Shown piece by piece: positions 1 through 64,000 of a DNA stretch of 64,000 bases (position 1 is the first letter of the stretch; each line of letters begins with the position of its first letter). The stretch covers positions 2,418,001-2,482,000 of the forward strand of contig NZ_JALLGW010000001.1 in the NCBI RefSeq assembly GCF_023074835.1, given 5' to 3'. The stretch comes from Halomarina salina. GTDB taxonomy: Archaea > Halobacteriota > Halobacteria > Halobacteriales > Haloarculaceae. The notes below the pieces were generated by a model, which did no database searches, was not told where the DNA came from, and worked only from the letters and a program-made list of their open reading frames with translations. Position numbers and translations under genes: made by a program.

Positions 1-76
1 AGTCAAAGTCAGCGACCAGGATGGCGACGTATTCGAAGGCACAACCCGGTTGAATAGCGAGCACGTAACTTTAGAC

Positions 77-2716
77 ATGAGCTACCGCCGGGAACGCCTC
101 GCGATAACCGGGATGAGCTGTGCGAACTGCTCGTCGACGGTGACCGAGGCACTCGAATCGCTGGAGGGGGTACGGGAGGCGAACGTCAACTTCGCCACCG
201 ACGAGGGGACGGTGGAGTACGACCCCGAGGTCACGACGCTCGCTGCTATCTACGACGCTATCGACGACGCGGGGTACGGAGCCGTCGACGACACGCTCGC
301 CATCACCGTGACGGACATGTCCTGTGCGAACTGCTCGCAGACCGTCGGCGAGTCGCTGCTGGACACGCCGGGCGTTATATCGGCGGACGTCAACTTCGCC
401 ACCGACGAGGGTCGCGTCCGGTACAACCCGGAGGAGGCGACGCGCTCGGACCTCTACGACGCCGTCGAGCGGGCCGGGTACTCGCCGGTCCGGGACGACG
501 CCGACGGCGATACGGAGGCCGGTGAGGGCAGCGGCGACGGCGAGAGCCGGGCCGACGCCGCCCGCCGCGAGGAGCTGCACCGCCAGCGGAACCTCGTGCT
601 GTTCGGGACGGCCCTGTCCCTGCCGCTGCTCGCGATGATGGTCGTCGAACTGCTCGCGCCCGGGACGCTCCCCGAGACGATTCCGGGAACCGACCTCGCG
701 ATGGGGTGGGTCGCGTTCGCGCTGGCGACGCCCGTCCAGGTCGTCCTCGGCCGCGAGTTCTACGTCAACTCCTACAAGGCGGTCGTCAGGAACCGCACGG
801 CGAACATGGACGTGCTCATCGCACTCGGCTCCTCGACGGCGTACCTCTACTCCGTCGCGGCGCTGGCGGGACTCATCGCGCAGGCGGGCCTCTACTTCGA
901 CACCGCCGCGCTCATCCTCGTGTTCATCACGCTGGGCAACTACCTCGAAGCCCGTTCGAAGAGCCAGGCCGGTGCTGCGCTGAAGCACCTGCTCGAACTG
1001 GAGGCCGACACGGCGACCGCCGTCGACTACTCCGAGGAGTCGGGAGCCACCGACGAGCGGGAGGTCCCACTCGACGAGGTGGAGGCGGGCGACCACCTGA
1101 AGGTCCGGCCCGGGGAGAAGGTGCCGACCGACGGCGTCGTCGTCGAGGGCGAGTCGGCCGTCGACGAGTCGATGGTCACCGGCGAGTCGGTCCCCGTCGA
1201 GAAGTCCCCGGGCGACGACGTGGTCGGGGCGACGGTCAACCAGAACGGCGCGCTCGTCGTCCGCGCGACGAAGGTCGGCCGGGACACGGCGCTCCAGCAG
1301 ATCGTCGCGCAGGTCCGCGAGGCCCAGTCCCGACAGCCCGACATCCAGCGCGTCGCCGACCGCATCAGCGCCTACTTCGTCCCCGCCGTCATCCTGAACG
1401 CGCTGTTCTGGGCCGCGGTGTGGTTCCTCTTCCCCGAGGCGCTCGCCGGCTTCGTCGGCGCGCTCCCGATGTGGGGACTGGTCGCCGGTGGCCCCGCGGC
1501 CGCGGGCGGCACCATCTCCGTGTTCGAGTTCTCCGTCGTCGTCTTCGCGAGCGCGGTGCTCATCGCCTGTCCCTGTGCGCTGGGGCTGGCCACGCCCGCC
1601 GCGACGATGGTCGGGACCACCATCGGCGCGCAGAACGGCGTCCTGTTCGAGGGCGGCGACGTGCTCGAACGCGTCCGCGACGTCGACACCGTCGTCTTCG
1701 ACAAGACGGGGACGCTCACCAACGGCGAGATGGAACTCACCGACGTGGTGAGCGTCGGCCCGCGCGCCGACGGCGGCGAACTCCAGTACGACGAGGAGTC
1801 GCTCGACGAGGACGGCGTGCTCCGCCTCGCAGCCAGCGCCGAACGAGACAGCGAACACCCGCTCGCACGGGCCATCGTCGAGGGTGCCGAGGAGCGCGGT
1901 CTCGACCTCGTCTCGCCCGAATCGTTCGAGAACGTCCCCGGTCAGGGCGTCCGCGCCACCGTCGATGGCCGCGAGGTGCTGGTCGGGAACCGGACGCTCC
2001 TCTCGGAGGCCGATGTCGACGTCGGTCCCGCGGAGGAGACCGCAGAGCGCCTCGAATCGGAGGGGAAGACGGCGATGTTCGTCGCGAGCGCGCCGACGGG
2101 CACGAGCGAGGGCGAGGTCGTCGGCGTCCTCGCCAACGCCGACACGGTGAAGGCCACCTCGGCGGAGGCGGTGCGAACGCTCCGCGAGCGCGGAACCGAC
2201 GTCTGGCTCATCACCGGCGACAACGAGCGGACGGCCCGCGCGGTGGCCGAGGAGGTAGGCATCGACCCCGAGAACGTCCGTGCCGAGGTGCTCCCCGGCG
2301 ACAAGGCCGACGCCGTCTCGGACATCCAGTCCGACGGCCGCAAGGCGATGATGGTCGGCGACGGCGTCAACGACGCGCCCGCGCTGGCCGCCGCGTTCGT
2401 CGGCGTCGCCATCGGGTCGGGCACCGACGTCGCCATCGAGGCGGCCGACGTGACGCTGATGCGCGACGACCCGGTGGACGTGGTCCGCGCCACCCGTATC
2501 TCCGAGGGGACGCTCGCCAAGATCAAGCAGAACCTGTTCTGGGCGCTGGGCTACAACACGGCGATGATCCCGCTCGCCTCGCTCGGCCTGCTCCAGCCGG
2601 TGCTCGCGGCGGGTGCGATGGCGTTCTCCAGCGTGAGCGTGCTCACGAACAGCCTGCTGTTCCGGAGCTACGACCCCGACGATGACTACCGACTGCTCGG
2701 GTTCCTGCGCAGGTAG
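77..2716 (+). CDS. copA: Copper-exporting P1B-type ATPase
   Basis: Membrane ATPase that pumps Cu+ (possibly Ag+) out of the cell. Two N-terminal heavy-metal domains each carry a CxxC site (Cys15/Cys18 and Cys83/Cys86). The core shows the actuator TGES loop, the CPC ion-path motif near residue 498, the phosphorylated Asp in DKTGT near 542, the SEHPLA loop, and the hinge GDGVND near 761. At about 879 residues it is full length for a two-domain CopA. The ATG at 77 is preferred to a TTG at 50 because TTGAATA at 50-56 sits about 25 bases ahead, as a TATA box would for a leaderless mRNA. Metal identity rests on the CPC motif; no chaperone or regulator is adjacent inside the window. Confidence 0.95.
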
Positions 2717-2775
2717 CAGTCGTCCCGAATCTCACCGTTGCAAAGATTCAACAGGTCCCGGTCGATGAACGACAC

Positions 2776-3510
2776 ATGGACGAGAACGAATCGCCCGCCG
2801 TCGTCGTCGACGGCGTCAGCAAACGATACGGTGACGTCGTCGCGCTGGACGGACTCTCGCTGACCGTCGGCCGCGGCGAACTGTTCGGCTTCCTCGGCGC
2901 GAACGGCGCGGGGAAGACGACGACCATCAAACTCCTGACGGGTCAACGAACCCCCGACGAGGGGTCGGTGTCGGTGCTGGGTCGGGACCCGAGCGCGGAC
3001 CCCGTCGAGACGCGACGCCACCTCGGCGTCCTCCCCGAACGCGAGGACCCGCCGAGCTTCATGACGCCCCGCGAGTACTTCGCGTTCGTCGGCCGCGTCC
3101 GCGACATCGACGACGAGACGCTCGCCGCGCGAATCGACGGGTGGACGACCCGGTTCGCTTTCCGCGAGCAACTCGACACGCTCTGTACCGACCTCTCGCG
3201 CGGTCAGCGTCAGAAGGTGATGATAACCGCCTCGTTCCTCCACGAACCCGACCTCGTCTTCATCGACGAACCGCTCGCGAACCTCGACCCGGTGATGCAG
3301 GAGCGCCTGAAACGGTTCCTCGTCGAGTACACACGCGAGGACAACACCGTCTTCCTCTCGACCCACCACATCGACGTCGCCGAGGAGATCTGCACGCGCG
3401 TCGGTATCCTCCGCGATGGCCGACTCGCGGAGGACCGGCGACCTGCGTCGGACGATGACGACGACGAGCGACTGCTCGACGCGTTCCTCGACGGGGTGGC
3501 GGTCCAGTGA
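2776..3510 (+). CDS. ABC transporter ATP-binding protein
   Basis: Cytoplasmic ATPase subunit of an ABC-2 type exporter, about 244 residues, one nucleotide-binding domain. Walker A (GANGAGKTT) is at residues 41-49, the signature LSRGQRQ near 140, Walker B with VFIDEP near 163, and the switch histidine in STHH follows. The last codons overlap the GTG start of the next gene (GTGA), so the two are translationally coupled. The partner is a multi-span membrane protein, so the pair is a complete half-transporter set. The substrate cannot be read from the sequence; proximity to copA may be coincidence. Confidence 0.93.
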   Translation: MDENESPAVVVDGVSKRYGDVVALDGLSLTVGRGELFGFLGANGAGKTTTIKLLTGQRTPDEGSVSVLGRDPSADPVETRRHLGVLPEREDPPSFMTPREYFAFVGRVRDIDDETLAARIDGWTTRFAFREQLDTLCTDLSRGQRQKVMITASFLHEPDLVFIDEPLANLDPVMQERLKRFLVEYTREDNTVFLSTHHIDVAEEICTRVGILRDGRLAEDRRPASDDDDDERLLDAFLDGVAVQ

Positions 3511-4964
3511 GCAGCGGTCGGGCCGACGACGTCCTCCCTGGTGGCTTCCGGTCGGAGAGCCTGCTCCGGGCGCTGTTCCGCGAGGAGTGGCGACTCCACG
3601 CCGACCTGTTCGGCGGGAAGCGATTCGCCGCGTTCCCGGCGTTCGTGGCCGTCCTGAGCGCGGCGGCGCTGTACGGGCTCCAGGCGGTCGGCACGCCGCT
3701 CGGCGACACGCTGGCGGGCCTCCACGCGCTCGTGTTCGTCTTCGGCCTCCAGACGGGTGCCATCGGCTTCGTCAGTTCGGACGCGCTCGACAGCCTGCTC
3801 GGGGACGTGACGCTCCTGCTCTCGTCGAGTCGCACGCTGCCGGTCTCCGAACGGCGCCTCTACGCGCTGTTCCTCGTGAAGGACGCGCTCTACTACTCGC
3901 TGCTGTTCCTCGCGCCGCTGGCACTCGCCGCCGCTGGCGTCGGCGTCGCGACCGGTCGGACCGACCTGCTCGTCCGCTCGCCGCTCCTGTTCGTCTCGCT
4001 CGCGGGCACGTTCGCGCTCGGACTGTCGACGACGCTCGTCGGCATCGGACTCGCGCGCCGCGGCGTCGTCGGGAAGGCCGTGCTCGCGCTCGCCACCGCA
4101 GGAGTCGCTGGCGCGCTCTGGTTCGACCTCCCGCTGGTCGCGTACTCGCCGTACGGCGTGTTCGCGGTGTTCGACCCGCTCCGGGCGGTCGCCGCGCTGT
4201 TCGCCGTGCTCGTCGCTGGCCTCCTCGGCTGGCTGCTGTTCGACCCGAACGACGAGCGGCAGGCGCGCACCGCGACCGACCGGTTCGACGCGCTCTCGGC
4301 GCGACTCGGTGACCCGCTCGCCGCCCGGTCGCTGCTCGAACTCCACCGGTCGGGCGGGGGCGTCGCGAAGGTGGTCGTCTCGACGGCGCTCGTCGCCGGC
4401 GTCGCCGTCGCACTGCTCGAACTCGTCGGTCGCGTCGTCGGCGAACCGCCCGCACCACCGGTCGCACTCGGTGCCATCCTCGCGCTGACGGCGTTCACGA
4501 CGTACAACTGGCTGACGCAGTTCGACTCGCTGGCGGAGTACCGGACGCTCCCGCTCTCCGTCGCCGACGTGTTCCGGGCGAAGGCGCGCGGGTTCGCGCT
4601 GTTGCTCCCCGTCGGCGGTGCCGGCTACCTCGTCACGGCGCTGTACGTCGGCGGCACGCCCGTCGAACTGCTCGTCGGCGGCGTGCTGTTCTGCGGCGTC
4701 TCCGCGTACCTGTTCGGCCTGACGGTGCTGCTGGCCGGCGTCGAACCCAACGAGTTCCTGTTCGACACGGTGCTGTTCGCGGCGTTCACGCTCGCGGTGG
4801 TCGTGGCGCTCGTCCCAGTGCTGGTCGCGGGACTCGTCCTCCCGCTATCGGCGACGCTCGCTGGCGGTATCGTGGCCGAGTCCGTCCTCCTGGCGGTGGT
4901 CGGCCTCGCGGCGCTTCGGCGCGCGGCACCGCGCTGGGAGGCGCGACTGCTCCACGACGCGTAG
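3507..4964 (+). CDS. ABC exporter membrane subunit
   Basis: Integral membrane protein of 485 residues with roughly ten to twelve hydrophobic stretches spread from residue about 30 to the end, broken by short acidic or basic loops. No soluble domain or catalytic motif is visible. It begins with GTG overlapping the stop of the ATPase gene by four bases, which argues that it is the permease of that ABC system. Haloarchaeal ABC-2 type permeases of this kind are poorly conserved, so the family call comes mainly from context. The substrate is unknown. Confidence 0.8.
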   Translation: MSSGRADDVLPGGFRSESLLRALFREEWRLHADLFGGKRFAAFPAFVAVLSAAALYGLQAVGTPLGDTLAGLHALVFVFGLQTGAIGFVSSDALDSLLGDVTLLLSSSRTLPVSERRLYALFLVKDALYYSLLFLAPLALAAAGVGVATGRTDLLVRSPLLFVSLAGTFALGLSTTLVGIGLARRGVVGKAVLALATAGVAGALWFDLPLVAYSPYGVFAVFDPLRAVAALFAVLVAGLLGWLLFDPNDERQARTATDRFDALSARLGDPLAARSLLELHRSGGGVAKVVVSTALVAGVAVALLELVGRVVGEPPAPPVALGAILALTAFTTYNWLTQFDSLAEYRTLPLSVADVFRAKARGFALLLPVGGAGYLVTALYVGGTPVELLVGGVLFCGVSAYLFGLTVLLAGVEPNEFLFDTVLFAAFTLAVVVALVPVLVAGLVLPLSATLAGGIVAESVLLAVVGLAALRRAAPRWEARLLHDA

Positions 4965-5168
4965 CCGCGGCGGTCGCACGCGTGGACGTCCCACTACAGT
5001 CACTCGCCTTGCGGACACCGACCTGACGAGTCCCTACTGCTGACTCTCATCTGACGGCGAATCCACCTGCGGACTGCGGGCAGTACAGCGTCGTTTCGGC
5101 TGTTCTCGTGTACTGTCGCCACTGTCGTTTCGACCGTTCGCCAGCGAAACGTTCGGAGAAGAGGCGGT

Positions 5169-5285
5169 CTACTCGTCGTACATCGGGCCGACGTCGGGCA
5201 GCGCAGAGCGACGGCGGGCGAGGAAGCGCAGGGCCCGCTGCATCTCGCCGTAGTCGGGCATCCGGGAGTCGCGCGTCGCGTTCAT
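5169..5285 (-). CDS. 38-residue protein, function unknown
   Basis: Short reading frame with strongly haloarchaeal codon use (almost every third base G or C). The peptide starts MNATRDSRMP and ends MYDE; it is arginine-rich in the middle and has no recognisable domain. The ATG overlaps the stop of a 23-codon upstream frame as ATGA, and GGTGA, a good Shine-Dalgarno core, lies 6 bases before the start. An AT-rich TATA-like element lies about 70 bases upstream. Promoter, ribosome site and codon bias together support a real small protein. I do not recognise a family. Confidence 0.55.
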   Translation of the reverse strand: MNATRDSRMPDYGEMQRALRFLARRRSALPDVGPMYDE

Positions 5286-5353
5286 GGCCACTCACCTGCG
5301 AGTACGACCTGCTGGCGATGGTCGCCACCCATTGCGATGGACGTTGCGGTCAT
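5282..5353 (-). CDS. Short upstream ORF coupled to the 38-residue gene
   Basis: A 23-codon frame (start MTATSIAMGG, end AGEWP) whose TGA overlaps the ATG of the next frame. Its internal ATG at 5332 lies about 25 bases from the AT-rich element at 5351-5361, the expected distance for a leaderless transcript, which would give a 16-residue peptide. The ribosome-binding GGTGA of the downstream gene lies inside this frame, so translating it would bring ribosomes to the next start. This may be a leader peptide or just transcribed sequence. Confidence 0.3.
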   Translation of the reverse strand: MTATSIAMGGDHRQQVVLAGEWP

Positions 5354-5361
5354 ATTATTTC
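5351..5361 (-). promoter_or_regulatory. TATA-like promoter element
   Basis: On the minus strand this reads as an A/T run (AAATAATATG) in otherwise GC-rich DNA. It is about 25 bases before the ATG at 5332 and is the only plausible core promoter for the two small frames at 5169-5353. Confidence 0.45.
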
Positions 5362-5630
5362 AGGACAACGTGTCGAGGGGTCTTTGTTATGCCTGCCTAT
5401 GCAATCGGGTAGCATCGACCTAACCGGGTCTCACAGCCGATAACGACGGTCTGACCGGCGCTCCGGCGGAGTAGATCGGAGGCGTTGTTAGTCGCCAGGC
5501 AACCCGGCGGACCCGTCGAGGAACTCCGGCCGGTCGGGCCGGGAAACGGGCGGCAGGTCGGCCGGGAAATCCGATGTTCGCCAACTACTGACCAGTCGTG
5601 TCACCGAACAAAGTGTGTCCGGCGACGATA
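5354..5630. other. Intergenic stretch without a gene
   Basis: I see no coding frame with haloarchaeal codon bias, no tRNA and no clear repeat here. It separates the divergent promoters of the minus-strand small genes and the plus-strand membrane protein gene. Confidence 0.5.
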
Positions 5631-5632
5631 CG

Positions 5633-5638
5633 TTTATG
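5633..5638 (+). promoter_or_regulatory. TATA box (TTTATG)
   Basis: TTTATG lies about 29 bases before the ATG at 5665, the normal spacing for a haloarchaeal transcription start at or next to that codon. It would drive the membrane protein gene at 5700. Confidence 0.5.
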
Positions 5639-5664
5639 CGTGCCCGAACCCGTCGTGTGTGCGT

Positions 5665-5703
5665 ATGGCACGACTGGCCGCGACCGGGGTGACGTTCGGA
5701 TGA
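5665..5703 (+). CDS. 12-codon upstream ORF coupled to membrane protein gene
   Basis: The frame encodes MARLAATGVTFG and its TGA overlaps the ATG at 5700 as ATGA. The sequence GGGGTGA, a strong Shine-Dalgarno, lies inside it 7 bases before that ATG. The start is placed where a leaderless transcript from the TATA box at 5633 would begin. It repeats the arrangement at 5282-5353. An in-frame GTG at 5655 could instead extend the membrane protein, which would remove the need for this frame. Confidence 0.3.
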   Translation: MARLAATGVTFG

Positions 5704-6119
5704 CGTGGTACACGTTCGTCCGCCCGTACCTCCGTCCGCTGGGCATCTCCATCGTGGGACTCCACGCGACGTTCGCCACCCTCGGCGCGGTGGCGACGGA
5801 GTCGGTGTTCACGCTGGGGGCGCTCGTCCTCACGCTCGTCCTGGCGGGAGCGGTCGGACTCCACGCGCACGGGCGGGGACCGCTGGTGCCGACGGTGCTC
5901 GGTGCGGGCTACACGCTCGCGGCGGCGTTCGCGGTCACGCTCGCGGTCCCCCTCGGTGCGCTGGGTCCGATGCCGGCGGACGCGTTCGCCTCGCTGTCGT
6001 GGCGGACCGTCGCCTCGGTGGTGTTCTTCGCGCTGTTCGCCGGGGCACCGTGCTACGCGCTCGCGGCGCTCTCGCTGGTCGGTGGACGGCCGAACCCGAT
6101 GCTGATAGAGGTCGACTGA
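5700..6119 (+). CDS. Small four-helix membrane protein, unknown function
   Basis: 139-residue hydrophobic protein beginning MTWYTFVRPY with about four membrane-spanning stretches and a short polar C-terminus. No catalytic motif or known domain is evident. The ATG at 5700 is preceded by GGGGTGA at a 7-base spacing. A GTG at 5655 in the same frame would add 15 residues. The next gene on the right is convergent, so it appears to be a single transcription unit. Confidence 0.75.
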   Translation: MTWYTFVRPYLRPLGISIVGLHATFATLGAVATESVFTLGALVLTLVLAGAVGLHAHGRGPLVPTVLGAGYTLAAAFAVTLAVPLGALGPMPADAFASLSWRTVASVVFFALFAGAPCYALAALSLVGGRPNPMLIEVD

Positions 6120-6122
6120 CGG

Positions 6123-6308
6123 TCAGTCGTCCGACGGCACCGAGTCGTCGAGAAGGGAGTCGCTCTCCGGGTCTTCGCCAAGCAACGAGTCGAAGTCGAG
6201 TTCCTCGTCGGAATCGAGCGCATCGCGTTCGCGGTCGTACAGGTCCTCTCTGAGCTGATGGCGCTTGCCACGGCCTTTGCGCTCACGACCACGTTTCGTG
6301 TCTGGCAT
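6123..6308 (-). CDS. Small charged protein, unknown function
   Basis: 61-residue protein with a sharply divided composition: the first 20 residues are basic (MPDTKRGRERKGRGKRHQLR) and the rest strongly acidic with Asp/Glu/Ser repeats. No Cys or His metal site is present. The basic head and acidic tail suggest nucleic-acid or ribosome contact, but this is only a composition argument. It ends four bases from the stop of the convergent membrane protein gene and is divergent from the helicase. Codon bias and length support a real gene. Confidence 0.75.
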   Translation of the reverse strand: MPDTKRGRERKGRGKRHQLREDLYDRERDALDSDEELDFDSLLGEDPESDSLLDDSVPSDD

Positions 6309-6430
6309 ACTCTCACATACCACACCTACTGTCTTGAAGCTTGTCCCCACGCGACCAGTTCGCACAGGAGACGGGGGCCGACCCGTTCCGTGACGTAACG
6401 GGTTTGAGCAGCCCCGACCAACGGCTGGTA

Positions 6431-8383
6431 GTGACAGACGAGTCGCCCTCGCCCTCGCTCTCGCTCGACGAGTTCCAGTCCGCCCTCCAGCGTCTCGGTC
6501 GGTCGGTCGTGACGGCGAGTCAGGTCGCGCGCGTCCTCGAGTGCTCCCACGCCGAGGCCAGCGAGCGACTCGCCGCACTCGCCGACGCGGGCCGCATCGC
6601 CAGTGCGGACGTCTCCGACGACCCGGTGGTCTGGTATCCGCTCGACATCGAGGCGCTCTCTTCCCGAGAACACCGTATCCTCTTCCCCGAACGGCGGGAG
6701 GTGGTCGTCGAACACCCCCGGCAGTTCACCCGCGCGCAACTCGCGCAGTTCGCCCACCTCGTCGACTCCTCGGGCGACGCCTACATCTACCGCATCCGCG
6801 AGGAGGACGTCTGGCAGGCCCCCTACGACCACCTGGAGGACCTCCTGCGGACGATGCGCGACGTCCTCCCAGAGCGGTCGCCGCACCTCGAAGAGTGGGT
6901 CGAGCGCCAGTGGGGACGGGCGCACAAGTTCACGCTCGCGACCCACGAGGACGGCTACACGGTTCTCAGGGCGGCCAGCGACGACCTGATGGGCAACGTC
7001 GCACTCCAGAGACTCGACCAGGGCGAGCACGTCCGCGCGCCCATCAGCGACTCCGAGGTGTGGGTCGCCTCCGAGCGCGTCGGCGAGATAAAGCGCATCC
7101 TCTACGACGCGGGCTATCCGGTCCAGGACGACCGGGAACTGGAGTCCGGCGACCCGCTCGACATCGAGGTGGAACTCGACCTCCGGGAGTACCAGCGGTC
7201 GTGGGTCGAGCGCTTCGAGTCCGCACACTCGGGCGTCTTCGTCGGCCCGCCCGGCAGCGGCAAGACCGTCGCCGCGATGGGCGCGATGGCGGCCGTCGGC
7301 GGCGAGACGCTCGTCCTCGTCCCGTCGCGTGACCTCGCCGGACAGTGGCACGAGGAACTGCTCACCCACACGTCCCTCTCGCGCGACCAGATCGGCGAGT
7401 ATCACGGCGGCGAGAAGAACATCCGTCCGGTCACCGTCGCGACCTACCAGACCGCCGGGATGGACCGCCACCGGTCGCTGTTCGACGACCGCGAGTGGGG
7501 GCTCATCGTCTACGACGAGGTCCACCACGTCCCCTCGAACGTGTTTCGTCGGAGCGCGGACCTGCAGGCGAAACACCGGCTCGGCCTCTCGGCGACGCCC
7601 ATCCGGGAGGACGACCGCGAGGCCGACATCTTCACGCTCATCGGCCCGCCCATCGGGACGGACTGGGCGGCGCTGTTCGACGCCGGGTTCGTCGCCGAAC
7701 CGGAAGTGGAGATTCGCTACGTCCCGTGGGCCGACGAGTACGCCCGCAACGAGTACGTCTCCAGTCACGGCCACGAGCGCCGGCAGGTCGCCGCGACGAA
7801 CCCGGCCAAGGTCGAGGCGGTGCGGACGCTCCTCGAGGACCACGTCGGGTCGAAGGTGCTGATATTCGCCGACTACCTCGACCAGGGCGAGGCGCTTTCG
7901 AAGGCGCTCGACCTGCCGTTCGTCTCCGGCGAGATGCGCCACCGCCGTCGGCAGGTGCTGTTCGACGAGTTCCGTACCGACCGGCGAGACACCCTCATCA
8001 TCTCCCGGGTCGGCGACGAGGGCATCGACCTGCCGAACGCCGAGGTGGCCATCGTCGCCTCGGGACTGGGCGGCTCCCGACGACAGGGTGCACAGCGTGC
8101 GGGGCGGACGATGCGCCCGGTGGGGAGCGCGCTGATGTACGTCCTCGCCACGCGCGGGACGAACGAGGAGGACTTCGCCCGCCAGCAGTTGCGCCATCTC
8201 GCCGGGAAGGGCATTCGAGTGACGGAACGCGACGCCCCGCAGGTCGAACCGGTGGTCGACCCGAGCGAGGAGGACGCCCAGGGGAGCGACGAGGACGCGC
8301 CGACGGACGGCATCGGCGGCACCGACACCTCCGACGAGACGGACACCTCCGACACCCCGACGGACGGCGACGGAGACGAGTGA
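6431..8383 (+). CDS. XPB/Rad25-like DNA helicase
   Basis: Superfamily 2 ATP-dependent DNA helicase related to archaeal XPB, expected to open DNA in repair or transcription. Walker A GPPGSGKT is near residue 272, the DEVH box near 362, the SATP motif near 386, and motif VI with QRAGRT near 555. The first 240 residues hold a winged-helix-like and damage-recognition-like region. The final 40 residues are a low-complexity acidic Asp/Thr/Ser tail. GTG at 6431 is chosen over the TTG at 6341 because a TTTGAG element lies about 29 bases upstream and the protein then starts MTDESPSP; the longer start would add 30 residues. It appears to be a single gene. Confidence 0.85.
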   Translation: MTDESPSPSLSLDEFQSALQRLGRSVVTASQVARVLECSHAEASERLAALADAGRIASADVSDDPVVWYPLDIEALSSREHRILFPERREVVVEHPRQFTRAQLAQFAHLVDSSGDAYIYRIREEDVWQAPYDHLEDLLRTMRDVLPERSPHLEEWVERQWGRAHKFTLATHEDGYTVLRAASDDLMGNVALQRLDQGEHVRAPISDSEVWVASERVGEIKRILYDAGYPVQDDRELESGDPLDIEVELDLREYQRSWVERFESAHSGVFVGPPGSGKTVAAMGAMAAVGGETLVLVPSRDLAGQWHEELLTHTSLSRDQIGEYHGGEKNIRPVTVATYQTAGMDRHRSLFDDREWGLIVYDEVHHVPSNVFRRSADLQAKHRLGLSATPIREDDREADIFTLIGPPIGTDWAALFDAGFVAEPEVEIRYVPWADEYARNEYVSSHGHERRQVAATNPAKVEAVRTLLEDHVGSKVLIFADYLDQGEALSKALDLPFVSGEMRHRRRQVLFDEFRTDRRDTLIISRVGDEGIDLPNAEVAIVASGLGGSRRQGAQRAGRTMRPVGSALMYVLATRGTNEEDFARQQLRHLAGKGIRVTERDAPQVEPVVDPSEEDAQGSDEDAPTDGIGGTDTSDETDTSDTPTDGDGDE

Positions 8384-8668
8384 CGTCGGCAGTCGGGGCA
8401 AGAGTAATACGTGTCGCTCGTGACCCGACAGATGCACCCGCTAGTGCTCCTCTCACGCGAGACTGGATGGGTGTATGCGGTGACTGCGTTCGGTGAGTGC
8501 CGTGCGGCGAGCGTTCGCGCGCGCTGCGGTCCGTTGTGGGCGGATCTGGTGCTCATCCGCACACCGTGCTCTCGACTCCTGGAGCGGTCGCTCCGTCACG
8601 AGACCGACACCGAAGGGTAGTCGGTTCCGCACGTGCCCGTCGCTGGGGGTCGCCCTGTCGCCGGGCGC

Positions 8669-9610
8669 TCAGGTCCGGTCGACGAACGCGAGAATCTCCT
8701 CCGCTATCTCCTCGCCCGCGTCCTCCTGCAGGAAGTGTGCAGCGTCCTCGACCCAGATGTCGGGTTGCTCGCTCGCCGTCGGAATGAGTTCCCGCAAGGG
8801 GTCGCGAGCGCCCCCGGTGATGGGGTCGGAGTCTGCGAAGAGGACGAACGCGGGTTTCTCCCACTCCTGCAGCAGTTCGTGCGCTTCGGTCGTCAGTTCT
8901 GCACCGTCGCCGCCGTCCTTCCGCGGGACCATGTCGGGCCACGCGTAGGCTCCCGCTTTCGACGCCTCGTCGGGGAACGGTGCCTCGTACGCGGCGAGTT
9001 CCTCGTCGGAGAGTTCGGTCGCCGTGGCGTTCTGGATGAGCATCCCCACGGGCAGTTCGTCGACGCGCTCGACGAAGTCCCGGAACTGGTGCCACTCCTC
9101 GGCCATCTCGGTGTCGTCGGTCGGCACGAACGTGTTCATCGCCACGAGGCGGGCGAACCGGTCGGGTTCGAACGCCGCGTAGGTCAACCCGACGATACCG
9201 CCCCAGTCCTGACAGACGAGGGTGACGTCCTGCAGGTCGAGTTCCTCGACGAACTCCGCGAGCGTGTCGTAGTGCAACCGGAAGCTGTAGTCCTCGCGTT
9301 CGGTCAGCTTCTCCGAGCGACCGAACCCGATGAAGTCGGGGACGACGACGCGGCCACGCTCGGCGAGCGCCGGGATCATCTTCCGGTAGAGGTAGCCCCA
9401 CGTCGGTTCGCCGTGGAGCAGGAGGAACGTCTCCTCGCTGTCCGCGTCGCCGGACCCCGTCCGGTCGCCAGCGAGGTCGTTCGACCCCGCGCTGTCGCCC
9501 TCGTCGACGTACGCCATCTCCAGAGAATCACCCACCGAGACGCTGTGGCGCTCGTAGTCGAACTCCGGTAGTCCCTCGAACCGTTCCTCGGGCGTCGTGG
9601 TTCGTCCCAT
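8669..9610 (-). CDS. Haloalkane dehalogenase-like alpha/beta hydrolase
   Basis: Cytosolic alpha/beta-hydrolase of 313 residues closest in motifs to haloalkane dehalogenases of the DhlA subfamily, which cleave carbon-halogen bonds hydrolytically. The oxyanion segment HGEPTW is at 66-71 and the nucleophile is Asp135 in CQDWGG, followed by the tryptophan that helps bind halide. An acidic residue near 260-262 (FADSDP) and His292 (DAAHF) complete the triad. An Asp rather than Ser nucleophile argues against an esterase. Residues 39-60 are a Gly/Ser/Asp-rich insertion absent from the catalytic fold. Start at MGRTTTPEER. Real substrates are unknown; an epoxide hydrolase is the main alternative. Confidence 0.85.
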   Translation of the reverse strand: MGRTTTPEERFEGLPEFDYERHSVSVGDSLEMAYVDEGDSAGSNDLAGDRTGSGDADSEETFLLLHGEPTWGYLYRKMIPALAERGRVVVPDFIGFGRSEKLTEREDYSFRLHYDTLAEFVEELDLQDVTLVCQDWGGIVGLTYAAFEPDRFARLVAMNTFVPTDDTEMAEEWHQFRDFVERVDELPVGMLIQNATATELSDEELAAYEAPFPDEASKAGAYAWPDMVPRKDGGDGAELTTEAHELLQEWEKPAFVLFADSDPITGGARDPLRELIPTASEQPDIWVEDAAHFLQEDAGEEIAEEILAFVDRT

Positions 9611-9751
9611 GGCCCACCCGTCGGCGGGATACGGTAAGGCGATTGTGGCGCACACGCCTGCAACGAGTTCCTGACCGCCGGGCGAGGGCGCGATACTGTA
9701 CCGTGTGCCGGTTGTGACGGGGTTTATACGACTCGCGGCGGGAGTGCAGTC

Positions 9752-10066
9752 ATGGAGGCAGAGGTCGACTTCGAGTTCTACGCGACGCTACGAGACGCAG
9801 TCGGGGAACGGACGCTGACCAGAGACGTCGAGTCCGGAACGACCGTCGCCGAGTCGCTCCGGACCCTCGGTGAGGAGTTCCCGTCGCTCCGGTCGCTCCT
9901 GTTCGACGGCGACGGACGACTTCGCCCGCACGTCTCGGTGCTGGTCGACGGCGAACGCGTCGAGGGCGACCGACGGCTCTCGGGCGGCGAGACGGTCGGT
10001 GCGGCCCCCGCAGTCGCCGGCGGAACCGGGCCGTCGTCTCCCGCGAGCACGGAGGCGACGCGATGA
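9752..10066 (+). CDS. MoaD-like ubiquitin-fold protein with C-terminal tail
   Basis: 104-residue beta-grasp protein of the MoaD/SAMP family, which carry sulfur for molybdopterin or tRNA thiolation, or are attached to proteins in haloarchaea. It has the usual start (FYATLRDAVG), the VLVDGERV strand and the terminal VAGG. Family members normally end at Gly-Gly because the C-terminal glycine is activated, but here 13 residues (TGPSSPASTEATR) follow. It would need trimming to work as a sulfur carrier or modifier. The stop overlaps the ATG of the next gene (ATGA), so the two are co-expressed. Start by ATG 9752 with a TTTATA-type element about 30 bases upstream. Confidence 0.85.
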   Translation: MEAEVDFEFYATLRDAVGERTLTRDVESGTTVAESLRTLGEEFPSLRSLLFDGDGRLRPHVSVLVDGERVEGDRRLSGGETVGAAPAVAGGTGPSSPASTEATR

Positions 10067-11088
10067 AGGCCATCAGTCTCGGCAACCGTGCGTTCGAGGG
10101 GCTGAACAACGCCTACCTGCTGGAGGGTGAGGTGACGACGCTCGTCGACACCGGCATCGCCACGCCCGACACCGAGTCGGACCTTCGCGACGGCCTCGGC
10201 GAGGCGGGCTACGAGTTCGCCGACGTCGAGCAGATACTCGTCACCCACTTCCACGCCGACCACGCCGGTCTGGCGGGCGCGGTGCAGGAGGAGAGCGACG
10301 CGGTCGTGCGCGCCCACGAGGCCGACGCCGCACTCGTCGCGCAGGACCCCGACGCCGTCGAGGCGATGGAGGAGCGCCAGCGGACGCTCCTCGACCGCTG
10401 GGGGATGCCCGAGGACGCCCAGTCCGAACTGCTCGACACGATGAGCGGCGCGCTCGGTATCGACGGCCAGGCGGTCGACGTGACGACGTTCGGGGACGGC
10501 GAGCAGTTCACCGCGGGCGACGTGACCGTCGAGACGGTCTCCCTGCCGGGTCACAGCGCGGGCCTCACGGGGTTCGCCTTCGAGAGCGACTACCGGGGGC
10601 TGTCGGGCGAGGGGAGAGAACTGTTCTCCGGCGACGCGCTGTTGCCCTACTACACGCCGAACGTCGGCGGCGCGGACGTTCGCGTCGAGCGACCGCTGGC
10701 GCAGTACCTCGACACGCTGACGCGCATCGCCGACGGCCGGTACGCTCGCGCCTGGCCCGGCCACCGCGGCCCCATCGTCGACCCCGCGGGGCGGGCGCGC
10801 GACATCGCCGTCCACCACCGCGAGCGCACCGACCGGGTCCTGTCGGTGCTCGACGAACACGGCCCGGCGGACGCGTGGACCGTCAGCGCCCACCTGTTCG
10901 GCGACCTCTCCTCGATACACATCCTCCACGGGCCGGGCGAGGCGTCGGCCCACCTCGACCACCTCGCGGAGGGTGGCGTCGTCGGCGTCAGCGAGCAGTC
11001 GCCCGCCGAGTACGCGCTGTCGGGAGAGACCGTGGACGAGAGTGCGGTCGACGACCTGTTCCCGCCGCTCGCGACGGACGAACGGTAG
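10063..11088 (+). CDS. Metallo-beta-lactamase fold hydrolase
   Basis: 341-residue metal-dependent hydrolase. The zinc motif HFHADH is near residue 64, a second metal region with PGHSAG near 164, SGDALLP near 190, and a further His in WPGHRG near 231. The last 90 residues look like a winged-helix extension of the LACTB2/glyoxalase-II-like family. Probable reactions are thioester or other acyl hydrolysis. It is coupled to the preceding MoaD-like gene by ATGA. That pairing suggests a link to sulfur-carrier or thioester chemistry, but this is inference. Confidence 0.88.
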   Translation: MKAISLGNRAFEGLNNAYLLEGEVTTLVDTGIATPDTESDLRDGLGEAGYEFADVEQILVTHFHADHAGLAGAVQEESDAVVRAHEADAALVAQDPDAVEAMEERQRTLLDRWGMPEDAQSELLDTMSGALGIDGQAVDVTTFGDGEQFTAGDVTVETVSLPGHSAGLTGFAFESDYRGLSGEGRELFSGDALLPYYTPNVGGADVRVERPLAQYLDTLTRIADGRYARAWPGHRGPIVDPAGRARDIAVHHRERTDRVLSVLDEHGPADAWTVSAHLFGDLSSIHILHGPGEASAHLDHLAEGGVVGVSEQSPAEYALSGETVDESAVDDLFPPLATDER

Positions 11089-11109
11089 CGCCGTTCACGC
11101 CGAGCCACG

Positions 11110-12312
11110 TCACGGGTCGACCATCGGCGGTTCGTCGGCGTCCATCGGGTCCATCTCGTCCTTGCGCTCGAACGCCTCCTCGATGTACGGTTCCAGTTCC
11201 TCGCGTTTCTCCGCGACGTGTGCCTCGTCTCGCTCGTGGAAGGCTGGCATCACCTCCTCGGCGAACAGTTCGAGGGAGTCGCAGATGTGCTCGTGCTCGT
11301 TGTTGCCGCCCTGCTGGACGAAGATGACCTGGTCGACGCCCGCTTCCTCCAGCGCTTCGAGGTGTTGGCGCACGTCGTCGGGCGTGCCGATGGCACCCGG
11401 CGTGTCCTCGGCTTCGACGTCCACGCCGTCGAGGACGGCCTCCGCGCCGCCGACGTCCTGGAACTCCTGCCAGACGTCCGTCCGTCCGGGCTGGTGTGGA
11501 GCCGCGCCGTAGTAGTGCGCCAGCGCGTACTGGAAGAAGGCGAACCCCTCCGCGCCGCGGTCGACGGCCTCCTGGCGGTCCTCGTGGACGGAGAAGCCGG
11601 TCACCATCGCCACGTTGGGGTTGACGGCGTGGCCGATCGGCTCGCACTCCTCCCTGAACGTCTCGTAGTAGGTGTCGACCCACTCGCGGGCGTTCTCGGC
11701 GGCCGCGAAGTCGAAGCAGAGCGCGCCGATACCCCGACGCGCCGCCTCCTCGATGGTCGACCGCGACGAACAGGCGACCCACAGCGGCGGGTGTGGGTCC
11801 TGTTTGGGTTTCGGGACGACGTTCCGGGACGGCATCTCGAAGAACTCGCCGTCGTAGCCGGGATACGGCTCCATCGTCATCATGTTCGTCACCTGCTCGG
11901 TCGTCTCCTGCCACATGGCGTCCTTCTCGCGGCGGTCGATGCCGAACCCGCCGAGTTCGATGGACGAGGAGGACTCGCCCGTCCCGAACTCGACGCGACC
12001 GTCTGAGATCAGGTCGAGCGTGGCGATACCCTCGGCGACCCGTGCCGGGTGGTTGTAGTCGGGGGGCATGAGGCGGATGCCGTGGCCGAGGCGGATGTCC
12101 TCGGTCCGCTCGGCGGCCGCCGCGAGGAACACCTCCGGCGACGACGAGTGGCTGTACTCCTCGAGGAAGTGGTGTTCGACCTCCCAGGCGTAGTCGATGC
12201 CGAGCTGGTCGGCGAGTTCGACCTGGTCGAGTGCCTCGTCGAGGATGCGCTGTTCGTCCCCGTCGGACCACGGACGGGGGAGCTGGTGTTCGTAGAAGAT
12301 GCCGAATTTCAT
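11110..12312 (-). CDS. LLM-class flavin-dependent oxidoreductase
   Basis: 400-residue member of the bacterial luciferase-like family, using reduced FMN or F420 to oxygenate or oxidise a small organic substrate. The start MKFGIFYEHQ, the EHHF segment and the region around GTGESSSSIELGGF match the family core; length is normal. It is followed on the same strand by nothing and preceded upstream by an SDR gene 63 bases away, so the SDR and this gene probably form one transcript. Together with the nearby esterase, SCP2 protein and P450 it suggests an oxidative degradation cluster. FMN versus F420 cannot be decided here. Confidence 0.9.
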   Translation of the reverse strand: MKFGIFYEHQLPRPWSDGDEQRILDEALDQVELADQLGIDYAWEVEHHFLEEYSHSSSPEVFLAAAAERTEDIRLGHGIRLMPPDYNHPARVAEGIATLDLISDGRVEFGTGESSSSIELGGFGIDRREKDAMWQETTEQVTNMMTMEPYPGYDGEFFEMPSRNVVPKPKQDPHPPLWVACSSRSTIEEAARRGIGALCFDFAAAENAREWVDTYYETFREECEPIGHAVNPNVAMVTGFSVHEDRQEAVDRGAEGFAFFQYALAHYYGAAPHQPGRTDVWQEFQDVGGAEAVLDGVDVEAEDTPGAIGTPDDVRQHLEALEEAGVDQVIFVQQGGNNEHEHICDSLELFAEEVMPAFHERDEAHVAEKREELEPYIEEAFERKDEMDPMDADEPPMVDP

Positions 12313-12375
12313 GTGCTGTGGGTCGGGTGTGGTGTCTGTTGGTCGTCGTGCTGTTCGGTGTCGGTCGGCTCGCTG

Positions 12376-13182
12376 TCAGTGGAACGCGTTCATCCCGCCG
12401 TCGACGAGGACGACCTCGCCCGTGGTGTACGGCGACGCCTCGCTGGCGAGGTAGAGGGCAGTTCCCTTCAGGTCCTCCGGGTCGCCCAGTCGCTCGATGG
12501 CCATGCGCTCGGTGAGTTGCTCGCGGACCGCGTCGGCCGCCTCGTCTTCTCCTGCGCCGGGCAGCATCCCGCCGGTCATGCCGGTCTGTATCCAGCCGGG
12601 CGCGAGCGCGTTGACGCGGATGTCGTGGCGACCGAGCTCTGCCGCGAGCTGTTTCGTCACCTGGACCACGCCGCCCTTCGACGCCGCGTAGGCGGCCAGC
12701 CCCGGAATCGAGGCGCCGTTGAGTCCGAGGATGGACGCGGTGTTGACGATGCGGCCGCCGGTGCCGCGTTCGCGCATAGACGCGGCGGCGGCCCTGTCGG
12801 TGTGGAAGACGCCCGTCAGGTTGACCGAGAGCAGGTCGTGCCACTCGTCCATGTCGGCGTGGACGACGCTCCCGACGGAGGTGGCGACCCCGGCGTTCGC
12901 GAACGCGACGTCGAGACCGCCGAGCGTCTCGACCGTCTCCTCGACGGCCGCGTCGACCGAGGCCTCGTCGCTCACGTCGCACTGGAGCGGGAGCACGTCG
13001 GCGTCCGTCCCGGCCCGGAGGTCCTCGGTGGTCTCCGAGAGGCCGGCTTCGTCCACGTCGACGAGCGCGACGTCGGCCCCCGCCTCGGCCATCGCCTCGG
13101 CGAACGCGCCGCCGATACCGCCCGCCGCGCCCGTCACGAGGGCGACGTCACCGTCGAGTCTGAACCGGTCGAGGACGCTCAT
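12376..13182 (-). CDS. Short-chain dehydrogenase/reductase (SDR)
   Basis: 268-residue NAD(P)-dependent oxidoreductase of the classical SDR family. The cofactor motif TGAAGGIG is near residues 18-25, NAG near 96, a catalytic Ser in the NTASILG segment near 150, and YAASK near 166. An Asp after the second strand (LVDVDEAG) favours NAD over NADP. The C-terminal VDGGMNAF is typical. It is upstream of the LLM gene and divergent from the esterase gene. Likely an alcohol/ketone step in the same catabolic cluster. Confidence 0.92.
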   Translation of the reverse strand: MSVLDRFRLDGDVALVTGAAGGIGGAFAEAMAEAGADVALVDVDEAGLSETTEDLRAGTDADVLPLQCDVSDEASVDAAVEETVETLGGLDVAFANAGVATSVGSVVHADMDEWHDLLSVNLTGVFHTDRAAAASMRERGTGGRIVNTASILGLNGASIPGLAAYAASKGGVVQVTKQLAAELGRHDIRVNALAPGWIQTGMTGGMLPGAGEDEAADAVREQLTERMAIERLGDPEDLKGTALYLASEASPYTTGEVVLVDGGMNAFH

Positions 13183-13401
13183 CGGCCCCTCCCGGAGTCC
13201 GTCTGTGGGTCCATCTGTCTACGTGCTCACTGTCGTGGAGACGGGGGAAGCGGTTCTGCCACGTATGTGGGGGGATATTTACGCGAGCTACTGACACGCG
13301 CTCTCCGTCCTCGTAACAGTGATTCTCGACGTGGTGTCGGCACCGAGACGAACTGCCGCTACCCGGAGCTTTTCTGGTAGTGGTCGAGACATTGTGGCAC
13401 G

Positions 13402-14385
13402 ATGACAGTCGACTCGGACACCGACGCGGACAGTTCGGCGGTGCGGGCCGACGCGCCCCACCCGGAGGTGCAGGCCATCCTCGACGTGATGGACCAGCAG
13501 GAGACGCCGTCGCTCTCCGCGCTGACGCCGGAGAATGCGCGTGCCCAGTTCAGCGAGATGAACGACCTGCTGGAGGGCGAGTCGGTCATGCTCACGCAGG
13601 ACGTCGAGATGGCTGGACCGGACGGGCCGATTCCGCTCCGGGTGTACAAACCGGTCGACGAGGACGACGTTCCGGTCCTCGTCTACCTCCACGGCGGCGG
13701 GTTCGTCGTCGGCGACCTCGACAGCCACGACCCGATCTGCTCCATCCTCGCCAACCGGACGGAGGCGCTCGTCGTCAGCGTCGACTACCGCCTCGCGCCC
13801 GAACACCCGTTCCCGGCGGCGCTCGAAGACGCCTACGCCGCCGTCGAGTGGGCCGAGGAGTACGCCGCCGACCTCGGGGGCGACCCGGACCGACTCGTCG
13901 TCGGTGGCGACAGCGCGGGCGGGAACCTCACCGCGGGCGTCACCCTGCTCGCACGGGACCGGGAGGACGGCCCCGACGTCGACCGGCAGCTGCTCCTCTA
14001 CCCCGCAGTCGCACCGGGCGACCACGACGACATGCCCAGTTTCGAGGAGAACAGCGAGGGCTACTTCCTCGAAGCCGACGACATGGCGTGGTTCACGGAC
14101 TGCTACGTGCAAGACGAGATACACGCCCGCAACGAGTACCTCGCACCGCTCCTCGTGCGGGACCTCTCGGGCCTGCCGCCCGCCTCGGTGGTGACGGCGG
14201 GGTTCGACCCGCTCCGAGACGAGGGCATCGCGTACGCCGAGCGCCTCGACGAGGCGGGGGTCGACGTCGTCCATCGCAACTACGACGACATGATTCACGG
14301 GTTCGCCAGCATGACCGGCGTCGTCTCGACCGCGGAGGCGTGTCTGGAGGACCTCGCTGCCGACGTGACGGGCCAGTTCGAGTAG
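13402..14385 (+). CDS. HSL-family alpha/beta hydrolase (esterase)
   Basis: 327-residue carboxylesterase of the hormone-sensitive lipase family. The oxyanion-hole motif HGGGF is near residues 94-98, the nucleophile Ser in GDSAGG near 171-176, an Asp in GFDPLRD near 270, and His in HGF near 300. These are the full catalytic set. An AT-containing element (AGCTTTTCTGG, about 13366-13376) lies about 30 bases ahead of the ATG. The gene diverges from the SDR and probably shares its 219-bp control region. Likely substrates are short-chain esters or lactones produced by flavin or P450 oxidation. Confidence 0.92.
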   Translation: MTVDSDTDADSSAVRADAPHPEVQAILDVMDQQETPSLSALTPENARAQFSEMNDLLEGESVMLTQDVEMAGPDGPIPLRVYKPVDEDDVPVLVYLHGGGFVVGDLDSHDPICSILANRTEALVVSVDYRLAPEHPFPAALEDAYAAVEWAEEYAADLGGDPDRLVVGGDSAGGNLTAGVTLLARDREDGPDVDRQLLLYPAVAPGDHDDMPSFEENSEGYFLEADDMAWFTDCYVQDEIHARNEYLAPLLVRDLSGLPPASVVTAGFDPLRDEGIAYAERLDEAGVDVVHRNYDDMIHGFASMTGVVSTAEACLEDLAADVTGQFE

Positions 14386-14483
14386 TTCGGTCGGCGAAGT
14401 GTCCCCTCTGTCGGTGGCGTGGCGGTCGCGTGGACGCCCCCGCCGAAGCTACTTGTAGCGCGGCTCTCGTGGGGACAGTACGT

Positions 14484-15134
14484 ATGCGGTACGTCCAGTT
14501 CCAGCTCGTTCCCGTCTCGGGGAGCCTCCACCCGCTCTCCCGCATCCTCCGCGAGGACGACCTGGTCACGCAGGAGGCCATCCACCACCTCAGACTGCTC
14601 GACGACGACACCGTCGTCGGCCTCTACGAACTGGAAGGGGAGGTCGAGCACCTCCGGACGACGTTCGACGAGCACCCGGCGATGCTCGACTACACCGTCT
14701 CTCGGTCGAACGGCGCGGTGTACGCCCACGCCCGGACCCGGCCGACCGACGCGCTCCGGAAACTGCTCGCCATCCAGCGGCAGTACGACATCGTCGTCGA
14801 CGGCCCCATCGAGCACACCAGCCAGGGCGGCTTCCGCATCACGGCGGTCGGCACGCTCGACACCGTCCGAGAGACGGTCAGCGAGCACCCCGAGGAGGTG
14901 AACCTGGTCGTGGAGACGACCGGCGAGTACGTCCCCCGTCGGAACCGGCCGTTCGTCCAGCTGACCGCCCGCCAGCGGGAGGTCGTTCTGACGGCCGTCG
15001 ACCGCGGCTACTACGAGAACCCCCGCCAGTGCACGTACGACGACATCGCCGACGAACTGGACATCTCCCCGGAGACGGTCGGCGAACACCTTCGGAAGGC
15101 GGAGGCGACGTTCGTCCGGATGGCGGTTCCGTGA
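14484..15134 (+). CDS. Bat-type HTH-10 transcriptional regulator
   Basis: 216-residue DNA-binding protein of the haloarchaeal bacterioopsin-activator type. The N-terminal 150 residues form the mixed alpha/beta sensor part. The C-terminal helix-turn-helix runs from about 155 to 210 (LTARQREVV ... TYDDIADELDISPETVGEHL). The protein ends almost directly after the HTH. It lies between the esterase and the SCP2-P450 pair and is the obvious candidate regulator of the cluster, possibly through the palindrome at 15172-15190. The ligand is unknown. Confidence 0.88.
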   Translation: MRYVQFQLVPVSGSLHPLSRILREDDLVTQEAIHHLRLLDDDTVVGLYELEGEVEHLRTTFDEHPAMLDYTVSRSNGAVYAHARTRPTDALRKLLAIQRQYDIVVDGPIEHTSQGGFRITAVGTLDTVRETVSEHPEEVNLVVETTGEYVPRRNRPFVQLTARQREVVLTAVDRGYYENPRQCTYDDIADELDISPETVGEHLRKAEATFVRMAVP

Positions 15135-15171
15135 CCGACGCACGCGACGTCACGACGACCCGACTGCGCGC

Positions 15172-15190
15172 TGTGGTATAAACGACCACA
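15172..15190 (+). promoter_or_regulatory. Palindromic operator over TATA box of SCP2-P450 operon
   Basis: Perfect 6-bp inverted repeat TGTGGT - ATAAACG - ACCACA in which the spacer is the TATA-like element itself. ACCACACA occurs again at 15219-15226. A protein bound here would directly block or position the transcription factors. The adjacent Bat-type regulator is the simplest candidate. Confidence 0.55.
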
Positions 15191-15270
15191 CATACGCCGG
15201 AGAACGCTATTGTCCCGTACCACACAATCGACGGATAGCTGCCGGGCTTCCCGGCGACACCGACCCACAC

Positions 15271-15864
15271 ATGTCCGAGGCAACCACAGACGTCGACTTC
15301 GAGAGGCTGGAACGCATCGTCGAGGCGGACGACGAGACGTTCAAGGAGGAACTCGGTGCGGCCACCGAGGGGCTGGACGACCCGGCCGCCATCGACGAGT
15401 TGCTCGTCGAGCACCCCGACGCCTACGAGGCGCTGAGCGTGCGCATCGCGACGGTCGAGGACCCCGAGGACCTCGCCGACGAGGACCCGGCGGCACTCGA
15501 ACGGGCGATGGCCGTCCTCTACGGCGGGATGGCTCGCCTCTCCGAGGTCTCCGAGGACGTCCGGGAGGCGGTCACCGACGACTACGCGGTCAACTGGGAG
15601 GTCGAGGGGTACGACCTCGGCTGGCACCTGGAGACCGACGCGGAGAGCGGGCGCATCGACGGCGGGCCGGGCCTGCTCGACGACCCGACGCTGACGTTCA
15701 TCGGGTCGCTCGATGTCATGCTCAGCATGACCGGCGACCCCGACTTCAACGGTCCGCTCGCGTTCATCCAGAACGAGTTCGAGATCGTCGGCCCCATCCA
15801 GCAGGCCCGCGACCTCGACTCGATGATGGCGGCCGTTCGAGACAACGCCCGCGACATGGCCTGA
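15271..15864 (+). CDS. SCP2 sterol-binding domain protein
   Basis: 197-residue soluble protein. The middle (about residues 90-180) resembles the SCP2 lipid-binding fold: NWEVEGYDLGW, the GPGLLDDPTLTFIGS segment and the ALAFIQNEFEIVG-like strand are typical. The first 85 residues are acidic helices of unknown role. No catalytic residues are visible, so a role in binding or delivering a hydrophobic substrate is likely. The P450 gene starts 7 bases after its stop, so the pair is an operon and the protein may present substrate to the P450. Expression is probably set by the palindromic promoter upstream. Confidence 0.78.
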   Translation: MSEATTDVDFERLERIVEADDETFKEELGAATEGLDDPAAIDELLVEHPDAYEALSVRIATVEDPEDLADEDPAALERAMAVLYGGMARLSEVSEDVREAVTDDYAVNWEVEGYDLGWHLETDAESGRIDGGPGLLDDPTLTFIGSLDVMLSMTGDPDFNGPLAFIQNEFEIVGPIQQARDLDSMMAAVRDNARDMA

Positions 15865-15871
15865 CCCGGCG

Positions 15872-17278
15872 ATGGCACGGTCATCGACGTTCATCGACGA
15901 GAGCGACCTGCTGCCCCGCGACCCGCCCGGTCCCGAGCGGTGGAACTGGCTGTCGCTCGCGCGTCAGTTCCTCAGCGCCGACACGACGGAGACGCTCGCC
16001 ATGCTCCGCGAGGACTACGGCGACGTGGTGAAGGTGTACTTCGACGGCGAGGCGTACGTCGTCTCGAACCCCACCTACGTCCAGCACGTGCTGGAGGCCA
16101 ACCAGGGCAACTACGCGAAGGCCGACGTCTACGACGAGGAACTCGGCGAGGTGTTCGGCCAGGGACTGCTCACCGCGGAGCCAGCGACCTGGCAGCGCCA
16201 GCAGGAGCTCATTCGGCCGATGTTCATGCCGGCGACCATCCGCACGTTCGCGGACCTCGTCGCCGAGGAGACGCGGGCGATGCTCGACCGCTGGAAGGAG
16301 TACGCCGACCGCGGCGAACCCATCGACCTCCTCTCCGAGACCGAGCGCGTCACGCTGCTCATCATCGGGAAGGCGATGTTCTCCGAGGACATGGCCGACG
16401 AGGCCGACCGGATGCAGGAGGCCCTCCACGTCTTCCGCGACGAGTTCAAACGACAGACCCGCTCGGTGGGACCGACGCTCCCGCGGTGGGTCCCCACGCC
16501 TCACAACCGACAGATGGAGGAGGCGCTCGACTACCTGAACGGGTTCGTCTACGACCTCATCGAGAAGCGCCGCGGCCGCGAAGACGAGTTCGACGACCTG
16601 CTGACGATGCTGCTGCAGGCCCGGACCGACGACGACGAACGGATGGCCGACGAGCAGATTCGCGACGAGATCGTCACGTTCCTGCTGGCGGGCCACGAGA
16701 CGACCGCGACGGCGCTCGCGTGGACCTGGTATCTCCTCGCTCACCACCCCGAACAGCACCGGCGTCTGCACGACGCCGCACTCGACGCACCGTGGCTCGA
16801 CGGCGACTCCCCCGACCCGACGCGGTTCGAGGAGGGGCCGTTCGTGAAGCAGTGCGTGCAGGAGGGCATGCGCATCTACCCGCCCGTCCCGGCGTTCAGC
16901 CGCCAGGCCATCGACTCCGACCGACTCGGCCCGTACCAGGTCGACCCGGGGACGGAGCTCATCATGAGCCAGTTCCTCGTCCACCGCGACCCGTCCATCT
17001 GGGACGACCCGCTGGACTACCGCCCGGACCGGTTCGACGGGGACGGCCCCGACTGCCCGCGGTACGGCTACTTCCCGTTCGGCGGCGGTGCACGCATGTG
17101 CATCGGCCGGGAGTTCTCGCTGCTGGAGGCCCGCATCATCCTCGGGATGGCCGTCCGCGACGTGAAGCTGGAACTCGAATCGCCGGACTACCACCACTAC
17201 GACGACATCGGTCGGGACTCGGCCGTGACGATGACGCCCGCAGAGCGCATCGAGATGCGCGTCGGCGAGTGGGAGTGA
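15872..17278 (+). CDS. Cytochrome P450
   Basis: 468-residue soluble haem monooxygenase. The oxygen-activation helix AGHETT is near residue 273, the ExxR pair in QEGMR near 332, the PERF-like segment YRPDRF near 388, and the haem loop FPFGGGARMCIG with ligand Cys410. These are complete, so it should be active. There is no membrane anchor and no fused reductase, so ferredoxin partners must come from elsewhere. It is the second gene of the SCP2 operon. Motif spacing resembles the class of bacterial P450s related to CYP102/CYP4-like fatty-acid hydroxylases, but substrate is unknown. Confidence 0.95.
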   Translation: MARSSTFIDESDLLPRDPPGPERWNWLSLARQFLSADTTETLAMLREDYGDVVKVYFDGEAYVVSNPTYVQHVLEANQGNYAKADVYDEELGEVFGQGLLTAEPATWQRQQELIRPMFMPATIRTFADLVAEETRAMLDRWKEYADRGEPIDLLSETERVTLLIIGKAMFSEDMADEADRMQEALHVFRDEFKRQTRSVGPTLPRWVPTPHNRQMEEALDYLNGFVYDLIEKRRGREDEFDDLLTMLLQARTDDDERMADEQIRDEIVTFLLAGHETTATALAWTWYLLAHHPEQHRRLHDAALDAPWLDGDSPDPTRFEEGPFVKQCVQEGMRIYPPVPAFSRQAIDSDRLGPYQVDPGTELIMSQFLVHRDPSIWDDPLDYRPDRFDGDGPDCPRYGYFPFGGGARMCIGREFSLLEARIILGMAVRDVKLELESPDYHHYDDIGRDSAVTMTPAERIEMRVGEWE

Positions 17279-17335
17279 AGAGCGTCCCCAGCCGTACTCA
17301 CTGCCCATCGCCACAGTCACTATCGCGAGGGCGTG

Positions 17336-17354
17336 GCGTGGCGGGATTCGAACC
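17336..17354. repeat. Direct copy of tRNA-Arg 3' end
   Basis: 19 bases identical to 17461-17479, the acceptor and T-arm part of tRNA-Arg, 125 bp away in the same orientation. No full tRNA can be folded from it. Confidence 0.8.
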
Positions 17355-17403
17355 ACGGTCGTTCCCGTTCGCTCGCTAGCGCTCGCTCACCTCACACTCC
17401 CTG

Positions 17404-17434
17404 CTTCGAATCCCGCACGGTTCGCTGTTCGTCC
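17404..17434. repeat. Inverted degenerate copy of tRNA-Arg 3' end and flank
   Basis: Read on the opposite strand this matches 17447-17478 at about 26 of 32 positions, covering the T-arm, acceptor and the flank beyond the tRNA (GAACAGCG). With the tRNA it forms a long imperfect palindrome around a 12-base spacer. Confidence 0.7.
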
Positions 17435-17457
17435 TCGCTGGCGCTCGGACGGAACAG

Positions 17458-17530
17458 CGGGCGTGGCGGGATTCGAACCCGCGATCTAGAGGTTAGGAAC
17501 CTCTCGCCCTATCCGCTAGGCCACACGCCC
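17458..17530 (-). tRNA. tRNA-Arg (CCT anticodon)
   Basis: Folds as a 73-nt cloverleaf: acceptor GGGCGTG/CACGCCC, D-arm GCCT/GGGC, anticodon stem AGAGG/CCTCT with loop TTCCTAA (anticodon CCT, reads AGG), T-arm GCGGG-TTCGAAT-CCCGC, discriminator G. No intron and no encoded CCA. Partial direct and inverted copies of its 3' end lie just downstream. Confidence 0.96.
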
Positions 17531-17559
17531 TACGTCCCCGGAGCAGGGCGGAGTGAAAA

Positions 17560-17871
17560 TCAGTTCTGCTTCTCGGTCTCGACGGTCTCCTCGGTGGCCG
17601 CCGACGTCGTCGTCTCGGCGCTCGTCGTCGTGGTCGTCCCCGTCTCGGTCTGGGTCGTCTCCGTGTTCTGCGCGTTGCCCTCCCCCTGCATCTCGGCGAG
17701 TTCCTGCTCGACCTCCTCGCGGCCCTTCTTGAACTCACCCATCGCCTGCCCCGAGGAGCGAGCGAGTTTCGGGAGCTTGTTCGCCCCGAACAGCAGGACG
17801 ACGATGAGCAGGACGACGAACACCTCGATGCCCCCGGGGATACCCGGGAACAGCGGTACCAGGGTTGCCAT
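17560..17871 (-). CDS. tatA: TatA/Hcf106-type twin-arginine translocase subunit
   Basis: 103-residue membrane protein of the Tat export pore. It has one N-terminal hydrophobic helix (GGIEVFVVLLIVVLLFGANK), the hinge FGANKLPKLARS, an amphipathic helix (GQAMGEFKKGREEV) and a long Thr/Glu-rich tail. This is the TatA rather than TatB/TatC architecture. Haloarchaea send many exported proteins folded through Tat, including the two twin-arginine lipoproteins found elsewhere in this window. The gene stands alone and diverges from the peroxiredoxin gene. Confidence 0.92.
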   Translation of the reverse strand: MATLVPLFPGIPGGIEVFVVLLIVVLLFGANKLPKLARSSGQAMGEFKKGREEVEQELAEMQGEGNAQNTETTQTETGTTTTTSAETTTSAATEETVETEKQN

Positions 17872-17960
17872 ATCTATCGGTTGTTACCAACTCCCGACTA
17901 TAGGCCTTTTGCTCGTTCCCAGCCACGGGTATAAGGGTCCGACGCCCGTCGGTTCGGTCG

Positions 17961-18434
17961 ATGCAGGTCGGAGACACCGCACCGGAGTTCACCGCACCGC
18001 TCGCGACCGGCGAGGATGTCGACTCGTTCACGCTCTCGGAGGCCGTCGAGGACGGACCGGTCGTCCTCGCGTTCTTCCCGGGCGCGTTCACCAGCGTCTG
18101 TTCACACGAACTGACGACGTTCCGCGAGCGCCTCTCGACGTTCGAGGATGCCGGCGTCCGCCTCTACGGCGTCAGCGTGGACTCGCCGTTCGCGCTCAAC
18201 GCGTTCCACGACGAACTCGACCTCAACTTCCCGCTCCTCAGCGACGCCAACCACGAACTCGTCCACGAGTACGACGTGGCGATGGACTTCGCGGAACTGG
18301 GCGTCCGGGACGTGGCGAAGCGAGCCGTCTTCGTCGTCGACGAGGACCGCACGATAACCTACGCCTGGGTCAGCGACGACCCCGGCGTCGAACCGGACTA
18401 CGAGGAGGTCGAGGCGGCGGCGACCGACGCGTAG
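17961..18434 (+). CDS. 1-Cys peroxiredoxin (AhpC/TSA family)
   Basis: 157-residue thiol peroxidase that reduces hydrogen peroxide or organic peroxides. The active-site motif PGAFTSVC gives peroxidatic Cys47, with the Pro, Thr and Cys of the family PxxxTxxC pattern. Cys47 is the only cysteine, so a resolving thiol must come from another molecule. A TATA element (GGTATAAGG, about 17926-17934) lies about 30 bases before the ATG, giving an essentially leaderless mRNA. The following HD gene has its own promoter directly after the stop. Confidence 0.92.
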   Translation: MQVGDTAPEFTAPLATGEDVDSFTLSEAVEDGPVVLAFFPGAFTSVCSHELTTFRERLSTFEDAGVRLYGVSVDSPFALNAFHDELDLNFPLLSDANHELVHEYDVAMDFAELGVRDVAKRAVFVVDEDRTITYAWVSDDPGVEPDYEEVEAAATDA

Positions 18435-18447
18435 ATATATATTTTCG
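18435..18447 (+). promoter_or_regulatory. TATA-rich promoter of HD-domain gene
   Basis: GATATATATTTTC starts at the stop codon of the peroxiredoxin gene, about 45 bases before the ATG at 18484. It implies an independent transcript with a leader of roughly 20 bases. Confidence 0.55.
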
Positions 18448-18483
18448 AAGGCGTTTTCCTATTCCCACTCGCACCGTCAACCC

Positions 18484-19302
18484 ATGCAATCAGAAGACGA
18501 CCGTGGGAACGGCGGTCGGACGTACGACCCCGACGCGGACCACGCGTTCCCGGACCAGCAGCTGAACGACGTGCTCGAGTTCATCGACGAGGACGAGGAG
18601 ATTCAGACGTACCTCGAGGCCCAGAACGTCAACCCCGTCGACCGGAAGGGGTACAACGACCACGGGCGCAAGCACATCAGCATCGTCCGGAACCGAGCGC
18701 TCTGCCTCTACGACCTGCTGAAGGCTGGCGACGTCGAGTTCAACGGCGCGCGCCAGCAGGGCCTCGACGAGGCCGACGAGGCGGTCATCGTCGCGCTGGC
18801 GGCGCAGTTGCACGACATCGGACACGTCGTCCACCGCGACGACCACAGCTACTACTCGATTCCGCTGGCGTCGGACGTGCTCGACCGCATCCTCCCGGAG
18901 TTCGGCTACGACGTGGCCGAGGCCGTCCGAGTGAAGGGCGAGGTGCTCCACGCCATCCTCTGTCACCACACCGAGGAGACGCCCCTGACCCTCGAAGCCG
19001 GCGTCCTGCGCGTCGCGGACGGGCTGGACATGGAACGCGGGCGTTCGCGGATGCCCTACGAGCGCGGCGGACGAGGTATCAACACTCTCTCCAGTCAGGC
19101 CATCCGGAAGGTGACGCTGCGGGAGGGCGACGACCGGAGCGTCCTCGTCGAGATCGAGATGACCGACGCGGCGGGCGTCTACCAGGTCGACGAACTGCTG
19201 AAGTCGAAGCTGGACGGCTCGCTCATCGAGGACGACATCCGCATCGTCGCCATCAACAGCCACGGCGACGGCGGCCAGCTGGTCGAGCGCATCGAGCTGT
19301 AG
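18484..19302 (+). CDS. HD-domain metal-dependent phosphohydrolase
   Basis: 272-residue soluble protein with the HD-superfamily metal ligands: His60/His64 in NDHGRKH, His110-Asp111 in LHDIGH, His161-162 in CHH, and Asp187 in RVADGLD. The family hydrolyses phosphoester or phosphoanhydride bonds of nucleotides, including dNTPs and cyclic nucleotides. A C-terminal 80-residue beta-rich part (EIEMTDAAGVYQVDELL) follows. The exact substrate cannot be told. It is a single gene with its own strong promoter. Confidence 0.88.
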   Translation: MQSEDDRGNGGRTYDPDADHAFPDQQLNDVLEFIDEDEEIQTYLEAQNVNPVDRKGYNDHGRKHISIVRNRALCLYDLLKAGDVEFNGARQQGLDEADEAVIVALAAQLHDIGHVVHRDDHSYYSIPLASDVLDRILPEFGYDVAEAVRVKGEVLHAILCHHTEETPLTLEAGVLRVADGLDMERGRSRMPYERGGRGINTLSSQAIRKVTLREGDDRSVLVEIEMTDAAGVYQVDELLKSKLDGSLIEDDIRIVAINSHGDGGQLVERIEL

Positions 19303-19420
19303 ACGCGGCCCGACCGCTCCGGGACGACCGCGTGTCGCTCGTTCTCTATCACGGTCTTTCCACCCTTCATCGTCCGGTTTTCGGGGGTTTAACCGTCTCC
19401 GCATCGTCGGTCGAGACACT

Positions 19421-20752
19421 GTGGCTGGTGGCTCGTTCGGCGTCCTCCGGGACCGCGAGTTCCTCGCACTCTCGGGGACGGCCTTCGCTCGTGCGCAGGC
19501 GTACTCGACCATCGCGATAGCGCTGGCGCTGTACGCGGACATGCTCGGCACCACGAGCACCGTCGAGGGCCTGTTCGCCACCGCCTTCGCCCTCGCGCAG
19601 TTCGTCATCGTCCTCCCGCTCGGCCGGAAGATAGACACGGGCAATGCGAAGCGGTTCCTGCTGGCCGGGCTCGTCCTCAACGTCGCCGTCTTCGTCGGGT
19701 TCTGGATGGTCGACTCCGTCGTCGACATCGTCCTCATCCGGGTCGTGCAGGGCCTCGGCGCGTCGCTGCTCTGGATAACCGGGTCGACCGTCGTCGGCGA
19801 GATATCGCCCGACGGCGAGCGCGGCCAGTGGCTCGGGACGTACAACCAGGTCGGCGCGTTCTCCTCGCTCGCGGGCGACCTCGTCGGCGCGTACCTCCTC
19901 TCGGCGTACGACTTCGGCGTCACCTACGCCGTCCTCGCGGGGGTGACGACGGTCGCCACCGTCCTCGTGTACGCCTGGCTCCGGGACAACCCCGGCGGGA
20001 GGGCCGACCCCGAGGAGGCGACGGGACGCGAGACGCTCGAACAGTTGCTCTCGCGGACGCCGATTCGCGCGCTCGTCACCTTCCGCTTCGGGATGAGTTT
20101 CGGGAAGATGTGCGTCATCCTCTTCCTGCCCATCTACGCGAAGACGGTGCTCGACGTCCCGACGCTGTACATCGGCGGCATCCTCGCGGGCGGGAAGCTG
20201 ACGAAGGCGCTGACCCAGGGGTACGTCGGGGGTCTGACCGACCGCGTGGGGTCGAAGCACCTGTTCGTCTTCGCCGGGGCGCTCTGCTTCGCTCTCGGCA
20301 CGCTCCTCATCCCGTTCGCGGGTATCGCACACCGGTTCATCTCGTCGGTATCGCTCGCTGGCTACACCTTCGCACCGGGCGTCATCGTGCTGTTCGCGGC
20401 CTACGGCATCTGTGGCGTCGCCGACTCCATCCGCCTCCCCGCGAGCATGGCGCTGTTCGTCGAGGAGGGCGAGCAGTTCGACGCCGTCGCGGCGAGCATG
20501 TCGCTGCGCTCGGTCGCCTGGAAGGTCGGCCAGGTCAGCGGCCCGTTCCTCGTCGGCGTCATCTGGGACCTGACCGACGTGTTCACGGCGTTCGCCGTCG
20601 CCTCGGGCACCATCGTCGTCGCGTCGCTCGCGTTCATCGGGATGTACACGGTCGGCGACCCGGTCCCGGCCGACCTCGTCTCGAACGACGACGAGGAAGT
20701 CGTGGACCTCGCTCCGGGGGGAGAAGAGCCCAGTTGCGCCGACGACGACTGA
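19421..20752 (+). CDS. Major facilitator superfamily transporter
   Basis: 443-residue membrane protein with about twelve hydrophobic helices and the MFS loop between helices 2 and 3 (LGRKIDTGNAKR). Another basic loop (GGLTDRVGSKH) lies at the equivalent place in the second half. The tail is short and acidic. It starts with GTG; TTTAAC about 29 bases upstream is a plausible TATA box for a leaderless mRNA. It could export drugs or import a solute; sequence does not say which. Confidence 0.9.
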   Translation: MAGGSFGVLRDREFLALSGTAFARAQAYSTIAIALALYADMLGTTSTVEGLFATAFALAQFVIVLPLGRKIDTGNAKRFLLAGLVLNVAVFVGFWMVDSVVDIVLIRVVQGLGASLLWITGSTVVGEISPDGERGQWLGTYNQVGAFSSLAGDLVGAYLLSAYDFGVTYAVLAGVTTVATVLVYAWLRDNPGGRADPEEATGRETLEQLLSRTPIRALVTFRFGMSFGKMCVILFLPIYAKTVLDVPTLYIGGILAGGKLTKALTQGYVGGLTDRVGSKHLFVFAGALCFALGTLLIPFAGIAHRFISSVSLAGYTFAPGVIVLFAAYGICGVADSIRLPASMALFVEEGEQFDAVAASMSLRSVAWKVGQVSGPFLVGVIWDLTDVFTAFAVASGTIVVASLAFIGMYTVGDPVPADLVSNDDEEVVDLAPGGEEPSCADDD

Positions 20753-20908
20753 ACGCAATCGGCGACCGAATCCAACTGGCGACCGAACGCTATCGGCGGC
20801 CGGCGACCGACGAGATCGGGACCATCGAGCGTCTCACGTTCTCTCCGAGTGAGAATCGAGAGCGTGGTTTATCCCCTCGGCAGTCGACTATCCGATCGAG
20901 GTTCCATC

Positions 20909-21685
20909 ATGTCCGTCACCACTATCTCCCAGGACGGAGCGACGGGTGTACACACCACCCGTGGCCGCGTCCGCGCCGTCGCCGTCGCCGCCGCCATCAC
21001 CGTCGTCGCCCTCGTCGTCGGTATCGTCGCTTCCATCCCCGTGCTCGTCGGGTTCGCCCTCGCGGGCTACGACATCACGGCCGTCGAGACGCTCGCACGA
21101 CCCGAGGTGCTCGTCCTCTCGGCGTTCGCCACGCAGGGGTCGATGCTGCTCGTCGGCTACGGCTACGTCCGGCGATACGGGCTGGCCGTCCCGGTCCGTC
21201 TCCCGACCCGTGCCGACGCTCTCGTCGCCGGCGTCGGCGTCGTCGCCGCCATCGTCCTCGCGATACTCGGCAGTCTCGTCATCTCGCTCGTCGTCCCCGT
21301 CGACCAGGGGGCGACGTCCGTCCTCGGTGACATCGGTGCCGTCGACCCGGTCGCCCTGCTCGTGTTCGCGGCGCTCTCGGTGGTCTGGATAGCACCGGCC
21401 GAGGAGTACCTGTTCCGCGGCGTCGTCCAGGGTCGCGTCAGGCAGGCGTTCGGCATCGGCGCGACGCTCGCCGTCGCGGGCGCGCTGTTCGCCTCCATCC
21501 ACGTGTTCAACTACGCCGGGACGGCCGCCGTCATCGCCGCGTACCTCGGCCTGCTGGTGCTCGTCTCGGTCGTGTTCGGCTACGCCTACGAGCGGACGGG
21601 CAACCTGACGGTTCCCATCGCCATCCACGCCCTGTACAACGCCGTCCTGCTGGGCGGTTCGTACCTCGCGCTCGTCTGGGGCTGA
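20909..21685 (+). CDS. CPBP-family intramembrane glutamic endopeptidase
   Basis: 258-residue multi-span membrane protein of the CAAX prenyl protease-related CPBP family (Rce1/Abi). The three signature motifs are present: EEYLFRG near residue 170, FASIH near 197, and HALYN near 240. These give the conserved Glu pair, His and Asn of the intramembrane active site. In bacteria and archaea such proteins are often linked to peptide maturation or immunity, but nothing nearby indicates a substrate. TTTATC about 40 bases upstream may be the promoter. Confidence 0.9.
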   Translation: MSVTTISQDGATGVHTTRGRVRAVAVAAAITVVALVVGIVASIPVLVGFALAGYDITAVETLARPEVLVLSAFATQGSMLLVGYGYVRRYGLAVPVRLPTRADALVAGVGVVAAIVLAILGSLVISLVVPVDQGATSVLGDIGAVDPVALLVFAALSVVWIAPAEEYLFRGVVQGRVRQAFGIGATLAVAGALFASIHVFNYAGTAAVIAAYLGLLVLVSVVFGYAYERTGNLTVPIAIHALYNAVLLGGSYLALVWG

Positions 21686-21748
21686 GTCCGCGAAAAATCA
21701 CCGCATCGGTCGTCCGCTCTTCCCTCCCTCGACCGACGAGGGCCTCGG

Positions 21749-22234
21749 TTACAGGCTCCCGTAGTCGTAGTTCTCGGCCATCTCCGCGAGTTCGTCGAGG
21801 GTCTCCTCGTCCTCGTCGAGGTTCTCCCGGAGGAGGTCCTCGGCCTCGCTGTCGCCGCGCTCGTGAGCGAGGGCGACGAGGCTCTCGTAGGCCGTCTGCT
21901 CGTAGCGCTCGGTCTTGATGGCCGTCACGAGGTTGTAGTAGTCGTGGACGGACCCGGCGTCGTTCTCCTCGGCGAACTCCTCCCACTCCGCCAGGAGGCC
22001 CTCGATGCCCTCGCACTCCTCGGTCTGGGGGGCCTCGCCCGTCAGTTCGAACACCTCGACGAGACGCTCGATGTGGTCGCCGGTCTCCTCGACGTGTGAC
22101 TCGAAGAACGCCGCCACCTCCTCGTCCGACGACGTCTCGGCCATCCGGTCGTAGGCCTCGGTGAGTTCGTGCTCTGCGAAGTAGATGTCTTCAAGTTCGT
22201 GCTCGAACAGGTCGTCGATGTCTTCGGCGGCCAT
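21749..22234 (-). CDS. DUF892/YciE-like ferritin-fold protein
   Basis: 161-residue acidic four-helix protein resembling the DUF892 (YciE/YciF) family, linked in bacteria to stress conditions. It starts MAAEDIDDLFEHELEDIYFA and shows the family pattern of an N-terminal ELxDxYxAE helix and later SHVEETxxHIxRL. Glutamates and histidines in the helices could hold a di-metal site, but no strict ferritin signature is seen. It diverges from nothing on the left; the CPBP gene is convergent. No operon partner is evident. Confidence 0.85.
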   Translation of the reverse strand: MAAEDIDDLFEHELEDIYFAEHELTEAYDRMAETSSDEEVAAFFESHVEETGDHIERLVEVFELTGEAPQTEECEGIEGLLAEWEEFAEENDAGSVHDYYNLVTAIKTERYEQTAYESLVALAHERGDSEAEDLLRENLDEDEETLDELAEMAENYDYGSL

Positions 22235-22326
22235 GTTACGAGAGCAACCGACTCGCGCCACCCGGAATACCGTTGTGCCTGAATCGTCGTCCCATCGGGC
22301 CGTCGTACCGTCCTCGCCGCCGACTC

Positions 22327-23124
22327 TCAGTCGCTCTCCGGCGCTCTCAGCCCCGAGATGACCTCCACCGCGGCGACCTGCTCGAACGGCTCCTCCCCGG
22401 ACTCGCGTAGCCGCGCCCGAAGGTCGCGCTCGAACGCCGCCCGCTCGTCGCCGAACCGCTCGGGCGAGCAGAACGAGAGCGAGAGGACGTAGCCGACGAC
22501 GTCGTCGGCCGTCCACTCCCGCTCCACGTCGAACGTGACCGTCTCGACGGACTCGAACCCAAACGCGGCGAGTGTCTCGTCCCACGGGTCGTCGTAGGTC
22601 ACCGCCTCGGGGTCGACGCGCTCGGGGACGTCGTCGAGGTAGTCGGTCACGACGTCGTAGACGGTCGCCTGCCACGCCTCGCGGCCCTTCGTCAGCCACT
22701 CGCGGTCGGTGAGGAGGGCGACGCCGCCATCGGCCTCCGTCGCCCGATAGAGCCGGTCGAGCGTGCGCTCCTGGTCCATCCAGTGGAACGACCGCCCCAT
22801 CGTCGTCAGGCGGAACGGTCCCTGCTCGACGCGCAGGTCGGCGTCGGAGCCGACGACCCACTCGACGTTCTCGACGCCGGCTTCGGCGGCCCGCTCGCGG
22901 GCGTGACGCAGCATCTCCTCGTTCGGGTCCATCGCCACCACATCGTAGGCGTGGCGAGCAAGTGGAACCGCGAGTTGCCCCGCGCCACACCCCAGGTCGA
23001 GGACGCGCGCGTCCGAGTCGAGCGCGAACCGCTCCCGGAGGTAGTCGACGGTCGCCTCGCCGTAGTCGGGGCGGTGCTCGGCGTAGTACTGCTCGGTGCC
23101 GATGAAGGGGTTCGACTCGGTCAT
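22327..23124 (-). CDS. Class I SAM-dependent methyltransferase
   Basis: 265-residue methyltransferase with the Rossmann motif LDLGCGAGQ near residues 43-51 and an acidic residue ending strand 2 (VVAMDPN). A C-terminal SFHWMDQ segment is typical of the family that includes trans-aconitate and ubiquinone-type enzymes. No motif fixes the substrate. The gene is on the minus strand, separated from the DUF892 gene by 92 bases. Confidence 0.88.
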   Translation of the reverse strand: MTESNPFIGTEQYYAEHRPDYGEATVDYLRERFALDSDARVLDLGCGAGQLAVPLARHAYDVVAMDPNEEMLRHARERAAEAGVENVEWVVGSDADLRVEQGPFRLTTMGRSFHWMDQERTLDRLYRATEADGGVALLTDREWLTKGREAWQATVYDVVTDYLDDVPERVDPEAVTYDDPWDETLAAFGFESVETVTFDVEREWTADDVVGYVLSLSFCSPERFGDERAAFERDLRARLRESGEEPFEQVAAVEVISGLRAPESD

Positions 23125-23221
23125 GGGAACTCGGGACCGCGACGGAGTGGGTTGTCGGGCAAACGTGTTGCGGTGCGTCGTCGCTGACGGTCGCGAGACC
23201 GTCCCGTCTCACGCCGTCCCG

Positions 23222-23620
23222 TCAGTCGTAGTGCTCGGCCTTCGCGTAGATGTAGCCCGCGACGACCACCGTGAGTCCGACGACGAGGTACTGCGACTGG
23301 ACGAGCGCGACGCCCGCATCCAGTGCGTACAGACCGAGTGCGGCCCGCCACGCCCAGTCGCGGAGCGACCAGAGTCCCCACACGACGGGGAGTTCGACCA
23401 GCGCGAGGCCGACGACGAGGCCACCGAGGAGGACGTTCGACGCCACCAGCAGGTCGTAGCCAGCGAGGAGCGCGAACGCGACGACCCCGAGTCGGACGAG
23501 ACAGGCGAGCGTGATGCCCGGCGGCGTCGCGTCCGGCGTCTCCGCCGTCGGCGGCCGCCGCGCCTCGCTGAGGTTCTCGTTGTCCGGCGACTTGGTGGGG
23601 GCGGGCGGAGGGGAACCCAT
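23222..23620 (-). CDS. Small membrane protein, unknown function
   Basis: 132-residue protein. The first 35 residues are Pro/Thr-rich and polar (MGSPPPAPTK). About three to four hydrophobic helices follow, ending with YIYAKAEHYD. No known domain. The chosen ATG at 23620 fits the onset of normal codon use; longer starts in the same frame read into atypical Arg/His-rich sequence. It lies between the methyltransferase and the polymerase operon, with gaps on both sides. Confidence 0.7.
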   Translation of the reverse strand: MGSPPPAPTKSPDNENLSEARRPPTAETPDATPPGITLACLVRLGVVAFALLAGYDLLVASNVLLGGLVVGLALVELPVVWGLWSLRDWAWRAALGLYALDAGVALVQSQYLVVGLTVVVAGYIYAKAEHYD

Positions 23621-23694
23621 GAGCGGGCGTACCGTCCGCACAGGTATCAGTTTTCGGGGGTTTCCGTGATGAACGTACTTCGGTGGAATCGCGG

Positions 23695-25887
23695 TCAGTA
23701 CGCGGTGACCGTCCCGTCGACGCGGTCGGCGAGGTACCGCCGGACGTCGCCCTCGCGCCACCCCAGCGGGCCGACCACGCTCGTCGCGGCGCGAACCAGG
23801 AGGTCGGCGTAGAACGATGCGTCGTACCGGTCGGGACGCTCGGCGGCGAGTCGCACCCGGTCGCAGGACCGCCGGTCGTCGTCGACCACGACGTAGGCGA
23901 CGCCCTCGCCGGGGTGTTTCTCCATCCCGAGTCGAGCGGCGCGTTCGAGCGCTGCGACGTTCCGGGTTCGCTGTGTGTACTCCTCGGCGGCCTTCGACAC
24001 CCGATTCTCGATGCGGAGGTCGAGCGGGTCGACGTCCTCGGTTCGGACCTCGGCGAGGAACCCCCGCAGGCGGTCACAGACCCGTTCGGGCGTGCGGTGT
24101 CTGTCGAACGTCTCGACGAGCGTCCGCTGGGCGTCGGCGACGTACGGCGGCGTGCTCCGCTGGCGACACTCGACGCCGCGGAACTTGTACTGCGCGTCGT
24201 CGGGCGCGGCCGTCTCGTCGCTCCGTCGACCGAAGTACTTCGTCAGCGCCCCGTCGACGCCGGCGTCGGGAGCGTCGCCCGCGGCGGCAGGAGCGTCGCT
24301 CGACGCGGCGGGACAGAACGCCAGCCAGTCGAACCGGCCCTCGTACTCCAGGCGGATGCCGACGTCGTCGCTGACCAGCCGGCAGAGGTCGTCGAGCGGC
24401 GTCTGTGAGCGGTCGGGGTCGGCAGTCACCCAGAGGCTGTCGACGATGCCGTGGCGGACGTGCCAGCCGTGGGACTCCAGCGTCGCCTTGGTGTCGAGCA
24501 GTATCTCCCGTGCGTAGGCGTTGATGGCCTCGTGGGCCTCGATGCGGCCGTAGCGGGCGTTCGAGAACCCCTGGTAGCCGAAACAGCTCACGAGGATCCA
24601 CTTGATGGCGCTGGATATCCCCTCGGCGACCGCCCGTGCCCTGGGGTCGTCGCTCGCACGCAACGTCCCCTTGGCCCGGTCTCGGCGCTCGATGAGCGGC
24701 CCGAGCACGTCCGTCAGGTAGCCCTGCTCGTCGCAGATGCTGTAGCCCAGGCCGGGCACGTCCTCGCGGTCGGCGTGGCAGCCACAGCAGACCGTCTCGG
24801 GGCTGACGTTCCGCGTCACCATGATGTTCGGGTACAGCGCCGAGAAGTCCAGTTCGTGGACGTCCTCGTGGACGCCGACCTCGGGTTCGACCGTGTGGCC
24901 GCCCCGGTCGGCGTCCAGGTGCTGTCGAGCGCCCTTGAAGAACTCACAGCGCCACGAGTTCCACGGCACCAGCACGTTCCGCCGTCTCGCCTCCCGAATC
25001 TGGATGGCCGTGAGGACGTTCCCGATGGAGGCCCACGCGAGTTCCTGGAGCGGCTTGCGCGACTGCTCGACCACGAAGAGACAGCCCGCGAGGTTCGAGC
25101 GGTTCCACAGGAACGTGTTCGACCGGTCGACGATGACGCGCCCCGGAACCGAGTAGCGAGCGGGCGAGTGTCCTACCTCCCCGTAGCTGGTGTACGTCGA
25201 CGCGCCTGCAAGCTGCTGCCAGCCCGGCCGTCGACCGAGGAACAGGTCCTCGCGGTCGTGTGCGGCCGCCGTCGCCGAGAGCCGCGGCACCAGTCTCGCC
25301 GTGTTCAGGTCGAGGACGTCCGGGTCGGACTCCCGGAGGTGCGCGACCAGGTCGTCGAGGACGTCCTGCGGGTCCCCCGTGTAGTCGCGTCCGTCGACGG
25401 CGAGTCCGGTGATGGCGTCGCTCGCCAGTTGCGTGGCCGCGACGTCGATGGTACAGACCCGGAGCTCTCGACTGGAGTCGTCGTCCGGTTCAACGTCACC
25501 GCCGGGCAGTGGCTCGACGTCGCGTTCCAGACAGAACCGGAACTCGCGACTCAGGTCGACGTCGAAGAGCCGGTACTCGCCGGGCGTCCCCCACCCGCGG
25601 ACGGTGTGGGCGACCGACGTGACCGACTTGACGTCGTCGACGTCGACGCGCAGGACGGCCTCGGCGTCGTGGCGGAACCCCGGCCGGTGGCGCTCGTAGG
25701 CCATGTCGACGACGTGGGGGTGTTCGGCGACGAACCCGCGAATCTCGTCGAGGTCCGCCCGCTCGTGGCTGGCGGCCGAGACGTACATCGTCGGCCGGTA
25801 GTCCTCGATGCGCTCGCAGGCCACACCGTCGCCGTCGACCGACCACGCGAGCACGTCACCGTCGAGGAAGTCGAACGTGAACGGCAT
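23695..25887 (-). CDS. polB2: B-family DNA polymerase, PolB2 type, proofreading residues lost
   Basis: 730-residue family B polymerase. Motif A is DFSALYPNIM at 347-356. Motif B is degenerate around Lys429 (KWILVSCFGYQ). Motif C reads HGIVDS at 479-484 instead of YGDTDS, but the second Asp is kept, so both essential metal ligands (Asp347, Asp483) remain. The exonuclease motif I is IDVA at 147-150, lacking the essential Glu, so proofreading should be absent. The protein is shorter than replicative PolB. It is the last gene of a tight operon with a small helical protein and a RecA-fold protein. Crenarchaeal PolB2 (Dpo2) is known to act in damage-induced mutagenesis; a translesion role here is inference. 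Confidence 0.9.
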   Translation of the reverse strand: MPFTFDFLDGDVLAWSVDGDGVACERIEDYRPTMYVSAASHERADLDEIRGFVAEHPHVVDMAYERHRPGFRHDAEAVLRVDVDDVKSVTSVAHTVRGWGTPGEYRLFDVDLSREFRFCLERDVEPLPGGDVEPDDDSSRELRVCTIDVAATQLASDAITGLAVDGRDYTGDPQDVLDDLVAHLRESDPDVLDLNTARLVPRLSATAAAHDREDLFLGRRPGWQQLAGASTYTSYGEVGHSPARYSVPGRVIVDRSNTFLWNRSNLAGCLFVVEQSRKPLQELAWASIGNVLTAIQIREARRRNVLVPWNSWRCEFFKGARQHLDADRGGHTVEPEVGVHEDVHELDFSALYPNIMVTRNVSPETVCCGCHADREDVPGLGYSICDEQGYLTDVLGPLIERRDRAKGTLRASDDPRARAVAEGISSAIKWILVSCFGYQGFSNARYGRIEAHEAINAYAREILLDTKATLESHGWHVRHGIVDSLWVTADPDRSQTPLDDLCRLVSDDVGIRLEYEGRFDWLAFCPAASSDAPAAAGDAPDAGVDGALTKYFGRRSDETAAPDDAQYKFRGVECRQRSTPPYVADAQRTLVETFDRHRTPERVCDRLRGFLAEVRTEDVDPLDLRIENRVSKAAEEYTQRTRNVAALERAARLGMEKHPGEGVAYVVVDDDRRSCDRVRLAAERPDRYDASFYADLLVRAATSVVGPLGWREGDVRRYLADRVDGTVTAY

Positions 25888-25891
25888 CCAC

Positions 25892-26287
25892 TCACTCCGA
25901 GGGCGTCGACGGTCGCTCGGTCGCGCCGTTCCCGTCGCTCGCGTCGTCGGGGTCGCCATCGTCGGGGTCACCGTCGTCGGGTCCGTCGACCCTCCCGTCG
26001 GCTCCACGTTCGTCGCCGGCGCGCTCGTCGCTGCCGGACTCGACGGCCCGGAGGCGGTCGTCGAGGGCGTCGAGGCGTCGCTCCTGTTCGAGGTCGATGC
26101 CGACGAGCGCCGGGAACAGTGGCGTCTCGTGGTTGAGGTAGCTCGCCGCGTCGGCGTGGCGGCGGGCGTAGGTGAACAGGCGGTCGAACCGCGACTGGTC
26201 GCGCCGCCTGAGCGCCCGCCGGTAGTCGCCCCACCGCCGTTCGATGCCGCGCAGGAGGTCCCGGAACGTCCGGTTGGTTCGACCCAT
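25892..26287 (-). CDS. Small helical protein of the PolB2 operon
   Basis: 131-residue protein. Residues 1-85 are helical and rich in Arg and Leu (FRDLLRGIERRWGDYRRALR, then RRLDALDDRLRAVESG), possibly coiled coil. From 86 on it is a disordered acidic tail with Gly/Asp-Pro repeats. Its ATG overlaps the stop of the RecA-like gene (TGATG), and polB2 starts 4 bases after its stop. It has no Y-polymerase or beta-clamp motif that I can see. The position between a RecA-like protein and a polymerase suggests an adaptor. Confidence 0.8.
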   Translation of the reverse strand: MGRTNRTFRDLLRGIERRWGDYRRALRRRDQSRFDRLFTYARRHADAASYLNHETPLFPALVGIDLEQERRLDALDDRLRAVESGSDERAGDERGADGRVDGPDDGDPDDGDPDDASDGNGATERPSTPSE

Positions 26288-26949
26288 CAGGCCAGCACCT
26301 CCCGGCGCAGGCTCTCGCGGGCCTGCTGCCGTTCTTCGAGGACGCGCGACCAGAACGCGAGCGTCGTCTGCACGTAGTCGTGCCCGCGGTACACCAGCGT
26401 CTCGAACCCGTCGGCGACGAACCGCGGGCCGAAGCGCGTCGTCTCGACGCGCATCCGCTCGTCGGCGATACCTGCCACCGGGTCGGTCAGGTCGTCGTCG
26501 CGTTCGCGCGTCACCAGCACGGCCACGTCGTGGCGCTCGGCGACGGCCTCGACGTGACCGACGCCCGCTTCGACCATCCGCTCGGGTTCGCCGCGCGTCA
26601 GGTCGTCGCTCCGGTAGTGGTGGTCGAACGCCGGGACGACGACGAGCGCGGTGTCGCCGTCCACGCGGTCGGCCAGTCGAGCGAGCAGCGTCTGGTGCTG
26701 GAACGCCGTGAAGGCGCGCGCCATCCGAATCCTGTCGAGGAACCGCCGACTCGGTGCCAGCCGCACGAGCGACTGCGTCCGCGCGTGCCCGTGGCTGTCG
26801 GCCCACAGCGCCTCACCCGAGTGGATGAGCAGGTGGTCGACGACCAGCGAGTGCACCGCCGCGCGCACGCTGTCGTCGGTCTCTAGCAGGTGGACGCCCG
26901 TCCCGAGCGTCGGCAGTTCCGGTATCCCCTCTCCGTCCCTCTCTCGCAT
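26287..26949 (-). CDS. RecA/RadA-fold protein without Walker A (ImuA-like position)
   Basis: 220-residue protein with the pattern of a RecA-family core: LPTLGTGVHLLE at the start, then a helix, a strand ending ALWADSHGHA, a LAPSRRFLDRIRMARAFTAF segment like the RadA region after Walker A, and a strand ALVVVPAFD. The GxxxxGKT Walker A is missing, so it probably does not hydrolyse ATP normally. It is the first gene of the operon with the small helical protein and PolB2. A TATA-like GGTATATC lies about 27 bases upstream of the ATG at 26949, so the mRNA is probably leaderless. RadB-like or ImuA-like are the closest analogies. Confidence 0.75.
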   Translation of the reverse strand: MRERDGEGIPELPTLGTGVHLLETDDSVRAAVHSLVVDHLLIHSGEALWADSHGHARTQSLVRLAPSRRFLDRIRMARAFTAFQHQTLLARLADRVDGDTALVVVPAFDHHYRSDDLTRGEPERMVEAGVGHVEAVAERHDVAVLVTRERDDDLTDPVAGIADERMRVETTRFGPRFVADGFETLVYRGHDYVQTTLAFWSRVLEERQQARESLRREVLA

Positions 26950-26969
26950 ACTATCGGGGTCTCCCGATT

Positions 26970-26982
26970 CGGTGATATACCG
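26970..26982 (-). promoter_or_regulatory. TATA box of RecA-like/PolB2 operon
   Basis: On the minus strand this reads CGGTATATCACC, about 27 bases before the operon's first ATG at 26949. The repeat at 26980-26990 abuts it on the upstream side. Confidence 0.6.
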
Positions 26983-27086
26983 TTCCGGGTCGGTTCCGAA
27001 AGTTCCGATTGCGAGCGCTTCGGTGGATTCTCGACGCCTCGGTGCTCCTGTGGGGGTTCTGCCGGAGTTCCGATTCCGTTCCGGGT
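26980..27086. repeat. Paired direct repeats upstream of PolB2 operon
   Basis: CCGTTCCGGGT occurs at 26980-26990 and 27076-27086; AGTTCCGATT occurs at 27001-27010 and 27066-27075. TTCCG appears six times in about 107 bases. They lie just upstream of the TATA box of the RecA-like/PolB2 operon and could be binding sites for a regulator. Confidence 0.6.
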
Positions 27087-27183
27087 GGGGCGTCCCCGTG
27101 GTCGTTCGGCTATCCGAGACCGCCTGATTCCCCACTCGTCCCGCGTTTCGAGGCGACGGAGGCCGGCCGGACGAAGGTGTTTC

Positions 27184-27195
27184 GGCGGTACCGCC
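27184..27195 (+). promoter_or_regulatory. 12-bp perfect palindrome before gene at 27209
   Basis: GGCGGTACCGCC, a perfect 12-bp palindrome ending 13 bases before the GTG start at 27209, in the region where transcription should begin. A possible operator; could also be chance in GC-rich DNA. Confidence 0.35.
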
Positions 27196-27208
27196 CTACC
27201 GCAGAGGT

Positions 27209-27532
27209 GTGACCGCCTTCGACCCCGAGCAGTTCGAGGAGAAGTACGTCCACTATCTGGACGAACTGCAGACGGCGTACCGGAACGCGTACCAGCACTT
27301 CCACGGCGAGTACGACTCGACCCTGCTCCGAGCCATCGACCGCCAGGTGCTGGACGAGAGCGAACCGTTCTACGAGGGCGACGGCGAGTTCCGCGTCGAA
27401 CTGCCCGAAAGCCCGCGCGAGCGGGTCGGAGAACTCCCGGTCGACGACGAGCGGTTCTACGCCGTCCTCGACGAGTTCGTCGACCGCATCGAGTACGAAC
27501 TCCGCCGGGTCTTCGGGTTCGAGGCGAAGTGA
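27209..27532 (+). CDS. Conserved haloarchaeal protein (DUF5783-like), unknown function
   Basis: 107-residue acidic soluble protein starting MTAFDPEQFEEKYVHYLDEL. It is largely helical by pattern and ends FGFEAK. The sequence resembles haloarchaeal proteins annotated only as a domain of unknown function. The GTG start is placed 13 bases after a perfect palindrome. It diverges from the PolB2 operon, sharing the 259-bp intergenic region with repeats; whether they are co-regulated is unknown. Confidence 0.8.
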   Translation: MTAFDPEQFEEKYVHYLDELQTAYRNAYQHFHGEYDSTLLRAIDRQVLDESEPFYEGDGEFRVELPESPRERVGELPVDDERFYAVLDEFVDRIEYELRRVFGFEAK

Positions 27533-27578
27533 GCGGGCTGGCAGTCGGAACGCCGAACGACTCGACGACACCGCAGAA

Positions 27579-27601
27579 TGCATCGGCCGGGATTGTGAAC
27601 C
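27579..27601. repeat. Direct degenerate copy of tRNA-Gly 3' end
   Basis: Matches 27723-27744 of tRNA-Gly (acceptor and T-arm) except for one substitution and one inserted G, in the same orientation, 144 bp away. Confidence 0.75.
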
Positions 27602-27641
27602 ACGCCGTGACGTGCTCGCTCCGCTGCGCGCGTCACGTCTC

Positions 27642-27665
27642 GTTCAAATCCCTTCGTTGTGCATC
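27642..27665. repeat. Inverted degenerate copy of tRNA-Gly 3' end
   Basis: On the opposite strand it reads GATGCAC, six unrelated bases, then GGGATTTGAAC: the tRNA flank/acceptor and the T-arm of tRNA-Gly. With 27579-27601 it encloses an 87-bp unit. Confidence 0.65.
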
Positions 27666-27722
27666 TCTTCACTCCAGTTCGCTCGGAGCCTATCGGCTCC
27701 TCGCGTGGTTCCGTTCAGAAGA

Positions 27723-27793
27723 TGCACCGGCCGGGATTTGAACCCGGGCCATGAGCTTGGAAGGCTCAGGTCCTGCCACTAGACCACCGGTGC
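27723..27793 (-). tRNA. tRNA-Gly (TCC anticodon)
   Basis: 71-nt cloverleaf: acceptor GCACCGG/CCGGTGC, D-arm GTCT/GGAC, anticodon stem TGAGC/GCTCA with loop CTTCCAA (anticodon TCC, reads GGA), T-arm CCGGG-TTCAAAT-CCCGG, discriminator A. No intron, no encoded CCA. Partial copies lie on both sides; a TATA-like AT run at about 27903-27912 is over 100 bases upstream. Confidence 0.96.
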
Positions 27794-27894
27794 TCGCTTC
27801 GCTCGCACCGTGCTTCGCCTCACTGCGTTCGGCGAAACACCGGTGCACTCGCATCCCGTGCCTCACCTCGCTTCGCTCGGTGAGACACCGGTGC
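27785..27894. repeat. Three spaced copies of tRNA-Gly 5' end motif
   Basis: CACCGGTGC occurs at 27785-27793 (the tRNA 5' end), 27838-27846 and 27886-27894, about 50 bases apart, with hairpin-forming sequence (such as CTCACC...GGTGAG) between copies. They lie between the tRNA and the nearest TATA-like element. Confidence 0.65.
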
Positions 27895-27982
27895 TCTTGA
27901 AGCTATTATCTGGTTCCAAGTCCCGACGTATGTGCGTTTCCTTTCCCCCGCGCCTTCGCGTCCCGGTGGTGAGCCCCAGGGG

Positions 27983-28660
27983 TCACGCTGGTCCCGTGAC
28001 GACCGCGTAGCAGTTGCCCTCGCTCTCGTATATCCGCTCGACGCCGAGCGCGCTCGCCGCGCAGTCGGCCTCGAACTCCGCGAGGTCGTAGACGTGGTAG
28101 AACCGGCCGACCGTCTCGCCGCCGGGGAGCGTCCAGTCGACGGTGGTGTCGAACCCGGATTCGCGGTCGAATTTGGAGTGCGTGACGGCCCAGACGCTGA
28201 CGAGCGCGCGCCCACCCGGCACGAGCACCCGCGCGAGGTCGTCGAGGCTCGCCCGGCGGGACTCGCGGGTCGGCAGGTGGTGGAGCGCGGCGACGTACAC
28301 CCCGAGGTCGGCGCTGTCCGCGGCGAGCGGGATGCGCGCGGCGTCGCCCGCGACGAGCGAGAGCGCGTCCGAATAGCCGCGGTCGACGGCCCGGTCGCGG
28401 GCGACGCGGAGCAGTTCGGTGCTGGCGTCGACGCCGACCACCCGGTCGACGCGCTCGGCCAGCAGTTCGGCGTGGCGACCGTTGCCACAGCCGAGGTCGA
28501 GCGCGGTCCCGGAGTCGTCGGGCGTCGAGGCGGACTCGCAGAACTCGCGGACCTCCGGCCACGGGTGCTCGCGGGTCTGCGAGAAGTGCTCGGCGATGCG
28601 GTCGTACGTCTCGCGCACCGAGCTGCGGTCCGTACCGTCTCCCGGGTCCGCGTCGGTCAT
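27983..28660 (-). CDS. Trm9-like tRNA wobble-uridine methyltransferase
   Basis: 225-residue SAM-dependent methyltransferase resembling the Trm9/ALKBH8 methyltransferase domain, which finishes 5-methoxycarbonylmethyl-type modification of wobble uridine. The N-terminal VRETYDRIAEHFSQTR with PWP soon after is the family hallmark, followed by LDLGCGNGRH near residue 53 and the HHLPT segment. Archaeal substrates may differ from eukaryotic ones. It starts 3 bases after the arginase stop, so the two genes form an operon. Cytosolic. Confidence 0.82.
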   Translation of the reverse strand: MTDADPGDGTDRSSVRETYDRIAEHFSQTREHPWPEVREFCESASTPDDSGTALDLGCGNGRHAELLAERVDRVVGVDASTELLRVARDRAVDRGYSDALSLVAGDAARIPLAADSADLGVYVAALHHLPTRESRRASLDDLARVLVPGGRALVSVWAVTHSKFDRESGFDTTVDWTLPGGETVGRFYHVYDLAEFEADCAASALGVERIYESEGNCYAVVTGPA

Positions 28661-28662
28661 GG

Positions 28663-29565
28663 TCAGATGATGCGCTTGCCGAGACCGCTGGCGGCGAGTT
28701 CGACCGCCAGGTCGGCCGTGCGGTTCGAGCGGTCGAGGATGGGGTTGACCTCGACGACCTCCAGCGAGCGCACGTCGCGGCGTGCGGTGCGTTCGAGCGC
28801 GGCGTGCGCCTCGCGGTAGGTGACGCCGCCCTTGACCGGCGTCCCGACGCCCGGCGCTTCGTTCGGGTCGAGCCAGTCCAGGTCGAGACTGACGTGGATG
28901 CCGTCGGTGCCCTCGCCGACGACGTCCAGTGCCTCCTCGGTCACGTCGGTGATGCCGCGTTCGTCGATGTCGCTCATCGTGAACACGCTGACGCCGCTCT
29001 CGCGCAACTCCTCGCGCTCGGTCCGGTCGATGCTGCGGAGTCCCACGAGCGCGACGTTCTCCGGCTTCACGTTCGCCTGCGCCCAGTCGGTGTCGCCGAA
29101 CTCGCCCTCGCCGAGGAACGCGGCGACCGGCATCCCGTGGACGTTGCCCGAGGGCGTCGTCTCGGGGGTGTTGAAGTCGGCGTGCGCGTCGAACCAGACG
29201 ACGCCGACGTCGGCGTCGCGGGCGCTGCCGTTGACCGACCCGATGGCGATGGAGTGGTCGCCGCCGAGGACGAGCGGGAACGCCCCGTCGGCGAGCGTCT
29301 CGGCCACCTCGTCGGCCAGTCGGGTGCAGACGTTCTCCACCTCGCCGATGTACTTCGCGTTGCCCGTCCGCGGAGTGACGGCGTCGGGGTCGCCCACCTC
29401 GGGGTGGGTGACGGGGAGGTCGCCGACGTCCGTCGGGTCGTACTCCAGGTCTACGAGTTCGTCGTGGAGGCCCGCGTAGCGGATGGCGGAGGGGCCCATG
29501 TCGACGCCACGTCGGTCCGCGCCGAGGTCCATCGGCACGCCGATGACGCGTAGCGGTCGTGTCAT
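28663..29565 (-). CDS. rocF: Arginase
   Basis: 300-residue Mn-dependent ureohydrolase converting arginine to ornithine and urea. Metal-binding motifs are complete: GGDHS near residue 101, FDAHAD near 125 and SLDLDWLDP near 229. The N-terminal GVDMGPSAIRYAGL and the C-terminal EVNPILD are characteristic of Bacillus-type RocF arginases, favouring arginase over agmatinase. Start at MTRPLRVIGV. It is the first gene of an operon with the Trm9-like methyltransferase. Arginine fermentation or catabolism is a likely context. Confidence 0.92.
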   Translation of the reverse strand: MTRPLRVIGVPMDLGADRRGVDMGPSAIRYAGLHDELVDLEYDPTDVGDLPVTHPEVGDPDAVTPRTGNAKYIGEVENVCTRLADEVAETLADGAFPLVLGGDHSIAIGSVNGSARDADVGVVWFDAHADFNTPETTPSGNVHGMPVAAFLGEGEFGDTDWAQANVKPENVALVGLRSIDRTEREELRESGVSVFTMSDIDERGITDVTEEALDVVGEGTDGIHVSLDLDWLDPNEAPGVGTPVKGGVTYREAHAALERTARRDVRSLEVVEVNPILDRSNRTADLAVELAASGLGKRII

Positions 29566-29751
29566 GCTCGTGGCGTCACCGGCCGACGACAAAGGGCCGC
29601 CGGTTCGGTCCGTGTCTGCGGCCAGCCGTGCGGTCCGACGGCGCTCCAGGGGACCCACCGACCCCGAGATTCTGCGTTCTGTGGCTGTCTTTCGTTGCAG
29701 ATGACACGGACAGGGCACCAACACTAAGCCGTCGGCCGTCGCGGTGGCGGT

Positions 29752-31125
29752 ATGCGCCTGATAAAGCTCCTCGTCGACGAGGACCAGCTCGATACGGTCC
29801 TCGATATTCTCGACGAGGAGAACATCGACTTCGTCGTCACCAAGGACGCGACGACGGAGAAGGACTCCTCGCTGGTCGAGTTCCCGCTCCCGACCCAGGC
29901 CGTCGAGTTCGTCCTCGGCAAACTCCGGGACGCGGGTGTCGACGACCGCGAGTACACCATCATCGGGAGCGCCGAGACGGCCAAGACCGAGCACTACCAC
30001 GAACTCGAAGACCGGTTCGTCGCGGGCGTGGAGGAGGACGACTCGGTCGCAAAAGAGGAGATCCGTGCGAAGGCGCTGGACATGTACCGCAACGCGCTGA
30101 CGTACTACTCGCTGACCGCCTTCTCGGCCATCGTCGCGGCCGCGGGCCTCCTGCTCGACTCCCCGGCGGTCGTCGTCGGCGCGATGGTCATCGCCCCGCA
30201 GGTAGGGTCGGCGCTCATCGCCAGCGTCGGGATGGTGCTCGACGACACCCGGATGATGAAGATGGGCGTCCGCACCCAGATTGTCGGGTTCACCATCGCC
30301 ATCGTCGGGGCCGTCGCCTTCGGCGGGTTACTGAAACTCGGCGGCTTCGTCCCGAACGCGCTCGACGTGACGACCGTCGGCCAGATATCGAAGCGCATCT
30401 CGCCCGGCCTGCTCTCGGTCTCGGTCGCGTTCTGTGCGGGCGCGGCCGGGGCGTTCGGCCTCGCCACCGCCCTCCCCGTCTCGCTGGTCGGCGTGATGAT
30501 CGCCGCCGCCCTCGTCCCCGCCGCGGCCGCCGTCGGCATCGGCATCGCGTGGGGGATGCCGTCGGTCGCCGTCGGCGCGTTCCTGTTGCTGGTGGTCAAC
30601 GCCGTCGCGGTCAACCTCTCGGGGTTCGTCGTCCTCTGGTACCTCGGCTACCGTCCCGACTCGTGGGGGAGCGCCGACGTCGGAGCCGTCCGACGCTACG
30701 CGCCGACCGCCGGTGCGCTGGTCATCCTCGTCGGCATCCTCGCCGTCGCGGGCGGTGTCGTCGGCGGGAACGTCGCCCTGGAGAACGACGTCAACCACAT
30801 CGTCACCGACGCGGTCACCAGCGACGAGTACGCGCAGTTGAGCCTCGTGAGTGTCCAGACCGAGGTGAGTTCCATCCGGATGCTCGATGAGACGCCGACC
30901 GTCAGCGTCGTCGTCTCCCGGCCGACAGGCGAGGAGTACCCGGACCTCGCCAGCGACCTCAGGCAGAGAATCGAGTCGTCGACCGGCGAGCAGGTCATCG
31001 TCGAGATACAGTACCAGGACCGCTCCCGGTCGACGCCGGGGGCCGCCTCGCTGGAACCGCGGTCGTCGGCCGCCGTGGGGAGTGCGTCGCACGCCGTGGT
31101 CGGGCCGTCCCACGTCGCCGCCTGA
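29752..31125 (+). CDS. DUF389 (TIGR00341) membrane protein
   Basis: 457-residue protein. Residues 1-70 form a small cytosolic ferredoxin-like domain (MRLIKLLVDEDQLDTVLDIL). Residues 110-350 hold seven or eight hydrophobic helices including the family segment SPAVVVGAMVIAPQ. The C-terminal 100 residues are a soluble beta/alpha part with a low-complexity tail. The family has no established function; a transport or osmosensing role is only a guess. The last codons and stop lie in a 22-bp tandem repeat. Confidence 0.9.
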   Translation: MRLIKLLVDEDQLDTVLDILDEENIDFVVTKDATTEKDSSLVEFPLPTQAVEFVLGKLRDAGVDDREYTIIGSAETAKTEHYHELEDRFVAGVEEDDSVAKEEIRAKALDMYRNALTYYSLTAFSAIVAAAGLLLDSPAVVVGAMVIAPQVGSALIASVGMVLDDTRMMKMGVRTQIVGFTIAIVGAVAFGGLLKLGGFVPNALDVTTVGQISKRISPGLLSVSVAFCAGAAGAFGLATALPVSLVGVMIAAALVPAAAAVGIGIAWGMPSVAVGAFLLLVVNAVAVNLSGFVVLWYLGYRPDSWGSADVGAVRRYAPTAGALVILVGILAVAGGVVGGNVALENDVNHIVTDAVTSDEYAQLSLVSVQTEVSSIRMLDETPTVSVVVSRPTGEEYPDLASDLRQRIESSTGEQVIVEIQYQDRSRSTPGAASLEPRSSAAVGSASHAVVGPSHVAA

Positions 31126-31173
31126 CGGTCACCACGTCGCCGTCCGACGGTCACCACATCGCCGCCCGGCGGT
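31108..31173. repeat. Three 22-bp tandem repeats at the end of the DUF389 gene
   Basis: Units at 31108-31129, 31130-31151 and 31152-31173 share the core CCAC(G/A)TCGCCG. The first contains the last codons and stop of the DUF389 gene, so the tail may have been shaped by repeat slippage. Confidence 0.6.
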
Positions 31174-31225
31174 GAGTCCTCGCGGCGACGTACTGCACGC
31201 CCTCTTTCTCCCTCACTCTCGCCGC

Positions 31226-32347
31226 TCAGAGGTCGAGCGTCGTCGGTTCGAACTGGAGGAACGCCGTCTCGTACCCCTCGTGGCGAGCGACCTGTGGCGG
31301 CGCCGTCGGCGTGAGCGTCAGCGAGTCGCCCGACTCGACGTCGACGCTCGTCCCGTAGTGATAGTTCAGGTCGGGGTCCAGCGTCCGCGTGAGCGAGCCG
31401 TCGAACACCGTCTCGTCGCCGCGCGTGACCGTCGCGTCGAGGCCCATGGCGGGGAGGAGGAGGTCGTTGTACCGCGTCCGCGCCGAGACGGCGAGGTAGC
31501 CGTCGCCCGAGACGCCCGCCGGGGGCGAGTCGAGGGTGGTGACGACGAAGACGGCGTCGTCACTGCGCGTCCGACCGCGGACGGTTCCGGGGAGGTCCTC
31601 GGGAGCGGGCGCACGAGCGGTCGGCAGCGACCCCATGTCGTTCGGAGCGAGCGCCCCCTGCTGGCCCGCCTGCTCGACCTCGCGGGTGGTGACCTCGGAC
31701 TGCGTCTCGTTCGTGAAGTCGAGTGGAATCTCGACGGTAGCGGGGTCACCGAACCGCCCCTGGAACGCGCCCGTTCGGCGGATGTTCGTCCCGCCGACGC
31801 TGAGAGCGACGGAGTACGTCCCGTTCTCGGGCAGTGTGAAGTTCCCGCCGTAGTGAAAGCCCATCGGCTGACTCAACATCGGGTAGATGACCTCCTGACT
31901 CACCAGTTCGCCCGCACTCCCGCCCGACGCTCGCCGGATCTCGACCGAGAGTCCCGTCTCGGGGAGCACCGTCCCCGTCTCGGGGTCCCAGACCTGCGCC
32001 ATCAGGTGGAGGCTGTCCTCAGGCGTCTTCGCGGTCTCCTGGACCTCGGTCCCGTTGACGTTCCAGAACGTGTGCGGGACGGTGAACATGAGCGCGAACG
32101 CGTAGTCGCCCGCCGTCTTCGTCCCCTGCATCGACATCGTCTCGACGAACGACTGCACGTAGATTCCCGAGGGCTTCTCGCCCGGCGTCCCTGGGGGCGT
32201 CGCCGTCCCGGTGGTGCTGTTCGACGACTGGTCGGCGGTGGTACTGGCGTCGGTGGAGGGGTCGGCGGAGGAGGAGTCGGAACAGCCGGCGAGTACAGCG
32301 GAGCCAGCGAGTCCGAGACCACCCGCGAGGAACCGGCGGCGTTGCAT
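31226..32347 (-). CDS. Tat-exported lipoprotein, P19-like iron-transport-linked family
   Basis: 373-residue lipoprotein. The signal has twin arginines (MQRRRFLAGG), a hydrophobic stretch and a lipobox LAGC (Cys22), so it is folded before export by Tat and anchored outside. A Ser/Thr-rich linker follows. The body contains two beta-rich parts; the first has HTFWNVNG and MGFHYGGNF, seen in haloarchaeal proteins annotated as iron-transport-linked and related to periplasmic P19-type copper/iron binders. The ligand is not shown by the sequence. No transporter gene is adjacent. Confidence 0.8.
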   Translation of the reverse strand: MQRRRFLAGGLGLAGSAVLAGCSDSSSADPSTDASTTADQSSNSTTGTATPPGTPGEKPSGIYVQSFVETMSMQGTKTAGDYAFALMFTVPHTFWNVNGTEVQETAKTPEDSLHLMAQVWDPETGTVLPETGLSVEIRRASGGSAGELVSQEVIYPMLSQPMGFHYGGNFTLPENGTYSVALSVGGTNIRRTGAFQGRFGDPATVEIPLDFTNETQSEVTTREVEQAGQQGALAPNDMGSLPTARAPAPEDLPGTVRGRTRSDDAVFVVTTLDSPPAGVSGDGYLAVSARTRYNDLLLPAMGLDATVTRGDETVFDGSLTRTLDPDLNYHYGTSVDVESGDSLTLTPTAPPQVARHEGYETAFLQFEPTTLDL

Positions 32348-32431
32348 CGCCAGACGGTAGCGCCTCGGGGGATAAATGCGTCCGGTCCGACGGCGGGTCG
32401 GTGGCGAGAACGGAACGGGCGATTACAGTGA

Positions 32432-33343
32432 TTACAGATACGACGCGCAGACGCGGCGGAGCCCCTCGTCGAAGTCTATCTCGGGGTCCCACCCCGTCGC
32501 GTCCTTCATCTTCGACGGGTCGGCCTTCGTGTCGTGGACGTAGTTCTTCAGGGGGTTCTCGACGTACTCGGGTTGGACGTCGGTCCCGAGCACCTCGTTC
32601 AGTCGTTCGATGAGGTGGTTGATGGTGTAGGCGTCGCCGGTGCCGAGGTTGTAGACGCCGTCGAGTTCGTGGTCGGCGGCGAGTTCGAGGCCGCGGACGA
32701 TGTCGTCGACGTGCGTGAAGTCGCGGGTCTGCGTCCCGTCGCCGTAGATGACCGGCGACTCGCCGCTCGCTATCTGGTCGGCGAACTGCGCGATGAGGTT
32801 CGCGTACTCGCCCTTGTGCTCCTCCGCGCCACCGTAGCCCTGGTAGACCGAGAAGAAGCGCATCCCCGCGGCGTTCATCTCGTGGAAGTTCGAGTAGTAC
32901 TCGGCGTACTTCTCGCGGGCCATCTTCGACGCCTCGTAGCCGGTGCGGGCCTCGACGGGCATGTCCTCCGAGCAGGGGTCGGTCTGGGAGCCGTAGATGG
33001 AGGAGGTCGACGCGTAGACGACGGTGTCGCAGCCCTCGGCTCGAACCTGCTCGACGGTGTTGATGAAGCCCTCGACGTTGACGCGCGCACCCTGCATCGG
33101 GTCCTCCTCGTGCATGTTCCGGGAGGAGAGCGCGGCGAGGTGGAACAGGGCGTCGACGTCCGCCGGCAGGTCGTCGTCGAGCACCGACCCCTCGACGAAG
33201 TCGACGGCGGGGTCGAGGTTCTCCGCGGTCCCGAGGTACGCGTCGTCGAGCGCGATGACGTGGTTGTCCTCGGCGAGCGCGTTCGCCAGGTTCGACCCGA
33301 TGAACCCGGCACCGCCCGTCACGAGGACTCGGTTCCCTTCCAT
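32432..33343 (-). CDS. NAD-dependent sugar-nucleotide epimerase/dehydratase
   Basis: 303-residue extended SDR of the GalE/dTDP-glucose dehydratase type, acting on nucleotide sugars for glycan synthesis. The cofactor motif TGGAGFIGS is near residues 8-16; the catalytic STSSIYG is near 115-121 and a tyrosine-Lys pair YEASK near 138. HVDDIV near 215 and the C-terminal RVCASYL are typical of UDP-glucose 4-epimerase-like enzymes. Start MEGNRVLVTGG. It shares a divergent region with the HTH gene on the right. The exact sugar is unknown. Confidence 0.9.
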   Translation of the reverse strand: MEGNRVLVTGGAGFIGSNLANALAEDNHVIALDDAYLGTAENLDPAVDFVEGSVLDDDLPADVDALFHLAALSSRNMHEEDPMQGARVNVEGFINTVEQVRAEGCDTVVYASTSSIYGSQTDPCSEDMPVEARTGYEASKMAREKYAEYYSNFHEMNAAGMRFFSVYQGYGGAEEHKGEYANLIAQFADQIASGESPVIYGDGTQTRDFTHVDDIVRGLELAADHELDGVYNLGTGDAYTINHLIERLNEVLGTDVQPEYVENPLKNYVHDTKADPSKMKDATGWDPEIDFDEGLRRVCASYL

Positions 33344-33432
33344 ACCGGTGTGCCACGATGGCGTGGCAAAGGCCTGTCGGTCCACTCAGCGGTCCCCGTC
33401 CACCGTGCGCGACGGTCGATTCCACCGTCGGG

Positions 33433-33438
33433 TTTATC
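33433..33438 (+). promoter_or_regulatory. TATA box (TTTATC) of HTH gene
   Basis: TTTATC lies 25-30 bases before the ATG at 33463, fitting a leaderless transcript of the regulator gene. Confidence 0.6.
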
Positions 33439-33462
33439 ACGTGGAGTTTCGAATCCTACAGC

Positions 33463-33996
33463 ATGTCATCGATAGAGCTCACGTCGAGCCAGAAGAAGAT
33501 TCTGCAGGAGCTCATCAATCTCTACGGCTCGTCGGAGCGAGCGGTCAAGGGCGAGGACATCGCCGACCGCACGGACCGGAACCCGGGGACGATCCGCAAC
33601 CAGATGCAGTCGCTGAAGGCGCTCCAGCTGGTCGAGGGCGTTCCGGGTCCGAAGGGCGGGTACAAACCGACCGCGAACGCCTACGAGGCGCTGGAGATTC
33701 AGGACCTCGACGAACCCGCCGAGGTACCGCTGTTCCACAACGGTGAGCAGGTACAGGACGCCAACGTACAGGAGATAGACCTGACGAGCGTCCATCACCC
33801 CGAACTCTGCCGGGCGGAGATTCGACTCCACGGCTCCATCAACGAGTTCCACGACGGCGACACCGTCCGCGTCGGGCCGACGCCGCGCTCGAAGCTCCTC
33901 ATCGAGGGCGTCGTCGACGGGAAGGACGAGTCGAGTAACGTCCTCGTCGTCTCGACGACGAAGATGCAGGCTCCCGCGGGCGACCCCGAGCACTGA
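33463..33996 (+). CDS. Haloarchaeal Rrf2-like HTH regulator
   Basis: 177-residue protein. Residues 1-75 form a winged helix (LTSSQKKILQELI ... GEDIADRTDRNPGTIRNQM ... GPKGGYKPT), as in haloarchaeal proteins labelled Rrf2-type regulators; no cluster cysteines of true iron-sulfur Rrf2 are present. Residues 85-170 are a beta-rich domain of unknown function (CRAEIRLHGSINEFHDGDTV). Leaderless start from TTTATC. It could regulate itself and the divergent epimerase; a DNA-binding role is well supported, the target is not. Confidence 0.8.
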   Translation: MSSIELTSSQKKILQELINLYGSSERAVKGEDIADRTDRNPGTIRNQMQSLKALQLVEGVPGPKGGYKPTANAYEALEIQDLDEPAEVPLFHNGEQVQDANVQEIDLTSVHHPELCRAEIRLHGSINEFHDGDTVRVGPTPRSKLLIEGVVDGKDESSNVLVVSTTKMQAPAGDPEH

Positions 33997-34173
33997 CCTC
34001 GTGGTGAGTCGAACCGACGAACCGCGCTGCTGTGTCGGACTGGCGACCGACCGAACTGACGGGCCGACCGACGAGACGGGGACTCGATAGCGATACCGAA
34101 CCGCACGGTGTTCGACACCGAGGCACATTCTCTATCCAAAGCCTTTGTATCCGATGGGGTTGAGGTGAGGCAT

Positions 34174-35367
34174 ATGACTGAGAACGTCGTTGTCCTCGGG
34201 TCGGGGTACGCCGGGGCAGGCGCGGTCAAGAGTATCGAGAAGAAACTCGGCGACCGCGTCGACCTGACGTGGGTGTCGGACGTGGACCACCACCTCGTTC
34301 TCCACGAGGCCCACCGGTGCATCCGCAACCCCCGCGTCAAGGAGAAGATCGCCATCCCGGTCGACGAGATCAAATCACCCAGTACGCGGTTCGTACAGGC
34401 GGAAGTGACGAACATCGACAGCGACGAACAGGTCGTCGAACTCGACGACGGCACGACGGTCAACTTCGACTACTGCGTCGTCGGCATCGGCTCCCAGACC
34501 GCCTTCTTCGGTATCGACGGCCTCCAGGAGCACGCGCTGACGCTGAAGAACCTCTCGGACGCGCTGGAGGTCCACGACGCCGTCAAGGCGGCGGCACGGG
34601 ACGCGACGCGCTCGGACCCCGCACAGGTCATCGTCGGCGGGGCGGGCCTGTCGGGCATCCAGTCCGCGGGCGAGATCGCGGAGTTCCGCGACATGCACCG
34701 CGCTCCCATCGACATCCACATCGTGGAAGGGCTGGAGAGCGTCTTCCCGCCGGGCGAGCCCGAGATTCAGGCCCAGCTCGACGAGATGCTCCGCGAGCGC
34801 GACATCCAGATTCACACCGGCGAGTTCATCGGCGAGGTCGACGACGACACCGTCTACGTCGGCGACGACAAGGAACTGGAGTACGACGTGCTGCTCTGGA
34901 CCGGCGGCATCACGGGCCAGAACGTGGCCGAGAAGCTCGACATCGGGCAGGACGAGCGCTCCCACCGGCTCCACGCCGCCTCGACGTTCGAGACGAGCGA
35001 ACCCGGCATCTTCGCCATCGGCGACTCCGCGCTCGTCGAACAGCCGGGCGACGAGCCCGCGCCCCCGACGGCACAGGCCGCCTGGGACGCCGCCGAGGTC
35101 GTCGGCGAGAACCTCAAGCGCGCGATGAACGACCAGCCGCTCCAGGAGTGGCGGTACAAGGACAAAGGGACCGTCATCTCGGTCGGCGAGAAGGCCGTCG
35201 CACAGGACGTCAAACCCATCGAGGGCGCGGAGATGCCCATCGCCCGCGTCCTCGGCAACCCGTTCGGCGGCATGCCCGCCAAGACGCTGAAGAAGGCCAT
35301 CGCCGCGCGCTGGATCAACAAGATCACCGGCACCAGTCGCGCCGCGAAGGCCTGGACCGACATGTAA
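34174..35367 (+). CDS. NDH-2-like NAD(P)/FAD oxidoreductase
   Basis: 397-residue flavoprotein resembling type II NADH:quinone oxidoreductases. The FAD-binding GSGYAGAG starts at residue 8, a second Rossmann motif GGAGLSGIQSAGE is near 155, and the C-terminal FAIGDSA binds FAD. A GAGGTGA Shine-Dalgarno lies 5-6 bases before the ATG at 34174, so this leadered start is preferred to an in-frame ATG at 34108. No membrane helix is obvious; the C-terminal basic part (KAIAARWINKIT) could associate with the membrane. It would feed electrons from NADH to quinone without pumping. Confidence 0.88.
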   Translation: MTENVVVLGSGYAGAGAVKSIEKKLGDRVDLTWVSDVDHHLVLHEAHRCIRNPRVKEKIAIPVDEIKSPSTRFVQAEVTNIDSDEQVVELDDGTTVNFDYCVVGIGSQTAFFGIDGLQEHALTLKNLSDALEVHDAVKAAARDATRSDPAQVIVGGAGLSGIQSAGEIAEFRDMHRAPIDIHIVEGLESVFPPGEPEIQAQLDEMLRERDIQIHTGEFIGEVDDDTVYVGDDKELEYDVLLWTGGITGQNVAEKLDIGQDERSHRLHAASTFETSEPGIFAIGDSALVEQPGDEPAPPTAQAAWDAAEVVGENLKRAMNDQPLQEWRYKDKGTVISVGEKAVAQDVKPIEGAEMPIARVLGNPFGGMPAKTLKKAIAARWINKITGTSRAAKAWTDM

Positions 35368-35837
35368 CAGCACCGTTTTCTTCGTCGGGTGTCCTCGCCC
35401 GTGCCTGCGACACTCGCTGCGGGCACCGCTCCTCGAAAACCCTCTTCCAGCAAGCGCGCGGGACTCCGTTCCGCTGGCAACCGGCGGCGAAGCCGCCGGT
35501 GACGTTCACGAGAGCGAAGCTCTCGTGTGCCAGCCGAAACCAACGGTTTCGGCGACGAAGCTTCTGGGAGCCTGTGAGACGCGAAGCGTCTCACAATGGC
35601 ACAAAAAGGCCGCTCGCTCGTTCGCCGCTCCGCGGCTCACTCGCTCGCGGTTCAGTAACCTGGTGCAACCGCACCGCACACCGCGCCGCGAACATTCAAG
35701 TAGCAAACTGGGGCCAGACCCGTCGTGCGCTGAGAGCAGTCACGTGACGGGTCGAGCGGAGTGCGACGCGCCCCGCCACGTGTGATGCAGTTCGTAGCGC
35801 GTCGCCGTGTTCGCCCTTCGACTTCGACGCGACCGCG
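35368..35837. other. Non-coding region with hairpins
   Basis: 470 bases without a credible gene between the NDH-2-like and rhodanese genes. It holds the hairpin array at 35480-35595, an imperfect stem-loop at 35400-35425, and a CG-rich stretch rich in short inverted repeats up to about 35700. Confidence 0.7.
35480..35595. repeat. Array of four perfect stem-loops
   Basis: Stem-loops with 9-bp arms and a 3-base loop at 35480-35500 (ACCGGCGGC/GCCGCCGGT, loop GAA), 35507-35527 (CACGAGAGC, loop GAA) and 35533-35553 (GCCGAAACC, loop AAC), and a 10-bp stem at 35573-35595 (TGTGAGACGC, loop GAA). Stem sequences are unrelated, but length and loop size are shared. Confidence 0.85.
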
Positions 35838-36254
35838 TTACTGGCTCTTGTAGTCCTTCTGTGGCACGTCCTCGACGTCGTAGCCCGCGGTCTGCCACGC
35901 GGTGAACCCGCCCGCCATGTGCGCCACGTCCTCGAACCCCATCTCCTGGAGGACCTTCGCGGCGAGCGCCGAGCGCCCGGCCTCGTTGCAGAACAGGACG
36001 TAGCGGTGCGCCGGGTCGAACCAGTCGCGGTAGTACTCCGTCTCCGGGTCGGCCCAGAACTCCAGCATCCCGCGCGGCGCGTGTTTCGCGCCCGGTATCG
36101 TCCCCTCGATCCACAGTTCGCGGACGTCGCGGATGTCGACGAGCGTCACGCTCTCGTCGCCGAGTCGCGTCTCCACGTCCTCAGCCGACACCGTCTCGAT
36201 CTCCTCCTCGGCGGCCTCGGCCATCGACCACGCGTGCTTGCGGAGTCCCGTCAT
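35838..36254 (-). CDS. Rhodanese-domain protein
   Basis: 138-residue single-domain rhodanese, transferring sulfur from a persulfide. The active-site loop is CNEAGRSA with catalytic Cys near residue 89. The strand LVDIRDVRELWIEGTIPGA (about 38-56) is the classic N-terminal half, and MAGGFTAWQTAGYDV the end. Cytosolic; the acceptor is unknown. It may relate to thiosulfate, thiolation or cysteine metabolism. Single gene on the minus strand. Confidence 0.9.
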   Translation of the reverse strand: MTGLRKHAWSMAEAAEEEIETVSAEDVETRLGDESVTLVDIRDVRELWIEGTIPGAKHAPRGMLEFWADPETEYYRDWFDPAHRYVLFCNEAGRSALAAKVLQEMGFEDVAHMAGGFTAWQTAGYDVEDVPQKDYKSQ

Positions 36255-36295
36255 CGTCTACCACGGGACGCGACGGGTGAAAGTCCTGTCGTCGG

Positions 36296-37108
36296 TCACA
36301 GGGAGAGGCCCGCGTGCCAGCGGTCCGCCCCGGCCTCTGCTTTCACCTCGTCCATCCGGGCGAGCAGGTGGGTGGCGAGGCTCGCCGTCTCGGCGGCACG
36401 CCCCTCGCCCTCGGTGCGGAACTCGCCGGTGGTGCGGTTCGCGTACACCGTGCAGACCGCGCCAGCGCGGAGACCGTAGACGTTCGCGAGCGTGCAGATG
36501 GCGCTGGCCTCCATCTCGAAGTTCTTCACGTTCGCGGCCTTCATCTCCTCGAACAGGGCCTTCCCGCCGGGCGACTCGTAGCCGCCGAACCCCTCGCGGC
36601 CCTGCCCGGCGTAGAACGAGTCCGTCGAGGCGGTGACGCCGACGTGGTAGTCGTAGCCGAGTCGCTCGGCGGCGGCGACGAGCGCCGTCACCACCTCGTG
36701 GTCGGCGACGGCGGGGTAGTCCTCCCGGACGTAGGCGCCGCTCGTGCCTTCGAGACGGACGCCGCCCGAGGTGATGACCAGGTCGCCGATGTCCATCTCC
36801 TCCTGAATCGCGCCACAGGACCCGACCCGGATGAACGTCTCCACGCCGACCCGCGCGAGTTCCTCGACGGCGATGGCGGCCGACGGTGCGCCGATGCCCG
36901 TCGATGTGACCGAGATGGGCGTCCCCTCGTACTCGCCGGTGACGGTGTGGTACTCGCGGTGGCTGGCGACCTCCTCGCGCTCGTCCCACTGGCCGACGAT
37001 GGTATCGACGCGGTCGGTGTCCCCCGGGAGGAGCACCGTCTCCGCGACGTCGCCGGAACCGACCGCGATGTGGTACTGTTCGTCGTCCGCGTGCTCTGGG
37101 TCGCTCAT
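36296..37108 (-). CDS. udp: Uridine phosphorylase-like nucleoside phosphorylase
   Basis: 270-residue enzyme of the PNP/UDP family, splitting a nucleoside with phosphate into base and ribose-1-phosphate. It shows the family RVGSCGAIQ near residue 92, the STDSFYA segment and the base/ribose-binding NFEMEAS near 197. The start [13 protein letters not shown] has a short acidic leader. Uridine is favoured by similarity; purine nucleosides cannot be excluded. It lies about 1.4 kb from the cytidine deaminase of the nucleoside operon, so cytidine to uridine to uracil is plausible. Confidence 0.88.
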
Positions 37109-37252
37109 GCCCGACCGTCCGTCGGAGCGGGTAAAAGTGGGTGGATGTCCTTCCAGCGTTCACGAGGCGCTGACTACACGGTACGGTCTGGTTTCGCATC
37201 GTGTCAGTATGTTGCTAGTTTATGGCGCTCGCACCGCGACCTCTGTGTGCAT

Positions 37253-38029
37253 ATGCCTGGCATGCTAGACGGCGAGACGGCAGTCGTAACGGGCGGTTCC
37301 AGTGGTAACGGACGAGCGATCTCGTTGGCGTTCGCCCGCGAGGGCGCGGACGTCGTGGTCGCGGATATCCAGTCCGACCCCCGAGAGGGTGGGACGCCGA
37401 CCCACGAACAGATACCGGAGGAGACGGACGCCGAGGCGGCGTTCGTGGAGTGCGACGTCACGAGTCGTGACGATCTGGAGGCGGCGATGGACGCGGCCGA
37501 GGAGTTCGGCGGCGTCACCTCGATGGTGAACAACGCGGGCATCTTCCGGGGAGAGAACTTCGTCGACGTCACCGAAGAGCAGTACGACCAGTTGATGGAC
37601 ATCAACGTCAAGGGCGTCTTCTTCGGGGCACAGGCCGCCGCGAAACGGATGCGAGCCAACGAGAGCGGCGGAACCATCGTCAACCTCTCCAGTGTGGCGG
37701 GGTTGCAGGGGTCCGCCGAGTTCGTCACCTACTGCACGTCGAAAGGGGCAGTCCGTCTACTGACCTACTCGCTGGCGGCGACGCTCGGGCCGGACGGCAT
37801 TCGGGTGAACGCTATCCACCCAGGACTCATCCAGACGACGATGACGACGGAGGACGTGCCCATCTTCGGCACGGACGAGGAAGACGCGTTCGTCGAGACG
37901 ATTCCGTCCGGGCGCGCTGGCCAGCCCGAGGACGTGGCGGACGCGGCACTGTACCTCGCCAGCGACCTCTCTGGGTACGTCAACGGCGAGTCGCTCGTCG
38001 TCGACGGCGGGATGGCTCACACGCAGTGA
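37253..38029 (+). CDS. Short-chain dehydrogenase/reductase (SDR)
   Basis: 258-residue classical SDR. The cofactor motif reads TGGSSGNG, with Asn where most have Ile, near residues 14-21. NNAG near 93, NLSSVAG near 145 and YCTSK near 159 complete the active site. VDGGMAHTQ ends it. A strand-2 Asp (VVVADIQ) favours NAD. ATG at 37253 or 37262 may be used; TTTATG is about 32 bases upstream. It lies between the phosphorylase and the nucleoside operon but on the opposite strand, so a role in that pathway is uncertain. Confidence 0.9.
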
Positions 38030-38090
38030 GTGCGCTATCGGCGTCGTCGAGACGGGTTCACAGCCGTCTCGGAAGGAGTGGATGGTTCTG

Positions 38091-38447
38091 TCAGTCGACG
38101 AACGGTGCGAACGCGCTCGACGAGCCGGTCTCGGTTGTCGGCCCGGAGACCCCGGCGTAGTTCACGACGACGAACGAGACGAGCAGCACCACCGCGATGA
38201 TGCCGAACGACAGCGACAGCGTCCGCCGGTCGGCCGGTGAGATGCCCCACCTGTCGCCCGCCCACTCCGTGTCGAAGAGGACGGCGAGCAGGAGCGACGC
38301 GCCGATGGCGGCGATCCAGAACCCGCCGAGGAGCGAGACCGGCACGAGCAGGAGCCCGTAGGCGAACACGAGCGCTCCGACGGCGACGCCGAGGACGTGG
38401 CCGATGCTGAACGAACCGCTCGAGGTGGAGGTGGTTTGAGTAGTCAC
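38091..38447 (-). CDS. Small membrane protein, unknown function
   Basis: 118-residue protein with three hydrophobic stretches (about residues 17-38, 44-58, 78-98) and a Thr/Ser-rich start (MTTQTTSTSSGSF). No known family. It lies 78 bases after the cytidine deaminase on the same strand and could be the last gene of that transcript. Confidence 0.72.
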   Translation of the reverse strand: MTTQTTSTSSGSFSIGHVLGVAVGALVFAYGLLLVPVSLLGGFWIAAIGASLLLAVLFDTEWAGDRWGISPADRRTLSLSFGIIAVVLLVSFVVVNYAGVSGPTTETGSSSAFAPFVD

Positions 38448-38525
38448 GAGGGACGGATAGTCGGACGAGGAGATAACTGTGCCGTGAGCCGTGTTACGCC
38501 GGTGCCGTGAGCAAGACGTCTCGGC

Positions 38526-38954
38526 TCATCGCCCACCGCCTCGCTCCCGCCGGTCCGCGGCGTCTTCGAGCGTCTCCAGCGAGATGGTGTTCGGGATGAG
38601 GTCGCCCAGGGTGTACTCCGCGACGCCGTCCGGGCCGTCACAGAGCACCCGGAGGTCGGCGTCGGCGAACTCGGCGAGCGTCTGCCGGCACATCCCACAC
38701 GGCGTGACGCCGTCCTGCGCTGCGGAGGCGACGGCGAGGCGGGCGAACGTCTGGTGCCCGTTCTTCACCGCCTCGGCGATGGCTACCTCCTCTGCGTGCA
38801 GCGAGTTCGAGTAGTTGGCGTTCTCGATGTTACAGCCGACGAACACCGTGCCGTCGGCGGTTTCGAGCGCCGCCCCAACCGGGTACTCGGAGTACGGGAC
38901 GTAGGCACCGTCGAACGCCTCGCGAGCGCGGGCCACGAGTTCGGCATCGTCCAT
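38526..38954 (-). CDS. cdd: Cytidine deaminase
   Basis: 142-residue zinc enzyme deaminating cytidine (and deoxycytidine) to uridine. The catalytic HAEE motif is at residues 53-56 and the zinc cysteines Cys86/Cys89 in PCGMC. CNIENANYS is typical. Size is normal for the tetrameric class, although the first metal ligand is His rather than the usual Cys. The C-terminus is Arg/Gly-rich. It follows the nucleoside ABC permeases by 77 bases on the same strand, so imported cytidine is the expected substrate. Confidence 0.94.
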   Translation of the reverse strand: MDDAELVARAREAFDGAYVPYSEYPVGAALETADGTVFVGCNIENANYSNSLHAEEVAIAEAVKNGHQTFARLAVASAAQDGVTPCGMCRQTLAEFADADLRVLCDGPDGVAEYTLGDLIPNTISLETLEDAADRRERGGGR

Positions 38955-39031
38955 ACCCCCTCGTTCAGGTGGTCGCGAGAAATAGCCACCGCACGTCGTC
39001 GCTAGCGACGTCCGACAGCGTCGTACCGGAG

Positions 39032-40150
39032 TCAGTTGTCCTCGCCGGTCTCGTAGTGCTCGCCCGCCGCCTCCGGGATGCGCGTGCGGCCGACCAGCGC
39101 GAGGACGACGATGACGCCGATGTAGGGGAACGTCTGGATGAGCGTCCCGGGGACGCCGATGCCGGCGAACTGCAGCGGCTGTTGAATCGCCTCCAGGCCG
39201 GTGAACAGGAACGTCGAGAACATCGCCCCAACGGGGTTGTAGTTGCCGAACAGGTACGCGACGATGGCGATGAACCCCTTGCCGTTGACGATGGTCTGTC
39301 CGCTCCCGGTGAACTGGCTGACGTTGTACGACAGCGCGGCCCCGCCCAGTCCGCAGAACACACCCGAGAGGACGGCGGCGGCGTAGCGGACGCGGGGAAC
39401 GCTCACGCCGCTGGTGTCCAGCGCCTTCGGGTTCTCGCCGCTCGCGCGGACCCACATCCCGAAGTTCGTCCGGTTGAGCACGTACCAGCTGAGGGCGACG
39501 ACGGCGAACATGAGGTACACCATCAGCGACGCTCGGAACAGCGCCTGGAACGGTCCGAGCAGGCTCACCTGTGCGAGGCTGTCGAACACCGGCGAGACGA
39601 CCGGAATGCCCGCGTTCCGGACCGACGGCACCGAGAACGGGAGGCTCTTGGTGTTCGGGCCGCCGTAGACGAGGCGCGCCGCGAACGGTGCCAGGCCGAG
39701 CGCGATGAGCCAGATGGCCAGTCCGGCGATGATCTGGTTCGCGCGGAACTCGATGCAGACGACGGCGAACACCAGCGCCAGCGCGACGCTGGCGGCGATG
39801 GCCGCCCCGAACCCGAGCCACAGGCTCCCGGTGATGTCGGCCGCGAAGATGGCCGTGAACGCCGAGATGATGAGCAACCCTTCGAGCCCGATATTGATGA
39901 CGCCCGACTTCTCGGCGAAGATACCGCCGACGGCGGCGAGCGTGATGGGGACGGCGAGCACGAGCGTCGAGGACCACGTCCCCGGCAGCAGGAGGATGTC
40001 GACGAGCGCACCCGCCGTCGAGTCCGGGAACAGCGTCCCGGCGACGCCGAGGACGACGAGCGCGACGAGGACGGCACCGACGACGACGAAGCGACCGCTC
40101 GTCCAGTCACGGCCGGTGGTCGAGTCGCCGTCCACGGTGGCCTCACTCAT
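39032..40150 (-). CDS. Nucleoside ABC transporter permease 2
   Basis: 372-residue membrane protein of the branched ABC nucleoside/simple-sugar permease type, with about ten hydrophobic helices. Family segments include GVINIGLEGLL and, in the second half, SGVFCGLGGAAL. The start ATG overlaps the end of the previous permease gene by eight bases. It pairs with that permease, the double ATPase and the BMP lipoprotein in one operon. This composition is that of bacterial nucleoside importers such as YufNOPQ. Confidence 0.9.
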   Translation of the reverse strand: MSEATVDGDSTTGRDWTSGRFVVVGAVLVALVVLGVAGTLFPDSTAGALVDILLLPGTWSSTLVLAVPITLAAVGGIFAEKSGVINIGLEGLLIISAFTAIFAADITGSLWLGFGAAIAASVALALVFAVVCIEFRANQIIAGLAIWLIALGLAPFAARLVYGGPNTKSLPFSVPSVRNAGIPVVSPVFDSLAQVSLLGPFQALFRASLMVYLMFAVVALSWYVLNRTNFGMWVRASGENPKALDTSGVSVPRVRYAAAVLSGVFCGLGGAALSYNVSQFTGSGQTIVNGKGFIAIVAYLFGNYNPVGAMFSTFLFTGLEAIQQPLQFAGIGVPGTLIQTFPYIGVIVVLALVGRTRIPEAAGEHYETGEDN

Positions 40151-41564
40151 CGTGCTCACCTCCGGGGTGGCCGCCGTCCGAGCGGACGGCGCCACCGAGG
40201 CGACGGCCGCGGCGGCCGGTGTTCGACAGGCGCTTGCCGAGCAGGCGGAAGAACTCGGGCATCGCCACGAACAGGATGATGAGCCCGCGGAGGACGCCGA
40301 CGAGCTGGATGGGGATGTCGACGTTCGGGTCGGTCTGGATGGAGATGGCTCCGCTCTTCAGCACGCCGAACAGGAACGCCGCGGGGAGGACCCCCAGCGG
40401 GTTGTTCCCCGCGAGGATGGAGACGGTGATGCCGTCGAAACCGTACGCGGGCAGCGGGAGCTGGAAGTACCCCGAGAACAGCAGGACGTAGACGGTGCCG
40501 GCGATGCCCGCGAGGCCCCCGGAGATGGTCATGCTGGCCACGACGGTCCGGGCGGCGTCGACGCCGCCGTACTCGGCGGCCTCCGGCTGGAGCCCGCTCG
40601 TCCGGAGGTCGTACCCGAACGAGGTGTACCGGAGGAGGTAGTACGTCGCCCCGACGAGCAGGGTGACGAACACCAGCGCGAGGATGGAGAACTCGTCGGT
40701 CGGCGCGTACAGGAGTTTGGGGAACGACGCCTCCGCCGGGAGGTCACGCGTCTTCGTCGAGAGGCTCTCCGGGTCGCCGAACACGTTCTGGAGCAGGTAG
40801 AGTGCGACGAGCGACGCGACGAAGTTGAGCATGATTGTCGTGATGACCTCGTTCGCGTCCGCGTACGCCTTCAGCGCCCCCGGTATCGCACCGTAGAGAC
40901 CGCCGAACACCGCTCCGACGACGACGCCGACCGTGATGAGGACGACCGTAGCCGCCAGCCCCGAGACCAGCGGTGCGACGAGGAGCATCCCGACGGTGCT
41001 CGCCAGTCCGCCGACGACCATCTGGCCCTGCGTCCCGATGTTGAAGATACCCGCCTTGAACGCGACGGCGACCGACAGCCCCGTCATCACGAGGACGGTG
41101 GTCTCAGTCAGCGTGTCGGCCAGTCGGGAGTTGAACGGCGTCCACCCCTCGCGGATGGGGGCGGCGAACTCGCCGTGGAGCGGGTCGAACAGCGGGTTGA
41201 CGGGGTTCCCGAGCGCTCCGAGGAACAGCCTGTCGTACACCCGGAACGGGTCGTAACAGAAGCCGTAGCCGAAGTACGTCGTCGCGGCCGTCTCGCACGT
41301 CGCCGTGCGTCCCGCCGCGAGGATGACCACCGCACCGATGAGGATGGAGAGCAGCAGCGCGGCGAAACTGATGAGGACGCGCTCGAACGCGCTCGCCTCG
41401 ACCAGTCGGTCGAGGGCGACGCGCGCTCTGTTCCCCCAGTCGGTGCCGTCGCTGCCGGGACTCCCCCCGGTCCCGCCAGTTCCGCCACCGTCGTCGGGGC
41501 CACCGCTGTCACCGGTCGCGTCGCTGCGGTCGCGTCCGTCGTCCGCGTCACCTGCGCCGCTCAT
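40143..41564 (-). CDS. Nucleoside ABC transporter permease 1
   Basis: 473-residue membrane protein. The first 45 residues are Gly/Asp/Thr-rich and polar, then about ten helices. It has FKAGIFNIGTQGQM and SGGLAGIAGTVY of the permease family. The N-terminal low-complexity tail is a halophilic feature rather than a domain. The start overlaps the ATPase stop as ATGA, and the end overlaps the second permease. It is one half of the heterodimeric channel. Confidence 0.9.
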   Translation of the reverse strand: MSGAGDADDGRDRSDATGDSGGPDDGGGTGGTGGSPGSDGTDWGNRARVALDRLVEASAFERVLISFAALLLSILIGAVVILAAGRTATCETAATTYFGYGFCYDPFRVYDRLFLGALGNPVNPLFDPLHGEFAAPIREGWTPFNSRLADTLTETTVLVMTGLSVAVAFKAGIFNIGTQGQMVVGGLASTVGMLLVAPLVSGLAATVVLITVGVVVGAVFGGLYGAIPGALKAYADANEVITTIMLNFVASLVALYLLQNVFGDPESLSTKTRDLPAEASFPKLLYAPTDEFSILALVFVTLLVGATYYLLRYTSFGYDLRTSGLQPEAAEYGGVDAARTVVASMTISGGLAGIAGTVYVLLFSGYFQLPLPAYGFDGITVSILAGNNPLGVLPAAFLFGVLKSGAISIQTDPNVDIPIQLVGVLRGLIILFVAMPEFFRLLGKRLSNTGRRGRRLGGAVRSDGGHPGGEHDE

Positions 41565-43141
41565 CGCTCACCTCCGGGGGTCCCGGCGGTGCTCGGGCGC
41601 TGCTCGCCGTCCCCCTCGTCGAACCGCTCGGGACGTTCCCCGGCCATCAGCAGGCCGATCTCCTCCTCGGTCACCGTCTCGGGGTCGACGACGGCCATGA
41701 ACTCGCCGTCGTGCATCACCGCGAGGCGGTCCGAGAGGCCGCGGACCTCGTCGAGTTGCGAGGAGACGAGCAGGACGCCCGCCCCGTCGTCTCGCAACCC
41801 GAGCAACTGCTCGTGGATGAACTCGGTCGACCCGATGTCGACCCCGCGCGTGGGATGCATCGCGACGACGAACCGCGGGTCGCGGGCGAACTCGCGCCCG
41901 ACGATGAACTTCTGCTGGTTCCCGCCCGACAGCGACTCGGCGCTCGCGTCGGCGTTCGGCGGTCGCACGTCGTACTCCGCGATGACGTCCTCGGCGTGCG
42001 TCCGGGCCTCGGTCCAGTCGAGGCGGCCGTTCGTGGCGTAGGGCGGGGAGTGCTGGCTGCCGAGCAGGCCGTTCTCGACGAGGTCGAACTCCATCACCAG
42101 CCCCCGCTCGTGTCGGTCCTCGGGGATGTACGCCATCCCCTCCTCGATGCGGTGACGACGCGAGCGACCGGTGACGTCCTGCCCGTCGAACGAGACGGTG
42201 CCGTCGTCCGCGCTCCGGAGGCCGGTGATGGCCTCGACCAGTTCCGTCTGGCCGTTGCCGTCGACGCCCGCGATGCCGAAGATCTCGCCCTCGCGGGCGT
42301 CGAGGTCCACGCCCGACACCTGCTCGACGCCCCGGCCGTCGCTGACGCGCAGTCCCGAGACGTCCAGCGTCACGTCGCCGGGGTCGGCAGGGGTCTTCTC
42401 CACTTCGAGCAGCACCTCGCGGCCGACCATCAGTTCGGCCAACTGCTCTCTGGTGGTCTCGTCGGCGGGGACGGTGCCGACGTTCTCCCCGTCCCGGAGG
42501 ACGGTGACGTCGTCGGCGGCGTGCATCGCCTCGCCGAGTTTGTGCGTGATGAATATGATGGTCTTGCCCTGGTCGGTGAGTTCGTCGAACACGTCGAAGA
42601 GGTCCTCGACCTCCTGTGGCGTGAGGACGGCCGTCGGTTCGTCGAGGATGAGCACGTCGGCACCGCGGTACAGCGCCTTGAGAATCTCGACGCGCTGCTG
42701 GACGCCGACCGGGATGTCCTCGACGCGGTCGTCGGGGTTCACGTCGAAGCCGTACCGGTCACAGAGGTCGTCGACGCTCCGCGTCGCCGCGTCGCGGTCG
42801 ACCGCGAGGCCGAACCACTTGCGCGGTTCGGAGCCGAGCGTGACGTTCTCGGCGACGGTCATCGGGTCGACGAGCATGAAGTGCTGGTGGATCATCCCGA
42901 CACCGGCGTCGATGGCGTCGCGTGGCGTCCCGAAGTGACGCTCGACGTCGTCGACGACGACGCTGCCCTCGTCGGCGCTGTAGAGGCCGTAGAGGACGTT
43001 CATCAGCGTGGTCTTGCCCGCACCGTTCTCGCCGAGCAGGGCGTGGACCGTGCCGCGCTCGACGGCGAGGTCGACGTCGTCGTTGGCGACGACGCCGGGG
43101 AAACGTTTCGTGATTCCGTCGAGGTGGACGGCAGTCGTCAT
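41561..43141 (-). CDS. Nucleoside ABC transporter double ATP-binding protein
   Basis: 526-residue protein with two fused nucleotide-binding domains, as in simple-sugar and nucleoside importers. The first has Walker A GENGAGKTT near residue 36 and Walker B VLILDEPT near 160. The second carries the signature SLSGGNQQK near 405 and a Walker A-like GVDGNGQTE near 293, which lacks the canonical GKT lysine, a feature common in this family's second domain. The start is followed at its 3' end by the ATGA overlap with the permease. It powers uptake across the membrane. Confidence 0.92.
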   Translation of the reverse strand: MTTAVHLDGITKRFPGVVANDDVDLAVERGTVHALLGENGAGKTTLMNVLYGLYSADEGSVVVDDVERHFGTPRDAIDAGVGMIHQHFMLVDPMTVAENVTLGSEPRKWFGLAVDRDAATRSVDDLCDRYGFDVNPDDRVEDIPVGVQQRVEILKALYRGADVLILDEPTAVLTPQEVEDLFDVFDELTDQGKTIIFITHKLGEAMHAADDVTVLRDGENVGTVPADETTREQLAELMVGREVLLEVEKTPADPGDVTLDVSGLRVSDGRGVEQVSGVDLDAREGEIFGIAGVDGNGQTELVEAITGLRSADDGTVSFDGQDVTGRSRRHRIEEGMAYIPEDRHERGLVMEFDLVENGLLGSQHSPPYATNGRLDWTEARTHAEDVIAEYDVRPPNADASAESLSGGNQQKFIVGREFARDPRFVVAMHPTRGVDIGSTEFIHEQLLGLRDDGAGVLLVSSQLDEVRGLSDRLAVMHDGEFMAVVDPETVTEEEIGLLMAGERPERFDEGDGEQRPSTAGTPGGER

Positions 43142-43189
43142 TGAGAGAGTGGCAAAGTTCGTTGTCGTGTTGTGAGTCGCTCGCCCGGG

Positions 43190-44350
43190 TCAGGGACTGG
43201 TCGGGACGTCGACCTCCCCGTCGATGATCGCCTGACGGGACTCGTCGATCTGCGTCTTGACCTCTTCCGGCACCTCGCCGCCGATGGCGTCGCCGTAGAC
43301 GATGCCGACGCCCTCCTGTTCGAGGCCGAGCGCCGTCGTCGCCCCGCCCTCGAAGTTACCGTTGGCCACGGCCTCGATGGAGTTGTAGACGGCGGTGTCG
43401 ACGCGCTTGACCATGCTCGCGAGGATGACGTTCGCGGAGTTGGGTTTCGTCACGGACTGGTCGCGGTCGACGCCGATTGCGAACCGATTCTGCTCCTGTG
43501 CGGCGGCGAACACGCCCGTCCCGGTGTTCCCGGAGGCGTGGTAGATGATGTCCGCGCCCTGGCTGTACATCGAGTTGGCGGCCGACTTCCCGCCGTTCGG
43601 GTCGTTGAAGCCGCCGACGTACGTGCTCAGCACTTCGACGTCGGAGTTGGCCGCCTGGACGCCAGCGCGGTAACCCGCCTCGAACTTCTTGATGAGGTCG
43701 CTCTCGACGCCGCCGACGAAACCGACCGTCGCGTCGCCGTTCGTCTCGCCAGCGCCCGCCGAGAACTCCTGGGTCGTCAGCAGTCCCGCCATCTGGCCGA
43801 CGAGGAACGACCCCTCGTGTTCGGCGAACGTGTAGTTCGCCACGTTGTCCGCCTCGACGACGGCGTCGACGATCATGAAGTCCTGGTCGGGGAACTGCCC
43901 CGACACCTCACCGAGCGCCTCCGCCTGTGCGAACCCGATACACGAGACGAGGTCGTAGTCCGGGTTCGTCGACTCGGCGTACGACTGCTGGTACGTCTTG
44001 AACTCGGTGGCCTGCTCCGGTTCGGACTCGTTGTACTGGATGTCGAACTCCTCGGCGGCCTGCTGCAGACCGACCTGCGCCTGGTCGTTGAACGACCCGT
44101 CACCGAGGCCGCCGGTCGCGTACACCATCCCGATGTTCGCGCTGCCACCCGACCCGCCGGAGTCCGTGGACTCCGTCGACCCGTTGCCGGACGCGTTCCC
44201 CTCCGTCCCTGTCGTCGTCTCGGCGGTCGAACCCCCACCGGACGAGTCGTTCTGCGTGCTGTCGTTCTCCTCCTCCGGGCCACCGGTACAGCCGGCGAGT
44301 CCGGCCACACCTGCGACACCGACCCCCTTCAGAAATTTGCGACGGTCCAT
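43190..44350 (-). CDS. BMP-family nucleoside-binding lipoprotein
   Basis: 386-residue substrate-binding lipoprotein. The signal is twin-arginine (MDRRKFLKGV) with lipobox LAGC (Cys21), so it is exported through Tat and membrane-anchored. A Gly/Ser/Thr-rich linker follows to residue about 70. The body has BMP family segments IGMVYATGGLGDGSFND and YHASGNTG. The family binds nucleosides in characterised cases. It is the first gene of the importer operon, with a TATA-like TTATTC on the minus strand about 35 bases upstream. Confidence 0.9.
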   Translation of the reverse strand: MDRRKFLKGVGVAGVAGLAGCTGGPEEENDSTQNDSSGGGSTAETTTGTEGNASGNGSTESTDSGGSGGSANIGMVYATGGLGDGSFNDQAQVGLQQAAEEFDIQYNESEPEQATEFKTYQQSYAESTNPDYDLVSCIGFAQAEALGEVSGQFPDQDFMIVDAVVEADNVANYTFAEHEGSFLVGQMAGLLTTQEFSAGAGETNGDATVGFVGGVESDLIKKFEAGYRAGVQAANSDVEVLSTYVGGFNDPNGGKSAANSMYSQGADIIYHASGNTGTGVFAAAQEQNRFAIGVDRDQSVTKPNSANVILASMVKRVDTAVYNSIEAVANGNFEGGATTALGLEQEGVGIVYGDAIGGEVPEEVKTQIDESRQAIIDGEVDVPTSP

Positions 44351-44379
44351 TGTTGGTACCTACTGGTGTTCTGTGACGA

Positions 44380-44391
44380 GGGTTGAATAAG
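44380..44391 (-). promoter_or_regulatory. Promoter of nucleoside importer operon
   Basis: On the minus strand this reads CCTTATTCAACC, an AT-rich core about 35 bases before the lipoprotein ATG at 44350. Confidence 0.45.
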
Positions 44392-44482
44392 GTCACCGTT
44401 TTACACCTATTGCGAAACAGGGTGTCATCCCTATCGTCACCGACAGTTCGAGCGGTCGGGCTGCACGAACATGCAGTTCTCC

Positions 44483-45859
44483 TCACACCTCGGCGACGGC
44501 GCGTTCGACCCGGCCGACCACGTCCCCGACGAGCGAGTCGACGTCCTCGCTCTCCGCGTACACCCGGACGTACGGTTCGGTCCCGCTGGGTCGCACGAGC
44601 ACCCACGACCCGTCGTCGAACGCGAGTCGGACGCCGTACTCCGTCTCGACGGCGGCCTCCGGGTACGCCTCGGGGAGCGTCGCACCGAGCGTCGCCATCG
44701 CACCCGTCTTCGCCTCGTCGGGACAGTCGACGCTCACCTTCCGGTAGGGGCGTTCGGTGACCGGTTCGCGGAGCGCCGCGAGTCCTCGGTCGGCGACCAG
44801 CACCGAGAGGACGGCGGCGCTGGCGACGCCGTCTATCCACGGGCCGAACGCGGTGTGGACGTGTTTCCACGGCTCACCGGCGAACACGACGTCACCACCC
44901 GCGGCCCGCGCGCTGGCGATGCCCTCGTGGAGCGACCCCAGTTTGACTCGCTCGACGCGCCCACCGGCGGCCTCGACCCGGTCGTCGATGCGGCCGGACG
45001 CGTTCGGCGTCGTCACGACCACGGGGTCCACGGCGTCGGCAGTCCGGACGTAGTGCTCCGAGAGGACGGCGAGGATGGTGTCCTCGTGGACCACCTCGCC
45101 CGCCGCGTCGACGACGACGATGCGGTCCGCGTCCCCGTCGTGGGCGATGCCGAGCACGTCGTCGTCCGCGTCGGCGACGAACGCCATGAGGTCCCCCAGC
45201 GTCTCCGGGGTGGGTTTCGACGGCCGACCGGGGAAGTGGCCGTCGACGTTGCCGTTCAGCGCGACGACGCGCGCACCCAGCGCCCTGAGCACCTGCGGCG
45301 TGGCGCGGGCGGCCATCCCGTTCCCGCAGTCCACGACGACCGTCTGGCCCGCCAGCGGGTCGCCGTGCCCCAGTGCGAACTCGCCGACCGCATCACGGTA
45401 CGCCGGGAGCGGGTCGACCGACGAGGAGTCGCCCCACTCGTTCCACCGGACGGGGTCGAGGCCCTCGGCGACCGACGCCTCGATGCGTCCCTCGGCGTCG
45501 CCGTCGAACTCCGACCCGTCGACGAACAGTTTCAGCCCGTTGTCCGTCGGCGGGTTGTGGCTGGCGGTGACCTGCAGTCCGTAGCGGCCCCGCGAGGCGA
45601 ACGCGAGCGTCGGCGTCGGTTGCTGTCCCGCGCGTCGGACCTGGACACCGCCGCTCGTCGCGCCCGCCTCGACGGCCGCGACGAGCGCGGTCCCCGTCGT
45701 CCGCCCGTCGCGGGCGACGACGAGTTCGTCACGGGTTCCGTCGCTCTCGCTCCGGTCGCGTATCTCGTGCGCCATCGCCCGCCCGACCGAGAGCGCGAGG
45801 TCCGGGGTCACGCGCTTGCGTGCGTCGCCGCGGATACCCGCGGTCCCGAAGAGTTCCAT
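44483..45859 (-). CDS. Phosphohexomutase-family enzyme (possibly phosphopentomutase)
   Basis: 458-residue alpha-D-phosphohexomutase family protein (PGM/PMM/GlmM), moving phosphate between sugar carbons. The catalytic phosphoserine is in TASHNPP near residue 98, the metal loop DGDADR near 243, and the phosphate-binding VRPSGTEPYVR near 422. Thermococcal phosphopentomutase comes from this same family, and here the gene sits directly upstream of a nucleoside importer, so ribose-1-phosphate to ribose-5-phosphate is a candidate reaction. Glucosamine- or mannose-phosphate mutase are the alternatives. Confidence 0.85.
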   Translation of the reverse strand: MELFGTAGIRGDARKRVTPDLALSVGRAMAHEIRDRSESDGTRDELVVARDGRTTGTALVAAVEAGATSGGVQVRRAGQQPTPTLAFASRGRYGLQVTASHNPPTDNGLKLFVDGSEFDGDAEGRIEASVAEGLDPVRWNEWGDSSSVDPLPAYRDAVGEFALGHGDPLAGQTVVVDCGNGMAARATPQVLRALGARVVALNGNVDGHFPGRPSKPTPETLGDLMAFVADADDDVLGIAHDGDADRIVVVDAAGEVVHEDTILAVLSEHYVRTADAVDPVVVTTPNASGRIDDRVEAAGGRVERVKLGSLHEGIASARAAGGDVVFAGEPWKHVHTAFGPWIDGVASAAVLSVLVADRGLAALREPVTERPYRKVSVDCPDEAKTGAMATLGATLPEAYPEAAVETEYGVRLAFDDGSWVLVRPSGTEPYVRVYAESEDVDSLVGDVVGRVERAVAEV

Positions 45860-45952
45860 ACTGCACGCATCGGCGGCGGCTACTTAGCTGGTTTCGTCTC
45901 TGGTCCCCCTGCTCGCCGTGTCCCCTCCTTCCCGCCGTCGCTACAGTCGGCG

Positions 45953-45993
45953 GACTGGCTCGCTGGAGGACTGGCTCGCTGGAGGACTGGCTC
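45953..45993. repeat. 16-bp tandem repeat, 2.6 copies
   Basis: GACTGGCTCGCTGGAG is repeated at 45953-45968 and 45969-45984, followed by a partial third copy to 45993, in the gap between the phosphomutase and the next gene. No coding sequence is involved. Confidence 0.7.
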
Positions 45994-46029
45994 ACGGTGC
46001 GCCCCGGTCGTCGCTCCCCCTCGACCGCC

Positions 46030-46470
46030 TCAGAGTTCCACGCCGCTGGAGACGAGCGAGTGGCGTCGGAGGAGGCCGCCGTTCTCGTCGTACACCAGGA
46101 GCGTGTCGACGTCGATTTCGAGTGCCGTGTCGCCGTCGCTCCGCCGGACCACGAACCTGAACTGGCCGTCCTCGTCGTCCTCACACTCGCGGGCCGCGCT
46201 CACGAGCGCGCGGACGTCGACCGCCGTCGCGTCGACCTCGAACCGGAACTCGCCGGTGTAGCGGTCGGAGAGTGCGAGGACGCCGTTCGCGTCGTCGGCC
46301 ATCGGTTCGCGAAGACGGTAGGAGATGTCGACGCCGTCGGCGTCGAGGGGAGCGCCCGACTCGTCGGTCAGTCGCTCGTCCAACAGCCCTGCCGGGCCGT
46401 CGAACTCGACGGTCGCCACTGGCTTCGGACCCGTGGCGTCCACGTCGAGCGTGAAGTAATCGCGCCTCAT
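46030..46470 (-). CDS. Conserved haloarchaeal beta-rich protein (DUF5793-like)
   Basis: 146-residue acidic soluble protein starting MRRDYFTLDVDATGPKP. The repeated short strands (TVEFDGPAG, VDISYRLREP, TGEFRFEVDA, FVVRRSDGD) suggest a beta-sandwich. It resembles haloarchaeal proteins of unknown function. No Cys or catalytic motif. Single gene on the minus strand. Confidence 0.75.
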   Translation of the reverse strand: MRRDYFTLDVDATGPKPVATVEFDGPAGLLDERLTDESGAPLDADGVDISYRLREPMADDANGVLALSDRYTGEFRFEVDATAVDVRALVSAARECEDDEDGQFRFVVRRSDGDTALEIDVDTLLVYDENGGLLRRHSLVSSGVEL

Positions 46471-46703
46471 TCGATGAGTGATTGGGTCGCACGCGCAAAG
46501 AACGTAACGCCGGCCTGCGCCGATATCACCGCGAGAAGCCGTCTCGCTGGCGTGGCAGGCGGTTGGTCAGTCACCGTCCCGAGGACCATCCGACGCCGAT
46601 TGCGCTGCTCGGGTCACCCTGCACAGCCACCTCGGGACGTCCCGTATCGTCCACCCGGCCGCACGGTCACGGACGCTTTACCCGCTCGGCACGAAGCGTC
46701 CCC

Positions 46704-47042
46704 ATGACGCAGTCACTCCGTCGCGGGGCCGCGCTCCTCGCCGCGACCGCCGGCGTGGTCTCGCTGGGCGTCGCCACACTGCTCGTCCTCGGTGGCGCGT
46801 CGTCCGCCCAGGCGCTCGCCGGCGGCCTCCTCGCCGGTCTGTTCGCGGTCGTCGTCGGGCCGCTGGTCGTCATCGCGCGACGTGTCGGGTCGGTCACGGA
46901 CGACCCGGCGACGCTGGAACGACGGATCGGCGTCGGCGCGGGGCGGTCGTCGGCCGAACTCGACGCGCTCGCGGAGTGGGACGAACGGCGCGGCGGCCTC
47001 GACGACGCCCCCGACCACCACGGTCCCGACCGCGAGTCGTAG
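46704..47042 (+). CDS. Small two-helix membrane protein, unknown function
   Basis: 112-residue protein with two hydrophobic stretches, about residues 8-30 and 38-56 (AGGLLAGLFAVVVGPLVVIA), then a polar, charged tail of 55 residues. Starts MTQSLRRGAALL. No recognised domain. Convergent with gyrA, whose stop is 100 bases to the right. Confidence 0.7.
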   Translation: MTQSLRRGAALLAATAGVVSLGVATLLVLGGASSAQALAGGLLAGLFAVVVGPLVVIARRVGSVTDDPATLERRIGVGAGRSSAELDALAEWDERRGGLDDAPDHHGPDRES

Positions 47043-47142
47043 CATCGCGCTGGCGGTCGGCGGCACTGGCGGTGGGATGGCCGGCAGTCTGCACGCGTCG
47101 CTCCGTCGTGTACTGGTCGCCGAAGGAGAACTGCGCAGTCCG

Positions 47143-49641
47143 TTACTCGTCGCCGTCTCCGCTCTCGACGCTCGCGTCCTCCTCGTCGGTGTCCTCGTCG
47201 CTCCCCGGTGAGAACACGTCGACGCTGGCGACCCGGTCGTCGGCGTCGAGTTGCATCACGCGCACGCCCATCGTGTTGCGCCCCTGTTCGGACACCTCCC
47301 CCGCGTGGGTGCGCATGATCTGGCCGTCCTCGCTCATGATGACGAGGTCGTCGTCGGGCGTCACCGTCTCCAGCGCGGCGACGACGCCGTTGCGCTCGTT
47401 GGTCTTGATGTCGATGAGCCCCTTCCCGTAGCGCGACTGGACGCGGTACTCAGAGAGCTTCGTCCGCTTGCCGTAGCCGTTGCAGGTGACGGTCAGCAGC
47501 GAGGTGTCGCCGTCGGTCGTTCCGACGAGCCCGACCACCTCGTCGTCGCCCTGGAGTTTGATGGCGTTGACGCCGCGCGCGGAGCGGCCCATCGAGCGGG
47601 CCTCGGCCTCGTCGAACCGGATGGTCATGCCGTCGCGCGTCCCGATGATGACGTCGCCCGAGCCGTCGGTGACGGCCACGTCGACGAGTTCGTCGCCCTC
47701 CTCCAGTTTGACGGCGCGGATGCCCGTCGAGAGGATGTTGTCGAACTCGGTGACGGGGGTGCGCTTGATGTACCCGCCGCGGGTCGCCATCGTCAGGAAC
47801 TCGTCCTCGTCGAGTTCGTCGGCGTTGACGATGGCCGTCACGTTCTCGTCGCGGTCGAGCGTGAGGATGTTGACCGCCGACCGCCCCCTGGCGGTGCGGC
47901 CCATCTCCGGCAGTTCGTAGGTCTTCAGCTGGTGGACCTGGCCCTTGTCGGTGAAACAGAGCAGGTAGTCGTGCGTGCTCGCCTGGAACGCCTTCGACAC
48001 CCGGTCGCCGTCCTTGAGTCGGGCCCCGATGATGCCCTTCCCGCCGCGGTGCTGGGGGTCGAACGACGACAGCGGCATCCGCTTGACGTAGTCCTCCTGG
48101 GTGAGGACGACGACCATCTCCTCTCGGGGGATGAGGTCCTCGCGCGTGACGTTGCCGTAGTCCTCCACGATGGAGGTCCGACGGTCGTCGTCGTACTCGT
48201 CTTTGATGTCGCGGAGTTCCTCTTTGATGACGCCGAGCAGTTCGGACTCGTCGCCGAGGATGGTCTCCAGGCGCTCGATCTCGGCCGAGACCTTCTCGTA
48301 CTCGTTCTGGAGTTCCTCGGCTTCGAGGGAGGTGAGGCTCCCGAGTTGCATCCGGACGATGTGGTCGGACTGGCGCTCGGAGAAGTCGAACCGCTCTTCC
48401 AGCGCCGACCGCGCGGCGTCGCGGTCCTCGCTGCCGCGGATGAGGTCGACCACCTCGTCGACGTGGTCCAGCGCGTGCAGTCGGCCCTCGAGGATGTGCG
48501 CGCGGTCCTCGGCCTCGTCGAGTTCGAACTGCGAGCGCCGACGGACGACGTTGCGACGGTGCTCGACGAACTGTTCGAGCAGTTCCTTCAGGTTCAGGAC
48601 GCGGGGCTGCCCGTCGACCAGCGCCAGCGAGATGATGCTGAACGTCCGTTCGAGGTGGTGTTCGAGCAGCTGGTTGCGCACCACGTCTGCGTTCGCGCCG
48701 CGCTTGAGTTCGATGACGACGCGGATGCCCTCGCGGTCGGACTCGTCGCGGATGTCCGAGATGCCCTCGATGCGCCCGTCGTTCACGTCGTCTGCGATGC
48801 GCTCGATGCGCCGCGCCTTGTTCTCCTGGTACGGGAGTTCCGTGATGACGATGCGCCGTTCCTCCTCTTCGACCTCCAGCTCCGCGCGAACGCGGAGCTT
48901 CCCGCGACCGGTCTGGTAGGCGTCGACGATACCCTCCCGGCCGACGATGTTCGCGCCCGTCGGGAAGTCCGGCCCCTTGACGTGCTCCATCAGGTCCATG
49001 ACGGTGCAGTCGGGGTCGTCGATGACCTCGATGGCCGCGTCGACGATCTCCCCCAGATTGTGCGGGGGGATGTTCGTCGACATCCCGACGGCGATGCCCG
49101 ATGCCCCGTTGAGCAGCAGGTTCGGGACGGCGGCGGGGAGGACGGTCGGTTCGGTCAACCGGTCGTCGTAGTTCCCCTCGAAGTCGACGGTGTCCTTCTC
49201 GATGTCGGCCAGCATCTCCTCGGCGATGGGGGCCATCCGCGCCTCCGTGTACCGCATCGCGGCGGGCGGGTCGCCGTCGACGCTCCCGAAGTTCCCCTGC
49301 CCGTCGACGAGCGGGTAGCGCAGCGAGAAGTCCTGGGCCATCCGCGCGAGTGCGTCGTAGATGGCCTGGTCGCCGTGGGGGTGGTAGTTCCCCATCGTGT
49401 CCCCGACGATGTTCGAACACTTGCGGTGGCCCGCGTTCGACGTGATGCCCGCCTCGTGCATCGCGTAGAGGATGCGCCGCTGGACGGGTTTCAGCCCGTC
49501 TTTGGCCGACGGGAGCGCCCGTCCGACGATGACGCTCATCGCGTAGTCGATGTACGACTGCTCCATCTCCTCCTCGACGCGGACCGGGTTGATGCGCTCC
49601 GCCGGGACGTCCGGTGAATCGCCGGGTAGGTCTGAACTCAT
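47143..49641 (-). CDS. gyrA: DNA gyrase subunit A
   Basis: 832-residue gyrase A subunit, the DNA-cutting half of the enzyme that introduces negative supercoils. The catalytic tyrosine is Tyr131 in AAMRYTEAR. The quinolone-contact region is [11 protein letters not shown]: Gln92 replaces the Ser usually found at E. coli position 83, while Asp96 matches Asp87. The C-terminal 300 residues carry the beta-propeller repeats, including the gyrase box QGRNTMG near 790. The end is acidic. It is downstream of gyrB by 76 bases on the same strand. Confidence 0.96.
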
Positions 49642-49717
49642 GGGTGCCTCGTAGGGGTCGGGGTCGCTCTTCGCGTCGGTGCGGTCGCTCGGTTCGCGGG
49701 CGAGTCGGCGGGGACCA

Positions 49718-51822
<2,105 letters not shown>

Positions 51823-54210
51823 ATGACGTCATACCAGTCGGAACTCGGCGGCGGTGGCAACGTCGCCGAGGAGTTGGCCAAGGGCCAGCGAGCCATCTCC
51901 ATCGCCGAGTTCTTCGAGAAGAACAAGCACATGCTCGGGTTCGACTCGGGCGCCCGGGGGCTGGTGACGGCGGTGAAGGAGGCCGTCGACAACGCCCTCG
52001 ACGCGACCGAGGAGGCCGGCATCCTCCCCGACATCTACGTCGAAATCGCGGAGGCGGGCGACTACTATCGCCTCGTCATCGAGGACAACGGACCGGGCAT
52101 CACGAAAGAACAGATTCCCAAGGTCTTCGGGAAGCTCCTCTACGGCTCTCGGTTCCACGCCCGCGAGCAGTCCCGCGGGCAGCAGGGTATCGGTATCTCC
52201 GCGGCCGTCCTCTACTCACAGCTCACCTCCGGGAAGCCCGCGAAGATAACGTCGAAGACACAGGGCTCCTCGCAGGCGGAGTACTTCGAACTCATCATCG
52301 ACACGGACTCGAACGAACCCGAGATTTCGGTCGAGGACACGACGACCTGGGAGCGGACCCACGGGACGCGCATCGAACTGGAGATGGAGGCGAACATGCG
52401 TGCCCGCCAGCAACTCCACGACTACATCAAGCACACTGCGGTCGTCAACCCCCACGCCCGCATCGAATTCCGCGAACCCTCCGAGCACCTGAAGTACGAG
52501 CGAGCGACCGACCAGTTGCCCGCCGAGACGACGGAGATTCGCCCGCACCCCCACGGCGTCGAACTCGGGACGCTCATCAAGATGCTCGGGGCCACGGACT
52601 CCTACAGCGTCTCGGGGTTCCTCCAGACGGAGTTCACCCGCGTCGGGCAGAAGACCGCCGACAGCGTCGTCGAGCACTTCCGCGACCGACACTACGGCCG
52701 CGAGATGGCGTGGTCGCCACCTGCTTCCCAGGATGAGGCTGACGTGGCGGCCGCCATCACCGACGCCGTCAACGGCAAGGGTGCCGAGGCGACCGAAGCG
52801 TTCACGGACGCCGTGATGAAGGTGCTCGACGCCCGGGAACGCATCTCCCATCACGAACTCGTCACCGTCGTCGGGAACGCGGCGGACGCGACCGAGGACG
52901 AGCAGGGCGTCACGTTCGGCGAGACGGTCCGCGAGAACGCCGTCGAGGCTGCGTGGGGAGCGATCGTCACCAGTCGCGCGGCCGACTGCTACCGACTCGT
53001 CGACGACGCGACGACCAGCAAGAAGGACGACGCGGCCGTCGAGGCCCTCGCCCGGCGCATCGAGACGGCGTTCGCCAACAGCGAGGACCCGCGTGACCGC
53101 GTCACCTACGACACGCTCTCGCAATTCGTCGACCGGGCGGCCGAGCGGACGAAGGAACGCGACGAGGTCAGCTTCGGCGAGACCGCCCGCGAGAACGTCG
53201 TCGACGCGTTCTGGAGCGTCTGCCGGACGGTCCCGGACGACGCACCGAGCGTCTCGGAGACCGAGGGCGACCGCGACACCGCGAGCGAACTGCTCGAAGC
53301 GATGCGCGAGACGGACATCCTCTCGCCGCCGACCGACTGCCTCGCGCCCATCACGGACGACCTGGTCCGGGCGGGACTGGAGAAGGAGTACGACGCCGAC
53401 TTCTTCGCGGCGGCGACCCGCGACGCGGAGGTCCACGGCGGCGACCCGTTCATCGTCGAGGCTGGCATCGCCTACGGCGGCGACCTGCCCGCCGAGGGAC
53501 AGGTCGACGTCCTCCGGTTCGCGAACCGCGTCCCGCTGGTCTACCAGCGCGGCGCGTGCGCCTCGACGGACGTCGTCAAGCGCATCAACTGGCGCAACTA
53601 CGGCCTCGACCAGCCGGGGGGCAGCGGGATGCCCAACGGCCCCGCCGTGTTCATGATCCACGTCGCGTCCACGAACGTCCCGTTCACGAGCGAGTCGAAG
53701 GACGCCATCGCGAACGTCCCCGGCATCGAAGACGAGATAGAACTCGCGCTGCGGGAGGCGGCCCGCGAACTGAAGCGCTACCTCAACAAGCGACGCTCGA
53801 TGGAAAAACGGCAGCGCAAGCAGGACGTCATCGCCGACATCCTCCCGCGGATGGCCGACAAGCTCTCGGAGGTTACCGAGCGCGACCAGCTACAGGTCGG
53901 CGACTCGCTGGCCCGCATCATGAACAACGTCCTCGTCGAGCGGTCGGTCGAGGACGGCACGGTGAGGCTCGTCGTCCGGAACTTCTCCGACACGAACGCG
54001 AGCCTCGACGTCACGGACATCGTGACCGCCGACCCCGGCGAACCGAACGACGGGCAGGTGGTCGAGATGGACGGCGAGTGGTTCGTGAAGTGGTCGCCGA
54101 CCGTCTCGGCGGGAGACACCGCCGTGCTGGAGTACCGGGTCGGCGACGACGCGACGTTCGATGTCTCCGTCGAGGGCGTCGAGGACGCGAAACTGACGGT
54201 GAATGCGTAA
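51823..54210 (+). CDS. top6B: DNA topoisomerase VI subunit B
   Basis: 795-residue ATPase subunit of topoisomerase VI, which relaxes and decatenates DNA with a double-strand break mechanism. GHKL motifs: the acidic [10 protein letters not shown] near 52, DNGPGI near 88, and the [10 protein letters not shown] lid near 118. A transducer-like domain follows; the last 100 residues form a beta-rich C-terminal domain. Lengthy acidic insertions lie at about residues 290-480, larger than in Sulfolobus Top6B. The stop is immediately followed by the top6A start. Essential for chromosome segregation in archaea. Confidence 0.95.
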
Positions 54211-55317
54211 ATGAGCTCAGACAGCAACATGACGGAACAGGACGAACTCGCCCGCCAGCGTCTCATCGACCTCGCGGCGGAGTTCTACGACCAGTTCGCA
54301 GAGGGGGAGGTGCCGTCGATGCAGATTCCCACGCGGACGAAGAGCAACATCGAGTACGACGAGGAGCAGGGCGTCTGGGTGTACGGCGACCGCCACTCCA
54401 CGCGTTCGGCGAACACGGTCGGTGGCGCACAGAAGCTCCTGAAGGCCATCTACGTCATCGACTTCCTCCAGAACCAGCTGCAGGAGAACCGCTCGTCGAC
54501 CCTGCGTGAACTGTACTACCTCAGCGAGTCCTGGGACCTCGACGCGGCCCAGTTCAACACGCAGGACGAGTCGAACAGCCTCATCGAAGACCTGGAGATC
54601 GTCTCGCACGTCAAGCGCGAGGACTTCCACATGCGCCCGGAGGAGTCCGGCGCGAAGGTGATGGGTCCGCTGCTGCTCCGCGAGCAGACCAACCGCGGCG
54701 CCCGGGAGATTCACTGCCAGGACGACGTCGGGCAGGGCGGCTACCAGATTCCGAACAACCCCGACACCATCGAGTTCCTCGACCACGACGCGAAGTTCGT
54801 GATGTGCGTCGAGACCGGTGGGATGCGCGACCGCCTCGTCGAGAACGGCTTCGACGAGGACTACAGCTGCATCGTCGTCCACCTCGGTGGCCAGCCCGCG
54901 CGTGCGACCCGTCGGCTCACGAAGCGCCTCCACGACGAACTCGACCTCCCCGTCACCGTGTTCACTGACGGTGACCCGTGGTCGTACCGCATCTTCGGAT
55001 CCGTCTCGTACGGCTCCATCAAGTCCGCACACCTCTCGGAGTACCTCGCGACGCCGGACGCCCAGTTCATCGGTATCCAGCCGTCGGACATCGTCGAGTA
55101 CGACCTGCCGACCGACCCGCTCAGCGACTCGGACGTCAACGCGCTGGAGTCCGAACTGGAGGACCCCCGCTTCCAGACGGACTACTGGCGCGAACAGATC
55201 GAACTCCAGCTCGACATCAACAAGAAGGCAGAGCAGCAGGCGCTCGCCGCCCGCGGCCTGGACTTCGTCACCGACACCTACCTCCCGGACCGACTCGAGG
55301 AGATGGGCATCCTGTAG
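54211..55317 (+). CDS. top6A: DNA topoisomerase VI subunit A (Spo11-like)
   Basis: 368-residue cleaving subunit, related to eukaryotic Spo11. The winged-helix part ends with the catalytic Tyr102/103 in [12 protein letters not shown]. The Toprim metal residues are in VFTDGDPW near 250, with a preceding Glu in VCVETGGM near 198. The start ATG directly follows the TAA of top6B; an internal ATG at residue 7 is also possible. The pair forms the heterotetramer. No inteins. Confidence 0.96.
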
Positions 55318-55384
55318 TCGAGGGCCGTTCTTCCAGCCCTCTCGTTCTTCACGTCCGTTCCAGTCCCTCGCGTCCGCCGACGCC

Positions 55385-56371
55385 TCACTCGTTCACGAGC
55401 AGTAGCTTCCCGACGAAGTCGCCCTCCTCCGCTCGACGGTGCGCGTCGGCCACCTCGTCGAACGAGAAGCGTTCGTCGACGTGCGGGTCGATGGCTCCGT
55501 CGTCGACGAGCGCAGCGATATCCGCGAGTTCGTCGCCGATTCGCTCCTGGCGTTCGCCGAGGAGCACCGGGAGGATGACGAGCACGACGCCGAGGTCCAG
55601 CGAGTTGGCGTGCATCGGCGAGAGGTTCTGGGTCGAACTCGACTCGGTCGTCACGACCGTCCCGAACGGCCGGACCGCCTCGAACGCGGTCTCCAAGTGG
55701 TCGTCGCCGATGGGGTCGAAGACCGTGTCGAACCCGCCGCCGGTCGCGTGCTCTTCGACGTACGACGCGACGTCCGTCTCCGTGTAGTCAACGGTCGCGT
55801 CCGCGCCGAGGTCGGCCGCGAACTCGCGTTTCTCCTCGGTCGACCCCGTCGCGGTAACCTCGGCACCGTGCCACCTCGCCAGCTGGACGCCGACGTGACC
55901 GACGCCGCCGCTCGCGCCGTAGACGAGCACCTCCTCCCGGAGGTCGACAGTCGTCTTGTCGGTGAGCAGCTCCCACGCGGTCAGTGCGACGACCGGCAAC
56001 GAGGCGGCGTCTTCGAGCGGGATGCGGTCGGGAGCGCGGGCGAACGTCCCCGCGTCACCGACCACGTAGTCGGCGAGCGCCCCCTGACGCCCCGCTCCGC
56101 CGGGCATCCCGTACACCTCGTCGCCCTCATCGAACCGGTCGACGTCCTCGCCGACGGCGTCGACGACGCCCGAGACGTCACAGTGGAGGCGCGCGGGGAA
56201 CTCGGGGGCGAAGTCGGGCAGGTCGCCGCGTCGAATCTTGTAGTCGACGGGGTTGACGCTGGAGGCGACCACCGACACGCGAATCTCGTCCGGCGCGGGG
56301 TCGGGGCGCTCGACGGTCGTTCGTGAGAACACGTCCGGGTCGCCGTACTCCTCGACGACGTACGCGGTCAT
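55385..56371 (-). CDS. Zinc-free MDR oxidoreductase (quinone oxidoreductase-like)
   Basis: 328-residue medium-chain dehydrogenase/reductase. The catalytic domain has SSVNPVDYKIRRG, the family start of NADPH:quinone reductases. The cofactor motif is GASGGVGHVGVQ near 148. No cluster of Cys ligands for structural zinc and no catalytic-zinc CGT pattern, so it is the zinc-independent type. Start at MTAYVVEEYG; a GTG three codons upstream is the alternative. Likely reduces quinones or alkenals. Single gene convergent with top6A. Confidence 0.9.
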   Translation of the reverse strand: MTAYVVEEYGDPDVFSRTTVERPDPAPDEIRVSVVASSVNPVDYKIRRGDLPDFAPEFPARLHCDVSGVVDAVGEDVDRFDEGDEVYGMPGGAGRQGALADYVVGDAGTFARAPDRIPLEDAASLPVVALTAWELLTDKTTVDLREEVLVYGASGGVGHVGVQLARWHGAEVTATGSTEEKREFAADLGADATVDYTETDVASYVEEHATGGGFDTVFDPIGDDHLETAFEAVRPFGTVVTTESSSTQNLSPMHANSLDLGVVLVILPVLLGERQERIGDELADIAALVDDGAIDPHVDERFSFDEVADAHRRAEEGDFVGKLLLVNE

Positions 56372-56458
56372 CTCTGTCACGGGGACCGGTTCGGGCGCGA
56401 CGCCGGAGAGTGTGTCCCTTCCGGAGAACGCGTGGTCGTCGGAGTCGGGGCTGGGGCT

Positions 56459-57394
56459 TCAGTGCTCGGTGTCGGCGACCGGGTCCTCGACCGCCCTCGA
56501 CGCCTGGTCGTACTCTGAGAGGCCGCCGCTCGCACAGGAGCGACAGTACTGGTTCTCGCCGGAGTCGGTGGTGAACAGCGGAATCCCGGCGACGACGTAC
56601 TCCTTTCGGTAGGACCGTTCGACGCCCTCCTCGACCGCCTTCGAACAGACGACGCAGGGCTTGTCCGGGTCGACGCGGGTCGTCTCGTCGGTGGTGTGGA
56701 CGTGGCCGAACGACGTCGGCGGGTGGCGGTCCTTCAGGCGTCGTCGCGTCGCGGGCATCATCCACAGCGCGGCGACGAAGAAGAACACGCTAAACACCAT
56801 CGCGAACAGGTCGAGCGAGGCGAGCATCGCCAGGGCGACGACGAGCGCCAGCGCCCCACCGAGATACGCCGGGACGCCCTCGAACGACGAGTCCGACTGG
56901 TCCGCGTAGGGACTGCTCCCCGGTTCGAGGGAGTACGTGTCGTCGCCGTCGGCCCGGAGGAGGCGTCTGTCGCCGCCCTTCGCGTACTTGTACCAGCCGT
57001 ACGCGAGGTTCCCGATGCCCCACGTGAAGAGGAACAGCAGGACGTGGACGCCGACGCTGCCGTACTCCCGCTTGCGGAGCAACACGCTGTCGCCCTGGTC
57101 GTGTTCTATCTCCCAGCCGTCGACGAGGTGGTCGCCGACGCGCCGCCGGAACCGTTCGTGGTCGACGCCGTCGATAGCCTGGGCCGAACTCGCCTGCCCC
57201 GTCCGTCCGGCTGTTCCTCGGCCTCCGGTGGACTCCGTCGTCGCACTCGCCGTTCGCGTCGTCGTCGCCTGCTCCCGTGGCGTCGTCTCACGGCACTTCG
57301 TCCCGCACTGCGGGCAGTAGTTGGTGCTCTCGTCGAGCCCCGCTCCGCAGTGCGAGCAGAAGTTCACGTCCACGTCGCCGTTGCCGGAGGGCAT
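56459..57394 (-). CDS. Zinc-ribbon membrane protein, unknown function
   Basis: 311-residue protein. Residues 8-31 hold a zinc ribbon (CSHCG ... CPQCGTKC); a Thr/Gln-rich linker follows. Residues about 100-150 hold a helix (HVLLFLFTWGIGNLAYGW), and two hydrophobic stretches run from 175 to 220. A second Cys site (CVVCSK ... YCRSC) sits near the C-terminus. The layout resembles haloarchaeal zinc-ribbon membrane proteins of no known function. Start MPSGNGDVDV. Confidence 0.8.
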   Translation of the reverse strand: MPSGNGDVDVNFCSHCGAGLDESTNYCPQCGTKCRETTPREQATTTRTASATTESTGGRGTAGRTGQASSAQAIDGVDHERFRRRVGDHLVDGWEIEHDQGDSVLLRKREYGSVGVHVLLFLFTWGIGNLAYGWYKYAKGGDRRLLRADGDDTYSLEPGSSPYADQSDSSFEGVPAYLGGALALVVALAMLASLDLFAMVFSVFFFVAALWMMPATRRRLKDRHPPTSFGHVHTTDETTRVDPDKPCVVCSKAVEEGVERSYRKEYVVAGIPLFTTDSGENQYCRSCASGGLSEYDQASRAVEDPVADTEH

Positions 57395-57635
57395 ACGTGT
57401 CGAACGAACGTGTGGTAGAGGTAAAACGTTCCGGTGGAACCGGGCGACACGGCGTCGGTAGCGCCTCGCCGAGCGGAGTCGATTCGCCGTCGTCGTCCCG
57501 TCGAACCCGTCGTGGCCGACAGGGACGCTGGCCACGGGCGACGAGCGGTCGGTCGCGCGAGAGAGAGCGGGTGCGTCGTGCCACACGGTCGGCGGGGTCC
57601 GGTCCGCTTTTGCTCCCGACGGCCCCAGCCGACCT

Positions 57636-58892
57636 ATGAGTCATTTCTCGTCGTTCGACGCCCTGTGTTCGGCGCTCGACGACCGTACCTTCGACCGGCT
57701 GCCGGCGCTCGTCGCCAACGCGCACATCACGGGACTCGGGGTCGCGCGAGCGCTCGCCGCCCACGACGTGCCCGTCGTCGCGCTCGACCGGAGCGGCGAC
57801 GGGGTCGCCCCGGCCTCGACCGCCGTCACCGCTGCCGGGGAAGTGACGTACCCGCTCGACGACCGCGACGCGTTCCGCGAGGACGTGGAGGAACTCGTCG
57901 ACCGCATCGGCCGGGAGGCGGTCGCCTTCGGCTGTATGGACGAGTGGGTCCACGCCTTCGCCGAGACGCGACCCGACGGCGTCCGTCTCTCGTTCGACGC
58001 CGACGCCGCGCCGGCCGTCCTCGACAAGGAGGAACTGTACGCCCGCGCCGACCGACTCGGCGTGCCCTATCCCGAGACGTACTCGCTGGACGAGGTCGAC
58101 CCGGCCGACGCTGCCGAGGCGCTCGAATTCCCGTTCCTCGTCAAACCGGCCCGCAAACGCGAGGGCGAGGAGGTGCTCGGGACGAACGTCGTCGAGGTGG
58201 CGGACGCCGAGGCGTTCGCCGAGGTGGTCGACCGGGCGCAGTCGGCGGACATCCGGGTGCTGGCCCAGGAGCAGGTCGACGTGGCGGTCGGCGAGGACCG
58301 GTCGCTGGCGTCGTACGTCCCGCCGGGTAGCGTTGACGTGGACGATTCGACCGACACCCCCGACCCGCTCGCCGTCGTCGGCAACGCACGGGTGCGTCAC
58401 CCCCGTGCGTTCGGCACGTCCTGCGTCGTCGACGTCGTGGAGGACGCGACCGTCAGGGAGCAGGCGCTGTCGGTGCTCGCCGACGCCGGCTACCACGGCA
58501 TCAGCGAGTCCGAGTTCGTCTACGACAGGGAGCGGGGCGAACACGTCCTGCTCGACGTCAACACCCGGCCGTGGAAGTGGATCGGTCTCCCCGTCGCGGC
58601 CGGTCGGAACCTCCCGCTGGCGGCCTACGAGGCAGTCACCGACGGCGACGTCGAGCGCGCTTGCGGCCGGGAACGCGCGTCGCGGTGGGTGTACCTCCGT
58701 GACCTCCTCGCCGGACTGGCGAGCGGCGACGCGCCGAACGTGCTGACGGGTGAGCAGTGGCACGCCGTCGCCGGGGGACGGCCCGTCGACGCCGGCGTGA
58801 CGACGGGCGTCTTCGACACGGCCGACCCCGGCCCGACGCAGCGACTCGTCGAGACGGAGTTCTCGGGCCGTGACTACTACTGCTCGTGTTGA
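57636..58892 (+). CDS. ATP-grasp family ligase
   Basis: 418-residue ATP-grasp protein, joining a carboxyl group to an amine or similar nucleophile using ATP. The N-terminal 110 residues form a pre-ATP-grasp fold (LVANAHITGLGVARALAAH). The ATP-binding lysine region LVKPARKR is near residue 170, and the metal and substrate loop LLDVNTRPWKW near 309. C-terminal YYCSC is unusual and could hold a metal or cofactor. Substrate unknown. It precedes the flavin monooxygenase gene on the same strand by 72 bases, so co-transcription is possible. Confidence 0.85.
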   Translation: MSHFSSFDALCSALDDRTFDRLPALVANAHITGLGVARALAAHDVPVVALDRSGDGVAPASTAVTAAGEVTYPLDDRDAFREDVEELVDRIGREAVAFGCMDEWVHAFAETRPDGVRLSFDADAAPAVLDKEELYARADRLGVPYPETYSLDEVDPADAAEALEFPFLVKPARKREGEEVLGTNVVEVADAEAFAEVVDRAQSADIRVLAQEQVDVAVGEDRSLASYVPPGSVDVDDSTDTPDPLAVVGNARVRHPRAFGTSCVVDVVEDATVREQALSVLADAGYHGISESEFVYDRERGEHVLLDVNTRPWKWIGLPVAAGRNLPLAAYEAVTDGDVERACGRERASRWVYLRDLLAGLASGDAPNVLTGEQWHAVAGGRPVDAGVTTGVFDTADPGPTQRLVETEFSGRDYYCSC

Positions 58893-58964
58893 GCGCTCCC
58901 GAGACGACGGCCGAAACGACCGGTTCCCCCGGACGATTAGTGCCTCGCGGCCGGATACGAACCG

Positions 58965-60380
58965 ATGAGTGACACGCGGGTGGCGGACGACGACGCCTCC
59001 TCGGGGGCCGACGCGGACGCGGCGGACGGGCGGATGCGACTCAACCTGTTCACGATGAACGCCGTCGAGCACGTCTCGATGGGGAGCTGGCGCTACCCCG
59101 GCGACCAGTCGGCGCGCTACACCGACCGGACGTACTGGGAGGAGGTGGCCCGGACCGCCGAGCGCGGCGGGTTCGACGCCGTCTTCTTCGCCGACGTGCG
59201 CGGTATCTACGACGTCTACGGCGGCTCCCGCGAGACGGCCATCGAGAAGGCCGTCCAGACCCCGTCGAACGACCCGACGTACCTGATTCCGGCGATGGCG
59301 AGCGTGACGAACCACCTCGGGTTCGCCGTCACGCGGTCGACGTCGTACAACCACCCCTACCAGCTCGCGCGGGAGTTCTCGACGCTCGACCACCTCACCG
59401 ACGGGCGCGTGGCGTTCAACGTCGTCACGTCGTATCTCGAGTCGGCCGCGGCGAACCTCGGCGTCGAGGAGCGTCTCGACCACGACGCGCGCTACGACCG
59501 CGCCCAGGAGTTCATGGACGTCTGCTACGCGCTCTGGGAGGACTCGTGGGACGAGGGAAGCGTCGTCCGTGACCGCGACGCGGGCGTCTACACCCGGCCC
59601 GAGGGCGTCCACGACGTCGACCACGAGGGCGAGTTCTTCTCGGTCCGTGGCCCGCACGGCTGCGAGCCGTCGCCGCAGCGGACGCCCGTCGTCTACCAGG
59701 CCGGGTCGTCCGACCGGGGTCGGGAGTTCGCCGCCCGGAACGCCGAGGCCGTCTTCGTCAGCCTCCCGACCGAACGCGGCGTGCGGGACTACGTCGAGGA
59801 CATGCGTTCGCGCGCGGCCGACCACGGCCGCGACCCGGACTCGCTGGCGTTCTTCCCCGGCGTCGTGCCCGTCGTCGGCGAGACCGAGGCGCTCGCCGAG
59901 GCGAAGTACGAGAGCTACCGCGAGGCCATCGACGTCGAGGGCGTCCTCGCCGTCCTCAGCGGGTTCATGGACCTGGACCTCTCGACGCTCGACCCCGACG
60001 AGCGCGTCGAACACATCGAGACGGAGGCCATCCAGGGGGCCGTCGACGCGTTCACGACCAGCGACCCCGACCGGGACTGGACGGTCCGCGAGGTGGCGCA
60101 GTTCGCGGGCCTGGGCACCACCTCGCCGGTCGTCGTCGGGACGCCCGAGGCGGTGGCCGACGAGCTCGAACGCTGGTTCACGGACGTCGGCGTCGACGGC
60201 TTCAACGTCAAGGAGGTGACCCGCCCCGACAGCCTCCGGGACTTCGTGGACCTCGTCGTCCCGGAACTCCGCGAGCGAGGACTGGTTCGCGACCGATACG
60301 GGGACGGAACGCTCCGGGAGCGGACGCTCGGCTACGGCCCGCGACTGCCGGCTGACCATCCCGGCCGGTCGGACGACTGA
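58965..60380 (+). CDS. NtaA/SnaA/DszA-type flavin monooxygenase
   Basis: 471-residue luciferase-like monooxygenase of the nitrilotriacetate monooxygenase group, using reduced FMN supplied by a separate reductase. The first 22 residues are a disordered acidic lead. Family segments include FTMNAVEHVSMGSWR, FADVRG near 75, SYNHPYQLAREFSTLDHL near 120 and GRVAFNVVTSYLESAAANLG. Length is typical. The substrate may be an aminocarboxylate, sulfonate or other small organic acid. It is on the same strand as the ATP-grasp gene. Confidence 0.9.
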   Translation: MSDTRVADDDASSGADADAADGRMRLNLFTMNAVEHVSMGSWRYPGDQSARYTDRTYWEEVARTAERGGFDAVFFADVRGIYDVYGGSRETAIEKAVQTPSNDPTYLIPAMASVTNHLGFAVTRSTSYNHPYQLAREFSTLDHLTDGRVAFNVVTSYLESAAANLGVEERLDHDARYDRAQEFMDVCYALWEDSWDEGSVVRDRDAGVYTRPEGVHDVDHEGEFFSVRGPHGCEPSPQRTPVVYQAGSSDRGREFAARNAEAVFVSLPTERGVRDYVEDMRSRAADHGRDPDSLAFFPGVVPVVGETEALAEAKYESYREAIDVEGVLAVLSGFMDLDLSTLDPDERVEHIETEAIQGAVDAFTTSDPDRDWTVREVAQFAGLGTTSPVVVGTPEAVADELERWFTDVGVDGFNVKEVTRPDSLRDFVDLVVPELRERGLVRDRYGDGTLRERTLGYGPRLPADHPGRSDD

Positions 60381-60568
60381 GTCGGTCGCTGCGTCGGTGA
60401 ACGCGTCAGCACCGGCGTTACGCACTGTTGCGTGGGTTCGGTCGGTCGCCGCCAGTAGCGGGTCGACCCGGGCGACCGGAATCCACCCTCTCACACTCGC
60501 GCTCGGAGCTGTCTCGTCCGTCGCGTGCACCGCTACTCGTACGTGGCGTGCAGTCGTCGCGGGGCCCG

Positions 60569-60754
60569 CTACTCGCGAGGCGGTGACTCGTCTACCGTCG
60601 ATATCTCGACGTCGTACACTTCCTGGCACTCCGGCAGACGGCAGTCGTACGCACCCTCGAACTCGATGCCCTGCTTCGCCGCACTGCCCAGGAAGCGCGT
60701 CAACTGGTTCGCGAAGTCCTGGCGACTCTCGAACGTGTACTCTGGATTCTCCAT
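60569..60754 (-). CDS. 61-residue protein with one Cys pair, unknown function
   Basis: Small soluble protein starting MENPEYTFESRQDFANQL and ending DESPPRE, with two cysteines in YDCRLPEC. Only two thiols, so a zinc site would need a second copy or partner. The ATG at 60754 is preceded by GGGTGA, a good Shine-Dalgarno, and an AT-rich TATA-like stretch (AAATAAGATAC) lies about 55 bases upstream on the minus strand. The codon bias supports a real gene. Not a recognised family. Confidence 0.65.
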   Translation of the reverse strand: MENPEYTFESRQDFANQLTRFLGSAAKQGIEFEGAYDCRLPECQEVYDVEISTVDESPPRE

Positions 60755-60803
60755 GTAGCTCACCCTGTCCGTCAATCGATTGTGATTACCGCACCTTCGT
60801 TAA

Positions 60804-60820
60804 GTATCTTATTTGTCCAC
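60804..60820 (-). promoter_or_regulatory. TATA-like promoter of the 61-residue gene
   Basis: Minus-strand AAATAAGATACTTAACG in GC-rich DNA, about 55 bases before the ATG, implying a leader with the GGGTGA ribosome site. Confidence 0.5.
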
Positions 60821-60907
60821 ACTCATTGACTATTTTGAGAGGGGACGATCGACGCACGATTGCCCGATTGTTGCCGTAGACGTCTCCGAGGGACCCGTAG
60901 CGACCGG

Positions 60908-61654
60908 TCAGGTCTCGTCGAGGACGACCGGGACGCCGCGACTCGCGACGTCTGCGGCGAACGCACCCGAGTCGGTCTCCAGGGCGTCGAACGTGTTGTA
61001 GTGGATGGGCAGGACGAGGTCCGGGTCGAGGTCGGTCGCGAGGGCCGCCGCCTCGTGGCGGTCCATCGTGAACGCGCCGCCGATGGGCGGACAGAACAGC
61101 GAGCAGTCCACGGACCGGTGGGCGTCGAGGACGTCGGAGTCGCCGGGCCAGAACGCCGCGGTCCCGTCCAGTTCGACGCGGAAGCCACAGCCGAACCCCT
61201 CGGGGTGGTACGGCGTCCCGTCGTCGCGGGTGTGTGGTCCGTTCGGGACGTTGTACGCCTCGGTCACGTCGACGCAGACGCCCGCGACCGTCAGCGAGTC
61301 GCCGTACGCCACCCGTTCGACCTCGTAGGGGAGGTCGTCGAGGGGTTCGACGTCACGCGAGACGTTCTCGGCGTCGACGGCCTCGTACGCCACTATCGTC
61401 GCGTCGTCGCTCGCGACCCGGCGGACCGCGTCGGAGTCGTAGTGGTGGTCGTGGGTGACACAGACGACGTCCGAGTCGTGGGCGTCGTAGTCGACCGGGT
61501 CCGGATGACCGACGTCCGGCGTGTCGGGTTCCCACGCGCCCGAGAGCACGCCGTAGCGACCGGGGTCGAGGGAGACGACGGTGTCTGCCGATTCGAGTCG
61601 GAGCGTGGCGTAGCCGAACCAGTCGACCGCGAGTCCGTCGTGGCGGATGGTCAT
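60908..61654 (-). CDS. UlaG-like metallo-beta-lactamase fold hydrolase
   Basis: 248-residue MBL-fold protein of the UlaG/YtnP-like group. The metal motif is THDHHYDSD near residue 65, with further His in LPIHYNTFD near 215 and Asp in WPGDSD near 165. It starts MTIRHDGLAVDWFGYATLRL. The family hydrolyses lactones or other cyclic substrates. Single gene; preceding gene is CBS-HTH, 100 bases upstream. Confidence 0.87.
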   Translation of the reverse strand: MTIRHDGLAVDWFGYATLRLESADTVVSLDPGRYGVLSGAWEPDTPDVGHPDPVDYDAHDSDVVCVTHDHHYDSDAVRRVASDDATIVAYEAVDAENVSRDVEPLDDLPYEVERVAYGDSLTVAGVCVDVTEAYNVPNGPHTRDDGTPYHPEGFGCGFRVELDGTAAFWPGDSDVLDAHRSVDCSLFCPPIGGAFTMDRHEAAALATDLDPDLVLPIHYNTFDALETDSGAFAADVASRGVPVVLDET

Positions 61655-61754
61655 GTGGAGAGGGAGGACGAGGAGGAGCAAAAGCCCCCCAGATGCGGAG
61701 AGCGGTGCCGGGACGCGCGACGACGGGTGACCGTCGGGGTCGAGGGCCGAGCGC

Positions 61755-62303
61755 TCAGCCCTGCAGGTCGGCCGCGATGTCCGCCTCGGTGATGATACCG
61801 GCCATCTTCCCGCTATCGACGACGATGACGGCGTCGTGGTGGTCGAGGTGGTTGTCCACCTCGTCGAGCGTCGCTTCGCGGGCGACGGTGGTCAGTGCCT
61901 CGCGCATCACCTCGGCGACGGGGAGGTCGCCGAGGCCGTCGCTCTCGTCGACGCGGCGGATGTCGCTGGTCGAGATGAGACCGACGGGGTAGCCGTCGCG
62001 CGCGACGGGCATCTGGGAGTAGCCCTCCGCGCTCATCGTCTCGATGGCCTCTCGAACGCTGTCGTCGGGGGCGACGGCGATGACGGGGGCGTGCATCACG
62101 TCCTCGGCCCGGCGAATGCCCCCCTCGGCGGCGTCCATCGCCTCGACGATGCGCCGGAGCGTGGAGAGTCGCGGGTCGACGTCGTCGCCCTCGATACGGG
62201 CGATGAGTGGCTGAGAGACCCCCGCGCGGTCGGCGAGTTCGCTCTGGGTCAGCTCCAGCGAGAGACGCCGTTCGCGGAGGTCCTCGGGCGTCGGCAGCTT
62301 CAT
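61755..62303 (-). CDS. HTH-CBS transcriptional regulator
   Basis: 182-residue protein with an XRE-type helix-turn-helix at 8-62 (LTQSELADRAGVSQPLIARI) followed by two CBS repeats (70-125 and 130-180). CBS pairs bind adenosine ligands, so it may sense energy or nucleotides. Start MKLPTPEDLR. On the minus strand TTTTGTATAACTT about 25-30 bases upstream is a good TATA box, so the transcript is nearly leaderless. It diverges from the Bat-type regulator on the right. Confidence 0.9.
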   Translation of the reverse strand: MKLPTPEDLRERRLSLELTQSELADRAGVSQPLIARIEGDDVDPRLSTLRRIVEAMDAAEGGIRRAEDVMHAPVIAVAPDDSVREAIETMSAEGYSQMPVARDGYPVGLISTSDIRRVDESDGLGDLPVAEVMREALTTVAREATLDEVDNHLDHHDAVIVVDSGKMAGIITEADIAADLQG

Positions 62304-62443
62304 GGTTCGGTGATAACCCGAAGTTATACAAAAGCTTTCGGTCGCGGTGTGACCTCCGGCGAGGCCCCACGACGTCGGATGCACGGGGGCTGGGCCGTGA
62401 ACGGGAGGAGCTTTGGGGCTCCACGTGGTTGGTACCGTGTGAC

Positions 62444-63160
62444 ATGACTTCGGGGGCAGCGGACCGGGGGGGAACCCGCCTGACGCTCGACATCTGGCAT
62501 CCGGACTGCTGGACGCTGGAGGTGACCGAGCGGGTAGCGGCGGGACTGCTCGGTCACGGCGTCCACCACGTCGACGGGCGGGCGCAGGGGCGGTTCACCG
62601 CCTTCGCGGACTCCTCGGACGACCTCGCAGCGCTCCTCTCGGCCATCGAGGAGTCGCCGCTCACCGACTCCGTCTGGAGCGTCGCCCAGCCACAGACCGT
62701 CGACGACGGTGCGCTCGCACCCGGCAGCGCCACGCAGGGGCTGGTCGTCACGTACGACCTCGACAACAGCATCAACGACGCACTCGTCTCGCGGGGGTTC
62801 CTCCCCGACGAACCGGTCCGGATGGTCGGCGGCCGCGAGTACTGGACCGTCGTCGTCCACAAGGACCGGGAGGCGGTCCAGCGTGCGCTGGCCGACGTCC
62901 GGAGCGAGAAGGAGGCGGAGATACACGTCGACCACATCGCGACGGCGACCGACGGCGTCGGCGGCGGCATCTTCGCGACGGACGACCTCTCCCAGCGCCA
63001 GCGCGAGGTGTTCGAACTCGCCCGCCGCGAGGGCTACTACACCTGGCCGCGCGAGGTGTCGGCGGCCGACCTGGCGACCGAACTCGGCGTCTCGAAGGCG
63101 ACGCTCCTCGAACACCTCCGGAAGGCGGAGGCGAAACTGCTGGGCGAACGACGCGACTGA
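62444..63160 (+). CDS. Bat-type HTH-10 transcriptional regulator
   Basis: 238-residue protein like the regulator at 14484. The N-terminal 180 residues make up a sensor domain (LDIWHPDCWTLEVTERV); the HTH-10 domain is at about 180-235 (LSQRQREVF ... ADLATELGVSKATLLEHL). It lies between the divergent HTH-CBS gene and the downstream APC permease, so it may control that permease. Ligand unknown. Confidence 0.88.
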   Translation: MTSGAADRGGTRLTLDIWHPDCWTLEVTERVAAGLLGHGVHHVDGRAQGRFTAFADSSDDLAALLSAIEESPLTDSVWSVAQPQTVDDGALAPGSATQGLVVTYDLDNSINDALVSRGFLPDEPVRMVGGREYWTVVVHKDREAVQRALADVRSEKEAEIHVDHIATATDGVGGGIFATDDLSQRQREVFELARREGYYTWPREVSAADLATELGVSKATLLEHLRKAEAKLLGERRD

Positions 63161-63282
63161 CGGGGGACCGGCCCGTCGGTGACGGGTCCCACGAGCGCGT
63201 GAGCGACCGATTCTGTCGCGTCAGCATCGACCCATCCATGCTAGGGAGGGGAGTTAACCCCGGTGCTGGTAGGTGGTAACAC

Positions 63283-64000
63283 ATGTCTTCGGGCACCGCG
63301 GACAACAGTCTCGCGCGGAACATGGGGCCGATGGGGGCCATCGCGACGGTGGTCGCCGGCACCCTCGGTGCGGGCCTGTTCGTCACGCTCGGCACCGCCA
63401 GTAGCACGACCGGCCCGAGCGTCATCCTCGTGGTGGCGCTGTCGGGTCTGCTCGCGATGGCCATCGCGACGAACTACAGCTGGATGGCGACCATCTTTCC
63501 GGGGGCGGCCGGGTCGTACACGTACATCTCGCGGACGTTCGGCAGCCGACTGCCGGGGTTCCTCGTCACCTGGTCGAAGTGGCTCGGGTACATGGCGGCG
63601 GACGCAGTCCTCGCCATCGGATTCGGGAGCTACCTCAAGGTGTTCTACCCGAACACGACGCTCCCGTTCGGCGTCGACTTCACCGTCGGCGTCGGCTTCG
63701 CCCTGCTGACGGTCCTCTTCCTCGTCAACCTCGTCGGCACGAAGGGGTACAGCGTCTCGCAGAACGCCATCTTCGCCTTTCTCATCGTCTCCATCCTCGT
63801 GCTCGTCGTCCCCGGCCTGTTCGCCATCGACAGCGCGAACTACCAGCCGTTCTTCACCGGCGGGTTCGACGGGTTCGTCGCCGCCGCCGTCCCGCTGTTC
63901 TACGCCTACATCGGCATCGCAGTCGCGGCACAGATGGGCGCGGAGGTGAAGAACCCCGGTCGCAACCTCCCGCTCGCGATGGTCGGCGGGACGGCCGTCC
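63283..64000 (+). CDS. APC-family amino acid/amine permease (partial)
   Basis: First 239 codons of a transport protein that runs off the window. It has the APC first-helix motif AGTLGAGLF, followed by more hydrophobic helices including FPGAAGSYTYISRTFGS and ALLTVLFLVNLVGTKG. The amphipathic helix around residues 75-100 and the EVKNPGRNLP loop near 228 are typical of amino acid permeases. Substrate unknown. The Bat-type regulator ends 122 bases upstream. Confidence 0.9.
   Translation, partial: MSSGTADNSLARNMGPMGAIATVVAGTLGAGLFVTLGTASSTTGPSVILVVALSGLLAMAIATNYSWMATIFPGAAGSYTYISRTFGSRLPGFLVTWSKWLGYMAADAVLAIGFGSYLKVFYPNTTLPFGVDFTVGVGFALLTVLFLVNLVGTKGYSVSQNAIFAFLIVSILVLVVPGLFAIDSANYQPFFTGGFDGFVAAAVPLFYAYIGIAVAAQMGAEVKNPGRNLPLAMVGGTAV

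Follow-up and report, generated by a model that had tools for sequence, protein, structure and literature searches.

A haloarchaeal PolB2 mutasome operon with a candidate damage-regulon operator upstream

The PolB2 system and its bacterial parallels

An operon of PolB2, the arCOG07300 protein and an inactivated RadA was described in 2014 by Makarova, in work that covered haloarchaea and found Orc to be a frequent neighbour (PMC4104785). Timinskas (2025) named the two partner proteins PPB2 and iRadA, modelled their heteropentamer with the polymerase and compared it with Pol V (PMC11791011). In Sulfolobus islandicus, DNA damage induces PolB2 (Dpo2), and targeted mutagenesis depends on it alone (PMC7390963), in line with what a preliminary description of the present locus had stated for crenarchaea. 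Damage induction and mutagenesis by this system have been reported from Sulfolobus only; we found no haloarchaeal test in the literature, and polB2 is not mentioned in the main text of two Halobacterium NRC-1 UV array papers. The gene is non-essential in Halobacterium NRC-1 (PMC1906834) and can be deleted in Haloferax volcanii (PMC7776575), which fits a role in DNA damage without proving one.

Bacterial Pol V and ImuA-ImuB-DnaE2 likewise combine an error-prone polymerase with a RecA-family protein and a small partner, but their polymerases belong to other families and their partners are not homologous. The preliminary description had read the present locus by the logic of ImuA-ImuB-DnaE2. That analogy holds for its three components (a RecA-like protein, a small partner and an error-prone polymerase), yet Pol V (UmuC-UmuD'2-RecA) is the better parallel. 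Membership of the ImuA-ImuB-DnaE2 system itself was ruled out because the polymerase belongs to the B family and not to C-family DnaE2. ImuB is an inactive Y-family polymerase, so PPB2 is not an ImuB.

The operon and its three proteins

We analysed a 64-kb stretch of the Halomarina salina genome, hereafter the window. Three genes lie next to each other on its minus strand: iradA (26287-26949, 220 amino acids), ppb2 (arCOG07300-type; 25892-26287, 131 amino acids) and polB2 (23695-25887, a B-family DNA polymerase of 730 amino acids). This is the gene set of the mutasome. On re-reading, the coordinates proved exact, including the claimed 1-base overlap between iRadA and PPB2 (TGATG) and the 4-base gap between PPB2 and PolB2. 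A TATA-like TATATC (26974-26979, minus strand) sits at -30 to -25 relative to the iRadA ATG, and relatives have a CTTATC-like box at the corresponding place in the upstream alignment; the position of TATATC suggests a leaderless transcript that would start near this ATG. The upstream side, where an orc gene stands in many relatives, is filled by a divergent DUF5783 gene (27209-27532, plus strand; Pfam DUF5783, E 3.4e-48), which is not part of the system.

The polymerase matches the PolB2-type NCBIfam model NF004418 over its full length (residues 1-730, E 9.6e-288) and Pfam DNA_pol_B with an E of 5.2e-22. Motif A (HELDFSALYPN) contains Asp347 and motif C (HGIVDSLWV) contains Asp483, both invariant among 35 aligned homologues. 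These two residues had been named, with the right numbering, as the retained catalytic aspartates; the correction to be made is that motif C reads I-V-D, so that Ile481 stands where the canonical D-T-D has its first Asp. This leaves two of the three carboxylates usually present. Motif C of S. islandicus PolB2 likewise reads 401-IID-403 (PMC11791011). Exonuclease motif I, claimed to read IDVA in place of DxE, does so: it is I-D148-V-A150 (DxE to DxA), with the Glu replaced by Ala150. It is degenerate in relatives too, where LSVP, LDLP or IEAT at this site indicates that the motif is not maintained, and neither exo I nor exo II is conserved among relatives. The D(K/R) motif is D254-R255, with D254 conserved in at least 90% of sequences. 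Inspection of the C-terminal tails of iRadA and PolB2 by eye found no canonical QxxLxxFF clamp-binding (PCNA-binding) motif; in relatives the ending DxSLxxF is common. A clamp-binding motif in iRadA or PolB2 is a feature of only a fraction of mutasome members.

Relatives encode, near PolB2, a stand-alone PolB-type exonuclease of the RNase_H_2 family (PF13482) that keeps the acidic residues DIET, GFD and HNxAD. Of 56 matches to this family, 16 have a PolB2 gene within 10 kb, against an expectation of ~0.5. The gene is found in the PPB2/PolB2 interval, in the iRadA/PPB2 interval, immediately behind PolB2 or in divergent orientation to orc; operons of the Halovenus and Halobellus types carry it. 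We did not find it in the window genome, and the terms RNase_H, DnaQ and DNA_pol_B_exo are absent from the main text of PMC11791011.

iRadA has a RadA/Rad51 fold but lacks both Walker A and the N-terminal helical domain. Its match to Pfam Rad51 (E 1.2e-6) exceeds the curated cut-off, and its AlphaFold2 model (pLDDT 88.2) has RadA, Rad51 and Dmc1 as best PDB matches (E 2e-12 to 1e-10). The segment where Walker A is expected reads VHLLETDDSVRAA, in agreement with the claim of a RecA-like protein lacking this motif. PPB2 begins with MGRTNRTFR, which holds the hallmark Arg3 and Arg9; MGRT, T7 and R24-L26-R27 are invariant in 35 homologues, and from about residue 85 the tail is acidic and of low complexity. 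The protein had been claimed to be small and helical, and its AlphaFold2 monomer model is indeed helical (pLDDT 84.7); in the published description of the mutasome, PPB2 is a small, helical, trimeric protein. No Pfam or NCBIfam family matched PPB2 at cut-off (a weak CorA match, E 0.046, was disregarded). Using Foldseek against the PDB, we found no match to the model below E 1 and did not reproduce the published resemblance to sigma factors.

We surveyed 60 haloarchaeal loci with a PolB2 of the same family, counting the window and leaving out one remnant. The order iRadA-PPB2-PolB2 is kept in 55 loci, one has PPB2 only, and in four neither gene is nearby. The gene set is not due to chance, since 55 of 60 loci keep the three genes in order, and the linkage noted in the preliminary description is found in most of the haloarchaeal loci surveyed. 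Insertions of 0.6 to 4.6 kb separate PPB2 from PolB2 in some loci. A second set of 80 named loci, several of them cut by contig ends, contained PPB2 in 73 and iRadA in 67. The PolB2 tree divides the loci into several supported groups, and most surveyed loci have an Orc1/Cdc6 homologue, of the subfamily discussed below, near the operon, usually upstream and on the same strand.

The window operon resembles the published PolB2-PPB2-iRadA mutasome in gene order, MGRT arm, D-K/R motif, loss of the first Asp of motif C, dead exonuclease and an iRadA without ATPase site. It differs in that published loci often have an adjoining orc, whereas the orc of the window genome lies elsewhere. With S. islandicus Dpo2 (PMC7390963, PMC8764526) it has in common the PolB2 family and the I-x-D form of motif C, a comparison resting on motifs quoted in PMC11791011; damage induction and mutagenesis have been measured for Dpo2, whereas the window PolB2 is known from its sequence. 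Every sequence hallmark tested is present, which supports the mutasome reading of the preliminary description. That reading is also the published one (PMC4104785, PMC11791011). A haloarchaeal version with the small middle protein, put forward as worth describing, had already been reported in 2014 (PMC4104785). We conclude that the window operon genuinely belongs to a known system, of which it is an ordinary representative.

A GGAA direct repeat before the operon and its other copies

A candidate operator, the direct repeat TCGGAACTTTCGGAACCGAC (26989-27008, minus strand), precedes the operon, with its second GGAA ending 44 nt before the iRadA ATG. It is the top-scoring site of the window (20.9 bits, versus 14.5 for the next). 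The alignment of iRadA upstream regions reveals GGAA-N4/5-GGAA, then a conserved ACGACnCG-like stretch, then the TATA-like box; the midpoint of the repeat lies ~52 nt ahead of the start codon. The strict repeat occurs in 37 of 86 non-redundant iRadA promoters (-80 to -30), a set in which the iRadA start is uncertain in one large clade, versus 0.6% of background windows of similar size; about half of the promoters lack it. When GGCA half-sites are allowed, the number of sites rises to 43, and in 27 of these the distance from the end of the site to the start codon is exactly 44 nt. In a search of the open-access literature, no comparable haloarchaeal operator came up for either PolB2 or Orc, and the promoter element, with the regulon that it suggests, is the part of the locus that we have not found described.

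A second class of element is known from Halobacterium NRC-1, where TTTCACTTTCA lies ~50 nt before UV-B-induced genes (PMC2556686). Like the GGAA element, it is a repeat ~50 nt before the start codon and upstream of TATA. Its CTTYCACTTYCA form is found at the same promoter position in 9 of 86 iRadA promoters (background, 0.1%), in lineages that include Halorubrum and Haloarcula rara, so that two element classes occupy one promoter position. The window operon promoter does not contain the UV-B motif and has the GGAA repeat there instead. Elsewhere in the window genome the 11-bp UV-B motif has nine copies (one for the control), among them a copy 59 nt upstream of radA and another in front of a plasmid orc.

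Other copies of the GGAA repeat were sought by a pattern search over the 4.46 Mb of the genome, with the reversed pattern as control; the pattern matched 26 times and the control three times. Matches inside genes, or without a start codon at the right distance, were left uncounted. Copies precede an Orc1/Cdc6 paralogue (C1:1572268, +45; NCBIfam TIGR02928, above cut-off), a PadR-like regulator (C1:393045, +44; Pfam PadR, above cut-off), a plasmid orc (+48) and, on C2, a 72-aa open reading frame (+49) behind which lies another copy of PPB2 (MGKTNSTYRD) with 53% identity to that of the window. In Halomarina relatives the element likewise precedes Orc, PadR and the PolB2 operon, as well as an additional iRadA-PPB2 pair that lacks PolB2 and a PPB2-like gene standing on its own. 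PadR was rejected as a general regulon member, its close homologues being found only in Halomarina.

The Orc1/Cdc6 paralogue that carries the element lies 0.87 Mb from the window operon; in most relatives it adjoins the PolB2 operon. Across haloarchaea, the strict repeat ends 35-60 nt upstream of 31 of 53 non-redundant orc starts, and many of the others have TTTCCGGAAACnACCCGG in its place. Sites before orc and iRadA of the same genome agree at 13.4 of 18 positions, versus 11.8 for permuted pairs (0 of 5000 permutations), a test that only partly distinguishes common regulation from common ancestry or base composition.

Candidate regulator and role of the operon

Orc1-2 of Sulfolobus binds ANTTTC in its own promoter and in other damage promoters (PMC9738581, PMC5817253). 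As in that regulon, an Orc1/Cdc6 paralogue and the PolB2 operon have a common upstream element, both in the window genome and in relatives, and the window copy contains ACTTTC. ANTTTC is present in 22 of 86 iRadA and 22 of 60 orc regions (background, 4%) but is not the conserved core here: whereas Orc binds ANTTTC in Sulfolobus, the conserved feature in haloarchaea is the GGAA direct repeat, to which Orc may bind. We infer, by this indirect route, that a haloarchaeal Orc paralogue regulates the mutasome operon, and an Orc protein appears to be the likeliest regulator of the GGAA-repeat regulon, as Orc1-2 is in Sulfolobus. We see about even chances for a broader proposal, a haloarchaeal damage regulon with a GGAA repeat operator of 8-9-bp period ~44 nt before the start and Orc1/Cdc6 as its likely, autoregulated regulator. 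Its members would be the PolB2 operon, extra iRadA/PPB2 copies and, in Halomarina, the PadR-like gene, with the UV-B element substituted in some lineages.

The repeat could also be an origin recognition box (ORB), or a feature of promoters in general, instead of a damage operator. We take the GGAAAC-type sequence to be reminiscent of ORB elements, and a plasmid orc of the window genome has two similar repeats, at its start and upstream. Against this explanation stand the fixed distance of 27 out of 43 sites directly upstream of the TATA box, the presence of the repeat at iRadA and padR promoters that have no orc nearby, and the low number of pattern copies, just 26 in 4.46 Mb; we regard it as unlikely. 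Binding of the operator by the PadR-like protein rather than by Orc is less probable still. The element does lie 44 nt before the padR start in three Halomarina genomes, as for an autoregulated repressor, but close PadR homologues (at least 60% identity) were found in no genomes other than that of the window and those of two Halomarina relatives, whereas the element is widespread.

A different view of the operon itself makes it a catalytically dead polymerase complex that acts with Orc in replication initiation or origin regulation and not in lesion bypass. An initiation role was suggested in PMC4104785 because of the PolB2-Orc linkage, which we observe in most surveyed loci, and the motif C that lacks one Asp could be read in the same way. 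However, Dpo2 of S. islandicus has the same I-x-D and is active and required for targeted mutagenesis (PMC7390963, PMC11791011). The Orc gene of the window genome, despite lying 0.87 Mb from the operon, has the same promoter element, which points to co-regulation and not to a local origin. We consider such a dead complex very improbable.

The best overall explanation, in which we have high confidence, is a PolB2 mutasome operon with a candidate damage-regulon operator upstream. It builds on what was observed of gene order, family membership, motif state, RadA fold, conservation of the gene set and the shared promoter element. The three genes would be co-transcribed from a promoter just upstream of iRadA. 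Going by published Sulfolobus work and AlphaFold complexes, from which complex formation, translesion activity and mutagenesis are deduced, their products would form a single complex. In it, PolB2, without proofreading and without one catalytic Asp, would extend mismatched or lesion-blocked primer ends, iRadA would be a non-ATPase RadA subunit holding the polymerase, and the N-terminal arm of PPB2 would bridge polymerase, iRadA and DNA. We further propose that the GGAA direct repeat may be the operator of a damage regulon that includes the Orc1/Cdc6 paralogue and the PadR-like protein.

The operon adds one case to a published system, and does so in haloarchaea, where Haloferax and Halobacterium lend themselves to genetics. 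Should the shared promoter element prove real, it provides a candidate damage regulon and a candidate regulator for haloarchaea, and makes euryarchaeal control of damage-induced mutagenesis directly testable. If the proposal is true, the GGAA-repeat/Orc regulon would be an Orc-based analogue of SOS in euryarchaea.

Stand-alone exonucleases near PolB2 operons

In relatives, a stand-alone PolB-type 3'-5' exonuclease (RNase_H_2) repeatedly lies within or adjoining the PolB2 operon, at varying positions, with its catalytic residues retained. We found it at loci L092 (10130-10783, minus strand), L119 (3052-3714), L078 (10037-10750) and L036 (13087-13806), and also at L064, L066, L069, L143, L157, L162 and L130. 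This protein is possibly a trans-acting proofreader for the exonuclease-dead polymerase.

Additional PolB2 and PPB2 genes and operon neighbours

A degraded second PolB2 gene, carrying in-frame TAG and TAA codons, lies on another contig of the Halomarina salina genome than the window operon (G000:C5:9666-10652; L003, L082). A second PPB2 copy, starting MGKT, is located on contig C2 near 81.9 kb (L203:960-1235, minus strand), preceded by a 72-aa ORF of unknown family with a GGAA-repeat promoter in front; neither PolB2 nor iRadA was seen beside it in this 3-kb stretch. In Haloarcula rara (G023, L052), a single 810-aa open frame spans PPB2 and PolB2, whether through natural fusion or through loss of a stop codon; in its close relative L053 the two genes are separate.

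A tRNA gene (window 27723-27793, minus strand) is close to the PolB2 operon. At about eight loci (L057-L063 and other clade B loci), a SRAP (abasic-site protection) gene lies close to the operon on the opposite strand, a proximity already described (PMC11791011).

GGAA-repeat promoters and UV-B motifs

Three copies of the GGAA-repeat promoter, at C2:77691 of H. salina (L202) and in the Halomarina genome G056 (L244, L248), each face a small HTH gene from its 3' end, so RNA made from any of the three would run antisense to that gene.

The UV-B motif TTTCACTTYCA occurs in nine copies in the H. salina genome (L293-L301), one of them 59 nt upstream of radA and further ones preceding a plasmid orc and several unknown proteins. 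This set is a candidate second damage regulon.
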